Of a stretch of DNA of 64,000 nt, positions 1 to 64,000 are shown piece after piece. Each line of letters begins with the position of its first letter. Position 1 is the stretch's first letter. The position numbers and the translations under genes were made by a program. Location: contig NZ_CP145886.1 in the NCBI RefSeq assembly GCF_038049935.1, forward strand, positions 744,001 to 808,000, written 5' to 3'. The stretch comes from Rossellomorea sp. y25 (GTDB taxonomy: Bacteria; Bacillota; Bacilli; Bacillales; Bacillaceae_B). The notes beneath the pieces were generated by a model, which made no database searches, was not told where the DNA came from, and was given only the letters and a program-made list of their open reading frames with translations.

Positions 1-25
1 AGGGCCCATTTTGGGCCCTATTTTC
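1..25 (+). terminator. Rho-independent terminator at left edge
   Basis: AGGGCCC, a short AT loop, GGGCCCT and a T-rich tail form a hairpin that probably ends a gene lying left of the window. Confidence 0.6.
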
Positions 26-223
26 AAGAAATCACTAATCAAAGTTCCATTGAATTATGGATATAGACGTTGAAAATACGAAATGACTAAATGGTAGAAT
101 CACATAGCTATGAATCAACATCAAAGCATGCGAATGTGATCGTAAGAAACGTGTATAATGATTAATGAGTAGCTTTACAAGTGGTTAAATAAATGGTTTT
201 AAAGGCGGGATGGGGGGACTGTG

Positions 224-1489
224 ATGATTGAGGGGAAGATCATAAAGTATTATCGTGAAAAAGCAAAATTAACACAAAAAGAGCTTGGAGGTGGAATTTG
301 TTCGATTACTCATTTAAGTAAAATTGAACGAGGGTTAACAGAATGTTCCACTGAAACGATCGAGCACATTGCCAACCGTTTAGGAATTGATATAGAAATT
401 GAACTGGGAAAGCTTTACAAGATCAAAGACCTTCTTGACCGTTGGCATGAAGTGATGATTAAAGAGGCACTCCCTGAAGTAGAAGCCATAAAAAATGAAC
501 TTGAAAATGCTCCGTTAATTCATATTTCTACCTATAAACATTTTTACAAACTGTTAAAAATAAGATATGAACTCATTCATTATCATTTTGATAAAGCAGA
601 GGACATCATACATGATCTCCAGAAAATCGAATTTCATTTATCAGATTACGAAAAGAACTTGCTTAAACAATTACGAGGAATGTACTACATCGCGAAGAGT
701 GACTATGTCAAAGCAATCGATACATTAAAAACCATCAAGCAAAATGAATATAATCATCCTGAATATTATTATCATCTGGCCGTTTCCTATCATAATCTTA
801 ACTCTCAGATTATGTGTTACCATTATGCTGAGAAAGCATTGCACTATTTCAAAAAGAGTAATAACTTTCTGAAAGTCATTGATACTGAAATGCTTATGCT
901 AATCCAGCTTCAATTTGATCAGCACCATGATTTCAACGAAACAGTAAAACAATATGTAACGTTAATTGAAAGCTGCGTTATATGCAATGCAATCAGAAGA
1001 AAATCCAAGCTTTTACATAATTTAGCCTTTTTCTATTATGTTCGAAAGGATTATCAAAAGGCAAGCGAGCTATATAAAGAATCATGCAGTCTGAAAAATA
1101 AGAAGTCAAGCGAATACTTATTGTCTTTTGAAGGCTATATCCGCTGTTCTTATGAAGCTGGCCTATTATCAAAGGCAAAATTAATCCAATTGACCAAAGA
1201 AGGATTATCGGTAGCGGTGGAATTGCAACAGAATACATTCAGGATCCTCTTCAATCTCCTATTGTATTTAATTAAAGGACAACACGATCAGTACTATCGC
1301 TATCTATATGAAGAAGGCTTGCCTTACTATAGAAAATATGGATTTGTCTATTTAATTCAGCGCTCAGAAAAAGAACTGTTTCATTATTATCATGAAAAGA
1401 ATGAGGTGGAAAAGGCTTTAGACATTGCCTATCTTTCCTTTAGTGGAGAAGACAGTGTGCCCATTGAGACGAGAAGGAATAATGAGTGA
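224..1489 (+). CDS. XRE/TPR regulator, RRNPP-like
   Basis: A 421-residue cytoplasmic regulator. Residues about 5-60 form an XRE-type helix-turn-helix (TQKELGGGICSITHLSKIERG). The rest is entirely alpha-helical with TPR-like repeats such as YHLAVSYHNLN and LHNLAFFYYVRKDYQKASELYKES. This domain order is that of peptide-responsive RRNPP regulators (PlcR, NprR, Rgg), whose TPR part binds a short signal peptide. I chose ATG 224 over GTG 221 because the GGGGGGA ribosome site is then 6 bases away. No exported propeptide gene follows: a terminator lies at 1530-1562 and then minus-strand genes begin. The target and ligand are therefore unknown, and it could also be a stand-alone sporulation or competence regulator. 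Confidence 0.8.
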   Translation: MIEGKIIKYYREKAKLTQKELGGGICSITHLSKIERGLTECSTETIEHIANRLGIDIEIELGKLYKIKDLLDRWHEVMIKEALPEVEAIKNELENAPLIHISTYKHFYKLLKIRYELIHYHFDKAEDIIHDLQKIEFHLSDYEKNLLKQLRGMYYIAKSDYVKAIDTLKTIKQNEYNHPEYYYHLAVSYHNLNSQIMCYHYAEKALHYFKKSNNFLKVIDTEMLMLIQLQFDQHHDFNETVKQYVTLIESCVICNAIRRKSKLLHNLAFFYYVRKDYQKASELYKESCSLKNKKSSEYLLSFEGYIRCSYEAGLLSKAKLIQLTKEGLSVAVELQQNTFRILFNLLLYLIKGQHDQYYRYLYEEGLPYYRKYGFVYLIQRSEKELFHYYHEKNEVEKALDIAYLSFSGEDSVPIETRRNNE

Positions 1490-1529
1490 GTCAAGGGTCG
1501 ATTGTTGTCCGGTTCACCATGCTTTATGA

Positions 1530-1562
1530 TGATGAGTCTTTAGCGGCTCATCTTTTTTGTGC
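1530..1562 (+). terminator. Terminator after RRNPP-like regulator
   Basis: GATGAG, a 10-nt loop and CTCATC followed by six T residues, 40 bp beyond the regulator stop. Confidence 0.75.
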
Positions 1563-1578
1563 ATTCTTCTATTGGGCT

Positions 1579-1785
1579 TTACTCTTTTTGAAAACATAAT
1601 AACAATAAGGAAAAGAAGCTAATAGAGCAGAATAACTCAGACAATTCCATCACTCGAAAGGGACTTACGGCATTATGCTATGCTAGCGACATCTTATATC
1701 CCTGCAAAAGGTCAAGGCCCAGGGAAAAGGCAAATAAACATCCCAACATTAATAGGGTAATACTTAAGGTTTTCACACCGATCAC
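1579..1785 (-). pseudogene. Small two-helix protein with in-frame amber stop
   Basis: Not a continuous ORF. Reading from GTG 1785 (AGGAGG just upstream) gives 35 residues with one hydrophobic helix (TLSITLLMLGCLFAFSLGL), then TAG at 1678-1680. The same frame continues for 32 residues with a second hydrophobic helix (FCSISFFSLLLLCF) to TAA 1579. It lies 150 bp downstream of gerC on the same strand. Small two-helix 'D' proteins of about 65-80 residues are known accessories of GerA-type receptors in Bacillus, and size, topology and place fit that role. The decay call rests on the amber codon. A truncated 35-residue product or a chance frame cannot be excluded. Confidence 0.4.
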
Positions 1786-1934
1786 ACTCCTCCTCTTATG
1801 TTCTTCCTCAACAGTTTCCTGTGACCGACGTCGGTGCCCTCAACAATGGAACTTCGGTCAGCACCTTTTCCAATTACACAGATGGAGCCGAGCCTTCCTC
1901 ACTCAGTCTCTTGACGGAGGCATGTATAAACGTT

Positions 1935-3017
1935 TTAATCTATTGTTCCTGTTTGTTGGATTTCACACTCTGCCTTAACAGTAACAGGTACATTTGGATA
2001 ATACGTTTCCCATTGTTCTTTATTAAATTTGCGATAATGTTCCTTATATTTCGCACCTAAACCTAGTGGATCAACGTTCTGTTCTTTTAGTTGCGTGATG
2101 ATTTTGTCAGCCCTATCTTCTAATTGTTGCTCTATCTCTTTTTGATATTTCTTTTTATTAAAAGACTGCCTTTTTCTCTTTGAAGAAGAAAATTCTTGTA
2201 GCTTTGTTTTCATTTTAATATTAATGATAAACTCCGGTTTACCGTGTACGATATTGACTTTATATTCTGGATTTGATGTAAGAGTTTCGAGAACCACCTT
2301 ATCTCCATTATCAAACTTATATCCCTGAAGACCATCACTTGTATTTTTAGTAACTAACATCTTAAAAATATTTATTTCTTCCATCGGTATGGATGTAATA
2401 TATTTATCATAGTGAAAAAAGGCTATCCCTGTGATTTTGATTTTGCCATTTACATTTTTGATCAAAGGTAAATAAGGGTCCTGGCCTATTTGAAACAATT
2501 GAAATAAAAAAGTTTGTAAATTGGTGTGGGGGAGTTCACCGGATTCCATATTTTGATCCAGTAATTCTTGAAGGAAAATAGAAATATTCTCATTCTTATA
2601 TTTATTCAAATTTAATAACTCATTCGCACTACCATCAACAATGGCTATTTGAACAATACTTCCGATAGATGGATCACGGTTCAGGGTATCGACAAAATCA
2701 TTGATCCCAATTTCCGCCAGTGCTTTTCCGTAAAGAGCAAACCTGAGTTGTCCGCTTACTAAGCGACGTTGTGTTTCATTATTTATACTGGTCCGCATTT
2801 CTTTACTGGATTGTGCCAAGGCGGATCTGACTTCTGTATGGGATTCGTTCTTTTTAATAATAGGATATAATATGGTTCCCAATATGTTTCCTTCGTCGGC
2901 CAAGTCATAGCCCACGCCTTGTATCATCCCGATCTCATTTACAATATTGGTAGGGAGTAAGGAACAACCTGATAATAGTAAAATGAAGAACATTGAAATG
3001 GCAGCACGATTAAACAC
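1935..3017 (-). CDS. GerC-type germinant receptor lipoprotein (operon 1)
   Basis: A 360-residue Ger(x)C family lipoprotein, the C subunit of a GerA-type nutrient receptor in the spore inner membrane. The signal peptide ends in a lipobox (LLLSGC, Cys 18), then VNEIGMIQGVGYDLA and the conserved family core (REAL-like LSGQLRFALYGKALAEIG, RDPSIGSIVQIAIVD). The GTG start at 3017 lies 8 bp inside the end of gerB, with an AAAGGGGG ribosome site, so the two are translationally coupled. Length is normal for the family. The germinant cannot be predicted from sequence. Confidence 0.92.
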   Translation of the reverse strand: MFNRAAISMFFILLLSGCSLLPTNIVNEIGMIQGVGYDLADEGNILGTILYPIIKKNESHTEVRSALAQSSKEMRTSINNETQRRLVSGQLRFALYGKALAEIGINDFVDTLNRDPSIGSIVQIAIVDGSANELLNLNKYKNENISIFLQELLDQNMESGELPHTNLQTFLFQLFQIGQDPYLPLIKNVNGKIKITGIAFFHYDKYITSIPMEEINIFKMLVTKNTSDGLQGYKFDNGDKVVLETLTSNPEYKVNIVHGKPEFIINIKMKTKLQEFSSSKRKRQSFNKKKYQKEIEQQLEDRADKIITQLKEQNVDPLGLGAKYKEHYRKFNKEQWETYYPNVPVTVKAECEIQQTGTID

Positions 3018-4095
3018 TTTGATTCCCCCTTTTAAGCAAAGTAAAATAAAGCAGGAGCAGAGGGATATAGATGTAAAAGATGTATAGATTCATTTGAGTG
3101 ACAGAAGTATCAATTATCTTCTTGACATGCTCGTTTGCTAATTGACAAATCAATACACTTATGAAGCTTAGAACCAGTAATGCATATTTCTGTTTCATAT
3201 TGAAAATTTTCTTTAGCCCTCTGCATGAGCACCATAACAAAAGTGAAATCAATGCCGTAACAATGATTGAATACATAGAGATATACAAGTATTCAAATCG
3301 TTCCAAATAAGAGAACTTTATTATTTTGGTAATCGAAAGCTCAGGCCAAATAGTGGCCTTTAATTGATCCTCACTATAAAATGTGAAAGAAACAATAGAA
3401 GAAATGGTATAGAGTGCTGTAGTAAAAAGGACACCAAGATGAGCAAACTTTTTGGATTTATCAGGTTTTCTAATAAATGGATAGAACATTAATAACACCT
3501 CTGTACCTGCTATGGTGTACATCGAGCTCTTAATGGAGTCCAACATGTCCATTACGGAATGATTCATTATTGGCATCAGGTTTGAAAACTGAGCAACTTT
3601 CAAGGGAAAAAAATACAATACCATTATCAATACTTGTGGAAATATAAAAGACAAGAAAGACAAGCCTACAACGACGCGAAATCCTCCGGAAATACAATAA
3701 TAGACTAACATTAGAATCAAGGTGGAGATGACCCAGGATGGTAACATGGGAAACATCCATACTTGAATAATTTCGATGAATGTAAGCATAACCGATATGC
3801 TGGCTAAACCGTAGTAAATGATAATGAAAAAACTTAAGAATCTCCCAAGAAACTTACCGAAGGCAGCAGTATGTACGTCAATAATATCCCCATCTGCTTT
3901 TCCTAGCAGTTTATACATAACCCAAATGAAAACCTGGACCAAGCACCCTGCGGCTAAGACACCAATCCATGCATCATATCCTGCTTTCGTTGCAATCGTT
4001 CTTTGAAAACTTAAAATTCCAACACCTACCTGGGAATTATAAATGATAAAGAAAACTAAATAAGGAGAGACTTGGTGCCTTACATCTACTTTCAA
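3010..4095 (-). CDS. GerB-type germinant receptor permease (operon 1)
   Basis: A 361-residue integral membrane protein of the spore germination GerB/endospore permease family (APC-like fold), with about ten hydrophobic segments. The start VSPYLVFFIIYNSQVGVGIL is the typical first helix with the GVGIL unwinding motif. GerB subunits form the ligand-binding part of the receptor. TTG 4095 has AGGGTGAT upstream. It lies 33 bp after gerA and overlaps gerC, so one transcript is likely, from the candidate sigma-G promoter upstream of gerA. Confidence 0.92.
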   Translation of the reverse strand: MKVDVRHQVSPYLVFFIIYNSQVGVGILSFQRTIATKAGYDAWIGVLAAGCLVQVFIWVMYKLLGKADGDIIDVHTAAFGKFLGRFLSFFIIIYYGLASISVMLTFIEIIQVWMFPMLPSWVISTLILMLVYYCISGGFRVVVGLSFLSFIFPQVLIMVLYFFPLKVAQFSNLMPIMNHSVMDMLDSIKSSMYTIAGTEVLLMFYPFIRKPDKSKKFAHLGVLFTTALYTISSIVSFTFYSEDQLKATIWPELSITKIIKFSYLERFEYLYISMYSIIVTALISLLLWCSCRGLKKIFNMKQKYALLVLSFISVLICQLANEHVKKIIDTSVTQMNLYIFYIYIPLLLLYFTLLKRGNQSV

Positions 4096-4128
4096 AAGTA
4101 ATCACCCTATATGTTTATTCAAAAATAT

Positions 4129-5592
4129 TTATTCATAAAAATCATTCAATGGCTCAGGTTTTTTCTTGCTGTCTACAAGTTTTTTCTTTTTTTGTGGTCT
4201 TAAGTTTTTGGGGTTATCTTTCTGCATGGAAAAAGGGAGTCTTACCCACAAATCTTGAAATGAAGTGATTCGTATCGGATACTGGCTTAAATAAGGTCGT
4301 CCAAGTGACGTCAATCTTAGCAAATGGATCAATGTATAGATTAAGCATAGAAAGACACCTAATAAGCCCATCCAAGCAGCAAGAAAAATGACTGGAAACT
4401 TAATAAAACGGATGGTGTTACTAAACTTATACACAGGAGATGTGTAGGAAGCTAAGGTTCCGAGTCCCACGATAATTAACAATACATTACTGGTTAATCC
4501 GGCTTCCACAACGGCTTGCCCAATGACAATCCCACCTACAACACCAAGTGATTGCCCAATTTTCAGTGGTAAACGAATCCCTGCCTCCTTTACCATTTCA
4601 ATCATTATCTCTAGAAACAGTGCCTCCAGAAATGGAGGAAAGGGAACAGTTGCCCTTGACCCTACAAGCGGCTCAAGTAATCGAGCTGGAATCAGTTCGT
4701 AATGATAGGTCATGATTGCCACGTACATCGGAGTGACAAAAGAAGAGATAAAAATGGCGGAAAATCGCAATAACCGAAAAAAATTGCTAATAATCCAAGA
4801 ATAACTATAATCTTCCATTGCAATAAAGGATTCCATAAAAGTTACTGGGAGGATAATCAGGTTTGGTGATCCGTCAACCGCAATGATTATTTTTCCTTCA
4901 GTAAGACCAGCAGCCACCCTGTCTGCTCTTTCCGTTGCAATTGACTGTGGAAACAAAGAATTTGAATTATCCTCAATCATGGCTGAAACATAGGAACTGT
5001 CCTGAATATGATCATATTGTATATCATTGATCCTCTGAATTGTGGTGTTTACATTTTCTTCATCAGCGATTCCGTTCACATACAAAACAGCTACTTTGGT
5101 TCTCGATAATTTTCCGACCTTCATTTCCTTGACGGTAAGCTCCGAGATAGGCAATCTTTTGCGGATAAGATTGATATTTGTATCTAATTCTTCTATAAAC
5201 CCAACCTGTGGACCCAATGCAGAGGATTCCAATGTTGGTATTCCTACATCGCGAAATTTACTGTTTGCAATATTCACTAATAAACATTCTTCATCATGGG
5301 GATGTAATTGAATAGACATATACCCATTCATAAGATTCTGGATAATGTCATCTTTATCACTGGTCAGAATACTTTCTTGAATGGGGATGATGCTCTTTAA
5401 CTCTTTTAATGAGCTCTGATCCTGTACATAGGGAAGAACATCTTTATGTAAGATATCTGAAGAAATAAGCGTACGATAATAGGAAATCCAAAAGGGTTCT
5501 CCATCTGTTAAGGAAGTGTGATAATGAATAAAGTCATTTGAGTCAGAAAGAACTGCAACCCAGTCTTGATGGTTGGCATCGCCACTTCTCAC
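4129..5592 (-). CDS. GerA-type germinant receptor A subunit (operon 1)
   Basis: A 487-residue A subunit of a GerA-type receptor. A soluble N-terminal half (about 1-290) carries the family stretch FPQSIATERADRVAAGLTEGKI. A C-terminal membrane half with about five helices carries FIAMEDYSYSW, the ARLLEPLVGSRATVPFPP segment and KIGQSLGVVGGIVIGQAVV. GTG 5592 is preferred over TTG 5610 because AAGGGGG lies 8 bases upstream of it, while TTG 5610 has no ribosome site. It is the first gene of the operon. A subunits assemble into ion-conducting oligomers that start germination. Confidence 0.92.
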   Translation of the reverse strand: MRSGDANHQDWVAVLSDSNDFIHYHTSLTDGEPFWISYYRTLISSDILHKDVLPYVQDQSSLKELKSIIPIQESILTSDKDDIIQNLMNGYMSIQLHPHDEECLLVNIANSKFRDVGIPTLESSALGPQVGFIEELDTNINLIRKRLPISELTVKEMKVGKLSRTKVAVLYVNGIADEENVNTTIQRINDIQYDHIQDSSYVSAMIEDNSNSLFPQSIATERADRVAAGLTEGKIIIAVDGSPNLIILPVTFMESFIAMEDYSYSWIISNFFRLLRFSAIFISSFVTPMYVAIMTYHYELIPARLLEPLVGSRATVPFPPFLEALFLEIMIEMVKEAGIRLPLKIGQSLGVVGGIVIGQAVVEAGLTSNVLLIIVGLGTLASYTSPVYKFSNTIRFIKFPVIFLAAWMGLLGVFLCLIYTLIHLLRLTSLGRPYLSQYPIRITSFQDLWVRLPFSMQKDNPKNLRPQKKKKLVDSKKKPEPLNDFYE

Positions 5593-5620
5593 CTTCCTAA
5601 CCCCCTTCAATGCTTTTTCT

Positions 5621-5650
5621 TATTATGTGTAAAAAGGGAAAATGTATGCA
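5621..5650 (-). promoter_or_regulatory. Candidate sigma-G promoter of ger operon 1
   Basis: On the minus strand TGCATA (5645-5650), a 17-nt spacer and CATAATA (5621-5627) match the sigma-G pattern TGAATA-N17-CATACTA with one mismatch in each box. It lies 29 bp before the gerA start, and sigma-G normally drives germinant-receptor operons. This is inferred from sequence only. Confidence 0.5.
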
Positions 5651-5762
5651 GAGGCACGATCGGATGATAAATGGGACTGATCCCTCACACGGTGGAGATT
5701 TAGTGTGTTGGAAGTCAGAAGCTAATAAAAAAACCTCCACACAGTGAGAAGGTCATATTCCA

Positions 5763-5882
5763 TCAGTTCCAGAAACCACATTTTTTGCACTTCGATGATT
5801 TCGTTGTCGGGTGTAACGGTACTTGGATACAGGCATCAGTTGGTGGAGGTTGAGGCGGTCGCGGCAGTGAAGAAACGTACAC
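5763..5882 (-). CDS. Possible 39-residue Pro/Cys-rich peptide
   Basis: A short frame from GTG 5882 encodes a proline-rich start (LPRPPQPPPTD) and a C-terminus ending CKKCGFWN, with a third Cys at residue 18. A T-rich tail after an imperfect hairpin follows about 15 bp beyond the stop. There is no good ribosome site and the start is uncertain, so this is weak. If real, the CxxC and proline content recall small spore-coat or metal-binding peptides, but I do not recognise a family. Apart from this frame and the sigma-G promoter, I see little in 5651-6190. Confidence 0.2.
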   Translation of the reverse strand: MYVSSLPRPPQPPPTDACIQVPLHPTTKSSKCKKCGFWN

Positions 5883-6193
5883 ATTTAACGTAATCTAGGT
5901 TTGTCCAATGGATAAACTAAGTATTTTTCATCTGTTTTTAACTACTGAAACACCAAAATTCAACAGAACAAGACAAGAATGTTTCCCAAAAATCGATTGC
6001 GCCAGCAGTAGTCCTTTGCTATGATGATCTTACTAATAAATGAAATGGAGGTTTTCCTGTTGACAGCATCAATCAGATTGCGTTTCCCGCCTTTCACTCG
6101 TTAATTGAATACGTTTGAAGGCTCTGCCTATGTTCAGAGCAATGGGATTGATCTGTCTATTTTTAAGAAAACCTGTATTTGTCGGTATTTTTA

Positions 6194-6222
6194 AAGAGGG
6201 GAGGAGTCTCCTCTCTTTTTTG
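6194..6222 (+). terminator. Terminator-like hairpin before MFS gene
   Basis: AGAGGGGAG, a tiny loop and CTCCTCTCT followed by T residues. A good Shine-Dalgarno (AAATGGAGG, about 6045-6053) before TTG 6060 opens only a 14-codon frame upstream. The hairpin may be an attenuator or the end of a lost gene. Confidence 0.5.
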
Positions 6223-6291
6223 TGTCTTAAAAATAACAAGTAGGCAAGGCTTATTTTTATATAAAATATAATAGAAATGAGTTGGTGGGAA

Positions 6292-7536
6292 ATGAACATA
6301 GTAAATCAAAATCAGAAGGAAGATTGGTTAAGAAATATCATTCTTTTCCTTAGCAGTCAGACGATTTCGCTATTTGGATCGTCTTTGGTGCAATACGCGA
6401 TCATGTGGCATATCACGTTAGAGACGGAGTCCGGGTTGATGATGACGTTGTTCATCATTTGCGGATTTATTCCGACCTTCCTCCTGTCCCCGGTCGCGGG
6501 TGTCTGGGCGGATCGCTATAACCGGAAGCTGTTGATTGTGTTATCGGATGGATTGATCGCGACTTCAACACTGGTTCTCGCGATTCTCTTCTTAATGGGA
6601 TACGATTCGATCTGGCTGCTGTTTGTCATGGCAGCGGTCCGGGCCCTTGGAACCGGGATTCAGACACCGGCTGTCGGCGCGATTTTGCCGCAGATTGTCC
6701 CAAAGGAGAAGCTGACGAAGGTGAATGGGGCAAATGGGAGCATCCAGGCTGTCATCATGTTCGTGTCCCCAATGGTCAGTGCGGCATTGCTTGGGATGGC
6801 ATCAATTGAGATCATCTTCTTCATCGATGTCATTACGGCAGCCATTGCGATCATCACACTGCTGGCCTTCTTGAAAATCTCGGTGCATGAGAAGGCAGCG
6901 GGCATACAAACAACAAGCTATTTCAGTGACTTCAAGCAAGGCTTGCAATATGTCAACAACCATGGATTCTTGAAGAAGTTCTTCCTGTTCTTCTCCATCT
7001 TCTTTGTTCTGATGGCACCTGCAGCCTTTCTGACTCCGCTGCAGGTCACCCGGAGCTTCGGAGACGATATTTGGAGACTGACGGCCATCGAAATTGCCTT
7101 TTCCATCGGGATGATGGCAGGCGGTGCCATCATTGCTTCCTGGGGCGGGTTTAAAAATAAGATTGCCACGATGACCTTCTCAAGTCTGATTATGGGATTC
7201 TGCACCTTCGCCCTTGGCATCGTTCCGGTCTTTTGGTTCTATCTCGTCTTCATGGCTTTATTCGGAGTGGCCATGCCGATTTTCAATACACCGACAATGG
7301 TGCTGCTACAGGAGAAAATCGAAGAGAATTACTTGGGAAGAGTCTTCGGGGTCATGGGGATGATCTCCACCTCGATGATGCCGATTGGCATGCTGATATT
7401 CGGACCCTTGGCAGATATTATCGCCATTGAATGGCTCCTCATCGGAACAGGGGTATTGACCATTCTCCTTTCCGTCATGCTGGGCCGCGACCAAGTGTTG
7501 ATCGAAGCAGGAAAGCCTGCACCTGCGCTGGAGTGA
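6292..7536 (+). CDS. MFS transporter, MdtG/Tet-like
   Basis: A 414-residue major facilitator superfamily permease with twelve hydrophobic segments. The loop 2-3 signature is visible as PVAGVWADRYNRKLL, and AAVRALGTGIQTPAVGAILPQ is typical of the drug-efflux (MFS-3, enterobactin/macrolide exporter-like) branch. A putative -10 box TATAAT at 6267-6272 makes ATG 6292 (ribosome site GGTGGGA) more likely than ATG 6277, which would start almost at the transcript end. It is monocistronic with its own terminator. The substrate is unknown. Confidence 0.85.
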   Translation: MNIVNQNQKEDWLRNIILFLSSQTISLFGSSLVQYAIMWHITLETESGLMMTLFIICGFIPTFLLSPVAGVWADRYNRKLLIVLSDGLIATSTLVLAILFLMGYDSIWLLFVMAAVRALGTGIQTPAVGAILPQIVPKEKLTKVNGANGSIQAVIMFVSPMVSAALLGMASIEIIFFIDVITAAIAIITLLAFLKISVHEKAAGIQTTSYFSDFKQGLQYVNNHGFLKKFFLFFSIFFVLMAPAAFLTPLQVTRSFGDDIWRLTAIEIAFSIGMMAGGAIIASWGGFKNKIATMTFSSLIMGFCTFALGIVPVFWFYLVFMALFGVAMPIFNTPTMVLLQEKIEENYLGRVFGVMGMISTSMMPIGMLIFGPLADIIAIEWLLIGTGVLTILLSVMLGRDQVLIEAGKPAPALE

Positions 7537-7546
7537 ATGTAGCCTT

Positions 7547-7577
7547 AAAAAGAGCTGTCCTTGTGGCAGCTCTTTTT
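7547..7577 (+). terminator. Terminator after MFS transporter
   Basis: AAAGAGCTGTCC, loop, GGCAGCTCTTTTTT, directly behind the transporter stop. Confidence 0.85.
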
Positions 7578-7687
7578 TGTGTCGTGATATAAAGGAAAAG
7601 TAATATATAAAGAGAATACTTATACTAAACAGGAGCAATCGATTCAGTTGTATTGCAAAATAGATGAAAAGAGAGGGGAACAGGAAC

Positions 7688-7900
7688 ATGACCAATAACC
7701 CAACACCCGAAAGCGAATTGCCTAAGATGAGTAAGCCCGCGAACCGTGAGCTTCATAACGCCGGATTTTATCGCCTTGAGCAATTAACCAGCGTGTCGGA
7801 ATCCGATATTCTGAAGATTCATGGGGTAGGACCGAAAGCAGTGCGCATTCTGAATGAGGCCCTGAAAGAAAAAGGGCTGTCTTTTGCAAAAAAATCATAA
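7688..7900 (+). CDS. Small helix-hairpin-helix DNA-binding protein
   Basis: A 70-residue protein. After about 20 flexible residues it shows LHNAGFYRLEQLTSVSESDILKIHGVGPKAVRILNEAL, a helix-hairpin-helix fold with the GVGPKA hairpin, like the C-terminal domain of the RNA polymerase alpha subunit. Such small proteins are common in Bacillaceae and usually annotated as DNA-binding. ATG 7688 follows AGAGGGGAACAGGA closely. It precedes the AlkD-like gene by 65 bp on the same strand, so both may share a transcript and a nucleic-acid role. Confidence 0.7.
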   Translation: MTNNPTPESELPKMSKPANRELHNAGFYRLEQLTSVSESDILKIHGVGPKAVRILNEALKEKGLSFAKKS

Positions 7901-7965
7901 AACGATTTGATTAAAGTGTAGTTGTGCGAAGGTGGATAACTTATAAAATAAAGGAAGTGGATAGG

Positions 7966-8673
7966 ATGGATTCACAAACGGTCATGCAAGAGCTGGAAGC
8001 ACTGGGCAAGGAACGATCGAAGAAAATGTACATATCCAATGGTGCCCAGGAGCCGGTCTTTGGCGTCGCGACAGGTGCAATGAAGCCGATCGCCAGGAAA
8101 ATCAAAAAGGATCAGGCGTTGGCTGAGGAGTTATATGCAACGGGGAATTACGACGCCATGTACTTTGCCGGTGTCATTGCCGATCCGAAAGCCATGACGG
8201 AGGCTGACTTTGACCGCTGGATCGACGGGGCGTATTTTTATATGCTGTCCGATTACGTGGTGGCCGTCACTTTGGCTGAAGCCGATATCGCCCAAGACGT
8301 GGCAGACAAGTGGATTGCAAGCGGGGAAGAGCTGAAAATGTCCGCGGGGTGGAGCTGCTACTGCTGGCTGCTTGGGAATCGCAAGGACGAAGAGTTTTCG
8401 GAAACGAAGCTTGCAGGGATGCTTGAGAAAGTCAAAGAGACTATCCACGATGCCCCCGAACGGACCAAATCCGCAATGAATAATTTCGTCACGACAGTCG
8501 GGGTTTCTTATGTTCCTCTTCATGAACTGGCTCTTCAGACGGCAAAAGAAATCGGACCTGTTGAGATGGTACGGGAAGGGAAAAAGAACAGCACACTGAA
8601 GGCTGCCGATGATATTCTGAAGCAAGTGGAGAAAGGGAAGATTGGGTTTAAGCGGAAGTATGTGCGGTGTTAA
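7966..8673 (+). CDS. AlkD-like DNA alkylation repair protein
   Basis: A 235-residue, all-helical protein of the DNA alkylation repair/AlkD (HEAT-like repeat) superfamily. Typical features are the N-terminal MQELEALGKERSKKMYISNGAQEPVFGVATGAMKPIARKI and repeated helical pairs such as YFAGVIADPKAM. AlkD enzymes excise alkylated bases such as 3- and 7-methyl adducts. Many Bacillus paralogs of this subgroup have unproved activity. ATG 7966 has AAGGAAGTGG upstream. An in-frame codon at 7924 lacks a ribosome site. Confidence 0.75.
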   Translation: MDSQTVMQELEALGKERSKKMYISNGAQEPVFGVATGAMKPIARKIKKDQALAEELYATGNYDAMYFAGVIADPKAMTEADFDRWIDGAYFYMLSDYVVAVTLAEADIAQDVADKWIASGEELKMSAGWSCYCWLLGNRKDEEFSETKLAGMLEKVKETIHDAPERTKSAMNNFVTTVGVSYVPLHELALQTAKEIGPVEMVREGKKNSTLKAADDILKQVEKGKIGFKRKYVRC

Positions 8674-8748
8674 TCCGTTCACCGCGACAGGTACTTTGGC
8701 CATGTGAGCCAGGTGACCTGTCCTATGGTGTTCTTGGTGGGTTAAAGA

Positions 8749-8790
8749 AGAGAAGTGAGTCATGAGAGATTGACTCACTTCTCTTTTTAG
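8749..8790 (+). terminator. Terminator after AlkD-like gene
   Basis: A perfect 13-bp stem (AGAGAAGTGAGTC / GACTCACTTCTCT), 10-nt loop and T tract. Confidence 0.9.
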
Positions 8791-8829
8791 GTCATTACCT
8801 AACTAATGGGTGGAAAAAGAGGATTTTCC

Positions 8830-9609
8830 TTAAGGATGTCCAAACTTCTTTTCAAATTGTTCAGACCCACCAACAGCTTGTTCAATCACTTTACCAAGAC
8901 TTTGATCGAGTCTGTTCATAAGTTGATGAGAACGCTTGTTAAACAAGTAGTTATTAGTCATCATTAAAGTGAAGATTTTCACTTTACGTCCGGAACCAGG
9001 GTTGATAATCGTAACCTTCTTGAAATCGCTATCAAAAGTTAGTAGATTAGCAGACTGATTTACTGCAGAAGCAGCGATGAAGGCATCATTAGACTGAAGG
9101 GGAACGGACTTTGAGAACTGCATGCCGGTCTCTAGGCATGCAAATGTAGTGTTAGAGAGCTTAAAAAATCTTGACTGAATCAAGCCTTCTAATCGTTCAG
9201 TCGATTTTTTATTATAGTATCTTAAGAGTTCTGGTTTTTCGTGATTTTTCACGATGTTTGTAATGAATGTGCTGCGAATCTCGTCTTTCTTATCTTTATA
9301 TTCGTTCTTACTCCCTGTATGTTGAGTTAACCAATGGTCATGTTCCTCGCTTTTTATCCACTTATGGAATTGTTCTTCTGTATATATTCCCCGTGCTAAT
9401 ACATCGACTGCTTCAGAAAGAACGGTTTCACTTATATACAGTCTAGCCTTCTGCTGAAGTAGATAAATCGTATGTATGACGGTGGAAAGATGGTGGGGGT
9501 GGGACGAGTCAATAAATGCAATAAGATAATTGGTATCCATGAAAAAAGCATCCTCCGAATAATCTTTTCCGGGGATGCAATATTCCTCAAGGTATTGAAT
9601 AGTCATCAT
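8830..9609 (-). CDS. PIN-domain protein, probable toxin
   Basis: A 259-residue protein with PIN-like RNase motifs: FFMDTNYLIAFID (first acidic residue near 25), ETVLSEAVDVLARG (Glu), SNDAFIAASAV and LLTFDSDFKKV (C-terminal acidic pair). PIN toxins of VapC type cleave RNA using Mg2+ held by these acids. It is longer than typical VapC (about 130-150 residues), with an inserted middle and a C-terminal extension of about 50 residues (LMTNNYLFNKRSHQLMNRL). ATG 9609 overlaps the stop of a 55-residue upstream gene by ATGA, the usual layout of a toxin behind its antitoxin. The pairing is inferred. Confidence 0.75.
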   Translation of the reverse strand: MMTIQYLEEYCIPGKDYSEDAFFMDTNYLIAFIDSSHPHHLSTVIHTIYLLQQKARLYISETVLSEAVDVLARGIYTEEQFHKWIKSEEHDHWLTQHTGSKNEYKDKKDEIRSTFITNIVKNHEKPELLRYYNKKSTERLEGLIQSRFFKLSNTTFACLETGMQFSKSVPLQSNDAFIAASAVNQSANLLTFDSDFKKVTIINPGSGRKVKIFTLMMTNNYLFNKRSHQLMNRLDQSLGKVIEQAVGGSEQFEKKFGHP

Positions 9610-9773
9610 TCTTTTCCTCTGACTTCCCGGCAGATTTGATCTGAATCTTCGCCTAAATCAATGGTTCCAATGGATTTTGATAACAGTCTGAGCTGCTCCT
9701 CAAAGGGAAGTTCCTTTTCCTTATCAATGGATGGAGTTTGTGTCGGCATAGCTTGATCATCCCCCTTTTTCAT
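9606..9773 (-). CDS. 55-residue protein, candidate antitoxin of the PIN toxin
   Basis: A small frame with a strong ribosome site (AAGGGGG, 7 bases before ATG 9773) that overlaps the PIN gene by ATGA. The protein starts MKKGDDQAMPTQT and has one charged helix, LPFEEQLRLLSKSIGTIDLG, with an acidic tail ending CREVRGKE. No DNA-binding fold is evident and I recognise no antitoxin family. The coupling, size and order are the evidence for a partner role. It could instead be an unrelated leader gene. Confidence 0.6.
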   Translation of the reverse strand: MKKGDDQAMPTQTPSIDKEKELPFEEQLRLLSKSIGTIDLGEDSDQICREVRGKE

Positions 9774-10170
9774 CGTTACACCCCCTTAGAATAAGGATTA
9801 CCTAAAATCACTTATTATAAAAGGTATGTGGTGAATATATATCTATTCTATAAAATGAGGAGATGATTTACAACTATTACCTGTTGGTGAAAACCATGGC
9901 TTCAATTCCCTTGTCCTGTGGTTTCCGGACGGATTACTATTCGTCTTTTATTCCCAACTCATTCATGAATATACAATAACACCCTACTAGTAATCGCTCC
10001 TTAGCATTTCCTCCCATTAAGAAAATCTCCCTGTCAACCCAAAATCCAATCATTAACAATTCCGCCACAATCAAATGTCCATTTTACAAATAAAGTAAAA
10101 TATCCTGTGCATAATGCAAAGGATACCTTACATTTAAGTTAATAAATCCATAAAAGGAGAAAAATGGTAG
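9774..10170. other. Intergenic region without recognised gene
   Basis: About 400 bp between the divergent PIN and HTH operons. TATAAT on the minus strand near 9820 may be the -10 of the PIN operon. AAAAGGAGA at 10152-10160 is the ribosome site of the HTH gene. Nothing else was recognised. Confidence 0.3.
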
Positions 10171-10383
10171 ATGTTGAATAATTCTGTTCGAGAATTGCGC
10201 GCCAAGTTCCGGTTTACCCAGCAGGATCTGGCTAATCGTATAGGCGTTACCAGACAGACGATCGGATTGATCGAAAAAGGGGATTATGCACCGTCCATCA
10301 CGCTGGCTCTGAAGATCGCACACGCTTTTAATGTGCCGGTGGAAGAGATATTTCGCTTGGAAGAGGAGAGAGGTTCATGTTAA
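10171..10383 (+). CDS. Small XRE-family repressor
   Basis: A 70-residue single-domain helix-turn-helix protein (RFTQQDLANRIGVTRQTIGLIEKGDYAPSITLALKIAHAF), the compact Cro/YozG-like type. It overlaps the next gene by 7 bp. Such regulators are typically encoded with, and repress, a following membrane-protein gene, here a four-helix protein and a CPBP protease-like protein. AGGAGA lies 10 bases upstream of the start. Confidence 0.85.
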   Translation: MLNNSVRELRAKFRFTQQDLANRIGVTRQTIGLIEKGDYAPSITLALKIAHAFNVPVEEIFRLEEERGSC

Positions 10384-10802
10384 TGCAGATATTTCAGTCA
10401 CCACTGTTCAATGCCGTTCTCATCATCGGTCTTGGGGTCATCATGTTGGGAGATCATTATGCGGCCCACATCCCGGATTGGCTGGTGATTGATTCGATGG
10501 TGCTCGGGATTCCGATCCTCATCTTGATGGCGATCATTCCTGTCTATAACAGACGGCATCCGGAGAATCGGATCAAGCCGAGCGTGATCTCGATGGAACT
10601 GCGGGAAGAAGATGAGGGGATGCAGTGGCTGACCTTCAAGGCGACGAGGAAGGTGTATATCTTCTTTGCTTTCGCGATTCCGATCGGCATAGCGCTGACG
10701 GCTTATTTACATCACATTCCTTATGTCCCTATCATTCTATTAATCGGAATGGGCGTCGTTCAATACCTCATTTATTGGTTTCAGATAAAGCGATTCAGCT
10801 AA
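10377..10802 (+). CDS. Four-helix membrane protein
   Basis: A 141-residue protein with two N-terminal hydrophobic helices, a charged loop (RRHPENRIKPSVISMELREEDEG) and two C-terminal helices. It is translationally coupled to the XRE gene (start inside its last codons) and 12 bp before the CPBP gene. Similar proteins sit beside small XRE regulators in Bacillaceae, but I recognise no defined family or activity. Confidence 0.65.
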   Translation: MLMQIFQSPLFNAVLIIGLGVIMLGDHYAAHIPDWLVIDSMVLGIPILILMAIIPVYNRRHPENRIKPSVISMELREEDEGMQWLTFKATRKVYIFFAFAIPIGIALTAYLHHIPYVPIILLIGMGVVQYLIYWFQIKRFS

Positions 10803-10814
10803 AGGGGGAAACAG

Positions 10815-12359
10815 ATGGATACTCAGTTGATCATCTCAATCATCATACTCATCACTCTGGCGGAGGTCGGTGCCGTCATCCTGTTTGTGAAATACAGAAG
10901 GGGGGACATGGACAGCAACCCGTTCATGACCATCCTGAAAAAAGAGTGGATCATTCTTTTCTATGCCTTGTTTAAATGGAAGAGGAAGAAAGGCAATGAT
11001 AAAGGAATCCAGAGCTATTATTATCACAAAGGATCGAATTATTTCTGGCTGTTCATCGCGCTCCTTCATGAACAGGTGATTGAAGGTATTGTCTTTCATA
11101 TCTACTTAAAAGAAATCGATCCCCTCAGGGCAAATATCCTGGTTGTGCTGCATGTCTACAGCATCCTCTACATGCTGGGGGACTACAACTTAGTCAGGAA
11201 CTCGCCGATCATCCTGAAAGGGAACAAAGTTGTCATGAACATCGGGGTAAGAAGGTCACTGACCTTTCATATCAGGGATGTCGGCACCATCCAACCGGCA
11301 AGGACGCAGTATAGCAAGGGCGGCGGCCTCATCCACGAGAAAAATGCCTACCATGTCAGCATGCTTCCAAGGGTGTTCACCCGTGTATTCGGCATGATGG
11401 ATGAACTGAAATATGAAGTCACCTTCAAGGAACCCATTTACGCCAGAGGATATTTCGGCCAGAAAAAAATAGTAAAGAAAGCTTTGATATCGATGGACAA
11501 CCCGGAACAGTTCATCATGGATCTTAGGGAAAAGGTGGACAGCTATGATGAAAGTGAAGACACGGAAGGTGATCGATTGGTCGCTGCCGCTTATGAGGGG
11601 AAAAGACCGAATTTTATCAACTGGAAGGTCTATTTTACCTTACTTGTCCTGAACATACTGGGAGCTTTGGCGATTTCCCCCTATGCGATGGAGCGGGAGA
11701 ACCTTCATGAAGTAATGGGACTAAGCAAGCTGTCCTTCACCCTGTATTACGTCATCCAGGTGCTGTTGGAAGCGGGGATCCTGCTATTTATCGCATTATG
11801 GCTCGCGAAGAAGGTGAAGCTCAAGGCTCCGATCATAGAATCCTTTTTCAACAAGAACCAACCGCTTCATTCTTTTAGAAAACCGGTCATGAAATCCGCC
11901 CTCTATGGGGTACTCGCAGGTGTGGTCACCAGCATCTTCAGCCTGATCGTATCGAAGCCCCTCGGAGTGGACAATTCTTCACTCAATGAACCCACTTGGT
12001 GGCTCGGGACATTGGGGTCATTCGGAGCGGCCGTGAATGAAGAATCGATTTTCCGTCTGTTCCTGGTCACGCTGCTCATATGGCTGCAGGTGAAGATGTT
12101 CAAAGGAACGGTGACAAAAGCTAAGAAATGGACGGCCATCATCGTTGCTAGCTTAATCTTCGGCATCATGCATTATGGTGTGGCGGCGTCCAATTTCGAT
12201 ATGACTCTCGGTCTCTTCATCAGCATGCTCGTCATCAACGGCATTGGTGGTCTCGTGTTCGGGGCACTCTTCGTCTTTGTGGGACTTGAATTCGCCATGA
12301 TCGCTCATTTCACAGCGGATATTGTGCTCCATGTGGTTGGGCCGCGGGTGGTGGAGTGA
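10815..12359 (+). CDS. CPBP-family intramembrane metalloprotease-like protein
   Basis: A 514-residue protein. An N-terminal membrane and PH-like/bacterial cytoplasmic half (about 1-260) is followed by a C-terminal eight-helix CPBP (CAAX protease/bacteriocin-processing) domain. The diagnostic glutamates and arginine are present as NEESIFR (E409, E410), then FGIMHYG with the first His and HFTADIVLH with the second. Bacterial CPBP proteins act in bacteriocin maturation or self-immunity, and most have no known substrate. AAAGGGGGAA precedes ATG 10815. It is third in an operon with the XRE regulator. Confidence 0.8.
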   Translation: MDTQLIISIIILITLAEVGAVILFVKYRRGDMDSNPFMTILKKEWIILFYALFKWKRKKGNDKGIQSYYYHKGSNYFWLFIALLHEQVIEGIVFHIYLKEIDPLRANILVVLHVYSILYMLGDYNLVRNSPIILKGNKVVMNIGVRRSLTFHIRDVGTIQPARTQYSKGGGLIHEKNAYHVSMLPRVFTRVFGMMDELKYEVTFKEPIYARGYFGQKKIVKKALISMDNPEQFIMDLREKVDSYDESEDTEGDRLVAAAYEGKRPNFINWKVYFTLLVLNILGALAISPYAMERENLHEVMGLSKLSFTLYYVIQVLLEAGILLFIALWLAKKVKLKAPIIESFFNKNQPLHSFRKPVMKSALYGVLAGVVTSIFSLIVSKPLGVDNSSLNEPTWWLGTLGSFGAAVNEESIFRLFLVTLLIWLQVKMFKGTVTKAKKWTAIIVASLIFGIMHYGVAASNFDMTLGLFISMLVINGIGGLVFGALFVFVGLEFAMIAHFTADIVLHVVGPRVVE

Positions 12360-12395
12360 GGGAGCCATGGGGACAGGTCCCATGGCCCCATTTTG

Positions 12396-12447
12396 ATGCC
12401 TGCCCCGTTGCGTTAGTGTAAGAACGCAACGGGTCAGGCATTTTTTT
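12396..12447 (+). terminator. Terminator after CPBP gene
   Basis: A long stem ATGCCTG-CCCGTTGCGTT / AACGCAACGGG-CAGGCAT followed by seven T. A second GC-rich hairpin (CCATGGG/CCCATGG) lies just before it at 12365-12387. Confidence 0.9.
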
Positions 12448-12604
12448 ATGAATTTGAAGTGTTACAAAAAACAGTTAGTGGTAATGTACAACAACCGTGA
12501 TGGGAATCACATCCCCTTTTTCATGCAAAATGCAATGTTTCTGCATAATTAGTGGGTAACAATGAACTATAGCAGATATCGATTACAGAAAAGGAGATGG
12601 TCAT

Positions 12605-13786
12605 TTGTTAGAATTGATTGGCGAATCTGCGAAGACCTCACTGGGGTATTTCTGGAAATCCGGTTGGGCATTCGTACTTGGATACTTAATCAGCTCCATG
12701 ATTCAGGCTTTTGTACAGAAGGATAAAATGGTCAAGTATATGGGAAATCCAAGTTTGAAGTCCGTTGGGTTATCCACACTATTCGGGGCGATCAGTTCCT
12801 CCTGTTCCTTTGCAGCCCTGGCAGCAGGGCGGAATCTTTTCAAAAAAGGGGCCCATTTTATTCCGACCCTTGCCTTTCTATTTGCTTCTACCAACCTGGT
12901 GATTGAATTAGGCATCCTTATTTATATCTTTCTAGGGTGGCAATTTGTGGTTGCAGAGATGATCGGGGGCATCGTTCTGATCTTTATTACCTGGATTCTT
13001 GTGAAAGCCACCTATCCTAAGAAGCTGGTGGAGGAAGCAAAGGATCATGTGGAGGACGATGAGGGAGACGAAGAAGGCTTCAACTGGAAAGAGAAAATCA
13101 AGACCAAAGAGGGCTGGTATCAGGTCGGACATGAATTTGTGATGAATTGGCAAATGGTGTGGAAAGAGATTACCATTGGATTTACGATTGCGGGGATCAT
13201 GGCAACATTCATATCAGAAGATACTTGGAAAATGTTCTTCCTCGCCGATCAGCCGGACTCATTTTTAAAGGTGCTGGAAAATGCACTGATCGGGCCGATC
13301 GTTGCCATGCTCACCTTTATCGGGTCAATGGGGAATATCCCCATTGCCACAATCCTCGCTTCCAGTGGAGTGGCCTTTGCAGGAATCATGGCATTCATCT
13401 ATTCTGATTTGGTCGTGCCACCGATTGTGGCGGTCCACAAGAAGTATTATGGCTTAAAAACGGCATTATACATTGCAGGTATCTTCTATTTATCAATCAT
13501 CCTGACTGCGATGGGGATGCATTATGCGTTTACGGTCATCGGATTGATCCCGGAAAACGCCAAACAAGTGATGAATGAATCACCCTTTCAAATCGATTAC
13601 ACGTTTTGGTTAAACATCGTATTTGCCATCGTTGCGATGGTGTCCATCTATTTGAATCGACTGTTCATGAAATCCGGTCATCACCATTCGATGATGAACA
13701 TGGAAGGTGACTCGAAAGTGAAGACGATCGTAACGTATATTTGTATTGGATATTTAGTGGTTGGGACTGTGGTGCATTTTGTGTGA
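12605..13786 (+). CDS. YraQ/DUF318-family permease
   Basis: A 393-residue membrane protein with two repeats of about four to five helices, each led by a conserved motif: AISSSCSFAALAAGR with the SSCS signature in repeat 1 and FIGSMGNIPIATILASSG in repeat 2. A charged loop (VEEAKDHVEDDEGDEEG) lies between them. This is the UPF0718/YraQ permease family. Related proteins export metal or metalloid ions, but the substrate is not predictable here. A His-rich tail (SGHHHSMMNM) suits metal contact. TTG 12605 has AAAAGGAGATGG upstream. Monocistronic. Confidence 0.8.
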   Translation: MLELIGESAKTSLGYFWKSGWAFVLGYLISSMIQAFVQKDKMVKYMGNPSLKSVGLSTLFGAISSSCSFAALAAGRNLFKKGAHFIPTLAFLFASTNLVIELGILIYIFLGWQFVVAEMIGGIVLIFITWILVKATYPKKLVEEAKDHVEDDEGDEEGFNWKEKIKTKEGWYQVGHEFVMNWQMVWKEITIGFTIAGIMATFISEDTWKMFFLADQPDSFLKVLENALIGPIVAMLTFIGSMGNIPIATILASSGVAFAGIMAFIYSDLVVPPIVAVHKKYYGLKTALYIAGIFYLSIILTAMGMHYAFTVIGLIPENAKQVMNESPFQIDYTFWLNIVFAIVAMVSIYLNRLFMKSGHHHSMMNMEGDSKVKTIVTYICIGYLVVGTVVHFV

Positions 13787-13796
13787 TTCGTTCAGT

Positions 13797-13831
13797 TAGG
13801 TTGCCCTGATAAGCGGGCAGCCTATTTTTTT
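13797..13831 (+). terminator. Terminator after permease
   Basis: AGG-TGCCC, loop, GGGCA-CCTATTTTTTT. Confidence 0.85.
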
Positions 13832-13998
13832 GTGTCGGATACCTACCGAATAGAACAAGGGATTTATTCCCTCACGTCGAACTTACCTTAAGAGATTAAT
13901 AGGATTCACTCCTAATCATGGGAACCGCGAAGAAGGGGAGGGTGAAACAGCATGTCCTCACATTTTCACTTGAGAAATTGAATAGAGGGGGAAAGCTT

Positions 13999-14520
13999 AT
14001 GAACTTTGAATTAAATGAAGGAATCGAGGTTTTGGAGAGAACCCCAAAGACCCTTGAATATTTCCTTACCGGTTTGTCAAAAGGATGGTTGGAGTGTGAT
14101 GAAGGGGAAGGGACCTGGAATGCCATTGGAGTTGTGGAGCATTTAATCGAAGGGGAGAAACATAATTGGATTCCGAGATTGAAGATGATCTTTCAAGAGG
14201 GGGAAAGTACGGTGTTTCCTGTTTTTGATCGTTTTTCTCATTTAGAAGAGGGCGCTTCAAAAAGTCTTGAGGAGAAGATCATGGAATTTGCTTCGCAGAG
14301 AGCAACGAATGTGAATGAGTTAAAAGAGTTAGCGGCTCGGTATTCCCTTGATGCAACGGGAATGCATCCTGCTTTCGGAAGGGTTAGTGCCCGTGAACTA
14401 ATCTCCACTTGGGTAGTCCATGATTTGACCCACCTTTCTCAAATTGTAAGGGTGTTTTCCAATCGTTATATGGAAGATGTGGGGCCATGGAAGGAATATT
14501 TAGGGGTATTGAACTCTTAA
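13999..14520 (+). CDS. DinB-family protein
   Basis: A 173-residue four-helix DinB/YfiT-like protein. Metal-site histidines are visible at VVEHLIEGEKHNW and in the last helix VVHDLTHLSQI. The fold is shared with bacillithiol S-transferases and mycothiol-dependent maleylpyruvate isomerases. The exact reaction is unknown. ATG 13999 (AGAGGGGGAAAG upstream) is preferred to an in-frame start at 13918. It leads a compact cluster with RidA (46 bp) and PaiB (19 bp). A 37-residue copy of its N-terminus, with 28 identities, survives at 37471-37584. Confidence 0.85.
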   Translation: MNFELNEGIEVLERTPKTLEYFLTGLSKGWLECDEGEGTWNAIGVVEHLIEGEKHNWIPRLKMIFQEGESTVFPVFDRFSHLEEGASKSLEEKIMEFASQRATNVNELKELAARYSLDATGMHPAFGRVSARELISTWVVHDLTHLSQIVRVFSNRYMEDVGPWKEYLGVLNS

Positions 14521-14566
14521 ACATGAGTGAGTCTTCGGATTCATCAAAATAAATGGAGGGAACAAC

Positions 14567-14983
14567 ATGAACAAAAAAGTATCAATGATTCAATCAGCCC
14601 ATTTAGCCAATGTTGATTATGCATACGCTTCAAGAGTACCTTCGGACATGGATCTCCTGTTTTTAGCAGGGGCTTGTCCTCTTAACAAAGAAGGGGAAGT
14701 TCCTTATATCAATGATTACGAACTTCAAGCCAAACTGTGTGTGGAGAATATGAAGGAAGTATTGAAGGAGAGTGGTGCCTCCTTGAAAGACGTCGTATAT
14801 ACCCGGGTTCTTGTAGCTTCTTTAATTCAGTCTGATTTAGTGACGGCTTGGAACGCGATAAGAAAAGAGTTTGGGGATCATGACGTCCCGAGTACGTTAT
14901 CAGGAGTGACTGTACTTGGGTACACAGATCAATTGGTAGAAATAGAAGCGATAGCAGCAGTTGAGAAACGAACAAATGTATAG
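14567..14983 (+). CDS. RidA/YjgF-family deaminase
   Basis: A 138-residue Rid-family protein (trimeric chorismate-mutase-like fold). Members hydrolyse reactive enamine/imine intermediates from PLP enzymes. The family layout is clear: LLFLAGACPLNKEG, LKESGASLKDVVYTRVLVASL and PSTLSGVTVLGYTDQLVEIEAIAAVE. The canonical RidA C-terminal Arg is not evident in a C-terminal R-x-x-x-E arrangement, so a Rid subgroup other than RidA proper is possible. GGAGGG precedes the ATG. Confidence 0.85.
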   Translation: MNKKVSMIQSAHLANVDYAYASRVPSDMDLLFLAGACPLNKEGEVPYINDYELQAKLCVENMKEVLKESGASLKDVVYTRVLVASLIQSDLVTAWNAIRKEFGDHDVPSTLSGVTVLGYTDQLVEIEAIAAVEKRTNV

Positions 14984-15002
14984 CTGAAAGGAGGATAGGA
15001 TC

Positions 15003-15608
15003 ATGTATATTCCAAAAGATTTTAAGATCATAGATGAATCGGTGGCTTACGAAATCATGAAAGAACATAGTTTTGCCACTCTTTTTTCTCAACACGATGG
15101 GTTGCCGTGTGCCACTCATATACCGTTAATAGTAAACGGGAAGTACTTATACGGACACTTCGCCCGTCCGAATCCTCAGTGGAAAGATATTGAAAATCAA
15201 ACCGTCCTGGCTGTTTTCCATGGTCCTCATTGTTATATCTCTCCGTCTTGGTATGAGACGAATAAAGCAGTGCCGACATGGAATTACGTGACCGTTCATG
15301 CGTATGGAGAAGTCGAGCTTCTGGAGGACGAAAATGAGTTGATGGATTCGTTCCATGATATGGTAATGGAGTATGAAGCTCCTGACAGTCCATACAGATT
15401 ACAGGATGCAGGTGCTGAGTATCTCGCTGGCTTGAGCAAGGGAGTTCAAGGTTTCAAAATGAAAATCAATAAGGTAGAAGGAAAAGCGAAGTTAAGTCAA
15501 AATCATTCATTGCAACGACAGGAGCGGGTGATCCATCAACTTGAACAAATTCCACATACGGATGAGCAACAGATTGCAGCCTGGATGAAGGCGAATTTAA
15601 AAAAGTGA
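15003..15608 (+). CDS. PaiB-like FMN-binding protein
   Basis: A 201-residue PaiB family protein with a split-barrel FMN-binding fold. Matching stretches are MYIPKDF at the start, [36 protein letters not shown] and [17 protein letters not shown]. In B. subtilis PaiB is linked to repression of sporulation and protease genes, but direct DNA binding is poorly supported and a flavin enzyme role is possible. The ATG has AAAGGAGGAT upstream. It is the last gene of the DinB-RidA-PaiB cluster. Confidence 0.88.
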
Positions 15609-15844
15609 TAGGTTAATGCTTTGGTAACATGGTGTGGCTTAGCCAGCGTTTCTGCTCCGATTATTTTGATTATCCTCTTCATTATTATAAGGAAATTGTG
15701 TTTTAAGACTTAATTCATCTATTTGATAGAATGTAAGGTTCATTGGGTTTATAGGGGTTAAATGGTTTTATTAGAAATAACCCAATAGCCACTAAAAAAG
15801 TAAATAAACTTCTAATAATACTGAAAATTAACAATATTCAAAAT
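15609..15844. other. AT-rich leader region upstream of cyanophycinase
   Basis: No gene seen. An inverted repeat ATTGGGTT (15743-15750) / AACCCAAT (about 15778-15785) lies roughly 60-100 bp upstream of the sigma-54-type promoter, where an enhancer-binding activator could act. This role is inferred. Confidence 0.3.
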
Positions 15845-15860
15845 TGGCATAAAACTTGCA
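15845..15860 (+). promoter_or_regulatory. Sigma-54 (-24/-12) promoter of cyanophycinase
   Basis: TTGGCATAAAACTTGCA matches the -24/-12 consensus TGGCAC-N5-TTGCW: GG at 15846-15847 and GC at 15858-15859 have the required 12-bp register, with one mismatch (C to T) in the -24 box. It would start a transcript near 15871, about 58 bp before the gene. In Bacillus, SigL promoters serve amino-acid catabolism, including arginine. Confidence 0.65.
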
Positions 15861-15928
15861 TTTGTATGGAGTGCAGGGACAATCTGATACGTCTCTGCAA
15901 ATTATGAAATGCGGGGAGTGCAAGAAAC

Positions 15929-16960
15929 ATGAAGAAATTTTGGAAAATGGCAACAACGATTGGTTTGTCGGTGGGATTATTGGCGGCTCATGCGCCTGCT
16001 GAGGCTGCAAGTGGGGACCATACATATTACGGCTATGGGGATACGACCAACATTAGTCGTACAACAACGTATGGGATCAACTTGATGGGTGGTTCGACGG
16101 ATGTGGACGAAGCAATGCTATGGATGGCAGAGAAGGCAAACGGTGGAGACTTTGTCGTACTGCGTGCTTCTGGTGATGATGGGTATAATCAATATATTTA
16201 CGACTTAGCCGCAAGTAATGGTGTTCCCCTCGACTCGGTGGAAACCATTGTATTGAATAATCGGAATGCTGCGTACGATTCCTTTGTACTAGATAAAGTA
16301 TACAGGGCAGAGGCTGTATTCTTTGCCGGTGGGGATCAGTCTTTATATGTAGACTATATCATCAATACCCCACTGGAAGATACATTGAATGATCTCATTT
16401 CAATTTACGATGTCCCAATAGGTGGTACGAGTGCAGGACTCGCGATTCAAGGACAGTTCGTGTATGATGCGGAAAACGGTTCGGTTTACTCAGACGAAGC
16501 ATTAAGCAATCCAGGGAATCGGTACATGACGTTCACACGCAACTTTTTGGATAACTCGTACTTAACAAGTACCATCACGGACACCCATTTTGAACAGCGT
16601 GACCGCATGGGGCGATTTGTCGGCTTTATGGCCCGTAACATCATGGACGGCTGGACGACACAAGCAAAAGGGATAGCCGTTAACGAGCAGACTGCTTTAT
16701 TAGTGGAAGCAGACGGTTCCGCAAGAGTCGTATCGCAACCGGGAAGCACGGATGCAGCTGTATACGTAGCACGTTCAACCAGTGCACCAACGAGCGGCTA
16801 CAGCTCACCATTGACCATGAAAGACATCGAAATGATCAAGTTAGAAACAGGTGACACCTTCTCTTTCCCATCTTGGTCGAGCAATAATGGTGTTCCATAT
16901 AAATTAAGTGCTCAGAATGGTGTATTGACGTCAACGACGGGAAATATATACGGCAAGTAA
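15929..16960 (+). CDS. Secreted cyanophycinase
   Basis: A 343-residue S51-family peptidase with a Sec signal peptide (MKKFWKMATT to about residue 27, AEAA cleavage). Cyanophycinase cleaves the storage polymer multi-L-arginyl-poly-L-aspartate to beta-Asp-Arg dipeptides. The nucleophile elbow is GGTSAGLAIQG (Ser 168), preceded by AVFFAGGDQSLYVDY and followed by TDTHFEQRDRMGRFVG, which holds the conserved His and acidic residues. Being exported, it would digest cyanophycin from other organisms as a nitrogen and carbon source. The upstream sigma-54 promoter fits control with arginine-use genes. Monocistronic, with a downstream terminator. Confidence 0.88.
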   Translation: MKKFWKMATTIGLSVGLLAAHAPAEAASGDHTYYGYGDTTNISRTTTYGINLMGGSTDVDEAMLWMAEKANGGDFVVLRASGDDGYNQYIYDLAASNGVPLDSVETIVLNNRNAAYDSFVLDKVYRAEAVFFAGGDQSLYVDYIINTPLEDTLNDLISIYDVPIGGTSAGLAIQGQFVYDAENGSVYSDEALSNPGNRYMTFTRNFLDNSYLTSTITDTHFEQRDRMGRFVGFMARNIMDGWTTQAKGIAVNEQTALLVEADGSARVVSQPGSTDAAVYVARSTSAPTSGYSSPLTMKDIEMIKLETGDTFSFPSWSSNNGVPYKLSAQNGVLTSTTGNIYGK

Positions 16961-17012
16961 TCGAATAGAGCGTTTATAAAGGGTATATATAGTTTCATCG
17001 CTTTTTTTGATA

Positions 17013-17041
17013 GTCCTCCGACGAAATCGGGGGATTTTTTT
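17013..17041 (+). terminator. Terminator after cyanophycinase
   Basis: TCCTCCGA, loop, TCGGGGGA and T7. Confidence 0.85.
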
Positions 17042-17186
17042 CATTTTATCCCATTTTCCTTGTAGTGAGATGTTCCTTATTCACCACCTTTTCCAGCAAC
17101 GAATATGTGCCTCATCAGTATGGGAATAATTTCTTGAATGGAAAGGGAAACTAGGTGAAAGCAAGCTTGTTTAGGAGGGTTGTTTA

Positions 17187-18788
17187 GTGGATTTTCTCAA
17201 TAAGGTGATAAGGTTCCTTCCTGATTTCAATGTATACATCTACGCAATGGTTACATTGATCGTACCCATTATCATTATGAAAATAAAGACCTTCCTTACT
17301 GGTGCATTGTATCAACCCGGCTCGCCAAAACAGATGGAATCAACCCTTATGATGACAAGCGATATAACTGAGAATGTATCGATGATCAATGAAGTGCTGG
17401 GAGAAAATAATGATATCATAACACGTGAATTTTCCATGAATGATTCAAGAGCTTCGATCATTTTCACGAGAGGGTTAGTGGACACAGCCATTATTAATAA
17501 TAATATTTTGGAACCTCTTATGTTCAACACGATAGATGAAGAGAGGATCCCATATTCACTTAAAGAAATGCTTCCTGTGAGTGAATGTCATGAGGAAACG
17601 GATATACATACAATCACCTCCTATATATTAAGAGGGGAAACAGCATTGCTTCATGAGAAATCTCCTAAGGCAATCATTTTAAAAACAAGTGAATCAAAAG
17701 ATCGTAGTATTGAAGAACCGGTAACCGAGCAGGTGGTGAGAGGTCCCAGAACCGGTTTTAATGAAAATATTAATGATAATCAAGCCATTCTAAGAAAAGC
17801 TGGTGTAAATAAGGATCTCAGGTTCATTAGCTTCCAGGTAGGGGAACGATTTAAAAAGGAACTGGTCATCGCCTATATAGAGGGCATTGCCAATGAGACC
17901 ATCTTACAGAACGTGAAGGAAAGGATTGAATCGGTTCACATCGATAATGTACCGGAATCTGGATATATTGAGGAATTTATGGAAGAGAGTACTTTCTCAC
18001 TCTTTCCGCAAATTCAAAGCACGGAGCGACCTGATCGGGTGATTGCTGCATTGTCTGAGGGGAGAGTGGGTATATTGCTGGATGGTACCCCTTTTGTCTT
18101 GATTGCTCCAGTGACCATCAATATGTATCTGCAATCACCAGAAGACTATTATGATCGCTGGATTCCCGGCTCATTGATTCGGTTATTACGATATACGGCT
18201 GCTTTCATATCGGTCTTCACTCCCGCATTATATATTTCCTTTGTCTCTTTCCATCAGGGATTGATTCCAACGAATCTGGCCATTTCCATTATCGGCTCTC
18301 GTGAAGGAGTCCCCTTTCCTGTTCTCATTGAAGTTCTGTTAATGGAAGTTTCGATTGAAATCTTAAGGGAGGCAGGGTTGCGTTTGCCAAAACCCATCGG
18401 CCAAACGATTGGGATCGTCGGGGGTCTTGTGATTGGAGAAGCTGCGGTGCAAGCAGGTATCGTTAGTCCGGTTACAGTCATTGTTGTGGCTATAACGGCC
18501 ATCTCATCCTTTTCACTCCCACAATATACGTTAAGTATTTCATTGCGTATCTTACGATTTATAGCCATGTTTTTAGCTGCTACTCTGGGACTCTATGGTG
18601 CCATCGTCTTTTTCCTTTTTTTCTGTATTCACCTTGTCCGGTTAAAAAGCTTTGGAGTCCCGTTCCTCGGTCCTGCGGTACCGTACCAAGTTAGTGATTG
18701 GAAAGACTTTTTAATCAGATTGCCGATCCAATCAATGAAAAAGAGACCCGACATTCTGAAGCCTGGGGACAAAATGAGAAAAGGTTAG
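17187..18788 (+). CDS. GerA-type germinant receptor A subunit (operon 2)
   Basis: A 533-residue GerA-family A subunit, a divergent paralog of the minus-strand one at 4-5.6 kb. It starts with an extra hydrophobic segment (YIYAMVTLIVPIIIMKI). The soluble domain carries VVRGPRTGFNENI and FPQIQSTERPDRVIAALSEGRVGILLDGTPF, and the membrane half carries GSREGVPFPVLIEVLLMEVSIEILREAG and PIGQTIGIVGGLVIGEAAVQAG. All hallmarks of the family are intact. GTG 17187 follows TTTAGGAGGG. It is first in a gerA-gerB-gerC operon. I could not identify a convincing sigma-G box. Confidence 0.93.
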   Translation: MDFLNKVIRFLPDFNVYIYAMVTLIVPIIIMKIKTFLTGALYQPGSPKQMESTLMMTSDITENVSMINEVLGENNDIITREFSMNDSRASIIFTRGLVDTAIINNNILEPLMFNTIDEERIPYSLKEMLPVSECHEETDIHTITSYILRGETALLHEKSPKAIILKTSESKDRSIEEPVTEQVVRGPRTGFNENINDNQAILRKAGVNKDLRFISFQVGERFKKELVIAYIEGIANETILQNVKERIESVHIDNVPESGYIEEFMEESTFSLFPQIQSTERPDRVIAALSEGRVGILLDGTPFVLIAPVTINMYLQSPEDYYDRWIPGSLIRLLRYTAAFISVFTPALYISFVSFHQGLIPTNLAISIIGSREGVPFPVLIEVLLMEVSIEILREAGLRLPKPIGQTIGIVGGLVIGEAAVQAGIVSPVTVIVVAITAISSFSLPQYTLSISLRILRFIAMFLAATLGLYGAIVFFLFFCIHLVRLKSFGVPFLGPAVPYQVSDWKDFLIRLPIQSMKKRPDILKPGDKMRKG

Positions 18789-18823
18789 TCATGGACTTTA
18801 CTTATTGAAAGGACTTGTCATGA

Positions 18824-19915
18824 ATGAACATGAATCAACAGGAACGAATCAGTCCTACTCAAGCGATCATCCTCATCATTAACTATGTTCTTGGGGTCGG
18901 AATATTAACGCTGCCAAGGACAGCAGCTGCTGAAGTAGGAACGCCCGATATCTGGATAACGATTATCATCAGCAGTATTTTTCCCATCCTGGCAGGGATG
19001 ATCATTTTAATTCTTAACAACAGATATCCTGATAAAACCTTTTTTCAATATAGTAGAGAAATTGTCGGGAAAGTAATCAGTATCATCCTTGGGGTAACGA
19101 TGATTTTTTATTTCCTTACACTCACCAGCTTTGAAGTCAGGGTTATGGCTGAAGTAACCGAAACCTATCTACTCGAGGGGACTCCCATTCAAGTATTAAT
19201 TGTATTATTTCTTTGGCTTGCCTTTTACTTAAATACGGATGGAATTAATTCCATTGCCCGTGTGTTCCAGGTGATTTTTCCCCTTACCGTCATCATTTTC
19301 ATCTTAATTGCCACCATGAGCTTAGGTTTATTTGAAATCAATAATCTGCGCCCTGTTATGGGAGATGGAATCCTCCCCGTGTTAAAAGGCGTTAAGACAA
19401 CTTCACTTTCCTATATTGGGATTGAGTTAATGATTATTTTATCGGCCTATTTAACGGAACCTAAGAAAGGGAGAAAGATTGTCTTTATTGGAGTGTTACT
19501 ACCGATGATTTTTTACCTGGTTACAGTCGTTATAGTCATAGGTGCATTATCAATAGATGGGGTGGGTAATCTCGCTTGGCCGACTATTTCTCTCATCAAT
19601 TCGTTTGAATTTCCAGGCATCTTTTTTGAACGCTTTGACTCGTTGTTTTTGATTGTATGGATCCTACAAATATTCGCTACAATCTCCATCACGCTTTATG
19701 TTGCCTCTCTTGGTATGTCACAATTATTTAATAAGGACATAAAAGTGTTTCTGCTAATCTTTCTTCCCATCGTATTGATCATCTCGATGGTCCCGAATGA
19801 TATCCACCAATTATTCGCATTGGGAGATTACCTTGGAAATGCTGCTATCGTTTTATTTGGTGTCCTGCCAATCCTATTATTAGCGCTCTCTTTCTTAAGG
19901 GGGAAATTCAATTGA
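18824..19915 (+). CDS. GerB-type germinant receptor permease (operon 2)
   Basis: A 363-residue endospore germination permease with about ten membrane helices. The first helix holds NYVLGVGILTLPRTAA, with the conserved GVGIL and a TLPR continuation. It binds the nutrient germinant as part of the A/B/C receptor. TTGAAAGGA lies upstream of ATG 18824, and ATG 18830 is also possible. The stop overlaps the gerC start (TTGA), so the operon is tightly coupled. Confidence 0.93.
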   Translation: MNMNQQERISPTQAIILIINYVLGVGILTLPRTAAAEVGTPDIWITIIISSIFPILAGMIILILNNRYPDKTFFQYSREIVGKVISIILGVTMIFYFLTLTSFEVRVMAEVTETYLLEGTPIQVLIVLFLWLAFYLNTDGINSIARVFQVIFPLTVIIFILIATMSLGLFEINNLRPVMGDGILPVLKGVKTTSLSYIGIELMIILSAYLTEPKKGRKIVFIGVLLPMIFYLVTVVIVIGALSIDGVGNLAWPTISLINSFEFPGIFFERFDSLFLIVWILQIFATISITLYVASLGMSQLFNKDIKVFLLIFLPIVLIISMVPNDIHQLFALGDYLGNAAIVLFGVLPILLLALSFLRGKFN

Positions 19916-21075
19916 AGCCTATTGCATATCTTCTCATCCTCTTACTCACTGTTCTACTGTTGACAGGATGTTGGAGTTCTAAGGATATTGAAAAATTGGA
20001 CCTTCTATTGGGCGTGGGGATCGATGAGGGGCAAGGGAATAGTCATGAGTATGAGTATTCAGAAGAGGATTTAATGAATGTGACCTTTCAACTTGTGAAT
20101 GTATCAGGCAATCAATCCTCAAACACATATTCTGGTAATGCTAAGCCTTTTGTTAATGTGAATGAAACAGGTGAATCATTACTCGAGGCTGCACGGGAAG
20201 TGTTACTAAAACGAAAAAACACTCTGAACGGGCAACATCAAAGACTGGTTGTATTAAGCAGTGCAATAGCCCAAAAAAGAAATATCAGAGAATTATTGGA
20301 TTTCTTCATTCGTGATCCCGAAGCAAGGATGAGTTGCTTGATCATGGTAACGGATGGACTGTCCAGGGACATCATGAACACGGAAACGAATGAAATCCCT
20401 TCGGTGCATATAAAGGATATTTCAGACCATATTGAAAAATCGAATAAGCTGATCGAGCCCATGACTTTATCCAAGATCAATGCAACGATGGAGGCGAAAT
20501 CTAGCTTCTTGTTACAAAATATTGAGAAGAAAAATAACGAAGTCATCCTCACCGGTGCAGCTGTTATAAAAGGGGATACACTAACTCAAATCGGATTTCT
20601 AAATGAAGAAGAACTGGTCGGGATTAATTGGTTAACAGCTTTAACAGAGGGAGGAATCGTAAAGATAAAGGAAGAAGGCAGCAACAAAACGATTACGTAT
20701 GAGCTGGAAACCGTCAATAGCAAAGTCAAACCTCTACTAGAGAATGGACGAATTTCCTTTCAAGTTGATACTAAAGTAAGCGGGCACATATCTGAACTGA
20801 TCGCAGAAACGGATGAACTCACAAAGAAAGAAAATATAAAGGATCTGGAAAGACAAATAGAAGAAAAAATCAAAGAACAAATAAAAAATAGCTTAGAGAA
20901 AATCCAACAGGACTTGAAAGTGGACGTCATCGATTTTCACGAATACGTTAGAATTCAACACCCGGACTATTGGAAAACTCATAAAGAGGACTGGGACCAT
21001 ATGTTCAGTCAAGCAAACATCGATTATCAAGTCGATGTCGGAGTTTCTTCGTTGAATATGAATATAAGTGAATAA
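19912..21075 (+). CDS. GerC-type germinant receptor lipoprotein (operon 2)
   Basis: A 387-residue Ger(x)C lipoprotein. The signal peptide ends at the lipobox LLLTGC, followed by the family signature WSSKDIEKLDLLLGVGID. Later motifs are KRKNTLNGQHQRLVVLSSAIA and FFIRDPEARMSCLIMVTDG, and the C-terminal third is helical and charged. TTG 19912 overlaps the gerB stop, with TTAAGGGGG upstream. It is the last complete gene of the operon. Confidence 0.93.
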   Translation: MKPIAYLLILLLTVLLLTGCWSSKDIEKLDLLLGVGIDEGQGNSHEYEYSEEDLMNVTFQLVNVSGNQSSNTYSGNAKPFVNVNETGESLLEAAREVLLKRKNTLNGQHQRLVVLSSAIAQKRNIRELLDFFIRDPEARMSCLIMVTDGLSRDIMNTETNEIPSVHIKDISDHIEKSNKLIEPMTLSKINATMEAKSSFLLQNIEKKNNEVILTGAAVIKGDTLTQIGFLNEEELVGINWLTALTEGGIVKIKEEGSNKTITYELETVNSKVKPLLENGRISFQVDTKVSGHISELIAETDELTKKENIKDLERQIEEKIKEQIKNSLEKIQQDLKVDVIDFHEYVRIQHPDYWKTHKEDWDHMFSQANIDYQVDVGVSSLNMNISE

Positions 21076-21230
21076 TACAAGCTTTATAAATGAAAATGAA
21101 TTTCCTACCGTAAATTGCAGCTATGCCATGCTATGTAAAGTTTTATTGAAGAGAAACTGGCCCTGTTCCGTACAGAATAGGGAAAGGAATTTAGATGCAA
21201 CGGTTAATGGATGGAATAGGAGGAAGTATT

Positions 21231-21284
21231 GTGAAAGAAATAAGATATTCTTGGTTAAGTTATTTATCAATCGGATTAGGTTAA
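21231..21284 (+). other. Short ORF with strong ribosome site after gerC
   Basis: AGGAGG (21219-21224) 6 bases before GTG 21231 opens a 17-residue frame, VKEIRYSWLSYLSIGLG, then TAA. The start resembles the beginning of a membrane helix. By position it could be the remnant of a small D-subunit gene of ger operon 2, in parallel with the interrupted small gene after operon 1. No continuation with a clear second helix was found, so this is speculative. Confidence 0.25.
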
Positions 21285-21380
21285 GGTTGTCCTTTCTAAG
21301 ACGAATTCCATTAAGAAAATCTCAAAAGGATGGAACCAAGTATAAGGTAATCCCTTTAAATACTACATTGGTGAACAGAA

Positions 21381-21686
21381 AGAGCCTGGGACAAAACTAA
21401 AGTGCCACGATGTAAAGAATAACAATAGAAGTGTAGTTTCTTAATACGCTAATGATTTCCGTGCAAGACTACGCTTTCCACGGGTAGCCCGTGAGCCTCC
21501 TCAGCTAAGGGGTCTCACATAAGCTACTTTTCCCGCAGGAGTCTTCGTCTTGCACTCCAATCAACCGCTGGAAACAGCTAAAATCCAATGTATCGAAATA
21601 AATAATAAACCCGAACAAATCCACCTTCCAGGAAACAGATTTGTTCGGGTTTTACTTAGACTAATACACTTTTGTCCAGCCTCTCT
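21381..21686. repeat. 306-bp terminal-inverted-repeat element (MITE-like)
   Basis: The left end AGAGCCTGGGACAAAA and right end CACTTTTGTCCAGCCTCTCT are imperfect inverted copies. Inside, GTGCAAGAC (about 21461) pairs with GTCTTGCAC (about 21548), enclosing CCACGGG/CCCGTG and GAGCCTCCTC elements. A second strong hairpin (AAACCCGAACAAAT / ATTTGTTCGGGTTTT, 21607-21653) looks like a terminator for the ger operon. There is no coding capacity. From memory, similar CAGCCT/GGGACAAAA-bounded units are dispersed in Bacillus genomes. Confidence 0.6.
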
Positions 21687-21769
21687 TAAATTCTGAAAAA
21701 TTATTTGAATGGACTCTTTAAGTCAAAGGAAAGGACTTATAGTCGCCCGGGCAAAAGATTAATAATTCC

Positions 21770-22795
21770 CTACTCAGGATCTTTGGATTTAGACAACTTG
21801 TCTTTATCTATTGTACCTGGTGGTTCTTCCAACCATTTATTCTTAATCATTATATCTGCACCGTCTTTTGCATATTGTCCTATTTCCAATGAGAGTCTTT
21901 CATAGATAAGAACTAAATCATTTCTCTGACTAGCAGCTGCTGCAGTTGAATAATTACCCACCCCAGAGGCGCTTAAAAAAGTCATAAGAAATAATGTTAA
22001 CTTATCTGAAAAAGGTGGAGTCGTCTCGTTTGTAATGGATACGTCTGAAGACATAGGAGATTGTAAATTATTATCCAATAATTTTTTTGAAAATATCTCA
22101 ATATGCTTTTTTGCAATATCGCTTCCTCGCAACATCCATTTTTGGACATCCTGACGAGGCGAGGTTTGAGCAAAACTTATTGCGAGCTTTGTTCCAAGTA
22201 CATTGGTTTTAATGTTCATAAATAAATATGAAATTTCAATAGCATTTAAAGGACGTTCCTTATTAAAAAAGGAAAAACCAGATAAATAGGATTTATTGTC
22301 GACAAAATCGTTTCTAGTTGGATATGCAATATAAGGTGCTTTAACATATAGCCCTTTAAGAAGAGCGGCATCCGTACATGCGTCAAACAATTTTGTTGTC
22401 TCATGTAATTGTTCAATTAGATAAGCTCTTATGTCTTTTCGAGAAACCATTGAAATAAATCCGCCATAGGCAATTAACCCTGATTTTGACATAAGGTCTA
22501 AAAAAGTTAACATAAATTCATCCGTATATAACCTAGGTGCATTTAAATTAACATCATTTTCAATAGCAAATCCATTAGGTATGAGCAACCCTTCATCTTT
22601 AAAAATAAGAGTGATTTTCTCAATATGTGTTTTTGTAAGGGTTCTTGCATATCCAACAAGCGGACGTATTTCTCGATCCTTTGCATGAACATAAAAATAT
22701 TCTAAGATGCAGTGAGCCATGGTGTCGTTCATATAAGCAGACCAAAGGGTGGCAATTTCAGCCGAAGTTAATTTGATTGATTTGTCTGTTGACAT
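21770..22795 (-). CDS. DUF3231 family protein
   Basis: A 341-residue protein of two tandem alpha-helical halves, each starting with a similar segment (LTSAEIATLWSAYMNDTMAHCILEYF and RPLNAIEISYLFMNIKTNVLGTKLA). This is the DUF3231 arrangement, related to ferritin-like CotF-type spore proteins. Function unknown; likely sporulation-linked. ATG 22795 (ACGGAGGATAACC upstream) replaces a longer in-frame reading that lacks a ribosome site. More AT-rich than its neighbours. Confidence 0.8.
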   Translation of the reverse strand: MSTDKSIKLTSAEIATLWSAYMNDTMAHCILEYFYVHAKDREIRPLVGYARTLTKTHIEKITLIFKDEGLLIPNGFAIENDVNLNAPRLYTDEFMLTFLDLMSKSGLIAYGGFISMVSRKDIRAYLIEQLHETTKLFDACTDAALLKGLYVKAPYIAYPTRNDFVDNKSYLSGFSFFNKERPLNAIEISYLFMNIKTNVLGTKLAISFAQTSPRQDVQKWMLRGSDIAKKHIEIFSKKLLDNNLQSPMSSDVSITNETTPPFSDKLTLFLMTFLSASGVGNYSTAAAASQRNDLVLIYERLSLEIGQYAKDGADIMIKNKWLEEPPGTIDKDKLSKSKDPE

Positions 22796-22951
22796 GGTTA
22801 TCCTCCGTTGGGAAAGGTTATTACTATTCTTTACATATACAAACCATATTATTTGATTTAATTTCACTGCAGACCCTGACCAAGTTGAAAAGCGGCTCCT
22901 AAAGAGTGAAAACCGGCTCATAGAACGGATAAGGTGGTGACAATCAAAACT

Positions 22952-22975
22952 AGCCCGCGGCAACCGCCACGGGCC
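22952..22975 (-). terminator. Duplicated GC hairpin behind YitT fragment
   Basis: GCCCGTGGC / GCCGCGGGC hairpin on the minus strand, identical to the one behind the intact yitT-like gene at 25113-25136. Confidence 0.5.
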
Positions 22976-22987
22976 AGACACTATTTC

Positions 22988-23170
22988 TTATGTCTTCGTG
23001 ATCGTAAATCCTCCCCCAAACACATCCCTCACACCATGGACAACCACAAATGCTTTCTCATCAATTTGTTGGATCGTTTTTCTTTAAGAGAAATAACTCT
23101 TGTTTATTAATGACAACATACAAAATGTCTTTTGACTCATTTGAATAATGACCCCTTCCATTAATAGCGT
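22988..23170 (-). pseudogene. 3' fragment of a YitT-family gene, frameshifted
   Basis: Minus-strand translation gives NGRGHYSNESKDILYVV and then ELFLLKK, followed by a shift at an A-rich run (near 23085) into TIQQIDEKAFVVVHGVRD and GFTITKT. This aligns with the last 60 or so residues of the intact YitT protein encoded at 25149-25982 (GHYSKESKDILYVV, TIQQIDEKAFVVVHDVRD, GFTFPKT). The copy includes the downstream GC hairpin. It is a partial duplication or the remnant of a second paralog. Confidence 0.8.
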
Positions 23171-23197
23171 GATGAGGGACGGACCTTTGGCGGGTGT

Positions 23198-23611
23198 TTA
23201 GTGTTTGTTGATGACAATGGATAGTTTGTAGTTTGCATATTCCGTCAACCTGGTGATGAAGTCATCGAGTTCATCGTGTGAGGGGAATTTGCACTCAAGG
23301 AGGTAGCAGCCTTCCCCGCTGATTTTATAGTTATGGATGACATACTGAGGAAACTTGTCTAGAGAGGTGAGGTACGGCTCATGATGAAGGCTTTTGGTAT
23401 AAATATTGATATAGGCATGAACGGAATAACCTGTCTTCCGGTCATTGACCTTGATTGTGTACCCTTCGATGATTCCTTCTTCTTCCAATTTCAATACTCT
23501 GGTGGAAGCCGCCTGTCCTGTCAAATGAACTTTGGCTCCCAGCTCTTTCATGGTGATCCGTCCATTTTTGGACAGTTCTTCGAGAATCCTTTTATCCGTG
23601 GCATCCAGCAT
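23198..23611 (-). CDS. Lrp/AsnC-family regulator
   Basis: A 137-residue feast/famine regulator. An N-terminal winged helix (LDATDKRILEELSKNGRITMKELGAKVHLTGQAASTRVLKLEEEGII) is followed by a C-terminal RAM ligand-sensing domain (VHAYINIYTK to LSIVINKH). ATG 23611 follows AAAGGATGGG, and an in-frame GTG six codons upstream is the alternative. Divergent from the MBL-fold gene 114 bp away, which it may control. The effector amino acid is unknown. Confidence 0.88.
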   Translation of the reverse strand: MLDATDKRILEELSKNGRITMKELGAKVHLTGQAASTRVLKLEEEGIIEGYTIKVNDRKTGYSVHAYINIYTKSLHHEPYLTSLDKFPQYVIHNYKISGEGCYLLECKFPSHDELDDFITRLTEYANYKLSIVINKH

Positions 23612-23725
23612 CCCGACCCATCCTTTCACTATTCAAGTCGAATCCGATAAACACTTGATTTCTTCTATGTATCGGTCATCCTCCCTATTTTATACTATAG
23701 GTGAAGTCAATAGAAGGAGGAAAGA

Positions 23726-24487
23726 ATGATGAATTTACGACTGATACGAAACGCGACCATGGTGGTGGAGTTCGCTGGAAAGAGATTTCTGATCGATCCT
23801 TTCTTCGCTGAAAAAGAATCCATGCCGCCATTCCCGAATACACCTAATCAAGACCGTGCCAACCCGCTCGTGGGTCTTCCCATTGCAGTTGAAGATGTGA
23901 TAGACGTTGACGCGGTCATTGTGACGCACTTACATCCCGACCATTTCGATGAAGCGGCCATCAATGCTCTTCCTAAGGAAATAAAAGTGTTTGCACAGAA
24001 CGAAAAGGATGCAGGAACCATCCGGGAGAAAGGCTTTCTGAATGTGGAAGAATTGAGAACAACGACCTTGTTTGAAGGGATCGAACTCATAAAAACGAGC
24101 GGTCAACATGGCAGGGGTGAAATCACCCAATTTACAGGAGAAGTGTCAGGGGTTGTTTTTAAGCATCCTGACAAACAAAGCCTATACATCGCAGGTGATT
24201 CGGTCTGGTGTGCTGAGGTCGAAGCAGCGATCGACACTCATCAACCCGAAGTGATCATCGTGAATGGAGGTGCAGCACATTTCCTGGAAGGCGGTCCGAT
24301 TACAATGGCAAGTGAAGATATTCTAGCTGCACATCAGGCAGCCCCCGAAGCAAAAGTCATTGTCGTACACATGGAATCCCTGAATCATTGTATGTTGTCA
24401 AGAGATGAACTGGCTGGAATTCTTAAGGAGAAGAAAATAGAAGGAAACGTCCTTGTACCGGATGATGGAGAGTGGATTGTAGTTTAG
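23726..24487 (+). CDS. MBL-fold metallo-hydrolase
   Basis: A 253-residue metallo-beta-lactamase-fold protein of the UlaG/YtkL-like branch. It shows MVVEFAGKRFLIDPFF, the metal motif THLHPDHFDE, SGQHGRGE, LYIAGDSVW and a late His at VHMESLNHC. Likely a cytoplasmic hydrolase, substrate unknown. GAAGGAGGAAAGA precedes ATG 23726; ATG 23729 is equally possible. It is divergent from the Lrp-type regulator. Confidence 0.85.
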   Translation: MMNLRLIRNATMVVEFAGKRFLIDPFFAEKESMPPFPNTPNQDRANPLVGLPIAVEDVIDVDAVIVTHLHPDHFDEAAINALPKEIKVFAQNEKDAGTIREKGFLNVEELRTTTLFEGIELIKTSGQHGRGEITQFTGEVSGVVFKHPDKQSLYIAGDSVWCAEVEAAIDTHQPEVIIVNGGAAHFLEGGPITMASEDILAAHQAAPEAKVIVVHMESLNHCMLSRDELAGILKEKKIEGNVLVPDDGEWIVV

Positions 24488-24497
24488 AAGTCGGAAA

Positions 24498-24556
24498 AGC
24501 TTAAGGGAGAGGACCCAAGATTGGGAACCATCCCTTAAGTATGCTGCTCTTTTTTA
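24498..24556 (+). terminator. Terminator after MBL-fold gene
   Basis: CTTAAGGGA and TCCCTTAAG enclose a second small pairing (CCCAA/TTGGG), followed by a T6 run. Confidence 0.7.
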
Positions 24557-24594
24557 TCCCCATTGGAATGAAGGAGCAGAAATGAGTAAGACCA

Positions 24595-24951
24595 TTATCC
24601 CGGAATAGCAGGAATATGATTTCTAGTACTTGGCTCGTCATTGATAAAGGTTAGATTGATGGAACCCTTTATTTCTTTGTCTTCATGAGCCTTTACACTA
24701 ATTTCGGGGAATTGATTCATGATTTCGTTGCTCTCTTCGAAGAGGTTCAGCCCGTTTTGATTAAGTGAATGCACTAACTCCCTTATTCCTCTAGCTTCTA
24801 TTTCAAAACTGATCACAATCATTTTATTTGAATACATCGTATGATTGGTCACCCAACCTGTACATCTTGATATGCTGCTAACGGCATAATCAATCATTTC
24901 ATGTCTATTTTCTCTTGTGAATCCTTTTAATCGGATGGTACTTGGCAGCAT
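24595..24951 (-). CDS. Uncharacterised 118-residue protein
   Basis: Not recognised. The order of predicted strands and helices (MLPSTIRLKGFTRENRHEMIDYAVSSI, KMIVISFEIEARGIRELVHSLNQNGLNLF, SINLTFINDEP) suggests an alpha/beta ferredoxin-like fold of ACT or DUF size. No signal peptide or membrane segment. A spaced AAGGTGATTGA ribosome site precedes ATG 24951. It lies alone between the MBL gene and the YitT gene. Confidence 0.6.
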   Translation of the reverse strand: MLPSTIRLKGFTRENRHEMIDYAVSSISRCTGWVTNHTMYSNKMIVISFEIEARGIRELVHSLNQNGLNLFEESNEIMNQFPEISVKAHEDKEIKGSINLTFINDEPSTRNHIPAIPG

Positions 24952-25112
24952 TCAATCACCTTTTTTCCTTATTTATGCCTATATGAAACCATCATTCTTT
25001 TTACCTCTTATCCAAGTAAAGGGAAAACACCTACATGAACGATAATAGTGTCGTTTCCTCCGATTTAAAGAGTAAGAATACAATCCCTGCGTGAGCTGGA
25101 CCAAGTAAACTA

Positions 25113-25136
25113 AGCCCGCGGCAACCGCCACGGGCC
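25113..25136 (-). terminator. GC hairpin after YitT-family gene
   Basis: GCCCGTGGC, 4-nt loop, GCCGCGGGC on the minus strand, 13 bp after the stop. The T tract is weak. Confidence 0.6.
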
Positions 25137-25148
25137 AGACACAACTTC

Positions 25149-25982
25149 TTACGTCTTCGGAAACGTAAATCCTTCCCCAAACACATCCCTCACATCATGG
25201 ACCACAACAAAGGCTTTCTCATCAATTTGCTGGATCGTCTTCTTTAAGAGGAAGAGCTCCTGCTTATTGATCACTACGTACAGGATATCCTTCGATTCCT
25301 TCGAATAGTGGCCTTTTGCATTAATGATGGTCACGCCACGGTCCATTTCTTCGCTCACTTTCTCAGCGATGGAGACGGTATGCTCGGAAATGATCGTGAC
25401 CGCCTTACGTGTATCGAAACCATCAATCAGGTAATCGAGGATCTTCGTACTGATATAGATGGATATTCCCGTGTACATCGTGTTCTCGATCCCTATGACA
25501 AACGCCGAACCGAGGACGACAAGGATATCGAACACGAACATCGACGTACTGACAGCCCATCCGAAATGCTGATTCAGCATGCGGGCAATGATGGTGGATC
25601 CACCCGTGGTCCCTCCTGAACGCAGCACAAGTCCAAGTCCGAGACCGATGAATACACCGGCGAAGACCGTCCCGAGCATGATGTCGACGGAGTTCCCCAT
25701 GCCTTCCGTAAAGTGAATGAAGAGGGAGGTAAAGAAAATGGCAAGCATGGTGTACCATGTCACGCGTTTATTTAACACTTTATAACCGATCGCTAAGAGG
25801 ACTCCGTTCATGACGAAGTTGGTGATGCCGGGAGACCATCCCAATACATAATAGAGAGTCATGGAAATACCGGTCACGCCGCCTTCCCCAAGCTCATTCG
25901 GGATGGCGAACAAGTTCACCCCGAGGGCAAAGAATAAGGAGCCAATAATGATCAGTGTGATTTCTTTCGTTGTTGAATTCAT
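25149..25982 (-). CDS. YitT-family membrane protein
   Basis: A 277-residue protein. An N-terminal five-to-six-helix DUF161 membrane domain (FALGVNLFAIPNELGEGGVTGISMTLYY, GLGLGLVLRSGGTTGGSTIIARMLNQ) is followed by a C-terminal soluble DUF2179 domain (AVTIISEHTVSIAEKV, DILYVVINKQELFLLKKTIQQIDEKAFVVVHDVRDVFGEGF). Bacillus has several paralogs. Transport function is suggested but unproved. Its 3' end and terminator are duplicated at 22952-23170. Confidence 0.88.
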   Translation of the reverse strand: MNSTTKEITLIIIGSLFFALGVNLFAIPNELGEGGVTGISMTLYYVLGWSPGITNFVMNGVLLAIGYKVLNKRVTWYTMLAIFFTSLFIHFTEGMGNSVDIMLGTVFAGVFIGLGLGLVLRSGGTTGGSTIIARMLNQHFGWAVSTSMFVFDILVVLGSAFVIGIENTMYTGISIYISTKILDYLIDGFDTRKAVTIISEHTVSIAEKVSEEMDRGVTIINAKGHYSKESKDILYVVINKQELFLLKKTIQQIDEKAFVVVHDVRDVFGEGFTFPKT

Positions 25983-26061
25983 TTCATCACCCCGTTCCAG
26001 TTGAATACTAGGATACTATATCACACGGGGGATTTTTATGGAAAAAAATATTCAAACACCG

Positions 26062-26095
26062 TACGATTTTCATAAGGGGTTCCGTTCAGGGAGAG
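26062..26095. repeat. Left boundary repeat of AT-rich cassette block
   Basis: TACGATTTTCATAAGGGGTT (26062-26081) recurs in direct orientation at 28889-28909 with small changes. The overlapping 23-mer at 26073-26095 matches the reverse complement of 28868-28890 at 20 of 23 positions. Together they frame a distinctly AT-rich 2.8-kb stretch. Confidence 0.55.
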
Positions 26096-26340
26096 AAAAT
26101 AGCAAATAGCACTATAAATAGCAGGCTAATTCGCATACGGATTAGACCTGCTTTATTTATTGTTATATCAATGTTTTCATCAAATTCGGGGGTGAATTAG
26201 CACTTCAAATAACACCTTAATTAACAAGCGTACAATAATTATTGTACAGCAAAAAAAATGGGTGCTAATTAGGGTGCTAAAGGACTTGTCAATTTCTTGC
26301 GGAAATGAGCCTTTGGTGAGGCATTGTGTGATACAATTGT
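26096..26340. other. Non-coding structured segment at left of cassette block
   Basis: No gene. A hairpin AGCAGG...CCTGCT lies at 26120-26152. A perfect 18-bp palindrome GTACAATAATTATTGTAC lies at 26230-26247. It is flanked by two GGGTGCTAA copies (26260-26268, 26272-26280) on one side and two TTAGCAC/TAACACC inverted relatives (26197-26203, 26210-26216) on the other. The symmetry resembles a protein-binding or recombination site. Confidence 0.5.
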
Positions 26341-26350
26341 AAATAATGGA

Positions 26351-26381
26351 TATTCCATTAACGGGCAGTTTAATGGAAGAA
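26351..26381 (+). repeat. Cassette separator palindrome A
   Basis: TTCCATTAA, loop CGGGCAGT, TTAATGGAA: a perfect 9-bp inverted repeat (26353-26378), 60 bp before the GNAT gene. The core is TTAA-n-GGGCAG-TTTAA. Confidence 0.7.
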
Positions 26382-26440
26382 GGACTTCCTTTAAATATTA
26401 TTGAATATATTACTAATCAATGTTCAAAGGGAGTTATTTA

Positions 26441-26872
26441 ATGGAGATTAGAAAAGCAAATTCAAATGATATAAATGAATTAGCATCACTAATGGAACAA
26501 CTTGGTTATAAGACCTCAATAGAACAAATGAGTGTTAGGTATAAAAATATTGAAGCCACTCAAAACCACTATACTCTAGTCGCTAGTTGTGAAGGAAAAG
26601 TTGTAGGAATGGTTGGATTTCATACTGTTGTTCTTTATAACACTGATGGGATATACGCTAGAGTAATTGCCTTTGTAGTGGATTCCAATTATAGAGGTAA
26701 AGGGATAGGAAGACTTTTATTAACTGAAGCGGAAATATTTGCAAAAAACCTAGGCGCTGATGGAATTGCGCTAAATAGTGGAAATCGTACAGAGCGAAAA
26801 AAAGCACACCAATTTTATGAAAATATGGGATATGCAGCGAAAAGCACAGGATTTACAAAGTCCCTTATTTAA
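26441..26872 (+). CDS. GNAT-family N-acetyltransferase
   Basis: A 143-residue GNAT protein. The acetyl-CoA-binding motif A is FVVDSNYRGKGIGRLLLTEAE (R-x-x-G-x-G/A), followed by GADGIALNSGNRTERKKAHQFYENMGY. Closest in style to aminoglycoside/small-molecule or peptide N-acetyltransferases, substrate unknown. ATG 26441 has AAAGGGAG upstream. AT-rich, and preceded by separator palindrome A and followed by separator B, as if a single-gene cassette. Confidence 0.88.
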   Translation: MEIRKANSNDINELASLMEQLGYKTSIEQMSVRYKNIEATQNHYTLVASCEGKVVGMVGFHTVVLYNTDGIYARVIAFVVDSNYRGKGIGRLLLTEAEIFAKNLGADGIALNSGNRTERKKAHQFYENMGYAAKSTGFTKSLI

Positions 26873-26956
26873 TTAACGTGGGCTTATCCGGAATAAGTAT
26901 GAGCTTCTTTTTTGTTTAAAATTTTTCTTGAGTAGGCTGCTCGGCTTTGAAATAAT

Positions 26957-26991
26957 TGGTATTAAGTTAAAGGGCAGGTTTATTAAATAAT
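26957..26991 (+). repeat. Cassette separator repeat B (degenerate)
   Basis: TTAAGTTAAAGGGCAGGTTT keeps the TTAA-GGGCAG-TTT core of copies A, C and D, but the outer inverted arms are degenerate. It lies between the GNAT gene and the small membrane-protein gene. Confidence 0.5.
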
Positions 26992-27062
26992 AAAAACTCT
27001 AAAGGTAGGTCAGTTTGATTTTGTAATCAGTATCTTGAAGATAACTTAGGTGGAGGGGGATT

Positions 27063-27308
27063 ATGGAAGCAAAAGAGAACAGAAAATTTGGTGATATATA
27101 CCGTATTATCTTGATCACTCATTTCACCCTACTAACAATAAATACTTTTTTCCTTGAAGAGGCTTGGTTTGATTACATTTTTTATTTTTCAAGCTTATTA
27201 TCGATCATTATACTAACTATTTTAAGTATTAATGAAAATAAAAAGGTTTCTGCTATCATACTTTGTTTGCTATTTCTTGGATATTTACTTGCATTTAATA
27301 GTATTTGA
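27063..27308 (+). CDS. Small three-helix membrane protein
   Basis: An 81-residue protein with three hydrophobic helices (IILITHFTLLTINTFF, FYFSSLLSIIILTILSI, AIILCLLFLGYLLAF) and short charged links. GGTGGAGGGGGATT lies immediately before ATG 27063. I recognise no family. It is the middle one of three genes separated by short palindromic repeats. Confidence 0.6.
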   Translation: MEAKENRKFGDIYRIILITHFTLLTINTFFLEEAWFDYIFYFSSLLSIIILTILSINENKKVSAIILCLLFLGYLLAFNSI

Positions 27309-27389
27309 TTAAAAGTACACGAAATAGAAATAAGTTGTTCCGCTTAGGCAGCAATAGTTAAAAATTGTTATAGAAAAGCATTTTCATAA

Positions 27390-27419
27390 CTTCATTAAAG
27401 GGCAGTTTAACCGAATAAG
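27390..27419 (+). repeat. Cassette separator repeat C
   Basis: TTCATTAAAGGGCAGTTTAACCGAA: the same core and orientation as copies A and D, with an imperfect inverted repeat. It lies 132 bp before the serine-hydrolase reading frame. Confidence 0.6.
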
Positions 27420-27550
27420 AGAGTATTTAAATAGGGGGAAGATAACTTGTTTAAGATATTCAACTTTATATAACCGTTAATAAGGGGTCCGCCCTCCAAA
27501 AGTGAAGCTAATTATACTCACTAACAAATCATAATTGGAGGTCATTTAAT

Positions 27551-28702
27551 ATGAGTGGAGAAAATATGAGGGCCAAAGAATTAGATATAGTATTAGATTT
27601 CTTAGAACAATATAAGCTATTTAATGGGACTGTGCTTTTATCTGAGGAAGGCAAACCATTTTACAAGAGAGCGATAGGCAAGAGAACTTTCTCAGAACAA
27701 CATTCCCATAATTCTATTTTTGAAATTGCTTCGATTTCAAAGAGCTTTACAGCTATGGCAATTATGATACTAATTGAGGAGAAAAAACTAAAATTAGACG
27801 ATAATCTAAAAACGTTTTTCCCTTATCTTTCATACAAAAACATTACAATTAAAAATATGCTAAATCATACCTCTGGACTTCCCGATTATATGGAATGGTT
27901 TGAGACAGAGGGGAACTGGGACCAAACAAAAATTGCAACAAATAAAGATGTAATTAAATTCCTGAAAGATGAAGAGCCTGATGTATTATTCCCAGTAAAT
28001 GAGAAGTGGGAGTATTGTAATACAGGGTATGTACTGCTGGCAGAAATCATAGAAATGGTTTCAAAAATGGAGTACGGAGAATTTTTAAAGATAAGAATAT
28101 TTGAACCATTAAGTATGTTAAATACCTCAACGCATTCTTAATTCCTAGATGACGAAATTGAATATTTTTCGTTAGGGTATATCTATGATTGGGAACAGGA
28201 TTTGTACAGACTTCCGAATGAAATCGAAGAGCATAAATATGTGTATTTCCTCGATGGTGTTAAAGGTGATGGCGGTATAAAATCAACCGTGGATGATTTA
28301 CTAAAGTGGGAACGTTCTATATATAATAATGAGTTGGTATCCGAACAATCAAAAGAGTGTATAATTAACCCCAATTATCTTAACGGAGATGCTTCCGTTA
28401 AATATTGCCCTGGTTTGCACAAGGACTTGGGGGGATATGGTCTTGGCTGGAAAATTGAGGACCACCCTCAGTATAAAAAGATTGTGCTTCACGATGGATA
28501 TTGGGCAGGGTATTGTTCTGGTTTAATTAGTTACAAAGATTGTGACAAAGCTATTATTATGCTATGCAACCTCGATTTTACCACTGATGAATTAAACAAG
28601 ATTCCGCATCTTTTAATCCTTACATTAGAGAAGGTTTTGTTCGGTGGCGAAGCAGAACTGCAAGAATTTAAGCAGTTAATTAAGCCTACTTATGTAGAAT
28701 AA
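27551..28702 (+). pseudogene. Class C beta-lactamase-like serine hydrolase with in-frame stop
   Basis: One frame of 383 codons broken only by TAA at 28139-28141. Upstream are the SxxK motif (ASISKSF) and the YxN motif (WEYCNTGY). Downstream, in the same frame, come FLDDEIEYFSLGYIYDWEQD and the HxG motif (LHDGYWAGYCSG). These are the three catalytic motifs of the penicillin-binding/class C beta-lactamase (DUF-type esterase) fold, so the first half alone lacks part of the active site. TAA could derive from a TAT or TAC tyrosine codon by one change. A sequencing error or readthrough are alternatives. GGAGG lies 9 bases before ATG 27551. Confidence 0.8.
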
Positions 28703-28712
28703 TCGAAGCCAA

Positions 28713-28746
28713 TATTCCGTTAAAGGGGGGCTTAACAGAATAAGAA
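28713..28746 (+). repeat. Cassette separator palindrome D
   Basis: TTCCGTTAA, loop AGGGGGGC, TTAACAGAATAAG: the fourth copy, ten bases after the hydrolase stop, in the same orientation as A-C. Confidence 0.6.
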
Positions 28747-28762
28747 GATAATAAAGACATAA

Positions 28763-28792
28763 AAACCCAGAGTCATTTGCTCTGGGTTTTTT
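28763..28792 (+). terminator. Terminator after serine-hydrolase frame
   Basis: AACCCAGAG, 6-nt loop, CTCTGGGTTTTTT. Confidence 0.85.
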
Positions 28793-28867
28793 ACTGTTAA
28801 ATATCGTGCTATTTACATCGTTATTTTCGTTATTTCTGCTGCTAATTGGTGTGTGATTTAAGGTTTT

Positions 28868-28909
28868 CCCTCCCTCAACGGAACCCGTTACGATTTTCAA
28901 TAGGGGGTT
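28868..28909. repeat. Right boundary repeat of AT-rich cassette block
   Basis: Holds both an inverted copy of the left 23-mer (28868-28890, 20/23) and a direct copy of TACGATTTTCA plus AGGGGGTT (28889-28909). Confidence 0.55.
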
Positions 28910-28983
28910 TTTTGTAACGAAATCACTCCAGCATAGTCTTACTTAGGATGGGAGGCATATACGGACACCGACAGTCCAAAAAA

Positions 28984-29007
28984 AACAACCGGCCGGGGCC
29001 GGTTGTT
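28984..29007 (-). terminator. Terminator after DinB-family gene
   Basis: AACAACCGGCC / GGCCGGTTGTT stem, then T run on the minus strand. Confidence 0.8.
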
Positions 29008-29016
29008 CATCACTCT

Positions 29017-29514
29017 TTAGCTTTTCTGAGCATTCATCGCTTCCATTTCTTCCTTACTTGGACCATACACGCCAGGAACCTTTAGACCAGCTTGTCTCAT
29101 CAGAACCGTCAACTGTCCGCGGTGGTGGGCCTGATGCTGAATCAGCAGGCGGAATACGCCCTGAACCGGCATCTCCATGCCGAACAGATTCACCATCTCG
29201 TTCATCTTCTCATCCGACACCTGTTCAGAAACGGCTTCGATCAGGCGATCACTGACCAACTTATACGTTTCACTGATTTCACTTGCTGTTACCGGCGCAT
29301 CTTTTCGAAGATCAGGCACTTCGAATGTGATCCCGACCTGAGCAGGGAAGTAGTATGTAGCTCCCGTGATATGCCATGCAACGCTTCCGATACTGTATAA
29401 GCCTGGCGCCACCTCTTGTTTCAATGACTCGTCTGTCAGGGCATCGAGCACCTTTTGGGTTACGGCTGCTTCTTGTTTCCATTCTTGTAAGAAATCATTT
29501 TTTGATGTAAACAT
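29017..29514 (-). CDS. DinB-family protein
   Basis: A 165-residue DinB four-helix protein. The metal-binding histidines appear in SVAWHITGATYYF and IQHQAHHRGQLTVLMRQAG, the latter very typical of the family. Proteins of this type include bacillithiol transferases and DNA-damage-inducible DinB of unknown activity. ATTAAGGGAGGAATAA lies before ATG 29514. It differs clearly from the DinB-like proteins at 13999 and 37471. Confidence 0.85.
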   Translation of the reverse strand: MFTSKNDFLQEWKQEAAVTQKVLDALTDESLKQEVAPGLYSIGSVAWHITGATYYFPAQVGITFEVPDLRKDAPVTASEISETYKLVSDRLIEAVSEQVSDEKMNEMVNLFGMEMPVQGVFRLLIQHQAHHRGQLTVLMRQAGLKVPGVYGPSKEEMEAMNAQKS

Positions 29515-29653
29515 GGTTATTCCTCCCTTAATGTAATCAACATTATTGTAGCACGTTGAGTGACGAGAACGCTTCTTTTAAAGACTGAGGTTTTCTTCGA
29601 TCATGACAAAGCGCGACATCCTGGCCAGTGGCGGTATTTATGCTAAAACGTCA

Positions 29654-30415
29654 TCACTCTGAAACAAGCAACTTCGTCTTACACGTGCTAAATTCCTCTA
29701 TCCAATCAGATCCAATGTTTCCATCCGTGACAATATAGTCGACCTTCTGGAGAGGGGCGATCCGGACGGTGACCTCTTTGCCGAATTTGGTGTGGTCTGC
29801 TGCCACATAGACTTTTTTCGAGATTTCGATGATTTTCTTCCTGGTGACGGCTTCTTCAAGGTTGTAATCGGATATGCCCCTCTCGGTTGTGATTCCGCTC
29901 GCGCAAATAAAGGCTTTCAGAATGTTCAGCTCATCAAAATTAAATATATAATCGTAGGCGACGACGGAGCTTTCGTGTCTTCTGATCTTGCCGCCGATGA
30001 TGATGAGCTCGATTTCACTGTTGATGAGCTCTGTGATGACAGGCAGTGAATTGGTCACGACGGTCAGGTTTTTTCTGTTCTTGATGGCTTTCGCCAATTG
30101 ATAGGTCGTGGAGCCGCTGTCGATGTAAATGCAATCTCCCTCTTGGATCTGTTCATTGCATCGTCGGGCGATGCTTTCCTTTTCTTCAAGTCGGCTCACC
30201 ATGCGATCAGCCATCGCGGATTCCCCGAAGTCATCTTCAAGTAATTTGATTCCTCCATAAATCTTTTCGATCTCTCTGTTTTCAGAAAGAATGTTTAAGT
30301 CTCTCCTAAGTGTATCAATGGATATGCCTAACTCTTCCGTAAGTTCTGCGTGTTTTAATACCTTCTTTTCTTTTAATAAGTCCATGATTCTTTGACGTCT
30401 TTCCAGTGGAAACAT
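29654..30415 (-). CDS. DeoR-family regulator, probably of the phosphonate operon
   Basis: A 253-residue DeoR protein. An N-terminal helix-turn-helix (PLERRQRIMDLLKEKKVLKHAELTEELGISIDTLRRDLNIL) is followed by a sugar-phosphate-sensor DeoRC domain (GDCIYIDSGSTTYQLAKAI, VTNSLPVITEL, YVAADHTKFGK). It is divergent from the phosphonate operon with 220 bp between, so local control by a phosphorylated intermediate is likely. ATG 30415 gives the normal N-terminus. ATG 30427 is an alternative without ribosome site. Confidence 0.82.
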   Translation of the reverse strand: MFPLERRQRIMDLLKEKKVLKHAELTEELGISIDTLRRDLNILSENREIEKIYGGIKLLEDDFGESAMADRMVSRLEEKESIARRCNEQIQEGDCIYIDSGSTTYQLAKAIKNRKNLTVVTNSLPVITELINSEIELIIIGGKIRRHESSVVAYDYIFNFDELNILKAFICASGITTERGISDYNLEEAVTRKKIIEISKKVYVAADHTKFGKEVTVRIAPLQKVDYIVTDGNIGSDWIEEFSTCKTKLLVSE

Positions 30416-30554
30416 ACCCTCACCCATTCTGTATTGTTACTTGTAGTGTAAGGGTACTGGCGGAAACTTTCAATGATGATTATGTAAAAATATGAAAACA
30501 CCTTTGTTAATATATGCATAAGTTAGTTAGAAGTTATTAAAGATATGTGCAACT

Positions 30555-30608
30555 TTTACATAACCTTTACACAAAACGTGACGTCTATTTACAGAAAGTT
30601 TTTATACT
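30555..30608 (+). promoter_or_regulatory. Candidate PhoP box array and -10 of phn operon
   Basis: TTTACA occurs at 30555-30560, 30566-30571 and 30588-30593, which is an 11-bp period with one degenerate position at 30577. Nine bases later comes TATACT (30603-30608). PhoP of Bacillus binds TT(A/T/C)ACA direct repeats with 4-6 nt spacers. The same hexamer-9-TATACT layout precedes phoD in this window. Confidence 0.65.
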
Positions 30609-30635
30609 GAGGGTGTGATTGAGGAGGTGACGCGT

Positions 30636-31388
30636 TTGCTTACATTACATGGAGTTCGCAAACAATTCGATAAAAAAGTCGTGTTAGAGGATATCACGAT
30701 TGATATTAACCAAGGGGAGATCGTTTCGCTTCTGGGTCCGAGCGGAAGCGGGAAAACGACGCTGCTCAACATCATCCTGGGGCTCACAAATATGGATGAT
30801 GGACGAATCCTTTTCAACGGACAGGACGTGTCAAACGTCTCGATGAAAAAGCGCGGATTCAACATCGTTTTTCAGGATTATGCGTTATTTCCAAATTTGA
30901 ACGCGTATCAAAATATCGTGTATGGACTCAAAAACCAGAAAGTGAAACTCCTAGATGCAGAACTGCAGGAATACATAGACTTCCTGGAGCTTGAGCCTCA
31001 TCTGGAAAAACGGATCGGCGAGCTGTCAGGGGGCCAGAAACAGAGAGTCGCCCTTGCACGGACACTGGTGACGAGGCCGAAAGTGCTGTTACTCGATGAA
31101 CCGCTGAGTGCATTGGATGGCGTGATCAAGGAGTCCATCAAGGACCGGATCAAGTCAATCGCGAAAGAACTGGGACTCACGACGATCATCGTCACCCACG
31201 ATCCCGAGGAAGCACTGACGCTTTCCGATAAGATTCTCATTATTAATGAAGGAAAGGTCGCCCAGTATGGAACGCCTAAGGAAATTATTCAACAGCCACA
31301 GGATGAGTTCGTCCGGGAGTTCATTTTGAAGCAGCTGCAAATTAAGCGAAACAATATTTATGCCCTGTTTGGTGATAGCCATGATTAA
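30636..31388 (+). CDS. phnT: 2-aminoethylphosphonate ABC transporter ATP-binding protein
   Basis: A 250-residue ABC ATPase with Walker A GPSGSGKT, Q-loop VFQDYALFPNLN, signature LSGGQKQRVALAR, Walker B VLLLDEPLSALD and switch His VTHDPEEA. It belongs to the spermidine/Fe3+/phosphonate (PotA/FbpC-like) branch. The phn assignment comes from the operon: fused permease, binding lipoprotein and then phnW and phnX. TTG 30636, five bases after GAGGAGGTGA, is preferred over an upstream in-frame codon. It overlaps the permease gene by 8 bp. Confidence 0.85.
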   Translation: MLTLHGVRKQFDKKVVLEDITIDINQGEIVSLLGPSGSGKTTLLNIILGLTNMDDGRILFNGQDVSNVSMKKRGFNIVFQDYALFPNLNAYQNIVYGLKNQKVKLLDAELQEYIDFLELEPHLEKRIGELSGGQKQRVALARTLVTRPKVLLLDEPLSALDGVIKESIKDRIKSIAKELGLTTIIVTHDPEEALTLSDKILIINEGKVAQYGTPKEIIQQPQDEFVREFILKQLQIKRNNIYALFGDSHD

Positions 31389-33003
31389 AGTGAAACCGGA
31401 AATGAAGGTCATCTTTTACGCTGCATCGGGATTGTTTCTAGTCTTCTTGGTCCTGCCTCTCATGTTCTTGCTGATGAAGTCCCTTGAAGGTGGTCAGGGG
31501 TTTACGTTATCGACGTATCTAGAGGCCTTATCAAATGAGGAGATTTTAACCGCGATCGGGAACAGCTTTAAAGTATCGGCGGTAACGGCATTGATCACAA
31601 CGGTCCTGGCGTTTGTGATGGCCTACTCGATCAATGCAACGAGAATTCATCCAGCCTTCAAGGGTGTGTTGAAAACGGGGATACTCCTGCCCATGCTGCT
31701 TCCGACCATTACATACGGATTTGCCATTATGTACTCCTTCGGAAATCAGGGGCTGTTTTCGAAGCTGTTTGGCTCGCCGCTCTTTGATATGTATGGCTTT
31801 AACGGGCTGCTGATCGGTTATGTGATCTACACATTGCCGCCGGCGTTTCTCGTCATTCATAATTCGTTTCAGTACATTGACAAGAAATTCATCATCGTCT
31901 CGAAGCTGATGGGGGACAGCACCATCAGAAGCTTTATGAATACGATCGTCATTCCGCTGTGGGGGACACTCGGAGGGGCCTTTGTCCTTTCGTTCATTCT
32001 TAGCTTTACAGACTTCGGCATTCCTGCTTCCATCGGGGGAACATATACGGTGGTTGCGACGCTCTTGTATCAGGTGATGCTCGGTTCGATCCCGGATTTC
32101 AATCAGGGGGCTGTCATAGCCGTACTGATGCTGCTGCCGGCTGTCCTGGGAATCCTGCTCCTTCGCTATTTGGAGAAAATGAATTTTCACTATGACAAGG
32201 TGACGGACACGGAGCTGCTGGGGAATCGATGGAGGGACGCGGTCCTTGGATCACTTGCCTTTCTTATTTTATCCGCGATGGTCGCGACGTTTGCGATTAT
32301 GTTCATCGCTCCGTTCCTGAAGCAATATCCGTTCAACAATACCTTTACCTGGGAGCATATCATCGATACGTTCAGCTCCAGTGATTTAACGGGGGTCTAT
32401 AAGAATTCTCTTTTCGTTTCCGTACTGACGGCGATCTTCGGAACCATTGTCGCCTATGGAGCGGCCCTGATCAATGGAAGGACAGCCGTGAAAGGAAAAT
32501 CCGTTATGGACGGGATTGCAATGGTCACGAATACGGTTCCCGGGATGGTGCTCGGGCTGTCTTATCTGCTTTTATTCAATGGGACGAGCTTCAAAGGTAC
32601 CTTTGCCATCTTGATCTTCTGTAATTTGATTCACTTTTTCACGACCCCGTATTTAATGGCAAAGCATTCCCTGTCGAAGATGAATCCAGGCTGGGAAACA
32701 ACAGGGGAGCTCCTCGGGGACAGCTGGTTCAAAACCGTGCGCCGGGTCATCATTCCGAACTCAGCCACGACCATTCTTGAGATGGCGGGCTACTATTTTA
32801 TCAATTCAATGGTTACGATCAGTGGAATCATTTTTCTGATCACGGCAGAAACGTCGTTGGTTTCGAGTAAAATCCAGCAGCTTCAGCACTTTGCGAAGTT
32901 CAACGAAATCTTTGTCCTGTCCCTGCTCATCTTTGGGACGAATTTGATCGTCAAGCTGTTACTGGGCTTTTGGCAAAAAAGAGCATCACTTCATACGTTT
33001 TGA
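31381..33003 (+). CDS. 2-aminoethylphosphonate ABC transporter permease, fused two-domain
   Basis: A 540-residue permease with two consecutive binding-protein-dependent transport (MetI-like) domains of about six helices each. The EAA-type loops appear as KLMGDSTIRSFMNTIVIPLWGTLGGAF in the first half and ELLGDSWFKTVRRVIIPNSATTILEMAG in the second. This corresponds to PhnU and PhnV fused in one chain, as usual in Bacillus homologs. ATG 31381 overlaps the ATPase gene. It forms the membrane pore for phosphonate uptake. Confidence 0.85.
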   Translation: MIKVKPEMKVIFYAASGLFLVFLVLPLMFLLMKSLEGGQGFTLSTYLEALSNEEILTAIGNSFKVSAVTALITTVLAFVMAYSINATRIHPAFKGVLKTGILLPMLLPTITYGFAIMYSFGNQGLFSKLFGSPLFDMYGFNGLLIGYVIYTLPPAFLVIHNSFQYIDKKFIIVSKLMGDSTIRSFMNTIVIPLWGTLGGAFVLSFILSFTDFGIPASIGGTYTVVATLLYQVMLGSIPDFNQGAVIAVLMLLPAVLGILLLRYLEKMNFHYDKVTDTELLGNRWRDAVLGSLAFLILSAMVATFAIMFIAPFLKQYPFNNTFTWEHIIDTFSSSDLTGVYKNSLFVSVLTAIFGTIVAYGAALINGRTAVKGKSVMDGIAMVTNTVPGMVLGLSYLLLFNGTSFKGTFAILIFCNLIHFFTTPYLMAKHSLSKMNPGWETTGELLGDSWFKTVRRVIIPNSATTILEMAGYYFINSMVTISGIIFLITAETSLVSSKIQQLQHFAKFNEIFVLSLLIFGTNLIVKLLLGFWQKRASLHTF

Positions 33004-33066
33004 AAGGTGGCGGCCTAAGACAGTGGTCGCAAGCCTTGAAAATAAAAAATCTACTCAAAGGGAGAC

Positions 33067-34065
33067 ATGAACATGCTAAGCAAAATGAAAAAAGGGTTTC
33101 TACATTTATTGCTGGTATCATCTGTTGCAACACTGGCAGCATGCGGCAGTTCGGCATCAGGGGAAGAGGAAAAAGTGGTGATTTCAACGAATGGCGATGA
33201 TGAAGCGGTGGAAGCGATGGAAACCGCATTGAAAGGCGCAGGCTATGAAGGGAAATATGTCATTCAATCCCTCGGGACATCTGAATTAGGCGGAAAGCTT
33301 TTAGTAGAGGGAGAGAAAACGGATTCTGATTTGATTACAATGAGTTCTTACTATATTGAAAGTGCTCAGAAAAAGTATGACATGTTTGCTGATTTGAAAT
33401 TTGATCCGAAGGCATTGGAGGAGACTCCAGCTTATTATACTCCGATTCTATCAAATACAGGCTCCATTTTCGTGAACACGGAAATCCTGAAACAAAAAGG
33501 CTTAGAGATGCCAACGTCGATCAAGGACCTGGTGAAGCCGGAATATAAAAATCTTGTATCGATCCCGAACATTATGGATTCTTCTACAGGCTGGCTTCTC
33601 GTCCAATCCATCATGAGCGAGTACGGTGAAGAAGAAGGGAAAGCCATTCTACAACAATTGATTGCGAATGTCGGGCCTCATCTTGAAAGCTCAGGCTCCG
33701 GTCCCATCAAGAAGGTGCAGGCAGGAGAGGTTGCTGTCGGATTCGGACTGCGTCATCAGGCAGTGGCAGCCAAGGAAAATGGAGAGCCGATCGACTATGT
33801 CGACCCGACAGAAGGGAACTTCTCGTTAACTGAATCGGTAGCGGTTGTGGAAAAGGATGAAGCGACCACGGAGCTTGCACAGGAAATGGCGAAGGTCATC
33901 ATTGAAGACGGACGAGAAGAGTTAATAGAGTCCTATCCTGTTGCGCTTTATAAAGGGGAAACCGTATCTGAGAGCAATAAACCGGCTCATTCGAAGACAT
34001 TCTCAGAGCCATTGACCGTCGATCTATTGAAAGAACATCAGGAATTCTTTAAATCTGCTAAATAA
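33067..34065 (+). CDS. phnS: Phosphonate ABC transporter substrate-binding lipoprotein
   Basis: A 332-residue extracellular binding protein with a lipoprotein signal ending VATLAAC. The fold is type II (PotD/FbpA-like): VVISTNGDDEAVEAMETALK, SSYYIESAQKKYDMF, VNTEILKQKGLEMPTSIKDLVKPEYKN. It would deliver 2-aminoethylphosphonate to the fused permease. The gene name rests on operon context. ATG 33067 or 33073 may be used, behind CAAAGGGAGA. Confidence 0.8.
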   Translation: MNMLSKMKKGFLHLLLVSSVATLAACGSSASGEEEKVVISTNGDDEAVEAMETALKGAGYEGKYVIQSLGTSELGGKLLVEGEKTDSDLITMSSYYIESAQKKYDMFADLKFDPKALEETPAYYTPILSNTGSIFVNTEILKQKGLEMPTSIKDLVKPEYKNLVSIPNIMDSSTGWLLVQSIMSEYGEEEGKAILQQLIANVGPHLESSGSGPIKKVQAGEVAVGFGLRHQAVAAKENGEPIDYVDPTEGNFSLTESVAVVEKDEATTELAQEMAKVIIEDGREELIESYPVALYKGETVSESNKPAHSKTFSEPLTVDLLKEHQEFFKSAK

Positions 34066-34078
34066 GGAGGGGGAACCT

Positions 34079-35173
34079 ATGAACGCATATAAGCTGTTAA
34101 CACCGGGTCCCTTAACGACATCGGGCACGGTCAAAGAGACAATGCTCGTTGACCGCTGCACATGGGATCAAGACTATAAGACGATCACTCAAAAAATACG
34201 ACAGAAGCTGCTTGAACTGGGCGGATGTTCAAATGAAGACTACACGGTTGTCCTCATGCAGGGAAGCGGGACCTTTGCGGTGGAGTCCGTCATGATGACC
34301 GCCATCTCTGAAGAGGATAAGCCCCTCTTGATCACCAATGGTGCTTACGGGGAACGGATTGTCAAAATGGCTGAGGCGATTGGCATGACATTCAGCCAGT
34401 ACAGTGTGGAGTATGATGAGGTCCCGAAGGAAGAAGAGATTAGAAGAATACTAGAGTCAGACCGTGCCATTACCCATATCGTGATGGTGCATTGTGAAAC
34501 GACGACCGGGATCCTGAATCCATTAGAGATGATATCTGATGTATCCAAACAGTATGGGAAAACCCTCATCATTGATGCCATGAGCAGCTTCGGAGGAATC
34601 CCGATCAACGTTCCGGAGCTTGAGATTGACTACTTGATCAGCTCGGCGAATAAATGCATCCAGGGCGTTCCCGGCTTCGGCTTCATCATTGCGAGACGCG
34701 ATAAGCTGATGGCCTGCGAAGGGAACAGCAAAAGTCTGTCACTCGATTTATATGATCAGTGGAAAGGGATGGACGTGGACGGCAAATGGAGATTCACATC
34801 CCCGACCCACGTCGTTGCAGCCTTTTCACAAGCAATCGATGAACTGCTGGAGGAAGGCGGCGTTTCCGCGAGGTTCGATCGGTACCAAAAGAATAACCAG
34901 AGTTTAAGAGAAAAACTAAACGGGATCGGCTTTGAATCTTATATTGCAGACGAGCTTCAGTCGCCGATCATCACATCGTTTATATACCCGACGGCCGCAT
35001 TTGATTTCGAAGACTTCTACACGTATGTAAAAGAAAGAGGCTATGTGATTTATCCAGGAAAGCTGACGGAAGTGAATACCTTTAGAATCGGCAACATCGG
35101 TGAAATCTATGAAGAGGATATAGAAAATCTTTGCGACGTTATCACAAAATATATGGGAGATGAGACGAAATGA
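34079..35173 (+). CDS. phnW: 2-aminoethylphosphonate-pyruvate transaminase
   Basis: A 364-residue fold-type I PLP enzyme. The start KLLTPGPLTTSGTVKETMLVDRCTWDQDY is diagnostic. Further motifs are VLMQGSGTFAVESVMMTA, VHCETTTGILNP, IIDAMSSFGG (PLP Asp) and SSANKCIQGVPGFGFIIA with the Schiff-base Lys. It moves the amino group of 2-aminoethylphosphonate to pyruvate, giving phosphonoacetaldehyde and alanine. AAGGAGGGGG precedes the ATG. ATGA overlap with phnX couples the two steps. Confidence 0.95.
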   Translation: MNAYKLLTPGPLTTSGTVKETMLVDRCTWDQDYKTITQKIRQKLLELGGCSNEDYTVVLMQGSGTFAVESVMMTAISEEDKPLLITNGAYGERIVKMAEAIGMTFSQYSVEYDEVPKEEEIRRILESDRAITHIVMVHCETTTGILNPLEMISDVSKQYGKTLIIDAMSSFGGIPINVPELEIDYLISSANKCIQGVPGFGFIIARRDKLMACEGNSKSLSLDLYDQWKGMDVDGKWRFTSPTHVVAAFSQAIDELLEEGGVSARFDRYQKNNQSLREKLNGIGFESYIADELQSPIITSFIYPTAAFDFEDFYTYVKERGYVIYPGKLTEVNTFRIGNIGEIYEEDIENLCDVITKYMGDETK

Positions 35174-36000
35174 ATCGACTAGAAGCGGTGATTTTTGACT
35201 GGGCAGGAACGACTGTAGACTATGGATGTTTTGCCCCTGTCAAGGTGTTCATGGATATTTTCAAACAGGCGGGCATCGAGGTGACCATGGTGGAAGCGCG
35301 TCGACCAATGGGAATGCTGAAGATCGACCATATCAGGGAGATGCTGAGCATGCCGAGAATTTCCGGCCTGTGGGAGGAAGTGCACGGTCGGCCGTTCCAG
35401 GAAGAGGATGTAGAAGCTCTTCATTCAACCTTTGAAACGACTCTTTTAACGAATCTCGCGGACTATACGGATCCAATTCCACATGTCATTGACACTGTGG
35501 AAAACCTCAGGGAGATGGGGCTGAAGATTGGTTCCACCACGGGCTATACAGGTTCGATGATGGAAATCGTCGTGCCACATGCAGAGAAGAAAGGGTATCG
35601 ACCGGACTTCTATATCACGGCGGACGACACAAACTCCTTTGGCCGACCGTTCCCTTATATGATTTTCCGGAACATGGAGGCTCTTCATTTGACGGCACCG
35701 TGGAAGGTCGTCAAAGTCGGTGATACGGTATCTGATATGAAAGAAGGCGTCAATGCAGGAGTGTGGACCGTGGGTGTGATCGAAGGAAGTTCGGAAATGG
35801 GGCTGACTCAAGAGGAGTTTGATAGTCTTTCAGAGACGGAGAAGGACCAGGCCAGATCCAAAGTGGAGCAGGTTTTCTATGCGAACGGCGCTGATTTTAC
35901 CATCCAAACCATGAAGGAGCTGCCGGAGCTGATTGAACGTATCAATGAAAAGATCGAACAAGGAAAGCGGCCGTATGAGCAAGAACGAATTGAAGCGTGA
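35170..36000 (+). CDS. phnX: Phosphonoacetaldehyde hydrolase
   Basis: A 276-residue HAD-superfamily enzyme. FDWAGTTVDYGCFAP holds the nucleophile Asp and the family-specific FDWAGT. RRPMGMLKIDHIREML is the cap domain with the Schiff-base Lys, GSTTGYT is motif II and VKVGDTVSDMKEGVNAG is motif III. It cleaves the C-P bond to acetaldehyde and phosphate. It starts within the last codon of phnW (ATGA). Confidence 0.95.
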   Translation: MNRLEAVIFDWAGTTVDYGCFAPVKVFMDIFKQAGIEVTMVEARRPMGMLKIDHIREMLSMPRISGLWEEVHGRPFQEEDVEALHSTFETTLLTNLADYTDPIPHVIDTVENLREMGLKIGSTTGYTGSMMEIVVPHAEKKGYRPDFYITADDTNSFGRPFPYMIFRNMEALHLTAPWKVVKVGDTVSDMKEGVNAGVWTVGVIEGSSEMGLTQEEFDSLSETEKDQARSKVEQVFYANGADFTIQTMKELPELIERINEKIEQGKRPYEQERIEA

Positions 36001-37327
36001 GGGGGATATAAATAAGAGTTCCCGGCGTTCTCAGTGGAATGAGCGATTATCCGAGCGAAGTACCGCATTCCTTCAGGAGGATGACCGGTCCTTTTTAAAA
36101 CAATCCATGTCGACTCCCTGCCTCGAGGCGGTGGCTGATGCGGAAGGCTGCTATATCACGGATGTGAATGGGAAGAAGTATCTGGACTTTCATGGAAACA
36201 GCCTTCATCAGGTCGGCTACAAAAACCCGTATGTTGTGGAGGCAGTCAAGAAGCAAGTAGAGGAGCTGCCGTTCATTCCGAGGCGGTTTACAGCCGACAT
36301 TACGATTCGAGCGGCTCAGGCACTTGTGAACAAAACAACATCAAAGGATTACCGGGTTTTGTTCACGCCCTCAGGCAGTGCCGCTGTTGGCCTCGCTCTT
36401 AAAATCGCCCGAAAGGCAACCGGACGGCACAAGGTCATTTCCATGTGGGAATCGTTCCACGGGGCAGGACTTGATACGATTTCCGTCGGGGGCGAGTATG
36501 TGTTCAAGAAAGACATGGGTCCCCTCATGCCGGGAGTACTGAAAGGCATTCCGTATAATGGATACCGAAATCTCATCAACAGTGAAGATCCTGAAGAGAT
36601 CGCGTCCTTTTGCCTTCGGTATCTGGAATACATGATTGAAAACGAAGGGGACATCGGGGCGATCTTGCTGGAGCCGATCCGGGCCACCGATACGCATATC
36701 CCGCCGCGCAGCTATTTCGAAGGACTGCGGAGGATCTGTGATCACTATGGCATCCTTTTGATCTTTGATGAAATCCCGACCGGCCTTTACCGAAGTGGAA
36801 CGTTTTATGTCCATCAGCAGTTTGGTGTGGAACCGGACCTGCTTGTATTGGGGAAAGGCCTGGGAGGGGGAGTCATCCCGCAGGCTGCGGTCCTTGCGAA
36901 AACGGAGTACGATTGTGCCGGGGATGTTTCTCTTGGGCATTATACACATGAGAAGCCGGCACTCGGAAGCGCGGCAATCCTTGCCATGATTGATTATATC
37001 GATGATCATAAGCTTGGGGAACGGTGCCAGAGGCTTTCTGCGTTTGTGCGTGACGAGCTGAACAGGCTTGCTGAGCGGCATGAATGCATCGGAGACATCC
37101 GGATTGCGGGACTCATGATTTCGATTGAACTGGTGAAGGACCGGGGAACGAAGGAGAGACACCCTGATTTAGCTGAGCGTGTCTTGTATTACTGCCTGGA
37201 ACGAGGATTGTCGTTCAAGGTTTCGGGTGGGAATTGTATGACGTGGCATCCTCCGCTTGTTGTGACAGAGGAGGAGTTGGGGTTTGCTGTGGGGTTGGTT
37301 GATGAGGCGTTGGGTGAGTTGGTTTGA
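35975..37327 (+). CDS. pbfA: Class III PLP enzyme, probable (R)-1-hydroxy-2-aminoethylphosphonate ammonia-lyase
   Basis: A 450-residue aminotransferase class III-fold protein with GNSLHQVGYKNPYV, FTPSGSAAVGLALKIARKATG (PLP phosphate), IFDEIPTGLYRSG and LGKGLGGGVIPQAAV (Lys). A class III PLP protein fixed next to phnW-phnX is known as PbfA, a lyase that turns hydroxylated aminoethylphosphonate into phosphonoacetaldehyde and so feeds PhnX. Context supports this, but a true transaminase remains possible. ATG 35975 lies 26 bp inside phnX with AAGGAAAG upstream. Confidence 0.72.
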   Translation: MSKNELKREGDINKSSRRSQWNERLSERSTAFLQEDDRSFLKQSMSTPCLEAVADAEGCYITDVNGKKYLDFHGNSLHQVGYKNPYVVEAVKKQVEELPFIPRRFTADITIRAAQALVNKTTSKDYRVLFTPSGSAAVGLALKIARKATGRHKVISMWESFHGAGLDTISVGGEYVFKKDMGPLMPGVLKGIPYNGYRNLINSEDPEEIASFCLRYLEYMIENEGDIGAILLEPIRATDTHIPPRSYFEGLRRICDHYGILLIFDEIPTGLYRSGTFYVHQQFGVEPDLLVLGKGLGGGVIPQAAVLAKTEYDCAGDVSLGHYTHEKPALGSAAILAMIDYIDDHKLGERCQRLSAFVRDELNRLAERHECIGDIRIAGLMISIELVKDRGTKERHPDLAERVLYYCLERGLSFKVSGGNCMTWHPPLVVTEEELGFAVGLVDEALGELV

Positions 37328-37361
37328 GCCGGGGGGACAGGTCCCTTGGCTCTTTTTTTGT
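37325..37361 (+). terminator. Terminator of phosphonate operon
   Basis: GAGCC-GGGGAC, loop, GTCCC-GGCTC and T7, overlapping the last codons of the operon. Confidence 0.8.
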
Positions 37362-37470
37362 GGAAGCAAGTGGACGGTTCTTTTGCTTTTTTTTACGTGA
37401 AGAGGAGACAACTAAATCTATCTTCCCGGATAGTGATTGAAGTATGATGATTGGTAAGAGGGGGAAGCGG

Positions 37471-37584
37471 ATAAACTTTACACTACATGAAGCAATTGAA
37501 ATATTGGAGAGAACCCCAGTCACACTGGAAACGTTCTTGACTGGTTTGTCAAAAGGACGCCTGGAATGTCATGAAGGCGATGGG
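37471..37584 (+). pseudogene. 5' fragment of a DinB-family gene
   Basis: Translation INFTLHEAIEILERTP, then TLETFLTGLSKG, then LECHEGDG, aligns with residues 2-38 of the DinB protein at 13999 (28 of 37 identical). The similarity stops abruptly and the following codons (AAMMCRNDNCSS) are unrelated. It is a remnant of a paralog whose remaining three quarters are lost. Confidence 0.75.
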
Positions 37585-37766
37585 GCGGCCATGATGTGCC
37601 GAAATGACAATTGTAGTAGCATCATTGTTGGTATATTAACAAGTAGAACTCGCCGAAGTGAATGTGGCGAGTTTCTTTATATAGAAATACAATTATGGAT
37701 ACGGCTCATCGTAATCTTTCAAATAAGATGTATTCCCCTTTATGGAAGAACCAGGGGGGGAAGTGA
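37585..37766. other. No gene recognised
   Basis: A possible hairpin AACTCGCC / GGCGAGTT (about 37645-37673) may be the terminator of the lost DinB paralog. Confidence 0.3.
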
Positions 37767-37956
37767 AATAAGCGGAATTTTTCCGGTTACATTCAGAATG
37801 GAACTTGTTTTGGTGGTACATAAGCGGAAGTTTTCCGCTTATGTATAGAGAAATTACCTATTTTTGTGTTTTTTGATTAAATAGGCGGAATCTTTCCGTC
37901 TATTTCAGTCTTTTTCAATAGTCATTATGAATTAAGCGGAATTTTTCCGACTATTT
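37767..37956. repeat. Array of four AAGCGGAA-type hairpins
   Basis: Four palindromes of 24-29 bp with core AAGCGGAA-nnn-TTCCGCTT lie at 37767-37790, 37817-37845, 37879-37905 and 37930-37956, starting 50, 62 and 51 bp apart. The second is a perfect 13-bp inverted repeat (TACATAAGCGGAA). Spacers are unrelated AT-rich DNA. Confidence 0.75.
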
Positions 37957-38020
37957 ATCAGCTGTGGTGTTTGACCATATCTCTCAATTGATACGTGCGT
38001 CTTCTTTTGAACCTATAGGT

Positions 38021-38078
38021 GGGAAGCAAGGGGACGGTTTTTATGAAAAGGAAGCAGAAGGACCGTCCCTGTGCATCT
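38021..38078. repeat. Dispersed GGGACGGTT-type repeat pair
   Basis: GGAAGCAAGGGGACGGTTTT and an inverted partner GGACCGTCCCTGTGC enclose about 25 bp and abut the lipoprotein stop. It belongs to the family listed among the findings (37.3-60.8 kb). Confidence 0.6.
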
Positions 38079-38683
38079 TACTTCAACTGCAGCTCAATCT
38101 CATATTCCTTCATCTCAGCCTCGAAATCATCCTCCGCTCCCTGATGCCCCGAGAACTCCAACTTGATCCACTCGATATCTTCTGCGTGGCCTCTTTCAAG
38201 GTACCAGATGATATTCCCTTCCTTGATGACCCCTTTGTCGATCTCTCCGCCGATGCTATCTGAGACCCACATATCGGGCATATCAATTTGTTCCCCGGTG
38301 CTAGTGACGAGGACGGCCTGGTCCGGGTAAAACGTGAACTTGCCGTCCGTTGTATTTTCCATTTTGAATTTCACTCCCACTGCTGACGTCTCTGCGTTTT
38401 CATCTTCCATCGTAGGAGCTTTATCCGTCACAACTGCTTTCTGGATTTCCATCTTCAATCCATTGTAATCATCCGACCAGGTTGCATCATTGTAATACGT
38501 CCAAATATCGTTTTCCTGTGCTGTTTCCTCAGGATTTTCTTCCTTAGCTGGTTCACTTGTCGTCTTGGCCTCGGCTTTTTCTGTATCATTTTTATCCAGT
38601 TCCTCCACAGCTGCATCACCTCCGCAGCCTGCAAGCATGAGGGTCAGTGCACTAGCGAATAGTAAACACAAAATCTTCTTCAT
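38078..38683 (-). CDS. Lipoprotein with DUF4352-like domain
   Basis: A 201-residue lipoprotein with signal peptide and lipobox LMLAGC (Cys 20), then an acidic, low-complexity linker (about 24-60), then an immunoglobulin-like domain with YNGLKMEIQKAVVTDKAP and VGVKFKMENTTDGKFTFYPDQAVLVTSTGEQI. The pattern suits the DUF4352/DUF5067 'Telomeric-repeat-like' extracellular domain of Bacillus lipoproteins. Ligand and role are unknown. AAGAGGAGGAATTTTTTC precedes ATG 38683. Confidence 0.8.
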   Translation of the reverse strand: MKKILCLLFASALTLMLAGCGGDAAVEELDKNDTEKAEAKTTSEPAKEENPEETAQENDIWTYYNDATWSDDYNGLKMEIQKAVVTDKAPTMEDENAETSAVGVKFKMENTTDGKFTFYPDQAVLVTSTGEQIDMPDMWVSDSIGGEIDKGVIKEGNIIWYLERGHAEDIEWIKLEFSGHQGAEDDFEAEMKEYEIELQLK

Positions 38684-39061
38684 GAAAAAATTCCTCCTCT
38701 TGAAATTGAATGTAAAACATTTCCTGATAGTTTTAGTGTAATGGGTTACCCTTTTGAATTTTTGGTAAGGGGGAGGGTTCTATTTTAAAAATCATTTAAT
38801 ATATGGGAACTGGGGTGACATGGAATGCGTTAAAATGCAGCGGGATAAAATGGTGCTGGGACAAGAAAGCTCTCCCTTCTTCTTTGGAGTAGTTCTAAAG
38901 TCACGTATAGTATTTTGAAAGGTTTTGTTCATTGACAATCGTGGTATAAAAGAACGATGATAAAATTCCTTTTTTTGTCATCCCTCCATTTCTAAATAGA
39001 ATGATGAAGATAAGGGTGGTACTATATCATTAGCGGAATAATCTGTAAGGGAGATGCCAGC
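38684..39061. other. Intergenic region before LXG locus
   Basis: Presumed promoter region of the LXG operon. A short GCTGGGACAAGAAAG stretch near 38853 resembles the end of the 21.4-kb repeat element. The pairing TTGACA (38932) with a later -10 does not have convincing spacing. No gene seen. Confidence 0.3.
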
Positions 39062-39490
39062 ATGGGACTCTACAATGAATTGAATGACATTCAAAGTGTG
39101 ATTCATTCCCGATCGAGCGATATTCAGGAAAAGATTTCGCGGTTGAGGGATGCAAAGAACGCCATTCTGAATGAACAAAGTCAACTATTAAATGAAATTA
39201 AGCAAATCCAGCAGCCGGAATTACATAAAAATTGGATGGGTCCGAGGTCGGAAGATTATCATGCGGAACGGGATTCTGCCCTTCAGGCGATGAGGCAAAT
39301 AGGACATGAAAACTATGACGAATACGTCAGCTCCATAGAATCAAAGATTCATTCCTTGGAAGCGCAGCAAGGGATTATTAGCTTCTACGGCAATCTGGCC
39401 AATGACGCAGAATATTTACTTTCCAAAGGTGAAGATTTTTATGAGCAGGTCTCCCATAAACTCAGTGACTTGAAAGGGAGGTTATTTTAG
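39062..39490 (+). CDS. YwqH-like (DUF5082) helical protein of LXG locus
   Basis: A 142-residue, all-helical protein with heptad-like charge patterns (LYNELNDIQSVIHSRSSDIQEKISRLRDAKNAIL) and the W-x-G-like segment NWMGPRSEDYH. DUF5082/YwqH proteins precede LXG toxins and belong to the small helical partners that bind the LXG domain for type VII secretion. GGGAGATGCCAGC precedes ATG 39062. The stop is immediately followed by the next gene. Confidence 0.8.
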   Translation: MGLYNELNDIQSVIHSRSSDIQEKISRLRDAKNAILNEQSQLLNEIKQIQQPELHKNWMGPRSEDYHAERDSALQAMRQIGHENYDEYVSSIESKIHSLEAQQGIISFYGNLANDAEYLLSKGEDFYEQVSHKLSDLKGRLF

Positions 39491-39790
39491 ATGAATGTGA
39501 ACTCGGGATCTGGAGGCGGATCAACGCAGCAAATAAAGCTCAACCATAGTGAGGTCATGGCGAAACTGAATGAAGCGATCAACTCACTGGAACGGCTTCA
39601 GCTGAAGGCACCGGCACAAGAGCAGTTGGGACGGAACAAGCTGAATTATACGGATGCATGGATTCAGCGTGAACAGAACATTCAATTGTTATTGAAGGAA
39701 TATATCGCCACAGTGGAAAAGAATATTGAAGATACAAAAGCAAATGTAGAAGCTTTAAAAGAACAGGATGAAGCCATAACAAGATCCTGA
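39491..39790 (+). CDS. YwqI-like (DUF5344) helical protein of LXG locus
   Basis: A 99-residue WXG100-size helical protein (LNHSEVMAKLNEAINSLERLQLKAP, LGRNKLNYTDAWIQREQNIQLLLKEYI). It matches the YwqI/DUF5344 family that accompanies YwqH and LXG toxins and probably co-assembles with the toxin's N-terminal domain. It begins one base after the YwqH-like stop. Confidence 0.8.
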   Translation: MNVNSGSGGGSTQQIKLNHSEVMAKLNEAINSLERLQLKAPAQEQLGRNKLNYTDAWIQREQNIQLLLKEYIATVEKNIEDTKANVEALKEQDEAITRS

Positions 39791-39810
39791 TAGAAAGGCA
39801 GACGCGACCA

Positions 39811-41646
39811 TTGAAAGTATATGAAGCCCCCACTTTACTCGACGCAATGTCATCACGTCGACATGAATACGAGACATTAAGAGATCAACTTGTAACACTT
39901 AAAAGCTCTTTTCAAGCCATTGTGGAACTTGACGATGAATTCCAGGGAAAGGGTGCCGATGCCATTAAAGGCTTCTACGGTGCTCAAATCGATGTCGTTG
40001 AGATTTGGATTCAGCTTGCTGAAAGTAACATCGCTTTTTTCAATGGTATTCAGGGTTACGCAGAAGGGCGAAACCTTGGCAGGGAAACGGTGGAACTTCC
40101 ATTCCTCGAGGAAGGTCTTCATCAAAGCGAAAGGCGTTCAGGAGAAATGATTGCTGCACAGCAGCAGGAACTCCAAAGAATCCTCAATCGCATAAGCGAC
40201 ATCCAACCGCTGAATGTCTTTTCACGGGATCGATTCGATACCCATATGGAAGAAGCAAGGAGGCAGCGAGAGGATACACTTGACTCCGTTAATCGATTTG
40301 ATGAAGAATTAAAAAGAGAATATCAACATTTAGAGGTCAGCGAACAGATACTCACAGGGCTGATGAGGGAATTAATGGAATCGTCCAAGCAAGGGAATCA
40401 TATATCACCGCTCTATTTCAACGCGGCAACCTATTACTCCAGTGATGCCTATCAACTGACGGACGACATCACTACACAGACCGACTCTTATTTAACATTC
40501 AAGGAATCTCAAGAACAGGCAAGAGAGCCCAAACCGATCCCGGAAGAGGAAGTCAACGAAAACCCCATCACCGAATCCCTCAATAGTTTCAAAGAAATTG
40601 GACAGGATCTCTGGGCCGGGATGGAGAAAAGAAATGAAACCAAATTCGATTCCGTCTATGATTTTGGAAACTATATTACGGCTGGCGGCCTGGATGTAGG
40701 CAAGGGCTTCGTGAGTGGCCTGAATGAACGCGCTGAAGTAGCAACCGACTCAGGCTCTGACTTTATCAACTATTTGACGATGGGTGGAATGGATCTCTTT
40801 AACGGAGCAGTCAATCCAGATGACACGTACTCTAAAGAACATTGGTTGAACAGCTTTGGCCTGGCAGCACTTCTTGTCGGCGGGGCTAAACCTGGGTTGA
40901 AAGTCAAAGGTGGCACGAATATATCAACTCCTGCACCTAAGACCGTTCCGAAAGTTTCATTGACTCATAGATGGGATCAGATCCGGTTAGGGATTAATGA
41001 TCTTTATAATCGTCCTGTGATGGTTGCTGATAATGGGATGTTGATTGATGGAGAGCCTGGGTGGAGTCGGTTTTCTGTGGAGAGGACAGTTAATAGGAGA
41101 GAACAAGGAACTGGTGATAAGGGTACAGTAAATTCAGATCATACTAATGAAAATTTAGCCAAATCAATTAATGAAGAAGATAGAAACAGATTAGAAGGCT
41201 GGAGATTTAGACCTAGCGATGACCAGTACTTGAAATACAAAGATGCTTTCGATAATCCTAAATACTATAACCAAGAAACAGGTGATATTAATTGGCCACC
41301 CAATAATGGATTTGATGGTGAGCCAGGAATAAAAGTCCTTGAAGAAGGTGAACGGATTGATCGATATGGGCATCCGAATGGTACTTTTGTATCCCCAGCA
41401 GGTATACCTTATGAGCAAAGAGCTTTAGCATTACACAGTGATGGTGCTCCTTACCACGTATATAAAGTTTTGGAACCTTTTGAAGTTGAAGCAGGTATTA
41501 TTGCTCCGTGGTTTGATAGACCTGGAGGGGGGACCCAATTTTTTACTGGTAACCAAAAGGTTTTAGACGTAGACAGTGGAGAAATGGTAGAAGCTACAGT
41601 TGAAAATTTGGAGAGACTTGGCTATATACGTGAAATTAGTCAGTGA
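39811..41646 (+). CDS. LXG polymorphic toxin with TNT-type C-terminus
   Basis: A 611-residue toxin. The LXG export domain spans about 1-200 (LLDAMSSRRHEYETLRDQLVTLKSSFQAI, IVELDDEFQGKGADAIKGFYG). A linker with two repeated GGMDL/GGLDVG-containing units lies at about 250-360. The C-terminal TNT domain spans about 480-605 (RIDRYGHPNGTFVSPAGIPYEQRAL, VLEPFEVEAGIIAPWFDRPGGGTQF). TNT domains are NAD(P)+ glycohydrolases, as in the M. tuberculosis necrotizing toxin. LXG proteins leave through type VII secretion and attack competitors. TTG 39811 has AGAAAGG upstream. Base composition becomes AT-rich from about 41060. Confidence 0.9.
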   Translation: MKVYEAPTLLDAMSSRRHEYETLRDQLVTLKSSFQAIVELDDEFQGKGADAIKGFYGAQIDVVEIWIQLAESNIAFFNGIQGYAEGRNLGRETVELPFLEEGLHQSERRSGEMIAAQQQELQRILNRISDIQPLNVFSRDRFDTHMEEARRQREDTLDSVNRFDEELKREYQHLEVSEQILTGLMRELMESSKQGNHISPLYFNAATYYSSDAYQLTDDITTQTDSYLTFKESQEQAREPKPIPEEEVNENPITESLNSFKEIGQDLWAGMEKRNETKFDSVYDFGNYITAGGLDVGKGFVSGLNERAEVATDSGSDFINYLTMGGMDLFNGAVNPDDTYSKEHWLNSFGLAALLVGGAKPGLKVKGGTNISTPAPKTVPKVSLTHRWDQIRLGINDLYNRPVMVADNGMLIDGEPGWSRFSVERTVNRREQGTGDKGTVNSDHTNENLAKSINEEDRNRLEGWRFRPSDDQYLKYKDAFDNPKYYNQETGDINWPPNNGFDGEPGIKVLEEGERIDRYGHPNGTFVSPAGIPYEQRALALHSDGAPYHVYKVLEPFEVEAGIIAPWFDRPGGGTQFFTGNQKVLDVDSGEMVEATVENLERLGYIREISQ

Positions 41647-41655
41647 GGTGACGAG

Positions 41656-42288
41656 ATGAACATTAGCATTGCAGCAAAAATCATGAATAAGGCAGGAAAG
41701 CAGATAACAATAGAACCTGACAAGTTAGTTGAAATAAATCCTCCTTATGAAAACTATCACTACCTAAAAAAAGTAGGGGAAGAGTGGGAATTCGGCTTAT
41801 TGTTGGTTGAAAGACAAGAAGTCCCTAGTGAAAAAGTGATAAAACTGTTCAAATCAGAAGAAGAGGCAGCAATGTATTTTTTAATGAATAGGTTATCTGC
41901 CTTCTACTTTGATAAAAGAATCCGTCCGTTTATGATGGAACATCAGGAATTTGATATTGGTGGTCCGGAATTTAATGAAAGAAAGTTTCATGAAGCCATA
42001 TATCTAATAGGGATCCCCCCAACTCTGTTTTCTTTAAATGACACCATCTTAAAAACTAACAGAATAATAGTAGATGCAGAAGATGATAAATTTATAGTTA
42101 AGTATAGAGGTGAAGATGGGAAGACTATCAGCTCCACCTTACCTATCAGTAAGAAAAGAGCACTTTTCTTTGCTTTTAAGAAACTATTTCTGTTTTATAT
42201 ATTTAATAAAGAAGTTAAAGATCTACTGATAGAACATGGGGAGGGAGATAATATTACCGATGAAGACATTAGTGTATTCTTAACTTAA
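41656..42288 (+). CDS. Probable immunity protein to the TNT toxin
   Basis: A 210-residue soluble, AT-rich gene product 9 bp after the toxin, with GAGGTGACGAG before the ATG. It contains two similar halves, each ending in a helical hairpin (VIKLFKSEEEAAMYFLMNRLSAFYFDKRIRPFM and LPISKKRALFFAFKKLFLFYIFNKEVKDLL), which suggests an internal duplication. Placement directly behind the toxin is the main evidence for immunity. The family is not certain. Confidence 0.7.
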   Translation: MNISIAAKIMNKAGKQITIEPDKLVEINPPYENYHYLKKVGEEWEFGLLLVERQEVPSEKVIKLFKSEEEAAMYFLMNRLSAFYFDKRIRPFMMEHQEFDIGGPEFNERKFHEAIYLIGIPPTLFSLNDTILKTNRIIVDAEDDKFIVKYRGEDGKTISSTLPISKKRALFFAFKKLFLFYIFNKEVKDLLIEHGEGDNITDEDISVFLT

Positions 42289-42386
42289 AAATCTTTATTA
42301 ATAAAAAATTTAAAGTAGTATTTAGATGAATAGAAAAAAGTTTACAATACTTAACTAAAAACACTTGAGGCATCAAAGGAAGAAAA

Positions 42387-42415
42387 AGCACGGGAACAGT
42401 TCTCGTGCTTTTTTT
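42387..42415 (+). terminator. Terminator after immunity gene (dispersed repeat type)
   Basis: AGCACGGGAAC / GTTCTCGTGCT stem and T7. Same hairpin family as at 60743. Confidence 0.85.
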
Positions 42416-42441
42416 GCAATAAGTATAGAGGTGTGTGAAAT

Positions 42442-42711
42442 TTGGACATAAATGGTATATATCATTTAATTGAAACAGAATTTAAAGTGGTTAAAAAGGA
42501 AAAAGATCTAATTTGCGTCGCACCAGTAAATGGAGAAGAATATCCTAAAACTATTGTTAAATTAATTCTAAATGAAGTAAATAATCATTATGAGCTTTTT
42601 GAAGTTGTTAGAGGAAAAGAATATAATGTAGATGTATTTTCAGATAAATATAAATCCGTAATAGCCTTATATTCTTTTGCGAAAAGCAAGTTAGAAAGTA
42701 AGAAAACATAA
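42442..42711 (+). CDS. Second, orphan immunity-like protein
   Basis: An 89-residue AT-rich protein starting at TTG 42442. Its strand-then-helix layout (IYHLIETEFKVVKKEKDLICVAPVN, VFSDKYKSVIALYSFAKSKLESKK) resembles one half of the 210-residue protein before the terminator. It may be an extra immunity gene for a toxin tip lost from, or alternative to, the present one, as is common behind polymorphic toxins. Similarity was judged by eye only. Confidence 0.5.
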   Translation: MDINGIYHLIETEFKVVKKEKDLICVAPVNGEEYPKTIVKLILNEVNNHYELFEVVRGKEYNVDVFSDKYKSVIALYSFAKSKLESKKT

Positions 42712-42799
42712 TACTAATGGTCGTAATGAGATTGAAAGTGCAGCATCATTAATTGATATTCAAAAGATCTTAAGAACTTTTTTAGATGAACAATATTAC

Positions 42800-42856
42800 G
42801 GATCTCGTGCTTCTCTTTACATTCAGTGGAAGCATCAGAACCGTCCCCGTGATACC
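42800..42856. repeat. Dispersed GGGACGGTT-type repeat (degenerate pair)
   Basis: GATCTCGTGCTTCTCTTT and, after a 25-bp gap, AGCATCAGAACCGTCCCCGT: paired half-elements of the dispersed family, without the intact hairpin. Confidence 0.5.
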
Positions 42857-42944
42857 GTGACGAAATTGACAGAGCCCTGTCCCATTCCCCTTTCAAAATA
42901 ACCATAGAACCCTTTCACAGGATTCTATGGCAACGAGTGCAGCC

Positions 42945-43178
42945 TCATGGATTCCATGTGCGGACTCCTGGTCACAAAGTGCCTCAGACGGCGATGACTT
43001 CAAGACCGCGTTTGAAAAAGGAGTAGCGGCCGCTGTTGAGGGAGCAGAGAAAACCAAAGATATCGTTGCCCGGATGGGACGTGCCGGTACGGTAGGTGAA
43101 CGAAGCCTCGGTCATCCAGATGCCGGTGCTTATGCGCTGGGGGTTATCTTTACGGAGCTTGCGGAGAGTTTGAAATAA
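42945..43178 (+). pseudogene. 3' fragment of dihydroxyacetone kinase (DhaL end)
   Basis: From PCADSWSQSASDGDDF to the stop it matches the last 74 residues of the intact kinase at 57481-59238 with seven differences (including GRAGTVGERSLGHPDAGAY unchanged). Sequence upstream of 42945 is unrelated. The copy continues past the stop into the same GGGGACGG-type hairpin as the intact gene. It lacks the DhaK domain and the DhaL nucleotide and metal site, so it cannot be active. Confidence 0.85.
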
Positions 43179-43186
43179 GGAGTGGA

Positions 43187-43262
43187 GGAAGCAAGGGGAC
43201 GGCTCTCTTGCTTCTTTATTTTGTGGGTTGGAAGCGAGAGAACCGTCCCTGTGCTTCCATTA
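43187..43262. repeat. Dispersed GGGACGGTT-type repeat pair
   Basis: GGAAGCAAGGGGACGGCTCT-CTTGCTTC hairpin followed by GGAAGCGAGAGAACCGTCCC-TGTGCTTCC, two inverted neighbours behind the DhaL fragment. Confidence 0.7.
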
Positions 43263-43339
43263 ACGAAACTTTCCAATTTAGCTAAACGTATACATATATA
43301 ATGAATAAAAACAGTGGTGGACTCGAGGAGGCGGTCAGA

Positions 43340-43610
43340 ATGGAATTGCATATCTTTCTAGCCATTTTCGGTTTATAAGTGTTGATTTTCCCTATTGATC
43401 TAACCTATGCAATATCGCTTCTTGATCACTTTAAAAGCTGAAGAGGAGAAGAACCGATTGAAAGGAAAGAAACAGGGAGATATGTATGATGCCATGAATG
43501 CTGGTGAACTGAGCCTTCATGGGAATATGCAGGGGAACCCGTTATTCTTTTTGGCTAATCTTTTTGCTCCGATATTGTATAGGGTGAGGCATGGTGGGGA
43601 TCGGAAGTAG
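43340..43610 (+). pseudogene. Decayed DUF3949-like small membrane protein
   Basis: GAGGAGG stands before ATG 43340, which encodes MELHIFLAIFGL and then TAA (43376-43378), followed in frame by VLIFPIDL. The reading then shifts near 43400 to the frame QYRFLITLKAEEEKNRLKGKKQGDMYDAM and LHGNMQGNPLFFLANLFAPI, ending at 43610. The distal part recalls the Bacillus DUF3949 family (one N-terminal helix, then a QGNPLF motif). One stop plus one frameshift mark decay. The family match is from memory. Confidence 0.5.
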
Positions 43611-43662
43611 GTAAAGGGATTCTTTTGCCCTGGCTTTCTTAACCTATCAAGGAGGTATTTCA

Positions 43663-43935
43663 ATGAAAGGGAAAATGGAGAAAATAAGCATGGTAGAAAA
43701 CCTAATAGGTAGTTTGTTATTATTTTGGGCAGGGTTTCAAGCCTTTTACTTCATAAAATATGGACATGAGACTGAATTCGCCTATTATGTGAATATTGCA
43801 GGCCCTGCCCTTCTAATCCTACTATTATTAACTCTAGCTATCAAAAAAATCACGGATAAAAAGATTATAATGTTTTCCTTATACGTAAGCCTTTCTATTG
43901 TTGTCGCTTATGTATCTTCTGCCTATTTTTTATAA
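43663..43935 (+). CDS. Small three-helix membrane protein
   Basis: A 90-residue protein with three hydrophobic helices (NLIGSLLLFWAGFQAFYFI, YVNIAGPALLILLLLTLAI, IIMFSLYVSLSIVVAYVSSAYF) and positively charged loops. AAGGAGGTATTTCA precedes ATG 43663. I recognise no family. Its stop is followed by the hairpin AGCATGGGA-CGAT-TCCCCATGCT (43966-43992). Confidence 0.6.
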   Translation: MKGKMEKISMVENLIGSLLLFWAGFQAFYFIKYGHETEFAYYVNIAGPALLILLLLTLAIKKITDKKIIMFSLYVSLSIVVAYVSSAYFL

Positions 43936-43998
43936 AAGAAGAAGATTATATATACTACTAGATCGAAAGCATGGGAACGATCCCCATGCTGCCTTATT

Positions 43999-44043
43999 AA
44001 ATAAAGCAAGACCAGAAAAACATCTGTTTTCCGGACCTGCTTA
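43999..44043 (-). terminator. Terminator after sortase gene
   Basis: On the minus strand AAGCAGGTCCGGAAAAC / GTTTTTCTGGTCTTGCTT with a T-rich end; a long stem with a few G-T pairs. Confidence 0.7.
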
Positions 44044-44694
44044 TAGAGATTTTTCAGAGCCCTTTTCCTTTGAAGCAATTAAATCTGCCACAAGGATATA
44101 ACGTTCAGGCGATGCCCCAATAAAGTGAAAAGGATAGCATGTAGAAACGGTCAATGTTGCGTTGGGTTTTGGTACGATGACGGTTGGATCGTCCTTGTCC
44201 ACAATACGTACTTTCTTTACTTTATACGTAAATTCCCCCGCAGTTGTTTGTACGATAAGCAGATCGCCTACACCAACTTCACCAAGCTTACGAAAGACTG
44301 TATCCCGATGTCCTGACAGAATGGAATTGTCCTTTTCGCCAGGCAAGACACTTCCTGCGAAATGGCCCACTCCTTTTTCCAGTTCATCTTCATCTGTTCC
44401 ATGAAAGATGGGCAGCTTTGCCTCCAACTTTGGAATGATAAGTTCGCCAATATTTTCGCCCTTTTCTGGACGTTCAGAGTAAAGGGGTTTTTGTTCTTGT
44501 TCTTTATGTTGTTCCGTTACATCCGGCTCTGCTTTATAGTCCGCGGCGTTTACTTGAACCGTTTGAGAGAGCCCATACCCTTTCAGATAGGCGTAGGCAT
44601 TCGTCCCTCCAAACCATAGACCGAATACCATCAACAAGACAGATAGGGAAAGAAGAAGCAAGCGATTGCTTCTTCTCATGTTGTGTTTTCTCAT
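44041..44694 (-). CDS. Class D sortase
   Basis: A 217-residue membrane-anchored transpeptidase with one N-terminal helix (about 11-32), a charged linker, and a sortase barrel with ISGHRD-type His (SILSGHRDTVF, H129), TLTVSTCYPF (Cys 186) and ERYILVADL (Arg 198). Class D sortases anchor proteins bearing LPxTA-type signals. ATG 44694 overlaps (ATGA) the stop of the acidic surface protein, whose LPTTA motif makes it the obvious substrate. Confidence 0.92.
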   Translation of the reverse strand: MRKHNMRRSNRLLLLSLSVLLMVFGLWFGGTNAYAYLKGYGLSQTVQVNAADYKAEPDVTEQHKEQEQKPLYSERPEKGENIGELIIPKLEAKLPIFHGTDEDELEKGVGHFAGSVLPGEKDNSILSGHRDTVFRKLGEVGVGDLLIVQTTAGEFTYKVKKVRIVDKDDPTVIVPKPNATLTVSTCYPFHFIGASPERYILVADLIASKEKGSEKSL

Positions 44695-45881
44695 TGGTTG
44701 ATTCCTTTAACCCCGATGCGACGGAATAAGAAGATACCGGCTAATACAAAGGCAATCCCGGCGAATGCTTTTCCGGCATAGTTGGATGCTGTCGTTGGAA
44801 GCTCTCCGCCTTTGACGGTTTTAGTCAGAGGCTTTGCTGTCTGCCTCTCCATTGCTTTTGGATTTTCTGTCACAATTTCCTCTGCCTGCATCATGTCTTT
44901 CCCGGTTTCCTGTATAAGTCCAGATTCAAACATGTCCGCGGTCAATAAGACATCTGCCAGAAACGTTCCTTGATGGTTGTAGAGTTCGATCAACAGATCA
45001 TAGCCATTTGTGGTATCCATTGTCATTAAGGAATCAATTGATACGGGTTGTTTTACACCGTCTTTTACAAGATAATAATTCGTCTTCAATTCAAATAGAT
45101 CAAGCATGTCATTCAAAATATCAAATAGCTCTGCCGTTTGTTCAGCTGACAGTTCTTCCGCCGTTTCAAAATTCTCAAATGCCATCATTCGTTCACTTAA
45201 CTCAATCATCTGATCGATTAAAGCAGGATTTTCGAAATCAAGTGTTTCAAGATGAGTAAACAGTTTCTCAAATTCCTCATCCGTCAGTCCAATCTCTGCG
45301 AACAGATCAAATAGTTCGTCTGAAGTGTCATCCCCGTTCACATAGAAGTCAACGGCAAGCTCAAGATCTTCAATATATTCATAGTTTTTGATCGAATCAT
45401 CGTTTTCATTTAATAGCTTCTCCAGTGCATCTTTTGAATCAAAACCATAATCAGTCAAAAGCTTCTGAAGATTTTCTTTGTCAATCGGAGTACCTTCCCA
45501 ACCGTTTAAATAGAAATCGACATATTCATGAAGATCTTCAGAGAAGATGATCCATGTTCCATCTAATACGTCTTGCCCTTCTTCTATGTCACCATATTCA
45601 ACAAGAAGTTCATTTAACTCTTCTCGACTCAGGTCAAACTCTTCTAATACAAGACCAACAGAATCTTCCGAAAGAGGGGTACCAAGATCATCAATCGACT
45701 CAACATCTTCTATGTACCATTCTTTCCTTTCAAGATAATCGATATAGTCTTGCTTCTTCCAGCTAATACCCTTTAAAAACATTTCGAACTCTGGTTCATT
45801 CGGCTCAATGGCAAAAGTCATAACAGGTAAGACGCCAAAGCCGATGACAAGAGCCATAAGTATAGAAAATAACTTCTTCAT
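44691..45881 (-). CDS. Processed acidic surface protein, sortase substrate
   Basis: A 396-residue acidic secreted protein. A signal peptide (about 1-25) is followed by tandem helical units of about 35 residues rich in D/E (LSREELNELLVEYGDIEEG, DSKDALEKLLNENDDSI, LTDEEFEKLFTHLETL). The C-terminal sorting signal is LPTTA (361-365) plus a hydrophobic stretch and RR. The neighbouring class D sortase probably links it to the cell wall. Function unknown; acidity and repeats suggest cation binding or adhesion. AGGGGGACAAGGA lies before ATG 45881. Confidence 0.88.
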   Translation of the reverse strand: MKKLFSILMALVIGFGVLPVMTFAIEPNEPEFEMFLKGISWKKQDYIDYLERKEWYIEDVESIDDLGTPLSEDSVGLVLEEFDLSREELNELLVEYGDIEEGQDVLDGTWIIFSEDLHEYVDFYLNGWEGTPIDKENLQKLLTDYGFDSKDALEKLLNENDDSIKNYEYIEDLELAVDFYVNGDDTSDELFDLFAEIGLTDEEFEKLFTHLETLDFENPALIDQMIELSERMMAFENFETAEELSAEQTAELFDILNDMLDLFELKTNYYLVKDGVKQPVSIDSLMTMDTTNGYDLLIELYNHQGTFLADVLLTADMFESGLIQETGKDMMQAEEIVTENPKAMERQTAKPLTKTVKGGELPTTASNYAGKAFAGIAFVLAGIFLFRRIGVKGINQ

Positions 45882-45970
45882 TCCTTGTCCCCCTAGGTTT
45901 CTCTATATAATTCTAGAATAGTATAATTCTTGGGGTTCTAATTAGATATAGGTATTTTTTTCTAGGTGAA

Positions 45971-46040
45971 AGGGGGTGGTTCTTGTGCTTTTTTGTATGT
46001 AGAGGAATCATCAAACCGATCCCCATGCTTTCTGGAAAAA
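45971..46040. repeat. Dispersed GGGACGGTT-type repeat (diverged)
   Basis: GGGGGTGGTTCTTGTGCTTTTTT and AAACCGATCCCCATGCTTTC about 30 bp apart. Otherwise 45882-46140 shows no gene. Confidence 0.45.
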
Positions 46041-46140
46041 TTCGAATGGCTGTGAAGTTTTTGACATAATAAGGCAGGCATGTCAGTATTGTAGAACTGA
46101 TACTGTTCCTCGTTCGTTTTAATGTGGGACAAATTAATAG

Positions 46141-46398
46141 ATGAAAAGGGGATTTACTGGTTTGTACTTGATACTATCAATTTTTTTAGCAAGTATACTA
46201 GGTTTGGTATTATTTATATCGGGACCTTGGGTAGGCGGTATTCTTGCTTTCGGCATCATGGCAGGTTGCATGTTCAGGGGTCTCTATCTGTTGAATGACA
46301 TACATAGAAGACTAGTAAATGATCTACCGAGAGCTGATAAAGCAAAAGAGGCATATAAAGACTATTTGAGAGAAAAAGAGGAGAACGATCAAAGGTAA
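46141..46398 (+). CDS. Small two-helix membrane protein
   Basis: An 85-residue protein with two hydrophobic helices (GLYLILSIFLASILGLVLFISG, VGGILAFGIMAGCMFRGLYLL) and a charged cytoplasmic tail (KAKEAYKDYLREKEENDQR). Not recognised. The ribosome site is weak (GGGACAAATT). It stands convergent to tatA, with a shared hairpin between. Confidence 0.5.
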   Translation: MKRGFTGLYLILSIFLASILGLVLFISGPWVGGILAFGIMAGCMFRGLYLLNDIHRRLVNDLPRADKAKEAYKDYLREKEENDQR

Positions 46399-46420
46399 GA
46401 GAAAGGGATTTCCATCATCA

Positions 46421-46458
46421 AAAAAACGTCCAGAGTAAATAACCCTGGACGCTTTTTA
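46421..46458. terminator. Bidirectional terminator between small gene and tatA
   Basis: AAAAAACGTCCAGAG / CCCTGGACGCTTTTT: T-rich on both strands. Confidence 0.85.
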
Positions 46459-46468
46459 ATGATAAATA

Positions 46469-46702
46469 TCAGCTGCCTGTCTGTTGTTTGTCCTTCTCCA
46501 CAGCTTTCAGTCGTTGACCTTCGTCTGCAGAGCTACTCTTCTCTTGATCGTTTCCATTCATAAGGTCGCTGGTAGCACTTTTGAATTCTTTTAATGTGCT
46601 TCCGAAAGCACGTCCGATTTCTGGGAGTTTGGAAGGTCCAAAGATGATCAACGCGATGACAAGTACAAGGATTAATCCTGGGATTCCGATATTGGTTAGC
46701 AT
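46469..46702 (-). CDS. tatA: Twin-arginine translocase protein TatA
   Basis: A 77-residue TatA with a short periplasmic start, one helix ([16 protein letters not shown]), the hinge [14 protein letters not shown], an amphipathic helix and an acidic tail. TatA oligomers form the export path for folded proteins. AGGAGG lies upstream of ATG 46702. Last gene of phoD-tatC-phoX-tatA, so it serves the two phosphatases encoded with it. Confidence 0.95.
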
Positions 46703-46722
46703 AATTCAGCCTCCTGTTGGGT

Positions 46723-48156
46723 TTATAGTATGGGCATGCCGTGTCGTGCGAACGCAGCTGCTTCCAGGTCTGACATTCCCTGGACTTCGGCAAAGGCCGA
46801 TAGTGTGTCTGAAATTTTCGGTGCGTAGGCAGCGGGTGGTGCAGCATGGCCCATGAGCCTTCTGCGGGATGCATTTTTTCTGGCGAATGGTCCCCAGATC
46901 GCGAAGGTCATCCCGGGTGATTGAATATTGATGAAGAAGGTTCGGCCGTCTGTCGAGAACGTTGGTCCTGCAAGTTCGGAATTGTTCACTTTGTTCTCTG
47001 CGAACACGTACGTTTCGCCTTCTGGTGTCATTCCGATAATACGATCGACACCGTCCCCGTCTTCCGCGATCCACAGGTCTCCCCATGGAGTGATGCAGAT
47101 ATTATCAGGCATTTCCAGATCATTCTGCGCAGTGGATTCATAGAATAGCTCCAGTGTGTTGGTGGCCGGGATATAGCGGTACACACGGCCCAGATCTTTA
47201 TCCCCTGCGGATGTATCGTCAAACCAAAACACGCCGCCTTCGAAATAAGCCCCCTCCAGACGGCTGAAGGCAATGCATCCTTGTCTGCTTGCATCAAGGG
47301 TCGGTTTCTCTGGATCGACATCCTTCCATACAATACCGAATTTCTGACCTGTACGGAACGAGCTGGTTTCATCCTTGCTCATTTCTTCGATGGCTGCCGC
47401 TTGAAGCTTGCCGCCTTTTTGCAGGGCGCCGACCTTTTGACTGCGGTCGTTCGGAAGGAAGCGATATAAATAACTCGGCCCGGCGTCTTCGGTTAAATAG
47501 ACGATCCCTGTTGCCGGGTCAATGGCCGTGGCTTCATGGGAAAAGGCACCCATGTCGCGGATCGGGGTTTTCGAGATGTTGTTTTCTGGGTTGTTTGGAT
47601 CCACTTCGAACACATAGCCATGACCTTCTTCCAGCGTTTCTTCACATGTGAGCCATGTGCCCCATGGAGTCGCTCCGCCTGCGCAGTTACGGATGGTACC
47701 GGAGGAAGAGACATATTCCTTCATGACTTGGCGGTCAGGGCCGACGACCAAGGAAGTGGTCCCGCCAGATTCTTCACGACGGTATGGATTTTTCCCGATC
47801 ACGGGGTATTTGCTGTTTCCGCTCAACTCATGGTTCCTCACGAGGATGGTGGAATTATGGGGGCCACTATAGGCGGCCATCCCGTCGAACTTGGCAGGGA
47901 CGGGTCTGCCATCCGATAGTGAATTTCCTTCCTCTGAAATGATCCGGTATTGGAAACCGCGGGGAAGGTCCATCACTCCGCCAGGGTCCTTGACAAGGGG
48001 ACCATAGCCGCCGGTCGTTTTCCTGTTTTGGGATGTGCCGGCAAATGCTTTATTTCCACCGAAAGACATCAATCCAGTGCTGCCGAGGGCAAGGGCAGCT
48101 GTGCTGATCCCGCTTGCTTTCAGAAAGTCTCTTCTGTTCATATCGTGTTTATTCAC
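46723..48156 (-). CDS. PhoX-family (DUF839) phosphatase, Tat-exported
   Basis: A 477-residue PhoX-like protein. The Tat signal is NRRDFLKASG with Arg 8-9, then an Ala-rich hydrophobic stretch. The beta-propeller domain shows GAFSHEATAIDPATGIVYLTEDAGPSYLYRFLP and PDNICITPWGDLWIAEDG, typical of PhoX/DUF839 enzymes that use Ca2+ and Fe3+ to hydrolyse phosphomonoesters. It starts in the last codon of tatC (ATGA). The C-terminus has a repeated Ala/Arg-rich end unlike the core. Confidence 0.88.
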   Translation of the reverse strand: MNKHDMNRRDFLKASGISTAALALGSTGLMSFGGNKAFAGTSQNRKTTGGYGPLVKDPGGVMDLPRGFQYRIISEEGNSLSDGRPVPAKFDGMAAYSGPHNSTILVRNHELSGNSKYPVIGKNPYRREESGGTTSLVVGPDRQVMKEYVSSSGTIRNCAGGATPWGTWLTCEETLEEGHGYVFEVDPNNPENNISKTPIRDMGAFSHEATAIDPATGIVYLTEDAGPSYLYRFLPNDRSQKVGALQKGGKLQAAAIEEMSKDETSSFRTGQKFGIVWKDVDPEKPTLDASRQGCIAFSRLEGAYFEGGVFWFDDTSAGDKDLGRVYRYIPATNTLELFYESTAQNDLEMPDNICITPWGDLWIAEDGDGVDRIIGMTPEGETYVFAENKVNNSELAGPTFSTDGRTFFINIQSPGMTFAIWGPFARKNASRRRLMGHAAPPAAYAPKISDTLSAFAEVQGMSDLEAAAFARHGMPIL

Positions 48157-48917
48157 GTCTTTTCACTCCTTAGAACTAAATTTTCTTGACCTGCATGTGA
48201 CTCCGTCGATTGAGAAGCGCGTTTCTTATACGCAATCGTTGAACAAGTAATGCTGACTTCATATAAAAGGAGAAGCGGCAGGATGACGAGTACATCCGAC
48301 AGGAAATCTGGCGGCGTAATCAGCACGGAAATGACAATCAGCAAAAAATAGGCTATTCTTCTTGATTTCTTCAATTTGGCCGGGTCCAAAATGCCAAGTA
48401 CCGTCAGAAAGACAATCACTAAAGGCATTTCAAATAACAATCCAAAAGGTAAAGTAAGGTGCAGCATAAATCGGAAGTATTTTTCCGCCGTGAACATCGT
48501 TTCAAATTGGCCGGCTGACAGGGTGGTCAAAAAATTCAGGACGATGGGAAAAAGTAAAAAGTAACCGAACCCAATGCCGGAAATAAACAAAAAGAACAGG
48601 GCGGGTATGAAGCGTAACGTGACTTTTCGTTCTGTCGGGCTCAGGCCTGGTGAGACAAACCGCCAGATTTGGTAGGCAGCGACAGGAATGGTTGCAGCCA
48701 GTGAGAAGACGGCGGCAATCATCACGTACACCCAAAGAATCTCACTCGGTCCGAGAATCGCAAGCTTCATGTCTAAATCCCTGATCAGCCACCCGTAGAT
48801 CGGTTTCATAAAAGCCATCCCCACGATCAGGAAACCAATGAAAGCGAGCACGGTTTTAATGGCCCGGCTCCTGAGCTCTTCCAAATGTCCAATCAGCTGC
48901 TGGTTGCGATCTTTCAT
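48153..48917 (-). CDS. tatC: Twin-arginine translocase protein TatC
   Basis: A 254-residue TatC with six membrane helices. The N-terminus IGHLEELRSRAIKTVLAF is the signal-peptide binding region, and FVSPGLSPTERKVTLRFIP and FEMPLVIVFLTVLGI follow in family order. It recognises the RR signal of PhoD and PhoX. AAGGAGG lies 8 bases before ATG 48917. Encoded between phoD and phoX. Confidence 0.95.
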   Translation of the reverse strand: MKDRNQQLIGHLEELRSRAIKTVLAFIGFLIVGMAFMKPIYGWLIRDLDMKLAILGPSEILWVYVMIAAVFSLAATIPVAAYQIWRFVSPGLSPTERKVTLRFIPALFFLFISGIGFGYFLLFPIVLNFLTTLSAGQFETMFTAEKYFRFMLHLTLPFGLLFEMPLVIVFLTVLGILDPAKLKKSRRIAYFLLIVISVLITPPDFLSDVLVILPLLLLYEVSITCSTIAYKKRASQSTESHAGQENLVLRSEKT

Positions 48918-48936
48918 GGCATCAGCCTCCTTGGTG

Positions 48937-50691
48937 CTAATTCATTTGCATATGTTTGCCTTTTTGGGCCTGTTTTTTATGGGCCCTGTTGTGCGCTTCA
49001 TGACGATCCTCTTCCACCTCGGAAGACATTGGTTTTCCTTGAGGAACGGTTGACGTTGAAACTTCCTTCAGTCCTTCTGAATCTTTTTCGTACACGAATG
49101 AAGCTCTGGTAGAAATATCTGCACCGGGACTCGAGACGAATGGAAGGACACGATAATCGGTTCTCCACTCGGTCTGCGTGACATGACAGCGTACGTAGCC
49201 GCGATAATCGTTGAAGAATTTAATATGTTCGTTCTGGGCAAGAATCCGGTCTGTGTCAGCACGCTTGTCCGCCCCGTCTCCACCGGATGTGATCGACGTG
49301 CCGACAAACTCGGCTCCAAGCATTTGGGAAGAAGGATCATCAAAGTCTGCCAGGATATTGGAAGCCCAGTTCGCGTGTACATCACCTGTCAGGACGATCA
49401 GGTTATCCATGTTTTCCTTTCGGGCAAATTCCGTGATGCGTTCCCTTGCAGGTGTGTAGCCGTCCCAGCCATCCATGCTGTAACGCGGTTGATCAGGGCT
49501 TGGACCATAATTTCGTTTGGCAAAAAAGATTTGCTGGGCAAGTACATTCCAGGAAGCAGCCGATTTGCCAAGATGATCAAGGACCCATCGTTCCTGCTCG
49601 CCACCCAGCAAAGTGCGTGAAGGATCCAGGGATTCTGCCGTCTGCGGAGAGCTTTTGTCTCCATTCGCCTGATCGGAACGATACTGACGGGAATCGAGCA
49701 CCATGAAATTGGCCAGGTTCCCGTATGAGAACTGACGGTAAAGCTGCATGTCCACTCCATGTGGCATCGACGATCTTCTTAATGGCATATGTTCATAGTA
49801 GGCTTGATAAGCAGCCACACGCCGGTTCACGAACTCTTCCACAGACTGACCTTTTTCCGGGATCATATCAGCATAGTTGTTTTCCACTTCATGGTCATCC
49901 CATGTCACAACCCAAGGGAAAGCCGCATGGGCAGCCTGCAGGTCCGCATCTGTCCGGTATTGGGCATGGCGGTTCCGATAGTCCTCCAACGAACGGATTT
50001 CAGGACCTTTATGGTGTCGTACATTTCCTGTACTTGCTACATACTCATGGGGACCGTATTCATAAATGTAGTCTCCAAGATGGAAGACGAGATCAAGATC
50101 TTCTTTGGCCATGTGCTTATAGGCTGTATAATAACCGTGCTCATATTGCTGACAGGAAGCAAAGGCGAAAGTGAGGCTGGCGACGTCTGCATTCAGGGCA
50201 GGAAGGGTTTTCGTTTTTCCGATCGGACTGTAATCCTTCCCGACTTTGAAGCGGTAGTAGTACACCGTACCGGCTTCCAGATTCCCAACTTCTGCATGAA
50301 CGGAGTGAGCGAGGGACGGACTGGCCATTTCCGTACCGCGCTGAACAACCCGGCGGAAATGTTCATCTTTCGCGATTTCCCACTTCACAGGAATCTTGCG
50401 GTCAGGCATCCCGCCGCCATTGAGCGGGTCGGTGGCTAAACGTGTCCATAACACGACACTATCCGGCAGCGGATCGCCAGAAGCCACCCCAAGTAAAAAC
50501 GGATAGTCCTCTAACCCGGCTTCTTCTGCAGAGACAGTGAAACCGCCCATGGATTGAGCAATCGCCACTCCTAACGAAATGCCGGCGACTTTCCCCGCCC
50601 CTTGAAGGAAGCTGCGGCGGTCGACCCCTTTATGTAAGGTCTCTTCATTAAGCTTTTGAATCCAATTTTCCATCGATCTATCATTTGTCAT
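48937..50691 (-). CDS. phoD: Alkaline phosphatase/phosphodiesterase PhoD
   Basis: A 584-residue PhoD. The Tat signal is VDRRSFLQGAGKV (Arg 25-26). The metallophosphoesterase core includes LTFAFASCQQYEHGYYTAY, DLVFHLGDYIYEYG, VVTWDDHEVENNYAD and VLTGDVHANWAS with the Ca/Fe ligands. PhoD releases phosphate from teichoic acid and other diesters. ATG 50691 (AAGGGAGA upstream) is preferred over an in-frame ATG at 50721, which would leave almost no leader behind the TATACT box. First gene of the operon. Confidence 0.95.
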   Translation of the reverse strand: MTNDRSMENWIQKLNEETLHKGVDRRSFLQGAGKVAGISLGVAIAQSMGGFTVSAEEAGLEDYPFLLGVASGDPLPDSVVLWTRLATDPLNGGGMPDRKIPVKWEIAKDEHFRRVVQRGTEMASPSLAHSVHAEVGNLEAGTVYYYRFKVGKDYSPIGKTKTLPALNADVASLTFAFASCQQYEHGYYTAYKHMAKEDLDLVFHLGDYIYEYGPHEYVASTGNVRHHKGPEIRSLEDYRNRHAQYRTDADLQAAHAAFPWVVTWDDHEVENNYADMIPEKGQSVEEFVNRRVAAYQAYYEHMPLRRSSMPHGVDMQLYRQFSYGNLANFMVLDSRQYRSDQANGDKSSPQTAESLDPSRTLLGGEQERWVLDHLGKSAASWNVLAQQIFFAKRNYGPSPDQPRYSMDGWDGYTPARERITEFARKENMDNLIVLTGDVHANWASNILADFDDPSSQMLGAEFVGTSITSGGDGADKRADTDRILAQNEHIKFFNDYRGYVRCHVTQTEWRTDYRVLPFVSSPGADISTRASFVYEKDSEGLKEVSTSTVPQGKPMSSEVEEDRHEAHNRAHKKQAQKGKHMQMN

Positions 50692-50734
50692 GCGGATGTC
50701 TCCCTTCATGAATCTATTCAATCGAACAGTTCAT

Positions 50735-50776
50735 AGTATAGGGGGTCCGTTTTAACTTGCTGTAAATGAATGTAAA
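50735..50776 (-). promoter_or_regulatory. Candidate PhoP boxes and -10 of phoD operon
   Basis: On the minus strand TTTACA (50776-50771), TTTACA (50766-50761) and TTAAAA (50755-50750) lie 10-11 bp apart, followed after 9 nt by TATACT (50740-50735). This matches the PhoP direct-repeat pattern known upstream of Bacillus phoD. Confidence 0.7.
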
Positions 50777-51029
50777 TAGAGGATAGAACAGGAGGGTAAT
50801 CATTCCCGGGACAAAAGGATGTTTATTGATTGAATATTTCAATAAATAGGGAAGATTCAGCAGATTTCACCAATTTTCCATAGGAGGTCAGTCCCGTTTT
50901 TCTTAACATGGATGAAAAGAAAACTACATAATAAAATGAATAGAGGGAGAAGGAGATATACGGGCACTGAAATAAGGAGCAGAAATTCCTCCACATGTCT
51001 ACAAAGGAAATAATAAACAAATTATCCAC

Positions 51030-51059
51030 TTGACCAACTACTTGTCCAGTTGCTATATT
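51030..51059 (+). promoter_or_regulatory. Sigma-A promoter of riboswitch-terC transcript
   Basis: TTGACC (51030-51035), 18-nt spacer, TATATT (51054-51059), about 40 bp before the aptamer. The remainder of 50780-51029 shows nothing I recognise. Confidence 0.5.
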
Positions 51060-51097
51060 TATCTCAAGACCACTATTTTGGTGAAAAAAATGAATAA

Positions 51098-51268
51098 GAC
51101 TCCAAAGGGGAGTAGCTTTCAAGTATGTCGTCATTTCGTGATGGGATTCCCGTCTCCGGCCTGCTTGGCAACTGCGATGTTGCTTGCGAGACCTTTGCCT
51201 ACAAGGTAAAGGACCCCCTCTGTATAGATGCAGATGATAGACCTTTACCAATCGGTAGAGGTCTTTTT
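51098..51268 (+). ncRNA. yybP-ykoY (manganese) riboswitch with terminator
   Basis: The aptamer shows the conserved CAAAGGGGAGTAGC at its 5' side and GCGAGACCTTTGCCT at the 3' side, with a pairing partner GGTAAAGGACCCC. An expression platform follows: AGACCTTTACC / GGTAGAGGTCT and a T run (51239-51268). AGACCTTTGCC in the aptamer resembles the terminator arm, so the two structures can compete. Mn2+ binding normally favours expression of the downstream exporter. Confidence 0.85.
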
Positions 51269-51366
51269 CTATTGGAAAGGAGTGGTGTCAGGGGGATGTT
51301 GCAGCAAGTCGTTGAGTCTCGTGACAATGGGCCTGAATGTAAAAAATGGGGAAAGAGGGATGAACA

Positions 51367-52155
51367 TTGGAATGGTCTTTATTAGTGGAGTATGGTTGGG
51401 TCTTAATGATATTAATAGCTTTGGAAGGAATTCTTGCTGCGGATAATGCTTTGGTCATTGCGACGATGGTCCGGCACCTGCCGGAGGATAAGCGGAAGAA
51501 AGCATTGTTCTACGGCTTGGCGGGAGCGTTTGTGTTCCGGTTCGGTTCCTTGTTCCTGATCTCATATCTTGTTGACATCTGGCAGGTGCAAGCCATCGGT
51601 GCCGTGTACCTGCTTGGGATCGCCATCTACCATTTACTCAAGAAGCATGTGATCAAGAAACAGATTGAAAAAGTGAAAGATAAGGAAGGCACAAAGGGAT
51701 CCGGTTTCTGGTGGACCGTCGTCAAAGTGGAATTGGCGGATATCGCATTCGCGGTGGATGCCATCCTGGCAGCGGTCGCTCTTGCGGTGACGCTTCCCGA
51801 GACCAACCTTCCGGCCATCGGGGGACTTGACGGCGGACATTTCATCGTCATCTTACTCGGGGGAATCATCGGCCTTGTCATCATGCGATTTGCCGCCTCT
51901 GCGTTTGTAAACCTGCTGGAGAAACGTCCAGGACTCGAGTCCGCTGCCTTCGTTGTCGTCGGCTGGGTCGGCGTGAAGCTTGCGGTTTACGCATTAGCCC
52001 ATCCGTCCTTGGGGATCATCTCATATGAGTTTGCCAAGGGATCCGTTTGGAAAGGGATCTTCTGGACGGTACTGATCGGCATTGGAATTGTGGGTTGGGT
52101 CAAGTCGAAGCCGAAAGAGGATTCAAACCAAACTTCCCGGAAAGAAATTTCTTAA
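51367..52155 (+). CDS. TerC-family membrane protein (YkoY-like)
   Basis: A 262-residue TerC/YkoY protein with seven to eight helices. Acidic membrane residues appear in ALEGILAADNALVIATMV and VELADIAFAVDAILAAVAL, the paired E/D motifs of the family. TerC proteins export Mn2+, often to metalate secreted enzymes. TTG 51367 has AGAGGGATGA upstream. Control by the preceding manganese riboswitch supports this function. Confidence 0.9.
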   Translation: MEWSLLVEYGWVLMILIALEGILAADNALVIATMVRHLPEDKRKKALFYGLAGAFVFRFGSLFLISYLVDIWQVQAIGAVYLLGIAIYHLLKKHVIKKQIEKVKDKEGTKGSGFWWTVVKVELADIAFAVDAILAAVALAVTLPETNLPAIGGLDGGHFIVILLGGIIGLVIMRFAASAFVNLLEKRPGLESAAFVVVGWVGVKLAVYALAHPSLGIISYEFAKGSVWKGIFWTVLIGIGIVGWVKSKPKEDSNQTSRKEIS

Positions 52156-52185
52156 GTCGGTAAGGGACTGAATAGGCAAAGATCA

Positions 52186-52215
52186 AGAGCTGAGGGGACT
52201 TGGCTCTTTTTTGAA
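52186..52215 (+). terminator. Terminator after terC-like gene
   Basis: AAGAGC-AG, loop, CT-GCTCTTTTTT. Confidence 0.75.
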
Positions 52216-52630
52216 TGACGATCAGGGCGAGTCCCAATTGAGTAAGTCCACCTAGGTGAAAGCGCTGCCGATTGCTTGGTGATCATATTTTAGAATTTGA
52301 AGTCAGTCCCGCGGTATACTAGTGCGTTATGATGACGGGGGACTGACGCCATTTTTCATGAGGAGGCTTAGGAACCTGAGAGAGGTGGGTAAATGGGGAC
52401 GTTCCCGCCCCTGCCTTCAAATAGAAAGGAATAATCAGAAATCCCCCAATAGGATGACAAAAAAATGATTCATTCTGATTAGGTTTGATCCTCCGTCGAG
52501 TCACTGGAAAGAATGTATTGCTTTCTTTCGCGACAAAATACCTAAATGAAAACCCCCATACTCTCTTCCATTGTTTCCCTTTACAATTTTTATTGTAAAG
52601 ACAGTTGAAATCAGAATGGAGGAATAGTAG
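52216..52630. other. Leader region of the large subtilase gene
   Basis: No gene. A long hairpin GTCAGTCCCG (52302-52311) / CGGGGGACTGAC (52336-52347) lies mid-region. TGAAAGCGCTGCCG near 52257 is a two-mismatch relative of a cre site. TTTACAATTTTTATTGTAAA, a 7-bp inverted repeat near 52581-52600, lies about 30 bp before the start and could be an operator. Confidence 0.3.
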
Positions 52631-55600
52631 TTGAAGAAGATCGATTCTAAGAATCTATTAAAGGGGTTGACGGCTTCTGCCTTGGTTGGATCTTTGGCCG
52701 TGAGTGGACTTCCTTTGGTTTCCCAAGGGACGGATGTGGCGCAGGCAGGATCCGTTGTCACGTCGGATGAGGTGTTGAGTGCGTTGACACCGGAACAAAG
52801 GCGTGTCGTGAAAGAGATCGCGAGTACGTCTTCAGAAGGGGGCATTCAGCTTCCTGCCGGCATGGACCTGTCGAGTGAGGAAGACATCTCCGTCATCGTC
52901 GAATTGAAAGGACATGCTCCTGTGACAGAAGTGTTACTGGAAAAGATGAACGGGAACACGCTTTCTATGGAAGAAGCAAAGTCCAAAGTAGAGAAAGAGC
53001 ATAAGAGTTTCAAAGAAGATCTTGAGAAACTCAAGATTAAAGGGAAGATCACAAGCTCGTTCAAGGAGTCCTATAATGGGGTGACCTTGTCGCTGCCTGC
53101 CTCTCAGGTGAGCAAGCTGGTAGAATCGAAACATGTCAAAAATGTGTGGGAGAACGGGAAAGTAGAGCTGATCGAGCCGGTTGTCAATGAAACGGAGCAA
53201 AGCAGTATCTATCTTGGGAAACACCCCCATGAAATGACGAATGTGGACAAGCTGCATGAAAAAGGATTGACAGGCAAGGGTGTCAAGGTGGCGGTGTTGG
53301 ATTCAGGAATCGATTATAATCACCCCGATCTAAAGGATGCATATAAAGGCGGCTATGATTTCGTGGATGAAGATCATGATCCGATGGAAGCGACCTATGA
53401 GGAGTGGAAGGAATCAGGAATGCCTTTATACAATCCAACCTTATATTACACCTCACATGGTACCCATGTAGCAGGGATACTTGCCGGTCAAGGCGATGGC
53501 AAGACTCCGCTTTCGGTCAAAGGAGTCGCACCGGATGTCGATTTATACGCGTACCGTGTACTGGGACCATACGGCTTCGGTTCGACAGAAGACATCATGC
53601 AGGCCATCGATCAATCGGTGAAAGAGAAGATGGATGTGATCAATCTTTCCCTTGGGAATATCCTGAATGATCCGAGATCTCCTTTATCACAGTCCATTAA
53701 CAACGCAGTTTTATCAGGGGTCACTTCGATCCTCGCTGCAGGGAATGAAGGACCCGGGCTGTACTCTGTGGGATCACCGGCAACGTCAGCTCTTGGCATT
53801 ACCGTAGGCTCGACGGATACAAAGGTGAGCTATGCCAACTTTATGGGGGCTCTTCAATCCGACCAGCTGCAAGGGGAAATCGAAGTGCGCTATTCGACTT
53901 CCGAGCTTGGAGTCAACCCGCGTGATTTGAAAGGAAAGACGCTTGAAATCGTGGATGTCGGTCAAGGGACGGAAGCGGAGTACGAAGGGAAAGATGTGGC
54001 GGGCAAGATCGTCTTAATCAAAACCGGTGGATACAGCCGGTTAAGTGAAGCTTATACGGTGGCGAAGGAAAAAGGCGCGGCTGTTGCCTTCGGATACTCC
54101 AAGAACTCTCCAGGATTCATCTCGGATGCCTACCCGGATGATCCTCATATGCTTCCGGCCTTTACCCTGGAAGGAAGAAAAGCCAATGAGATCGTTCAGG
54201 CCCTTCAAACAGAGGAAGTCACCTTTACATTCAATGAGGTGAAAGAAAGAGAAGTCGCAAGGGATGACTACGTTTCATTCTTCAGCTCGAGCGGACCGGC
54301 AAGACTGACCTATGATATCAAACCGGAAGTCGTTGCACCAGGGGCCGGTATCTTATCCACGGTGCCGAAGTATTATCACCATGTAGAGGATTACACACAG
54401 TCTTACGCCAAGTTTTCGGGTACGTCCATGGCCACCCCACATGTGGCTGGAATCGCTGCCCTTCTCCTTGAAGCGAAGCCGAAGAGCGATCCGGATGACA
54501 TCAAGGGCATGCTGATGAATACAGCCGATGATCTCATTGCCAACTATAGTGTATTTGATTTAGGTGCCGGTAAGGTGGATGCACTGGAAGCCTCAGAGGC
54601 AAGTACAATTATCCAGGTAGAAGACACAACGCCTCAAATAAAGAACGACCACGAAAAGGAAATCGATGAGTTAACGGGTGCTTTAAGCTTCGGGACCAAG
54701 TTTGTCAATGGAGCTGATATCGAGGACTCCCGCGACATCACCATTCAGAATACATCGGACACGGAAAAAGAATATGCCGTTGATGTCACTTTCAATGTAA
54801 ATGCAAGAGGGTCCGTAGACGGGGAGGCCCAGGGTGTCAAGCTTGTCACTCCTGAAACGGTCTCAGTAAAGGCCAATGGAAAAGAGGGGTTCTCTGCGGA
54901 ACTTCTGATCCCTGAAAAGGCAGTAACAGGCATTTATGAAGGGTACGTAACGTTTACCAATCGTAAGAACGAAGAAGAAGTCTATCAGATTCCATTTGCC
55001 GTAAGAAAGGTGAAAGAAGGAGTCGACTATGTTCAAACGACCGATGTCCTCTCGACGGTCAGGGAGAATGGGTACGCCAGAACACCTGCATTGAACGGAA
55101 GCTTCTCCTTGAATTCTCATATGAAGAGTGTAGACATCTTCCTGATGGACGCTGAAACGAATCAGGATATCGGGTTCCTTGGCAGTATGGATGGGCGATT
55201 CATCCCTGAAAATACTCCGGGTTATGTTTATGGATTTTTTGACGGGAGCTATTATCCGTTTACGGATGACGCGGATCACCCGATTGGTTATGAAACCATC
55301 GAAGCAGAACAAGGTGCTTATAAAGCGAAATTTGTGTTTACAGCAGACGATGGGAAAGAAACGATCATCGAAAAGCCATTCGTCCTCGATAACGAAATGC
55401 CGAGTGTAAAGACAGACCTTGAAGAACGAATCATTGAATTGGAGCCGGATGCGACATCATTCGCCATCAAGGGCTCTATCCACGATGAACAAATCGGCCT
55501 GGCCAATGAATTGGGAATCAATGTGAATCAAGGGAAAAATGGTGTATTTTATCGATCGAGTGGCAGTTACTATGATCAACCCGTTGCAGTGGATGATGAA

Positions 55601-56689
55601 GGGAATTTCCAGATTAATGGCTATCTCCCAAGCTACAAGAAAGTCACTTCCTATATCGTAAAAGGGAGAGACCGGGCAGGCGTGAATGCCCAGCAGCATG
55701 AATACTTCTTTGTGAAGAAGGGGACGCCATACCTCGCGACTGTCCCGGCTGAGAAAGAGGTGATGACGGGAGAGAGTATGAACTACTCCGTTTCCGCTCA
55801 TCATCATGATGCTTGGAAGCAAATCTCCTACTCGTATGCTTTCGATCAAAAGGTGGTCGAAATCGATAATGTGCAGGTTGCAGAGGAATTCAAAGACAAG
55901 ATTGCCGTTGAAACAGAAGAAACACCTCAAGGGATGAACGTCACGTTAACATCTACAACAGCTGAAATGATTGAGGCTTCGGCAAACAGCTCTTTACTGA
56001 ACATACAGGCGACATTTAAAAAAGACAGGTTTTATAGTAACCATCTCCCATTAACATCAAGTGCCATCAAGTTGACCAAAGCGGATGACACCACGGTCAC
56101 GCTTGAAGGGATTTCTCCTTCTGTCAAAGTCTGGTCAAGTGTCTCTGAATTGACGGGCGATATGAACGGTGAAGCGGTCTTCTTCCGGGATGCCTTTGGA
56201 AGACTGCAGACAAGTCATATCGACTATCACGCACTTGGGGCTACCATCAAAGCCACGGACAAGGAAGGAAATGAATATGAAGGACAAGTCATCGAGGACG
56301 GAAAGTTCAAGATCGAATTGCCTTCCACCCAAGAACAGATGACCCTTACCTTTGAAGCACCGGCCCATCTGAAAGTCGTGAAAGAATTCCAGATCGGCCG
56401 TGAGAATAAGTATGGAGAAGAACAGACCATCAAATTCTTCCCAGCCATTGCAGGAGACGCCAACCACGACCAAATAGTCGATATCCGAGATGCTGTCTAC
56501 CTTGAAACGCACTGGGGTTCTGCTGAACGTCAGGCAGACTTCAACTTTGACGGGAAGGTCGATAGGGAAGACATGACGTATATCCAGAAAAACTACTTAA
56601 TGGTGAATCCGATGGTAGAAGTGAAGGATAAGGCGAAAGACAAGGATGCTGGTAGAAGTCTTGAGGATATTGTGGAAGCATTAAAGTAA
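52631..56689 (+). CDS. Vpr-type S8 serine protease with dockerin-like C-terminus
   Basis: A 1352-residue secreted subtilase. Layout: signal peptide (1 to about 39), I9 propeptide (about 85-185), S8 catalytic domain with AVLDSGIDYNHPDL (Asp 224), SHGTHVAGILAG (His 276) and FSGTSMATPHVAG (Ser 599). A PA domain is inserted at about 410-540. Fn3-like and beta-sandwich domains follow to about 1270. A type-I dockerin-like pair (GDANHDQIVDIRDAVY, ADFNFDGKVDREDMTY; about 1275-1332) precedes a charged tail. Vpr of B. subtilis is about 800 residues, so this is a long multidomain relative. TTG 52631 follows AATGGAGGAATAG. It probably degrades extracellular protein. Confidence 0.92.
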   Translation: MKKIDSKNLLKGLTASALVGSLAVSGLPLVSQGTDVAQAGSVVTSDEVLSALTPEQRRVVKEIASTSSEGGIQLPAGMDLSSEEDISVIVELKGHAPVTEVLLEKMNGNTLSMEEAKSKVEKEHKSFKEDLEKLKIKGKITSSFKESYNGVTLSLPASQVSKLVESKHVKNVWENGKVELIEPVVNETEQSSIYLGKHPHEMTNVDKLHEKGLTGKGVKVAVLDSGIDYNHPDLKDAYKGGYDFVDEDHDPMEATYEEWKESGMPLYNPTLYYTSHGTHVAGILAGQGDGKTPLSVKGVAPDVDLYAYRVLGPYGFGSTEDIMQAIDQSVKEKMDVINLSLGNILNDPRSPLSQSINNAVLSGVTSILAAGNEGPGLYSVGSPATSALGITVGSTDTKVSYANFMGALQSDQLQGEIEVRYSTSELGVNPRDLKGKTLEIVDVGQGTEAEYEGKDVAGKIVLIKTGGYSRLSEAYTVAKEKGAAVAFGYSKNSPGFISDAYPDDPHMLPAFTLEGRKANEIVQALQTEEVTFTFNEVKEREVARDDYVSFFSSSGPARLTYDIKPEVVAPGAGILSTVPKYYHHVEDYTQSYAKFSGTSMATPHVAGIAALLLEAKPKSDPDDIKGMLMNTADDLIANYSVFDLGAGKVDALEASEASTIIQVEDTTPQIKNDHEKEIDELTGALSFGTKFVNGADIEDSRDITIQNTSDTEKEYAVDVTFNVNARGSVDGEAQGVKLVTPETVSVKANGKEGFSAELLIPEKAVTGIYEGYVTFTNRKNEEEVYQIPFAVRKVKEGVDYVQTTDVLSTVRENGYARTPALNGSFSLNSHMKSVDIFLMDAETNQDIGFLGSMDGRFIPENTPGYVYGFFDGSYYPFTDDADHPIGYETIEAEQGAYKAKFVFTADDGKETIIEKPFVLDNEMPSVKTDLEERIIELEPDATSFAIKGSIHDEQIGLANELGINVNQGKNGVFYRSSGSYYDQPVAVDDEGNFQINGYLPSYKKVTSYIVKGRDRAGVNAQQHEYFFVKKGTPYLATVPAEKEVMTGESMNYSVSAHHHDAWKQISYSYAFDQKVVEIDNVQVAEEFKDKIAVETEETPQGMNVTLTSTTAEMIEASANSSLLNIQATFKKDRFYSNHLPLTSSAIKLTKADDTTVTLEGISPSVKVWSSVSELTGDMNGEAVFFRDAFGRLQTSHIDYHALGATIKATDKEGNEYEGQVIEDGKFKIELPSTQEQMTLTFEAPAHLKVVKEFQIGRENKYGEEQTIKFFPAIAGDANHDQIVDIRDAVYLETHWGSAERQADFNFDGKVDREDMTYIQKNYLMVNPMVEVKDKAKDKDAGRSLEDIVEALK

Positions 56690-56712
56690 TGTAGTTGTAA
56701 AAGAAGTTAGAA

Positions 56713-56792
56713 GGAAGCACGGGGGCGGGCCTCGTGCTTCTTTTTCACCTTGATAGGCAGCATCAGAACCGTCCCCGCGATACCCTTCTCCT
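56713..56792. repeat. Dispersed GGGACGGTT-type repeat pair / terminator
   Basis: GAAGCACGGGGGCGGGCCTC-GTGCTTC with T5 is a terminator for the subtilase. An inverted half-element AGCATCAGAACCGTCCCC follows. Confidence 0.7.
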
Positions 56793-56886
56793 TCTTGAAG
56801 AACTGCAGCAGATTGTGAAATGAAATAGAGGTATTATTTTTCCTCTCCCAATAGTGTGAAAAGGATAAATCTATTATTATGCTAAC

Positions 56887-57264
56887 TTACTTATCATTCT
56901 TAAAGTAATGAACAGGACGAATCTCGATTCGCCATCCAAACTCTTCTCCTATATTTAATTGCGTTGTCGGATGAATAGAGGCCAGCTGAATCGCCTCATC
57001 CATGTCCTCTGCTTCAAAAATGAAAATGCTGCCAATCAGCTCTTTCGATTCTGTAAACGGACCATCTGTTACCATGACCTTCCCGTCCACACGGCGCAAG
57101 TTTTTGATCTCTGACTCCAGACCTGCATCAAGCAGAACCTTACCACTTTCATAAAATTTCTCCGTGTGCGGCTGGCATTCATCCATCACAGCCTCAATCT
57201 CTGCCCTTGGACGTGCATCCATTTTTTCAGAGTTGAAATAGCCCATACATAAAAATATCATCAT
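56887..57264 (-). CDS. YciI/DGPF-domain protein
   Basis: A YCII-related (DGPF) protein of about 125 residues. The signature KVMVTDGPFTESKELIGSIFIFEAEDMDEAIQLASIHP is complete. The fold is dimeric ferredoxin-like and often linked to sigma-factor or dehydration-type enzymes, but its activity is unknown. Three consecutive ATG codons (57267, 57264, 57261) follow TAGGAG; 57264 gives normal spacing. It stands alone between two dispersed repeats. Confidence 0.8.
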   Translation of the reverse strand: MMIFLCMGYFNSEKMDARPRAEIEAVMDECQPHTEKFYESGKVLLDAGLESEIKNLRRVDGKVMVTDGPFTESKELIGSIFIFEAEDMDEAIQLASIHPTTQLNIGEEFGWRIEIRPVHYFKNDK

Positions 57265-57345
57265 CATATCTCCTAGATCACTCAAATTTTTTGTATCTAT
57301 CTAAATAATTTGTAAAATTCTGATAATCTTATCTTGCCATAATTG

Positions 57346-57420
57346 CTCAAGCGGGGACCATTCTCGTACTTCTTTTTTCATCAAGAAGAAGCATCAGAAC
57401 TGTCCCCATGCTTCTTGCTT
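57346..57420. repeat. Dispersed GGGACGGTT-type repeat pair
   Basis: CAAGCGGGGACCATTCTCGTACTTC and AGAAGCATCAGAACTGTCCCC-ATGCTTCT, inverted neighbours upstream of the kinase. Confidence 0.6.
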
Positions 57421-57480
57421 TCGTTTTAACATGGTCAATGAGATAATTTGAGCAACGATAAACTGAAGGAGGAGTTATGA

Positions 57481-59238
57481 ATGAAGAAGGTCATGAATGA
57501 ACCTGAAGATTTGGTCGTGGAGATGTGCAATGGGATGGCCATGGCTCATCCGGAGCTTGAGTTTATGAAAAAGTATAAGGTGATGAAGAAAAAGGATTTG
57601 AATGAAGAGAAGGTAACGTTGATCAGCGGCGGGGGAAGTGGACATGAGCCTGCACATGCGGGGCTGGTGGGAAAAGGGATGCTCGATGCTGCAGTGTGCG
57701 GTGATGTGTTTGCGTCGCCTTCGCAGATCCAGGTATATCAGGCGATTAAAGCAACAGCCGGTAAAAAGGGAGCCTTGCTGGTCATTAAGAATTACAGCGG
57801 GGATATCATGAATTTTAAAAATGCGGCTCACTTGGCTTCAGAGGATGGCATCCCTGTGGAATATGTCAAAGTCGATGATGATATTGCGGTGGAAGACAGC
57901 CTTTATACAGTGGGACGCCGTGGTGTAGCGGGAACTGTGTTGGTACATAAAATTGCCGGAGCGGCTGCTGAAGAGGGCAGGGACTTGATGGAAGTCAAAG
58001 CCGTGGCGGAGAAGGCCGCTGAAAATGTCCGCAGCATTGGCTTCGCACTGACATCCTGTACCGTCCCAGCCAGTGGATCTCCGACTTTCAAATTGGATGA
58101 TGATGAAATCGAATATGGCGTTGGGATTCACGGAGAGCCAGGGACAAGACGGGAAAAAATCGCGTCCGCTGATGAATTGGCACAGCGTATGGTGAACGAC
58201 CTTCTGAAGGATCTGAAAATGGAAGAGGGGGATTCTTCCGAAATCGCGATCCTAGTAAACGGCTTTGGGGGTACACCGTTGCAAGAACTCTACCTTTTCA
58301 ACAATGCCGTTACCCGGATTTTGGCGGATAAAAAGATCGCGATCAACCGTGCCTTTGTCGGTAATTACATGACCAGCATCGATATGGCAGGCGTTTCCCT
58401 GACCGTGATGAAGCTGGACGAAGAGTTGAAAACATTGCTATCCAGTGAAAGTACTGCATCTGCGTTCAGAGTGGACGGACCGGTTCCGGGTGTCGAGTAC
58501 ATCGACCTCGAGGAGGATGATGAAACGAAGCCGGTATCATTCGAGGTGGAAACACCGGAAGAGAACGCTGTAATCAAGAATAATATAGCCTCACTTGAGA
58601 ACATCATATACCTCGTGGATAAAATGAGCGACATCATCATCAAGAACGAAGTACCATTCTGTGAATTGGATTCACATGCCGGGGATGGGGATTTCGGGAT
58701 GAGCGTTTCCAAAGGCTTCAAGCAATTGAAACGGGAGTGGAAAGATATCCTGAGTCAGGATAATCTCACAATCGGCAGCTTTTTAGACGCAAGTTCCATG
58801 GTCATCATGGAATACTGCGGTGGTGCTTCCGGTCCGATATGGGGATCTGCATTCCGGACTGCAGGGAAAGCGGCCCAAGATCGAATGGAGCTGACCGTGG
58901 AAGAATTCGCTGATTTGCTGCAGGCTGCCGTAAAGGGAATCCAGGATACAGGCGAAAGATCCTTCGGCAGAGGGGCAGAGGTCGGCGACAAAACACTCGT
59001 GGATGCACTCGTCCCTTGTGCGGAGTCCTGGTCAGATAGCGCCGCTAACGGTGATGACTTCAAGACCGCTTTTGAAAAAGGAGCAGCGGCTGCTGTAGAA
59101 GGAGCCGAGAAAACCAAGGAAATCGTTGCCCGGATGGGACGTGCCGGTACCGTAGGGGAAAGAAGCCTCGGTCATCCGGATGCCGGTGCATATGCGCTGG
59201 GGGTTATCTTTACGGAGCTTGCGGAGAGTTTGAGGTAA
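57481..59238 (+). CDS. ATP-dependent dihydroxyacetone kinase (DhaK-DhaL fusion)
   Basis: A 585-residue two-domain kinase. The DhaK domain (1 to about 330) has LISGGGSGHEPAHAGLVG and GVGIHGEPGT, with the His (217) that binds dihydroxyacetone covalently. The DhaL domain (about 370-583) has the Mg-ATP-binding LDSHAGDGDFGMSV (Asp 397 onward), SGPIWGSAFRTAGK and GRAGTVGERSLGHPDAGAYAL. The fusion is typical of ATP-using enzymes rather than PTS-dependent DhaKLM. Product: dihydroxyacetone phosphate. GGAGGAG precedes ATG 57481. The last 74 residues are duplicated at 42945-43178. Confidence 0.93.
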   Translation: MKKVMNEPEDLVVEMCNGMAMAHPELEFMKKYKVMKKKDLNEEKVTLISGGGSGHEPAHAGLVGKGMLDAAVCGDVFASPSQIQVYQAIKATAGKKGALLVIKNYSGDIMNFKNAAHLASEDGIPVEYVKVDDDIAVEDSLYTVGRRGVAGTVLVHKIAGAAAEEGRDLMEVKAVAEKAAENVRSIGFALTSCTVPASGSPTFKLDDDEIEYGVGIHGEPGTRREKIASADELAQRMVNDLLKDLKMEEGDSSEIAILVNGFGGTPLQELYLFNNAVTRILADKKIAINRAFVGNYMTSIDMAGVSLTVMKLDEELKTLLSSESTASAFRVDGPVPGVEYIDLEEDDETKPVSFEVETPEENAVIKNNIASLENIIYLVDKMSDIIIKNEVPFCELDSHAGDGDFGMSVSKGFKQLKREWKDILSQDNLTIGSFLDASSMVIMEYCGGASGPIWGSAFRTAGKAAQDRMELTVEEFADLLQAAVKGIQDTGERSFGRGAEVGDKTLVDALVPCAESWSDSAANGDDFKTAFEKGAAAAVEGAEKTKEIVARMGRAGTVGERSLGHPDAGAYALGVIFTELAESLR

Positions 59239-59245
59239 AGATACG

Positions 59246-59355
59246 AGGAGCAAGGGGGCGGTTCTCTTGCTTCTTTTCTGTATAAGATGGAGGCACGTGG
59301 CCGGTTCTCATGCTTTATTTACTTTGGTAAGAGCATCGAACCGTCCCTATGCTTA
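59246..59355. repeat. Cluster of dispersed GGGACGGTT-type repeats
   Basis: Three half-elements follow the kinase stop: AGCAAGGGGGCGGTTCTC-TTGCTTC, GCACGTGGCCGGTTCTCATGC and AGCATCGAACCGTCCCTATGC. The first can fold as the kinase terminator. Confidence 0.65.
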
Positions 59356-59360
59356 CAATA

Positions 59361-59402
59361 AAAAGGCTCGCCCAAAAAGTCGCAACCGGACTTTTGAGCG
59401 AG
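59361..59402 (-). terminator. Terminator after fasciclin gene
   Basis: GCTCGC-CAAAAAGTC / GACTTTTG-GCGAGC with a T run on the minus strand. Confidence 0.8.
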
Positions 59403-59420
59403 CTTCATTTTTCCCAGAAC

Positions 59421-59924
59421 TTATTCTGGAAGTAACACTTCGTCGATCACGTGGATGACACCGTTGGAAGCCTGGATATCTGCTTTCACCACATTGGCGT
59501 TGTTGATGCGAACGGGATCCAGTGAGATATCCACTGTTTTCTTGGCTAGTGTTTCCGCCTTAGTACCGTCTTTAAGATCTGTAGACATCACTTTACCAGA
59601 TAGCACATGGTACAGGAGAATGTCCTTCAAATCTTCTCTCGCCAATAATTCTTCTGCCGTAATGCCTAATTTCTTCAGCAGCTTTTCAAACGCAGCATCA
59701 GTCGGTGCGAATACCGTATACGGTCCCTCGCCTTTCAATGTCTCCACCAGGCCGGCTTTTTCTAAAGCGGCTGCAAGCGTTTTGAACTGGCCTGCTTCTA
59801 CAGCGGTGTCAACGATATCCTTACTTGCCGGAGCTCCGCCTTCAGTAGCCGATACGCCATTTGAAAGGGTCAGGAAAACCATGAATACTGCCATAATCAA
59901 AGCAAATGTTTTATTTTTCATCAT
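59421..59924 (-). CDS. Secreted fasciclin (FAS1) domain protein
   Basis: A 167-residue single FAS1-domain protein with a Sec signal peptide (KNKTFALIMAVFMVFLTLSNGVSA). H1-like FKTLAAALEKAGLVETLKGEGPYTVFAPTDAAFEKL and H2-like NGVIHVIDEVLLP boxes are present. FAS1 domains mediate cell-surface adhesion. Small bacterial ones are often secreted. AGGAGG lies upstream of two tandem ATGs (59924, 59921). Upstream GTAAACATGTGTTTAC (about 59946) is a near-perfect palindrome. Confidence 0.92.
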   Translation of the reverse strand: MMKNKTFALIMAVFMVFLTLSNGVSATEGGAPASKDIVDTAVEAGQFKTLAAALEKAGLVETLKGEGPYTVFAPTDAAFEKLLKKLGITAEELLAREDLKDILLYHVLSGKVMSTDLKDGTKAETLAKKTVDISLDPVRINNANVVKADIQASNGVIHVIDEVLLPE

Positions 59925-60237
59925 TCTACCTCCTGCTATTTTTATGTAAACATGTGTTTACTCAGAAGGTAGTATGTGTTTGTTTAGCAGGATTATCCAT
60001 TTTGTTTATATATTTGGACAAATTTGTCCCTGACCCGGGAGCGTGGGCAATCTCGCGCTTCAATTTTTTTATGAGGTAGTTTCAGATATATCCCGATGTT
60101 TTCCAGACATTTCAGCTTAGTAAGATCAAGAACGGGGAAGCGGTGCAGATGGCTGAGTTATACGAATGCGAAATTTTGGAACCAACGCCCCTCTCAAACG
60201 TAAATAAACTAAAGACTCAAAAGTGGGAGGCAAAATC
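59925..60237. other. Intergenic region between fasciclin and YxjI-like genes
   Basis: No gene seen. Two short palindromes occur: GTAAACA/TGTTTAC (about 59946-59961) and GGACAAATTTGTCC (60016-60029). Either could be an operator in the divergent promoter region. Confidence 0.35.
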
Positions 60238-60729
60238 ATGAGGCAACTTTATATAAAGCAAAAAGTATTTAGTCTTAGCGGGAAGTTCACGGTAAAGGAT
60301 CAAGAGGAGAAGGACCGATATTATGTGGAGGGAAGCTTTATGAAGGTTCCGAAGACTTTCTCTATTATGAATGCAAGCAAGGATGAAGTGGCCCTTATTA
60401 CGAAGAAGACGTTCAGCTTTTTACCGAAGTTTTTTGTTGAGGTGAATGGTCAAGAGGCATTGACGATCAAGAAGGAGTTATCCTTTCTGAAAGCACGCTA
60501 TACGATTGATGCGGCAGGCATTGAAGTGCAGGGGAATTGGTGGGATATGGATTTTCAAGTGTTACAGCATGGCAAAATCGTAGGCGAAGTGGGCAAGGAG
60601 TGGTTCACTTGGGGCGACAGTTACAGGGTGAAAGTAATAAATGAAGAGATGGAAACGCTGATGATTGCTCTTGTTATTGCCATTGATTGTGTGAAGGCGG
60701 ATGAAGCGGCTGCTTCTTCGGTTAACTGA
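60238..60729 (+). CDS. LURP-one-related protein (YxjI-like)
   Basis: A 163-residue protein of the LURP-one/Tubby-like beta-barrel family (YxjI in B. subtilis): LYIKQKVFSLSGKFTVKDQEEKDRYYVEGSF, ITKKTFSFLPKFFVEVNGQEAL and VGEVGKEWFTWGDSYRVKV, ending in the central hydrophobic helix LMIALVIAIDCVKAD. Function unknown; perhaps lipid- or membrane-associated. ATG 60238 has GTGGGAGG upstream. Confidence 0.88.
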   Translation: MRQLYIKQKVFSLSGKFTVKDQEEKDRYYVEGSFMKVPKTFSIMNASKDEVALITKKTFSFLPKFFVEVNGQEALTIKKELSFLKARYTIDAAGIEVQGNWWDMDFQVLQHGKIVGEVGKEWFTWGDSYRVKVINEEMETLMIALVIAIDCVKADEAAASSVN

Positions 60730-60742
60730 GAGTGTAGTATGG

Positions 60743-60774
60743 AAAAGCACGGGGACGGTTCCCGTGCTTTTTTA
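60743..60774 (+). terminator. Terminator after YxjI-like gene (dispersed repeat type)
   Basis: AAAAGCACGGGGACGG, then TTCCCGTGCTTTTTT: the cleanest copy of the dispersed hairpin family acting as a terminator. Confidence 0.85.
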
Positions 60775-60944
60775 AGTGGTAGATCAATATGTAAATCCGC
60801 CTCTGGTCCATGGGGATAGGTAACGTTGCTTTCTCTGACTAGACTGACCGGGGTACCTGTCCCTTTGGTTGATCAAGGGATATAGCAATATCATATTTAT
60901 TTATTTTAATTATTTTAATATACTTAATTTAGTGAACTTTCAGT

Positions 60945-61847
60945 CTAATGATTGTTTTCTTCAGAAATTTCTTTTAGCCGGCTTTTTCGAAAATCCCAAT
61001 TATTTAAGAAGTCGCAAAAAGCTTTGATCAGCACGTTATTGGAGTATTCTTTCTTGTAAATTAACCAGGTTTGCCGTTTCACATGCTCCCCTTCTTTTGT
61101 TAAGCAGGGTGTTTTGAAGAGGTCTTCATCCTCCTCCAATAATATGTTGGGGAGAATAGCATAGCCCAAGCCGTTTAATACCATTTCTTTACACGTTTCC
61201 ATATTGTCTACTCTCATCGTGATGGATGGGGGCGATACATAATTTTCTGTCCACCAGTTATCGATCAATGTTTTTAATGAGGTGTCCGTGTTGTAGTAAA
61301 TCCTTGGGAGATTCGCCAGGTTACTCAGATCAATAGGTTTCTTGGATACAATGAGTAAGTTTTCTTCCATGAGTAATTGTTTTTCTTGAGAAAGCTTATA
61401 GTTGCCCCTGAGGATTCCCAGCTGTGTTTGTTCTTTGAAAATGGAGTTGATGACTTCTTCACTCCACCCGGTTTTGACATGGAATTCCACTAAGGGAAAC
61501 TGTTTGGTGAACTCACCCAGGATAGGAGGGAGTTTGTAGCGGGAAAAAATGCTGGAAGCACTGATTCTTAACGTTCCTTGAATCTTGTTCTCAAAGTTTA
61601 GGACATGTTCTTTTACTTTTTGGAACTCTTTCTGCATGTTCATGGCGTATTGGACCAGGTATTCACCTTGTGGGGTAAAAGCGACGCCCCTATGGCCCCG
61701 GGAGACAATTTTCACGCCGAACTCTTCTTCCAGCTTTTTTAGTCTATAGGTTACCGCAGGTTGTGAGCTTCTTAAGGCTTCAGCGGCTTTGGTAATATTT
61801 TTGTGTTCGAATAACAAAGTCAATAAATCCCAGTCGAATTGATCCAT
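60945..61847 (-). CDS. LysR-family regulator
   Basis: A 300-residue LysR protein. The N-terminal winged helix is LLTLFEHKNITKAAEALRSSQPAVTYRLKKLEEEFGVKIVSR, followed by a periplasmic-binding-fold effector domain (GTLRISASSIFSRYKLPPIL and so on). It is divergent from the prpF-like gene with 161 bp between, so it most likely controls the prpF-tctC cluster in response to a tricarboxylate-type effector. AGGAGGCTGTC precedes ATG 61847. Confidence 0.88.
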   Translation of the reverse strand: MDQFDWDLLTLLFEHKNITKAAEALRSSQPAVTYRLKKLEEEFGVKIVSRGHRGVAFTPQGEYLVQYAMNMQKEFQKVKEHVLNFENKIQGTLRISASSIFSRYKLPPILGEFTKQFPLVEFHVKTGWSEEVINSIFKEQTQLGILRGNYKLSQEKQLLMEENLLIVSKKPIDLSNLANLPRIYYNTDTSLKTLIDNWWTENYVSPPSITMRVDNMETCKEMVLNGLGYAILPNILLEEDEDLFKTPCLTKEGEHVKRQTWLIYKKEYSNNVLIKAFCDFLNNWDFRKSRLKEISEENNH

Positions 61848-61897
61848 GACAGCCTCCTGGAGTTGTTGATGTTAGTGGTTTTAGGGAATGATATAAA

Positions 61898-61977
61898 AAT
61901 ATTTTATCGTATATTATAAAAAATAAATATTTTATTTATTTCTCTTCCTTGAATATACTCTTCTTATACCATGGTAT
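61898..61977. promoter_or_regulatory. Candidate LysR operator region
   Basis: AATATTTTAT occurs twice (61898-61907, 61926-61935) and ATACCATGGTAT is a perfect palindrome at 61966-61977, in the divergent LysR/prpF promoter region. Assignment is by position only. Confidence 0.35.
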
Positions 61978-62008
61978 CAATTAATTTTTTAAGAAGGTGC
62001 ATGACAGA

Positions 62009-63163
62009 GTGAACATTCATGGTCAATTATATAAACTGCCAAGCGTTTTAATGAGGGGTGGGACGAGTAAAGGGTTAATTTTCAAAGATATGGATCTGCC
62101 AAAGGATGACAAAGACAGGGATTACGTCATAACCAAAATTTATGGAAGTTCTAAAAATGGACAGATTGACGGCATCGGAGGGGGAACGCCTCTCACAAGT
62201 AAGGTTGCCATAGTGGGGGTAACGGATAAACCGGAATGTGATATTTATTATACATTCGGTCAGGTTAGTACAAATAGTCAGAATATTGATTATAATGTGA
62301 CTTGTGGAAATATGGCTTCGGCTGTCGGATTATTTGCAGTCGAAGAAGGCCTGGTCAAAATCAATGAAGGGATGACGAGGGTAAGGATTTATAATACCAA
62401 TACCAAGCGGGTGATGGAAGTGGAAGTACCCGTCAAGGATGGACATGTCATCTATGAGGGGGATTTCTCTATAGCCGGAGTTTCGGGAACGGGATCATGC
62501 ATTATGGTCAACTTCCTGGATTTCGGGGGATCCTACACGGGGGATTTGCTTCCGACGGGGAATGTAGTGGATATCATCCAGCTCGAGGATGGGAGCATGG
62601 TGGAAGTGACGATCATTGATGTTGGAAATATTCTGGTCTTCCTTCACGCTTCTGATATTGGGTTAAAAGGAATTGAACTTTCAGGGGAAATCAATCAACC
62701 ATCTGTGCAAAAAAGAATTGAAGAAGTCAGAGTGAAATGCGGCAGACTTATTGGATTATTTCAGGAAGGGGAGGTTGTCACACCTGAAACTCATGCTCTC
62801 CCAAAGGTAGCCATTATTTCTCCAGCAACCGAGTATACGGATGAAAATGGGGAAGTGGTCAAGAGCGACAACATAGACATCGTAGCCCGATATATCGCAA
62901 TGGGAACACTGCATCGTGCATTTGCAGTCAGCGGCGCCATTGGGCTCGGCACTGCTTGCAAGATACCCGGATCCCTTCCTCATTCACTTATCTCAGAAGG
63001 CAAGGATGAAATCAACATCGGCCATCCGACCGGAACAATCCTTGTTCATGTCAGCGTAAGGAAAGAGAATTCTACTTATAAGCTTGTAAGAGGCGGAATA
63101 GGAAGAACGGCAAGAAGGATCATGGAAGGACATACTTTGATACCCATTGAATTGATGGGTTGA
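62009..63163 (+). CDS. PrpF-family isomerase
   Basis: A PrpF-family protein of about 384 residues (diaminopimelate-epimerase-like double fold). Diagnostic stretches are LPSVLMRGGTSKGLIF, GIGGGTPLTSKVAIV, NVTCGNMASAVGLFAVEEGLV and HPTGTILVHV. PrpF enzymes isomerise cis/trans-aconitate-type substrates (2-methylaconitate, or oxalomesaconate in relatives), working in propionate or aromatic catabolism. No acnD or prpC is present here. GTG 62009, eleven bases after AAGAAGG, is my preferred start; GTG 61997 overlaps that site. Confidence 0.85.
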   Translation: MNIHGQLYKLPSVLMRGGTSKGLIFKDMDLPKDDKDRDYVITKIYGSSKNGQIDGIGGGTPLTSKVAIVGVTDKPECDIYYTFGQVSTNSQNIDYNVTCGNMASAVGLFAVEEGLVKINEGMTRVRIYNTNTKRVMEVEVPVKDGHVIYEGDFSIAGVSGTGSCIMVNFLDFGGSYTGDLLPTGNVVDIIQLEDGSMVEVTIIDVGNILVFLHASDIGLKGIELSGEINQPSVQKRIEEVRVKCGRLIGLFQEGEVVTPETHALPKVAIISPATEYTDENGEVVKSDNIDIVARYIAMGTLHRAFAVSGAIGLGTACKIPGSLPHSLISEGKDEINIGHPTGTILVHVSVRKENSTYKLVRGGIGRTARRIMEGHTLIPIELMG

Positions 63164-63179
63164 TAAGTATCGAAAAAAA

Positions 63180-63193
63180 TTAAAGCGTTTACA
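63180..63193 (+). promoter_or_regulatory. Candidate cre site (CcpA)
   Basis: TTAAAGCGTTTACA matches the cre consensus TGWAANCGNTNWCA at all but the second position. It lies between prpF and the TctC-type gene, where CcpA could block transcription of the transporter when preferred carbon is present. Confidence 0.5.
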
Positions 63194-63208
63194 AAGGGGA
63201 GAATTACA

Positions 63209-64000
63209 TTGAAAAGAAAACTTGTACTGATTGTCATTTTACTCGCAGGGCTCATCATAGCAGGCTGCAGCTCAAATAAATCTGCTGCAGGAAGTCAGGA
63301 TTACCCCAAAAGACCGGTCGAGTTAGTTGTTCCTTTTGGTGAAGGGAGTGCCAGTGATACATTTGCCAGAAAATTTGCTGAAATCATGTCCAAAGATATG
63401 AAGAAACCCCTTCAACCTGTCAATAAAGATGGCAGCGGCGGTCTGGTGGGAATGGTGTACGCACACGGCCAGGCGAATGATGGGTATACGGTGCTTGAGG
63501 TTACGCCTTCACATGTGATTGCAGATGTGCTCGGAAAAGGGGAGGGTCTGACGTTCATGGATGAGTTTGAACCACTTGCCCGCATTCAATCAGATATATA
63601 TGTTCTATCTGTGCCCGCGAATAGTGATTTAAAAAGTTTTGATGAACTGGTGAAAAAGGGGAAAGAAAAAGAGATCACCTTCGCAGGCGTCAGTCCAGGT
63701 GGTTTGGATGATATGACCCTGAATGCTTTAGCTGATGCTACAGGTGTCAAAGTAAAGTTCATTCCTTACGGGTCAGGATCGGAAGTGAAGGCAGCGGTAC
63801 TTGGTGGGGAAGTGGACGTATACTTAGACAAGTTGATCAATACGGTCGGATACATCAAAGATGGCAAGGTCAAGCCGTTGGTTGTTTTGAATGACGAACG
63901 TATCGCCAAAATTGACGAGTTAAAAGACACGCCTACAACAGTGGAAAAAGGCTATGATGTCACAATCGGATCCTGGAGGGGATTCGTGGTCAAAAAGGGG
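63209..64000 (+). CDS. TctC-type substrate-binding lipoprotein (partial)
   Basis: The right edge cuts this gene after 264 codons. TTG 63209 follows AAAGGGGAGAA. The product has a lipoprotein signal (VLIVILLAGLIIAGC) and the tripartite tricarboxylate transporter binding-protein pattern: YPKRPVELVVPFGEGSASDTFARKFAE, DGSGGLVGMVYAHGQANDGYT, VKFIPYGSGSEVKAAVLGGEVDVYL. It would bind a di- or tricarboxylate and pass it to TctA/TctB encoded further right. Partner of the PrpF enzyme and LysR regulator. Confidence 0.9.
   Translation, partial: MKRKLVLIVILLAGLIIAGCSSNKSAAGSQDYPKRPVELVVPFGEGSASDTFARKFAEIMSKDMKKPLQPVNKDGSGGLVGMVYAHGQANDGYTVLEVTPSHVIADVLGKGEGLTFMDEFEPLARIQSDIYVLSVPANSDLKSFDELVKKGKEKEITFAGVSPGGLDDMTLNALADATGVKVKFIPYGSGSEVKAAVLGGEVDVYLDKLINTVGYIKDGKVKPLVVLNDERIAKIDELKDTPTTVEKGYDVTIGSWRGFVVKKG

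Follow-up and report, generated by a model that had tools for sequence, protein, structure and literature searches.

Integron recombination sites carry the core GTTRRRY, and the integrase IntI1 has about 134 residues between its catalytic arginines. Cassettes also travel in MITE-borne integron units, i.e., inverted-repeat elements without a transposase, and genes are shuffled in a comparable manner by the pdif modules of Acinetobacter, which depend on XerC/XerD and alternate in orientation. One account describes pdif modules as individual genes flanked by short palindromic sites on which Xer-type recombinases act (PMC7399989), and another defines an integron by an integrase with the IntI-specific domain (PMC9668308). 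For the Firmicutes, the IntegronFinder 2.0 paper reports one complete integron (Limnochorda pilosa) and a few CALIN (PMC9024848); a review counts the Firmicutes among the phyla with integrons (PMC8618304).

Here, we compare these systems with a repeat array of Rossellomorea sp. y25. The window, meaning the whole 64,000-nucleotide stretch that was analysed (G000:C1:744001-808000), contains four short repeats around three small genes. We propose, with a probability of roughly 0.8 and on the basis of sequence comparison, that cassettes of Bacillales are exchanged by an integron-like system whose recombination sites are these repeats. A complete site would consist of two complementary halves, R''-GGGGGC-L'' upstream and L'-GGGCAG-R' downstream, and the strand exchange point would lie within GGGCAG^K. 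A dedicated 280-aa Xer-type tyrosine recombinase, encoded here at 3.41 Mb, would recombine these attC-like sites, so that cassettes, usually one gene with its own site, could be cut out, transferred and lined up in a single orientation; some would bring a terminator and a promoter-like stretch inside the site loop. The three window cassettes would then make up an array that lacks an integrase, bounded by the left site and the right half-site of a carrier element. This carrier, itself without a transposase, would spread the array, and the recombinase could act on the array sites in trans. The alternatives of promoter/terminator elements, IntI integrons or XerC/XerD modules were each ranked below the integron-like cassette system. 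The array comprises the following features, in window coordinates:

26349..26382, plus strand: site 1 (L'-GGGCAG-R'), core 26363-26368, from the weight matrix
26369..26977, plus strand: cassette 1, with its own attC-like site at its end
26441..26872, plus strand: GNAT acetyltransferase gene (PF00583, 2.6e-16), start assigned by judgement, longest frame from 26420
26865..26885, plus strand: upstream half (R'') of site 2, overlapping the GNAT stop codon and pairing with 26970-26990 (81% complementary over 21 nt)
26928..26956, plus strand: promoter-like TTGAGT-17-AATAAT in the site 2 loop, matched on consensus alone (the region has 18 matches of this kind where 12.8 would be expected)
26958..26991, plus strand: downstream half of site 2, core 26972-26977, from the weight matrix
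26978..27405, plus strand: cassette 2, gene 27063-27308, matching L089 1510-1930
27386..27419, plus strand: site 3, core 27400-27405, from the weight matrix
27406..28730, plus strand: cassette 3, serine hydrolase gene 27551-28702, matching L077 6382-7701
28711..28744, plus strand: site 4, a half-site of the GGGGGC type (centre GGGGGG here), at the right end of the carrier

All four repeats were found on the plus strand at the positions named in an earlier sequence-only reading. A 34-bp weight matrix, seeded with 47 relatives that included window copies 1 and 3 and not copies 2 and 4, scored 49.3, 39.0, 34.0 and 23.9 for the 34-mers starting at 26349, 26958, 27386 and 28711; the top score in 320 kb of shuffled window was -1.8. 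The same reading had described one shared palindromic GGGCAG element, which fits copy 1, the only clean palindrome, and does not extend to copies 2 and 3, with their weak left arms, or to copy 4, with its GGGGGG centre. The window repeats are the downstream halves of attC-like sites, and copy 4 is the other half-site type. The suggested division into three single-gene cassettes stands, each cassette holding one gene, with the amendment that the gene of cassette 3 has an in-frame stop. The product of this gene matched PF00144 (Pfam family Beta-lactamase) in both gene pieces, and the single TAA lies at 28139-28141, though the surrounding cassette is 93% identical in another genus. A family search with the 81-aa protein of cassette 2 found no family, and the window gave no Rfam match at gathering scores. 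The promoter-like stretch of site 2 recurs in the loops of other sites and behind integrase genes.

Sites of this kind, and arrays of them, can be read directly in many other Bacillales genomes. With a strict site pattern, 22 of 36 genomes in the genus yielded 41 matches in all (reversed control, 0), and 29 of the 36 matched a looser one. Across the order, a third pattern matched in 150 of 397 genomes and 58 of 135 genera, with up to 34 matches per genome and a sum of 566, against about 18 in a reversed control that was counted by eye. Among named genomes, an exact scan returned 17 stretches, which belong to Rossellomorea, Bacillus, Paenibacillus, Jeotgalibacillus and Fictibacillus. Within the genus, the fetched stretches hold 174 sites in one-orientation arrays of mostly single-gene cassettes; window site 4, whose centre is not GGGCAG-like, was left out of this set. 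Neighbouring sites within 3 kb lay on the same strand in 100/100 pairs of the genus stretches. Across 98 intervals between 200 and 3000 bp long, the median was 810 bp; in 85 of them the longest ORF ran along the site, in 7 it ran against it and in 6 it was shorter than 50 aa. Arrays of the same plan occur near the recombinase in other genera too. The region of the second array encodes a 1935-aa protein (L032 6420-12227), far above the usual cassette size, which resembles an Rhs-repeat protein. Paenibacillus sites (L068, L073) have a strong terminator-like hairpin directly upstream; one of the two genomes encodes a recombinase 50% identical to P0001, the array-borne enzyme of the source genome, and the other encodes none at E 1e-30.

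The point of exchange was located through pairwise comparison of the flanks (300 bp) of all 174 sites, a flank counting as shared from at least 100 bp. The right flank alone was shared by 23 pairs, the left alone by 90 and both by 8. The shared part began or ended no more than 3 nt from GGGCAG^ in 17/23 right-only and 79/90 left-only pairs, where 63 of the 90 are not independent, both sites belonging to family C with a common loop of about 110 bp; among the other 27 left-only pairs, 17 stopped within 3 nt of GGGCAG^. In stricter sets of 14 right-shared and 11 left-shared pairs, the base directly after GGGCAG had an identity of 0.86 and 0.36, respectively, and at the seventh and eighth bases before the cut identity was 0.50 and 0.82. 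Exchange thus falls at a fixed point of the compared sequences, and the gene between sites varies while the sites stay, which is the check that the sequence-only reading had named for its attC-like gene-capture or dispersal system; that proposal gains support from exchange at GGGCAG^ and from carriers with the same ends and different genes.

Homologous cassettes were likewise found beside different neighbours, with the switch in identity falling in the core GGGCAG^K. Over 1324 bp, site to site, cassette 3 shares 93.1% identity with a cassette of Jeotgalibacillus sp. R-1-5s-1 (L077), and cassette 2 is 89.0% identical over 427 bp, again site to site, to one of another species (L089 of G029). L089 lies on contig C31 of G029, with a recombinase gene about 12 kb off among more sites. 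Of cassette 1, only the last ~113 bp, its site, was found again among the fetched loci. An explanation that we regard as scarcely credible is that the repeats are ordinary promoter/terminator elements, or repeats exchanged by homologous recombination. Site loops do contain terminator-like hairpins, those of family C have the promoter-like stretch, and the 63 left-only pairs of that family share just a loop type. Against this, breakpoints fall at one point in a 6-bp core while the 300-bp flanks are unrelated on one side, whole cassettes are common to different genera from site to site, and orientation is strict.

The attC-like proposal of the sequence-only reading needed two amendments, the first being that the window array itself lies inside a transposon with inverted repeats and a 9-bp duplication. 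The features of this transposon are as follows:

26064..26072, no strand: left copy of the target duplication, CGATTTTCA, 9 bp, from flank comparison
26073..26099, plus strand: left terminal inverted repeat, TAAGGGGTTCCGTTCAGGGAGAGAAAA, 27 bp, carrier end
26073..26368, plus strand: left end of the carrier up to GGGCAG^, matching the left ends of other carriers
28731..28890, plus strand: right end of the carrier, common to other carriers from its second base onward
28864..28890, minus strand: right terminal inverted repeat, carrier end
28891..28899, no strand: right copy of the target duplication, CGATTTTCA, 9 bp, from flank comparison

With inverted ends, a target duplication and no transposase, window positions 26073-28890 correspond to a transposase-less (MITE-like) transposon. 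The unoccupied locus is present in a relative (G008), where the left flank runs to 26069 and the sequence resumes at 28908, with 17 bp between. The terminal repeat was matched 32 times, in 18 of the 36 genomes in the genus (control, 0). Seven elements have both ends, and each of them shows a perfect 9-bp duplication, in one case after a 1-base shift. The left ends of L238, L241, L242, L243, L244 and L246 align exactly to carrier base 26368, i.e., to the end of the site 1 core. A left GGGCAG site lies 272-284 bp from the end in five of the seven carriers (window, L238, L241, L242 and L243); L239 shows the right site only and L240 neither. The genes of the window carrier gave no transposase match, nor did five proteins of L238, L239, L241 and L242, those that the Pfam scan of other carriers covered. 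Two further carrier families have other inverted repeats, and in each family a 9-bp duplication was read by eye in one member (L096, L081).

Cargo differs among carriers with the same ends and includes a deaminase, a CBASS cyclase with a 2TM-SAVED effector, and a TPR/PIN protein. The CBASS cyclase and 2TM-SAVED effector form an anti-phage pair in a carrier of the same family as the window's (L239 516-2880, G003:C12). In lacking a transposase and bearing cassettes between inverted repeats, the carriers resemble MITE-borne integron units and differ from them in two ways: the recombination sites are built into the ends themselves, and the cassettes enclosed by the same ends vary from one related carrier to another. 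The left end has the form L'-GGGCAG-R' and the right end R''-GGGGGC-L'', so that the carrier would be an attC-like site turned inside out; upon circularisation, its ends would restore a full site, and the circle could then join an array in the manner of a cassette. In three carriers, the left-end and right-end arms are complementary at 9, 10 and 11 of 14 positions, at the best of three offsets. We tentatively suggest, at somewhat less than even odds, a broader reading in which a capture system independent of IntI has converged on integrons and is common in Bacillales, its carriers holding the attC-like site inside out and being movable as either transposon or cassette.

The anatomy of complete sites extends the comparison with integrons. 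At many sites, a second half with the centre GGGGGC lies upstream of the GGGCAG half. It was recognised within 170 bp of 74/174 sites, mostly at a few distances, compared with 106/1960 random stretches, and no upstream half was recognised at 100/174. This two-half plan of arms corresponds to the integron attC plan as given in PMC8946536. Among 47 sites of four families, the inner arms L''/L' matched at 8.70 of 13 positions, at 7.05 when swapped with other families and at 6.02 when shuffled. The outer arms R''/R' matched at 8.04 with their own partner, 7.94 swapped and 5.93 shuffled, and such equal matching of own and swapped partners is expected if R' arrives with the next cassette.

Covariation was measured in an alignment of 37 of the 47 sites, which omitted family E together with three family B and two family A sites that looked misassigned. 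The helix L''/L' was 79.9% paired, with pairs such as GC 15 / CG 9 and AU 15 / UA 13. Over the whole structure, 72.3% of cells were paired (68.8% shuffled) and 74 cells were changed on both sides (50.9 shuffled), neither value being reached in 500 shuffles, and the covariation score was equalled by 1/500; the aligned sites are related to one another, so these counts are no strict probability. Two of the five measures, pairs with double change and further pair types, were not above the shuffles. Sliding the partners by 1 to 3 columns lowered pairing to 32.6-48.8%. A first complementarity search over whole upstreams did no better than swapped upstreams and was dropped. Energy folding of four sites as single strands was clear in one, partial in one and absent in two, including window site 2. 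A folded single strand may be the substrate. A variant with the centre GGGCCA accounts for 12/174 sites (for example L033 13558, L088 6178, L070 5673, L086 11213, L091 16470 and L099 3902) and is often first in its array, with the promoter-like stretch after it. It also lies directly behind the recombinase gene in Rossellomorea, and we consider this variant a candidate attI.

Alternatively, the sites could belong to a dif-like, double-stranded system, in which host XerC/XerD or another Xer pair acts on palindromic sites with arms around an 8-bp spacer, as at Acinetobacter pdif, and the upstream halves are only terminators. The downstream half by itself is an inverted repeat around AGGGCAGG, and the 100 sites with no recognised upstream half accord with this explanation. 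We nevertheless judge it unlikely, since L''/L' covary and the sites keep one orientation in every neighbouring pair, and the distribution of the recombinase described below argues against it as well.

For the integron-like system, the putative enzyme is encoded elsewhere in the genome. The sequence-only reading had noted the absence of an integron integrase, and no tyrosine recombinase was found in the window; the second amendment is that a dedicated recombinase does lie elsewhere in the genome, in a second array at 3.41 Mb. PF00589 has five matches in the genome, one of them inside this array. Among ten genomes of the genus searched, five (the source genome and four with close relatives near sites) have the recombinase in arrays. 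P0001 is 280 aa long, and its catalytic residues R, K, H, R, H and Y are all present; its best NCBI family is the XerA-type NF040815, at 216.6 bits, just below the 220 cut-off, and its nearest solved relatives are XerC-like, XerD and XerA, with IntI4 aligning in part. We consider P0001-type recombinases the probable catalysts of the exchange, and the 3.41 Mb enzyme may serve the window cassettes in trans.

Public proteins include 914 relatives of P0001 at E 1e-60 or better; within the best 120 of these, the named ones are all from Bacillales genera, Bacillus cereus and B. mycoides included. At the same threshold, the recombinase is found in 85/397 genomes of the order and 44/135 genera, some copies being broken. 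A small tree gave 100/100 support to the split between 13 array-type recombinases and four Xer proteins; two array-type rows (L265, L268) had no label, which is why the labelled set amounted to three changes. Strict sites averaged 3.66 per genome with the recombinase and 0.82 without, and the recombinase is present in 10 of the 12 genomes with at least 10 strict sites versus 75 of 385 others, the genomes in both comparisons not being independent. A dedicated recombinase that occurs in arrays, is commonest in site-rich genomes and is separate from the Xer proteins further opposes the dif-like explanation. In that explanation's favour, many site-bearing genomes have no dedicated recombinase: 28 of the 51 genomes with at least three strict sites have none at E 1e-60, and among 13 named genomes with sites it is present at no less than 86% identity in four, at 50% in one and absent in eight. 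No strict site was found in 39 of the 85 recombinase-bearing genomes.

Around 35 recombinase genes, 64 sites were found, against 5 in a reversed control. Nine of the genes are followed, after 45-132 bp and on the same strand, by a site; four of these sites are GGGCCA variants that were added to the pattern after being seen. Two other genes have a site 86-87 bp upstream on the other strand. The promoter-like stretch lies behind the recombinase gene in 10/25 loci, and a LexA-box-like sequence with no more than two mismatches precedes it in 2/25. The recombinase gene is directed away from its array in some genera (L150, L152, L263), which is the arrangement of classical integrons; its direction in Rossellomorea and others is along the array. 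Separately, two loci (G029:C29:208762-211837 and G022:C5:63557-67253) carry four tandem tyrosine recombinase genes that are unrelated to the array type.

The recombinase also bears on whether the array is a true integron with a divergent IntI or one encoded elsewhere, which we hold to be very improbable. The array and site plan are those of an integron, and some of the best 120 of the 914 relatives bear the NCBI label 'site-specific tyrosine recombinase/integron integrase'. P0001, however, scores 100 bits with the integron integrase model TIGR02249, whose cut-off is 265, and only 94 residues separate its two catalytic arginines, compared with about 134 in IntI1, so that the IntI insertion is missing. 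A search for IntI at E 1e-40 found none in 397 genomes and carries little weight, as the control genomes were equally silent.

Overall, the proposed cassette system shares with integrons and CALIN the one-orientation arrays of mostly single genes, sites made of two halves that complement each other, an exchange point fixed within the downstream half and, in part of the Bacillales loci, a site and promoter-like stretch beside the integrase gene. It differs in its XerA/XerD-type recombinase without the IntI insertion, in the core GGGCAG^K rather than the integron core, and in being widespread in Bacillales, where integrons are nearly unknown. By the definition in PMC9668308, a recombinase without the IntI domain does not make an integron, though the system would work like one. 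From the pdif modules of Acinetobacter, it is set apart by a dedicated recombinase, a single orientation and two-half sites. The system was suspected from the first to be undescribed, and a literature search, with subscription papers and preprints outside its scope, gave no description of it; it is apparently new to the literature.

A parallel cassette system would give the Firmicutes their own gene-shuffling platform and would explain the movement of single accessory and defence genes between genera. It can be searched for through the GGGCAG^K sites, the 280-aa recombinase and the carrier ends TAAsGGGTTCCGTT. Finally, it would provide an independent case for asking which parts of an integron, such as folded sites and the IntI insertion, are needed.
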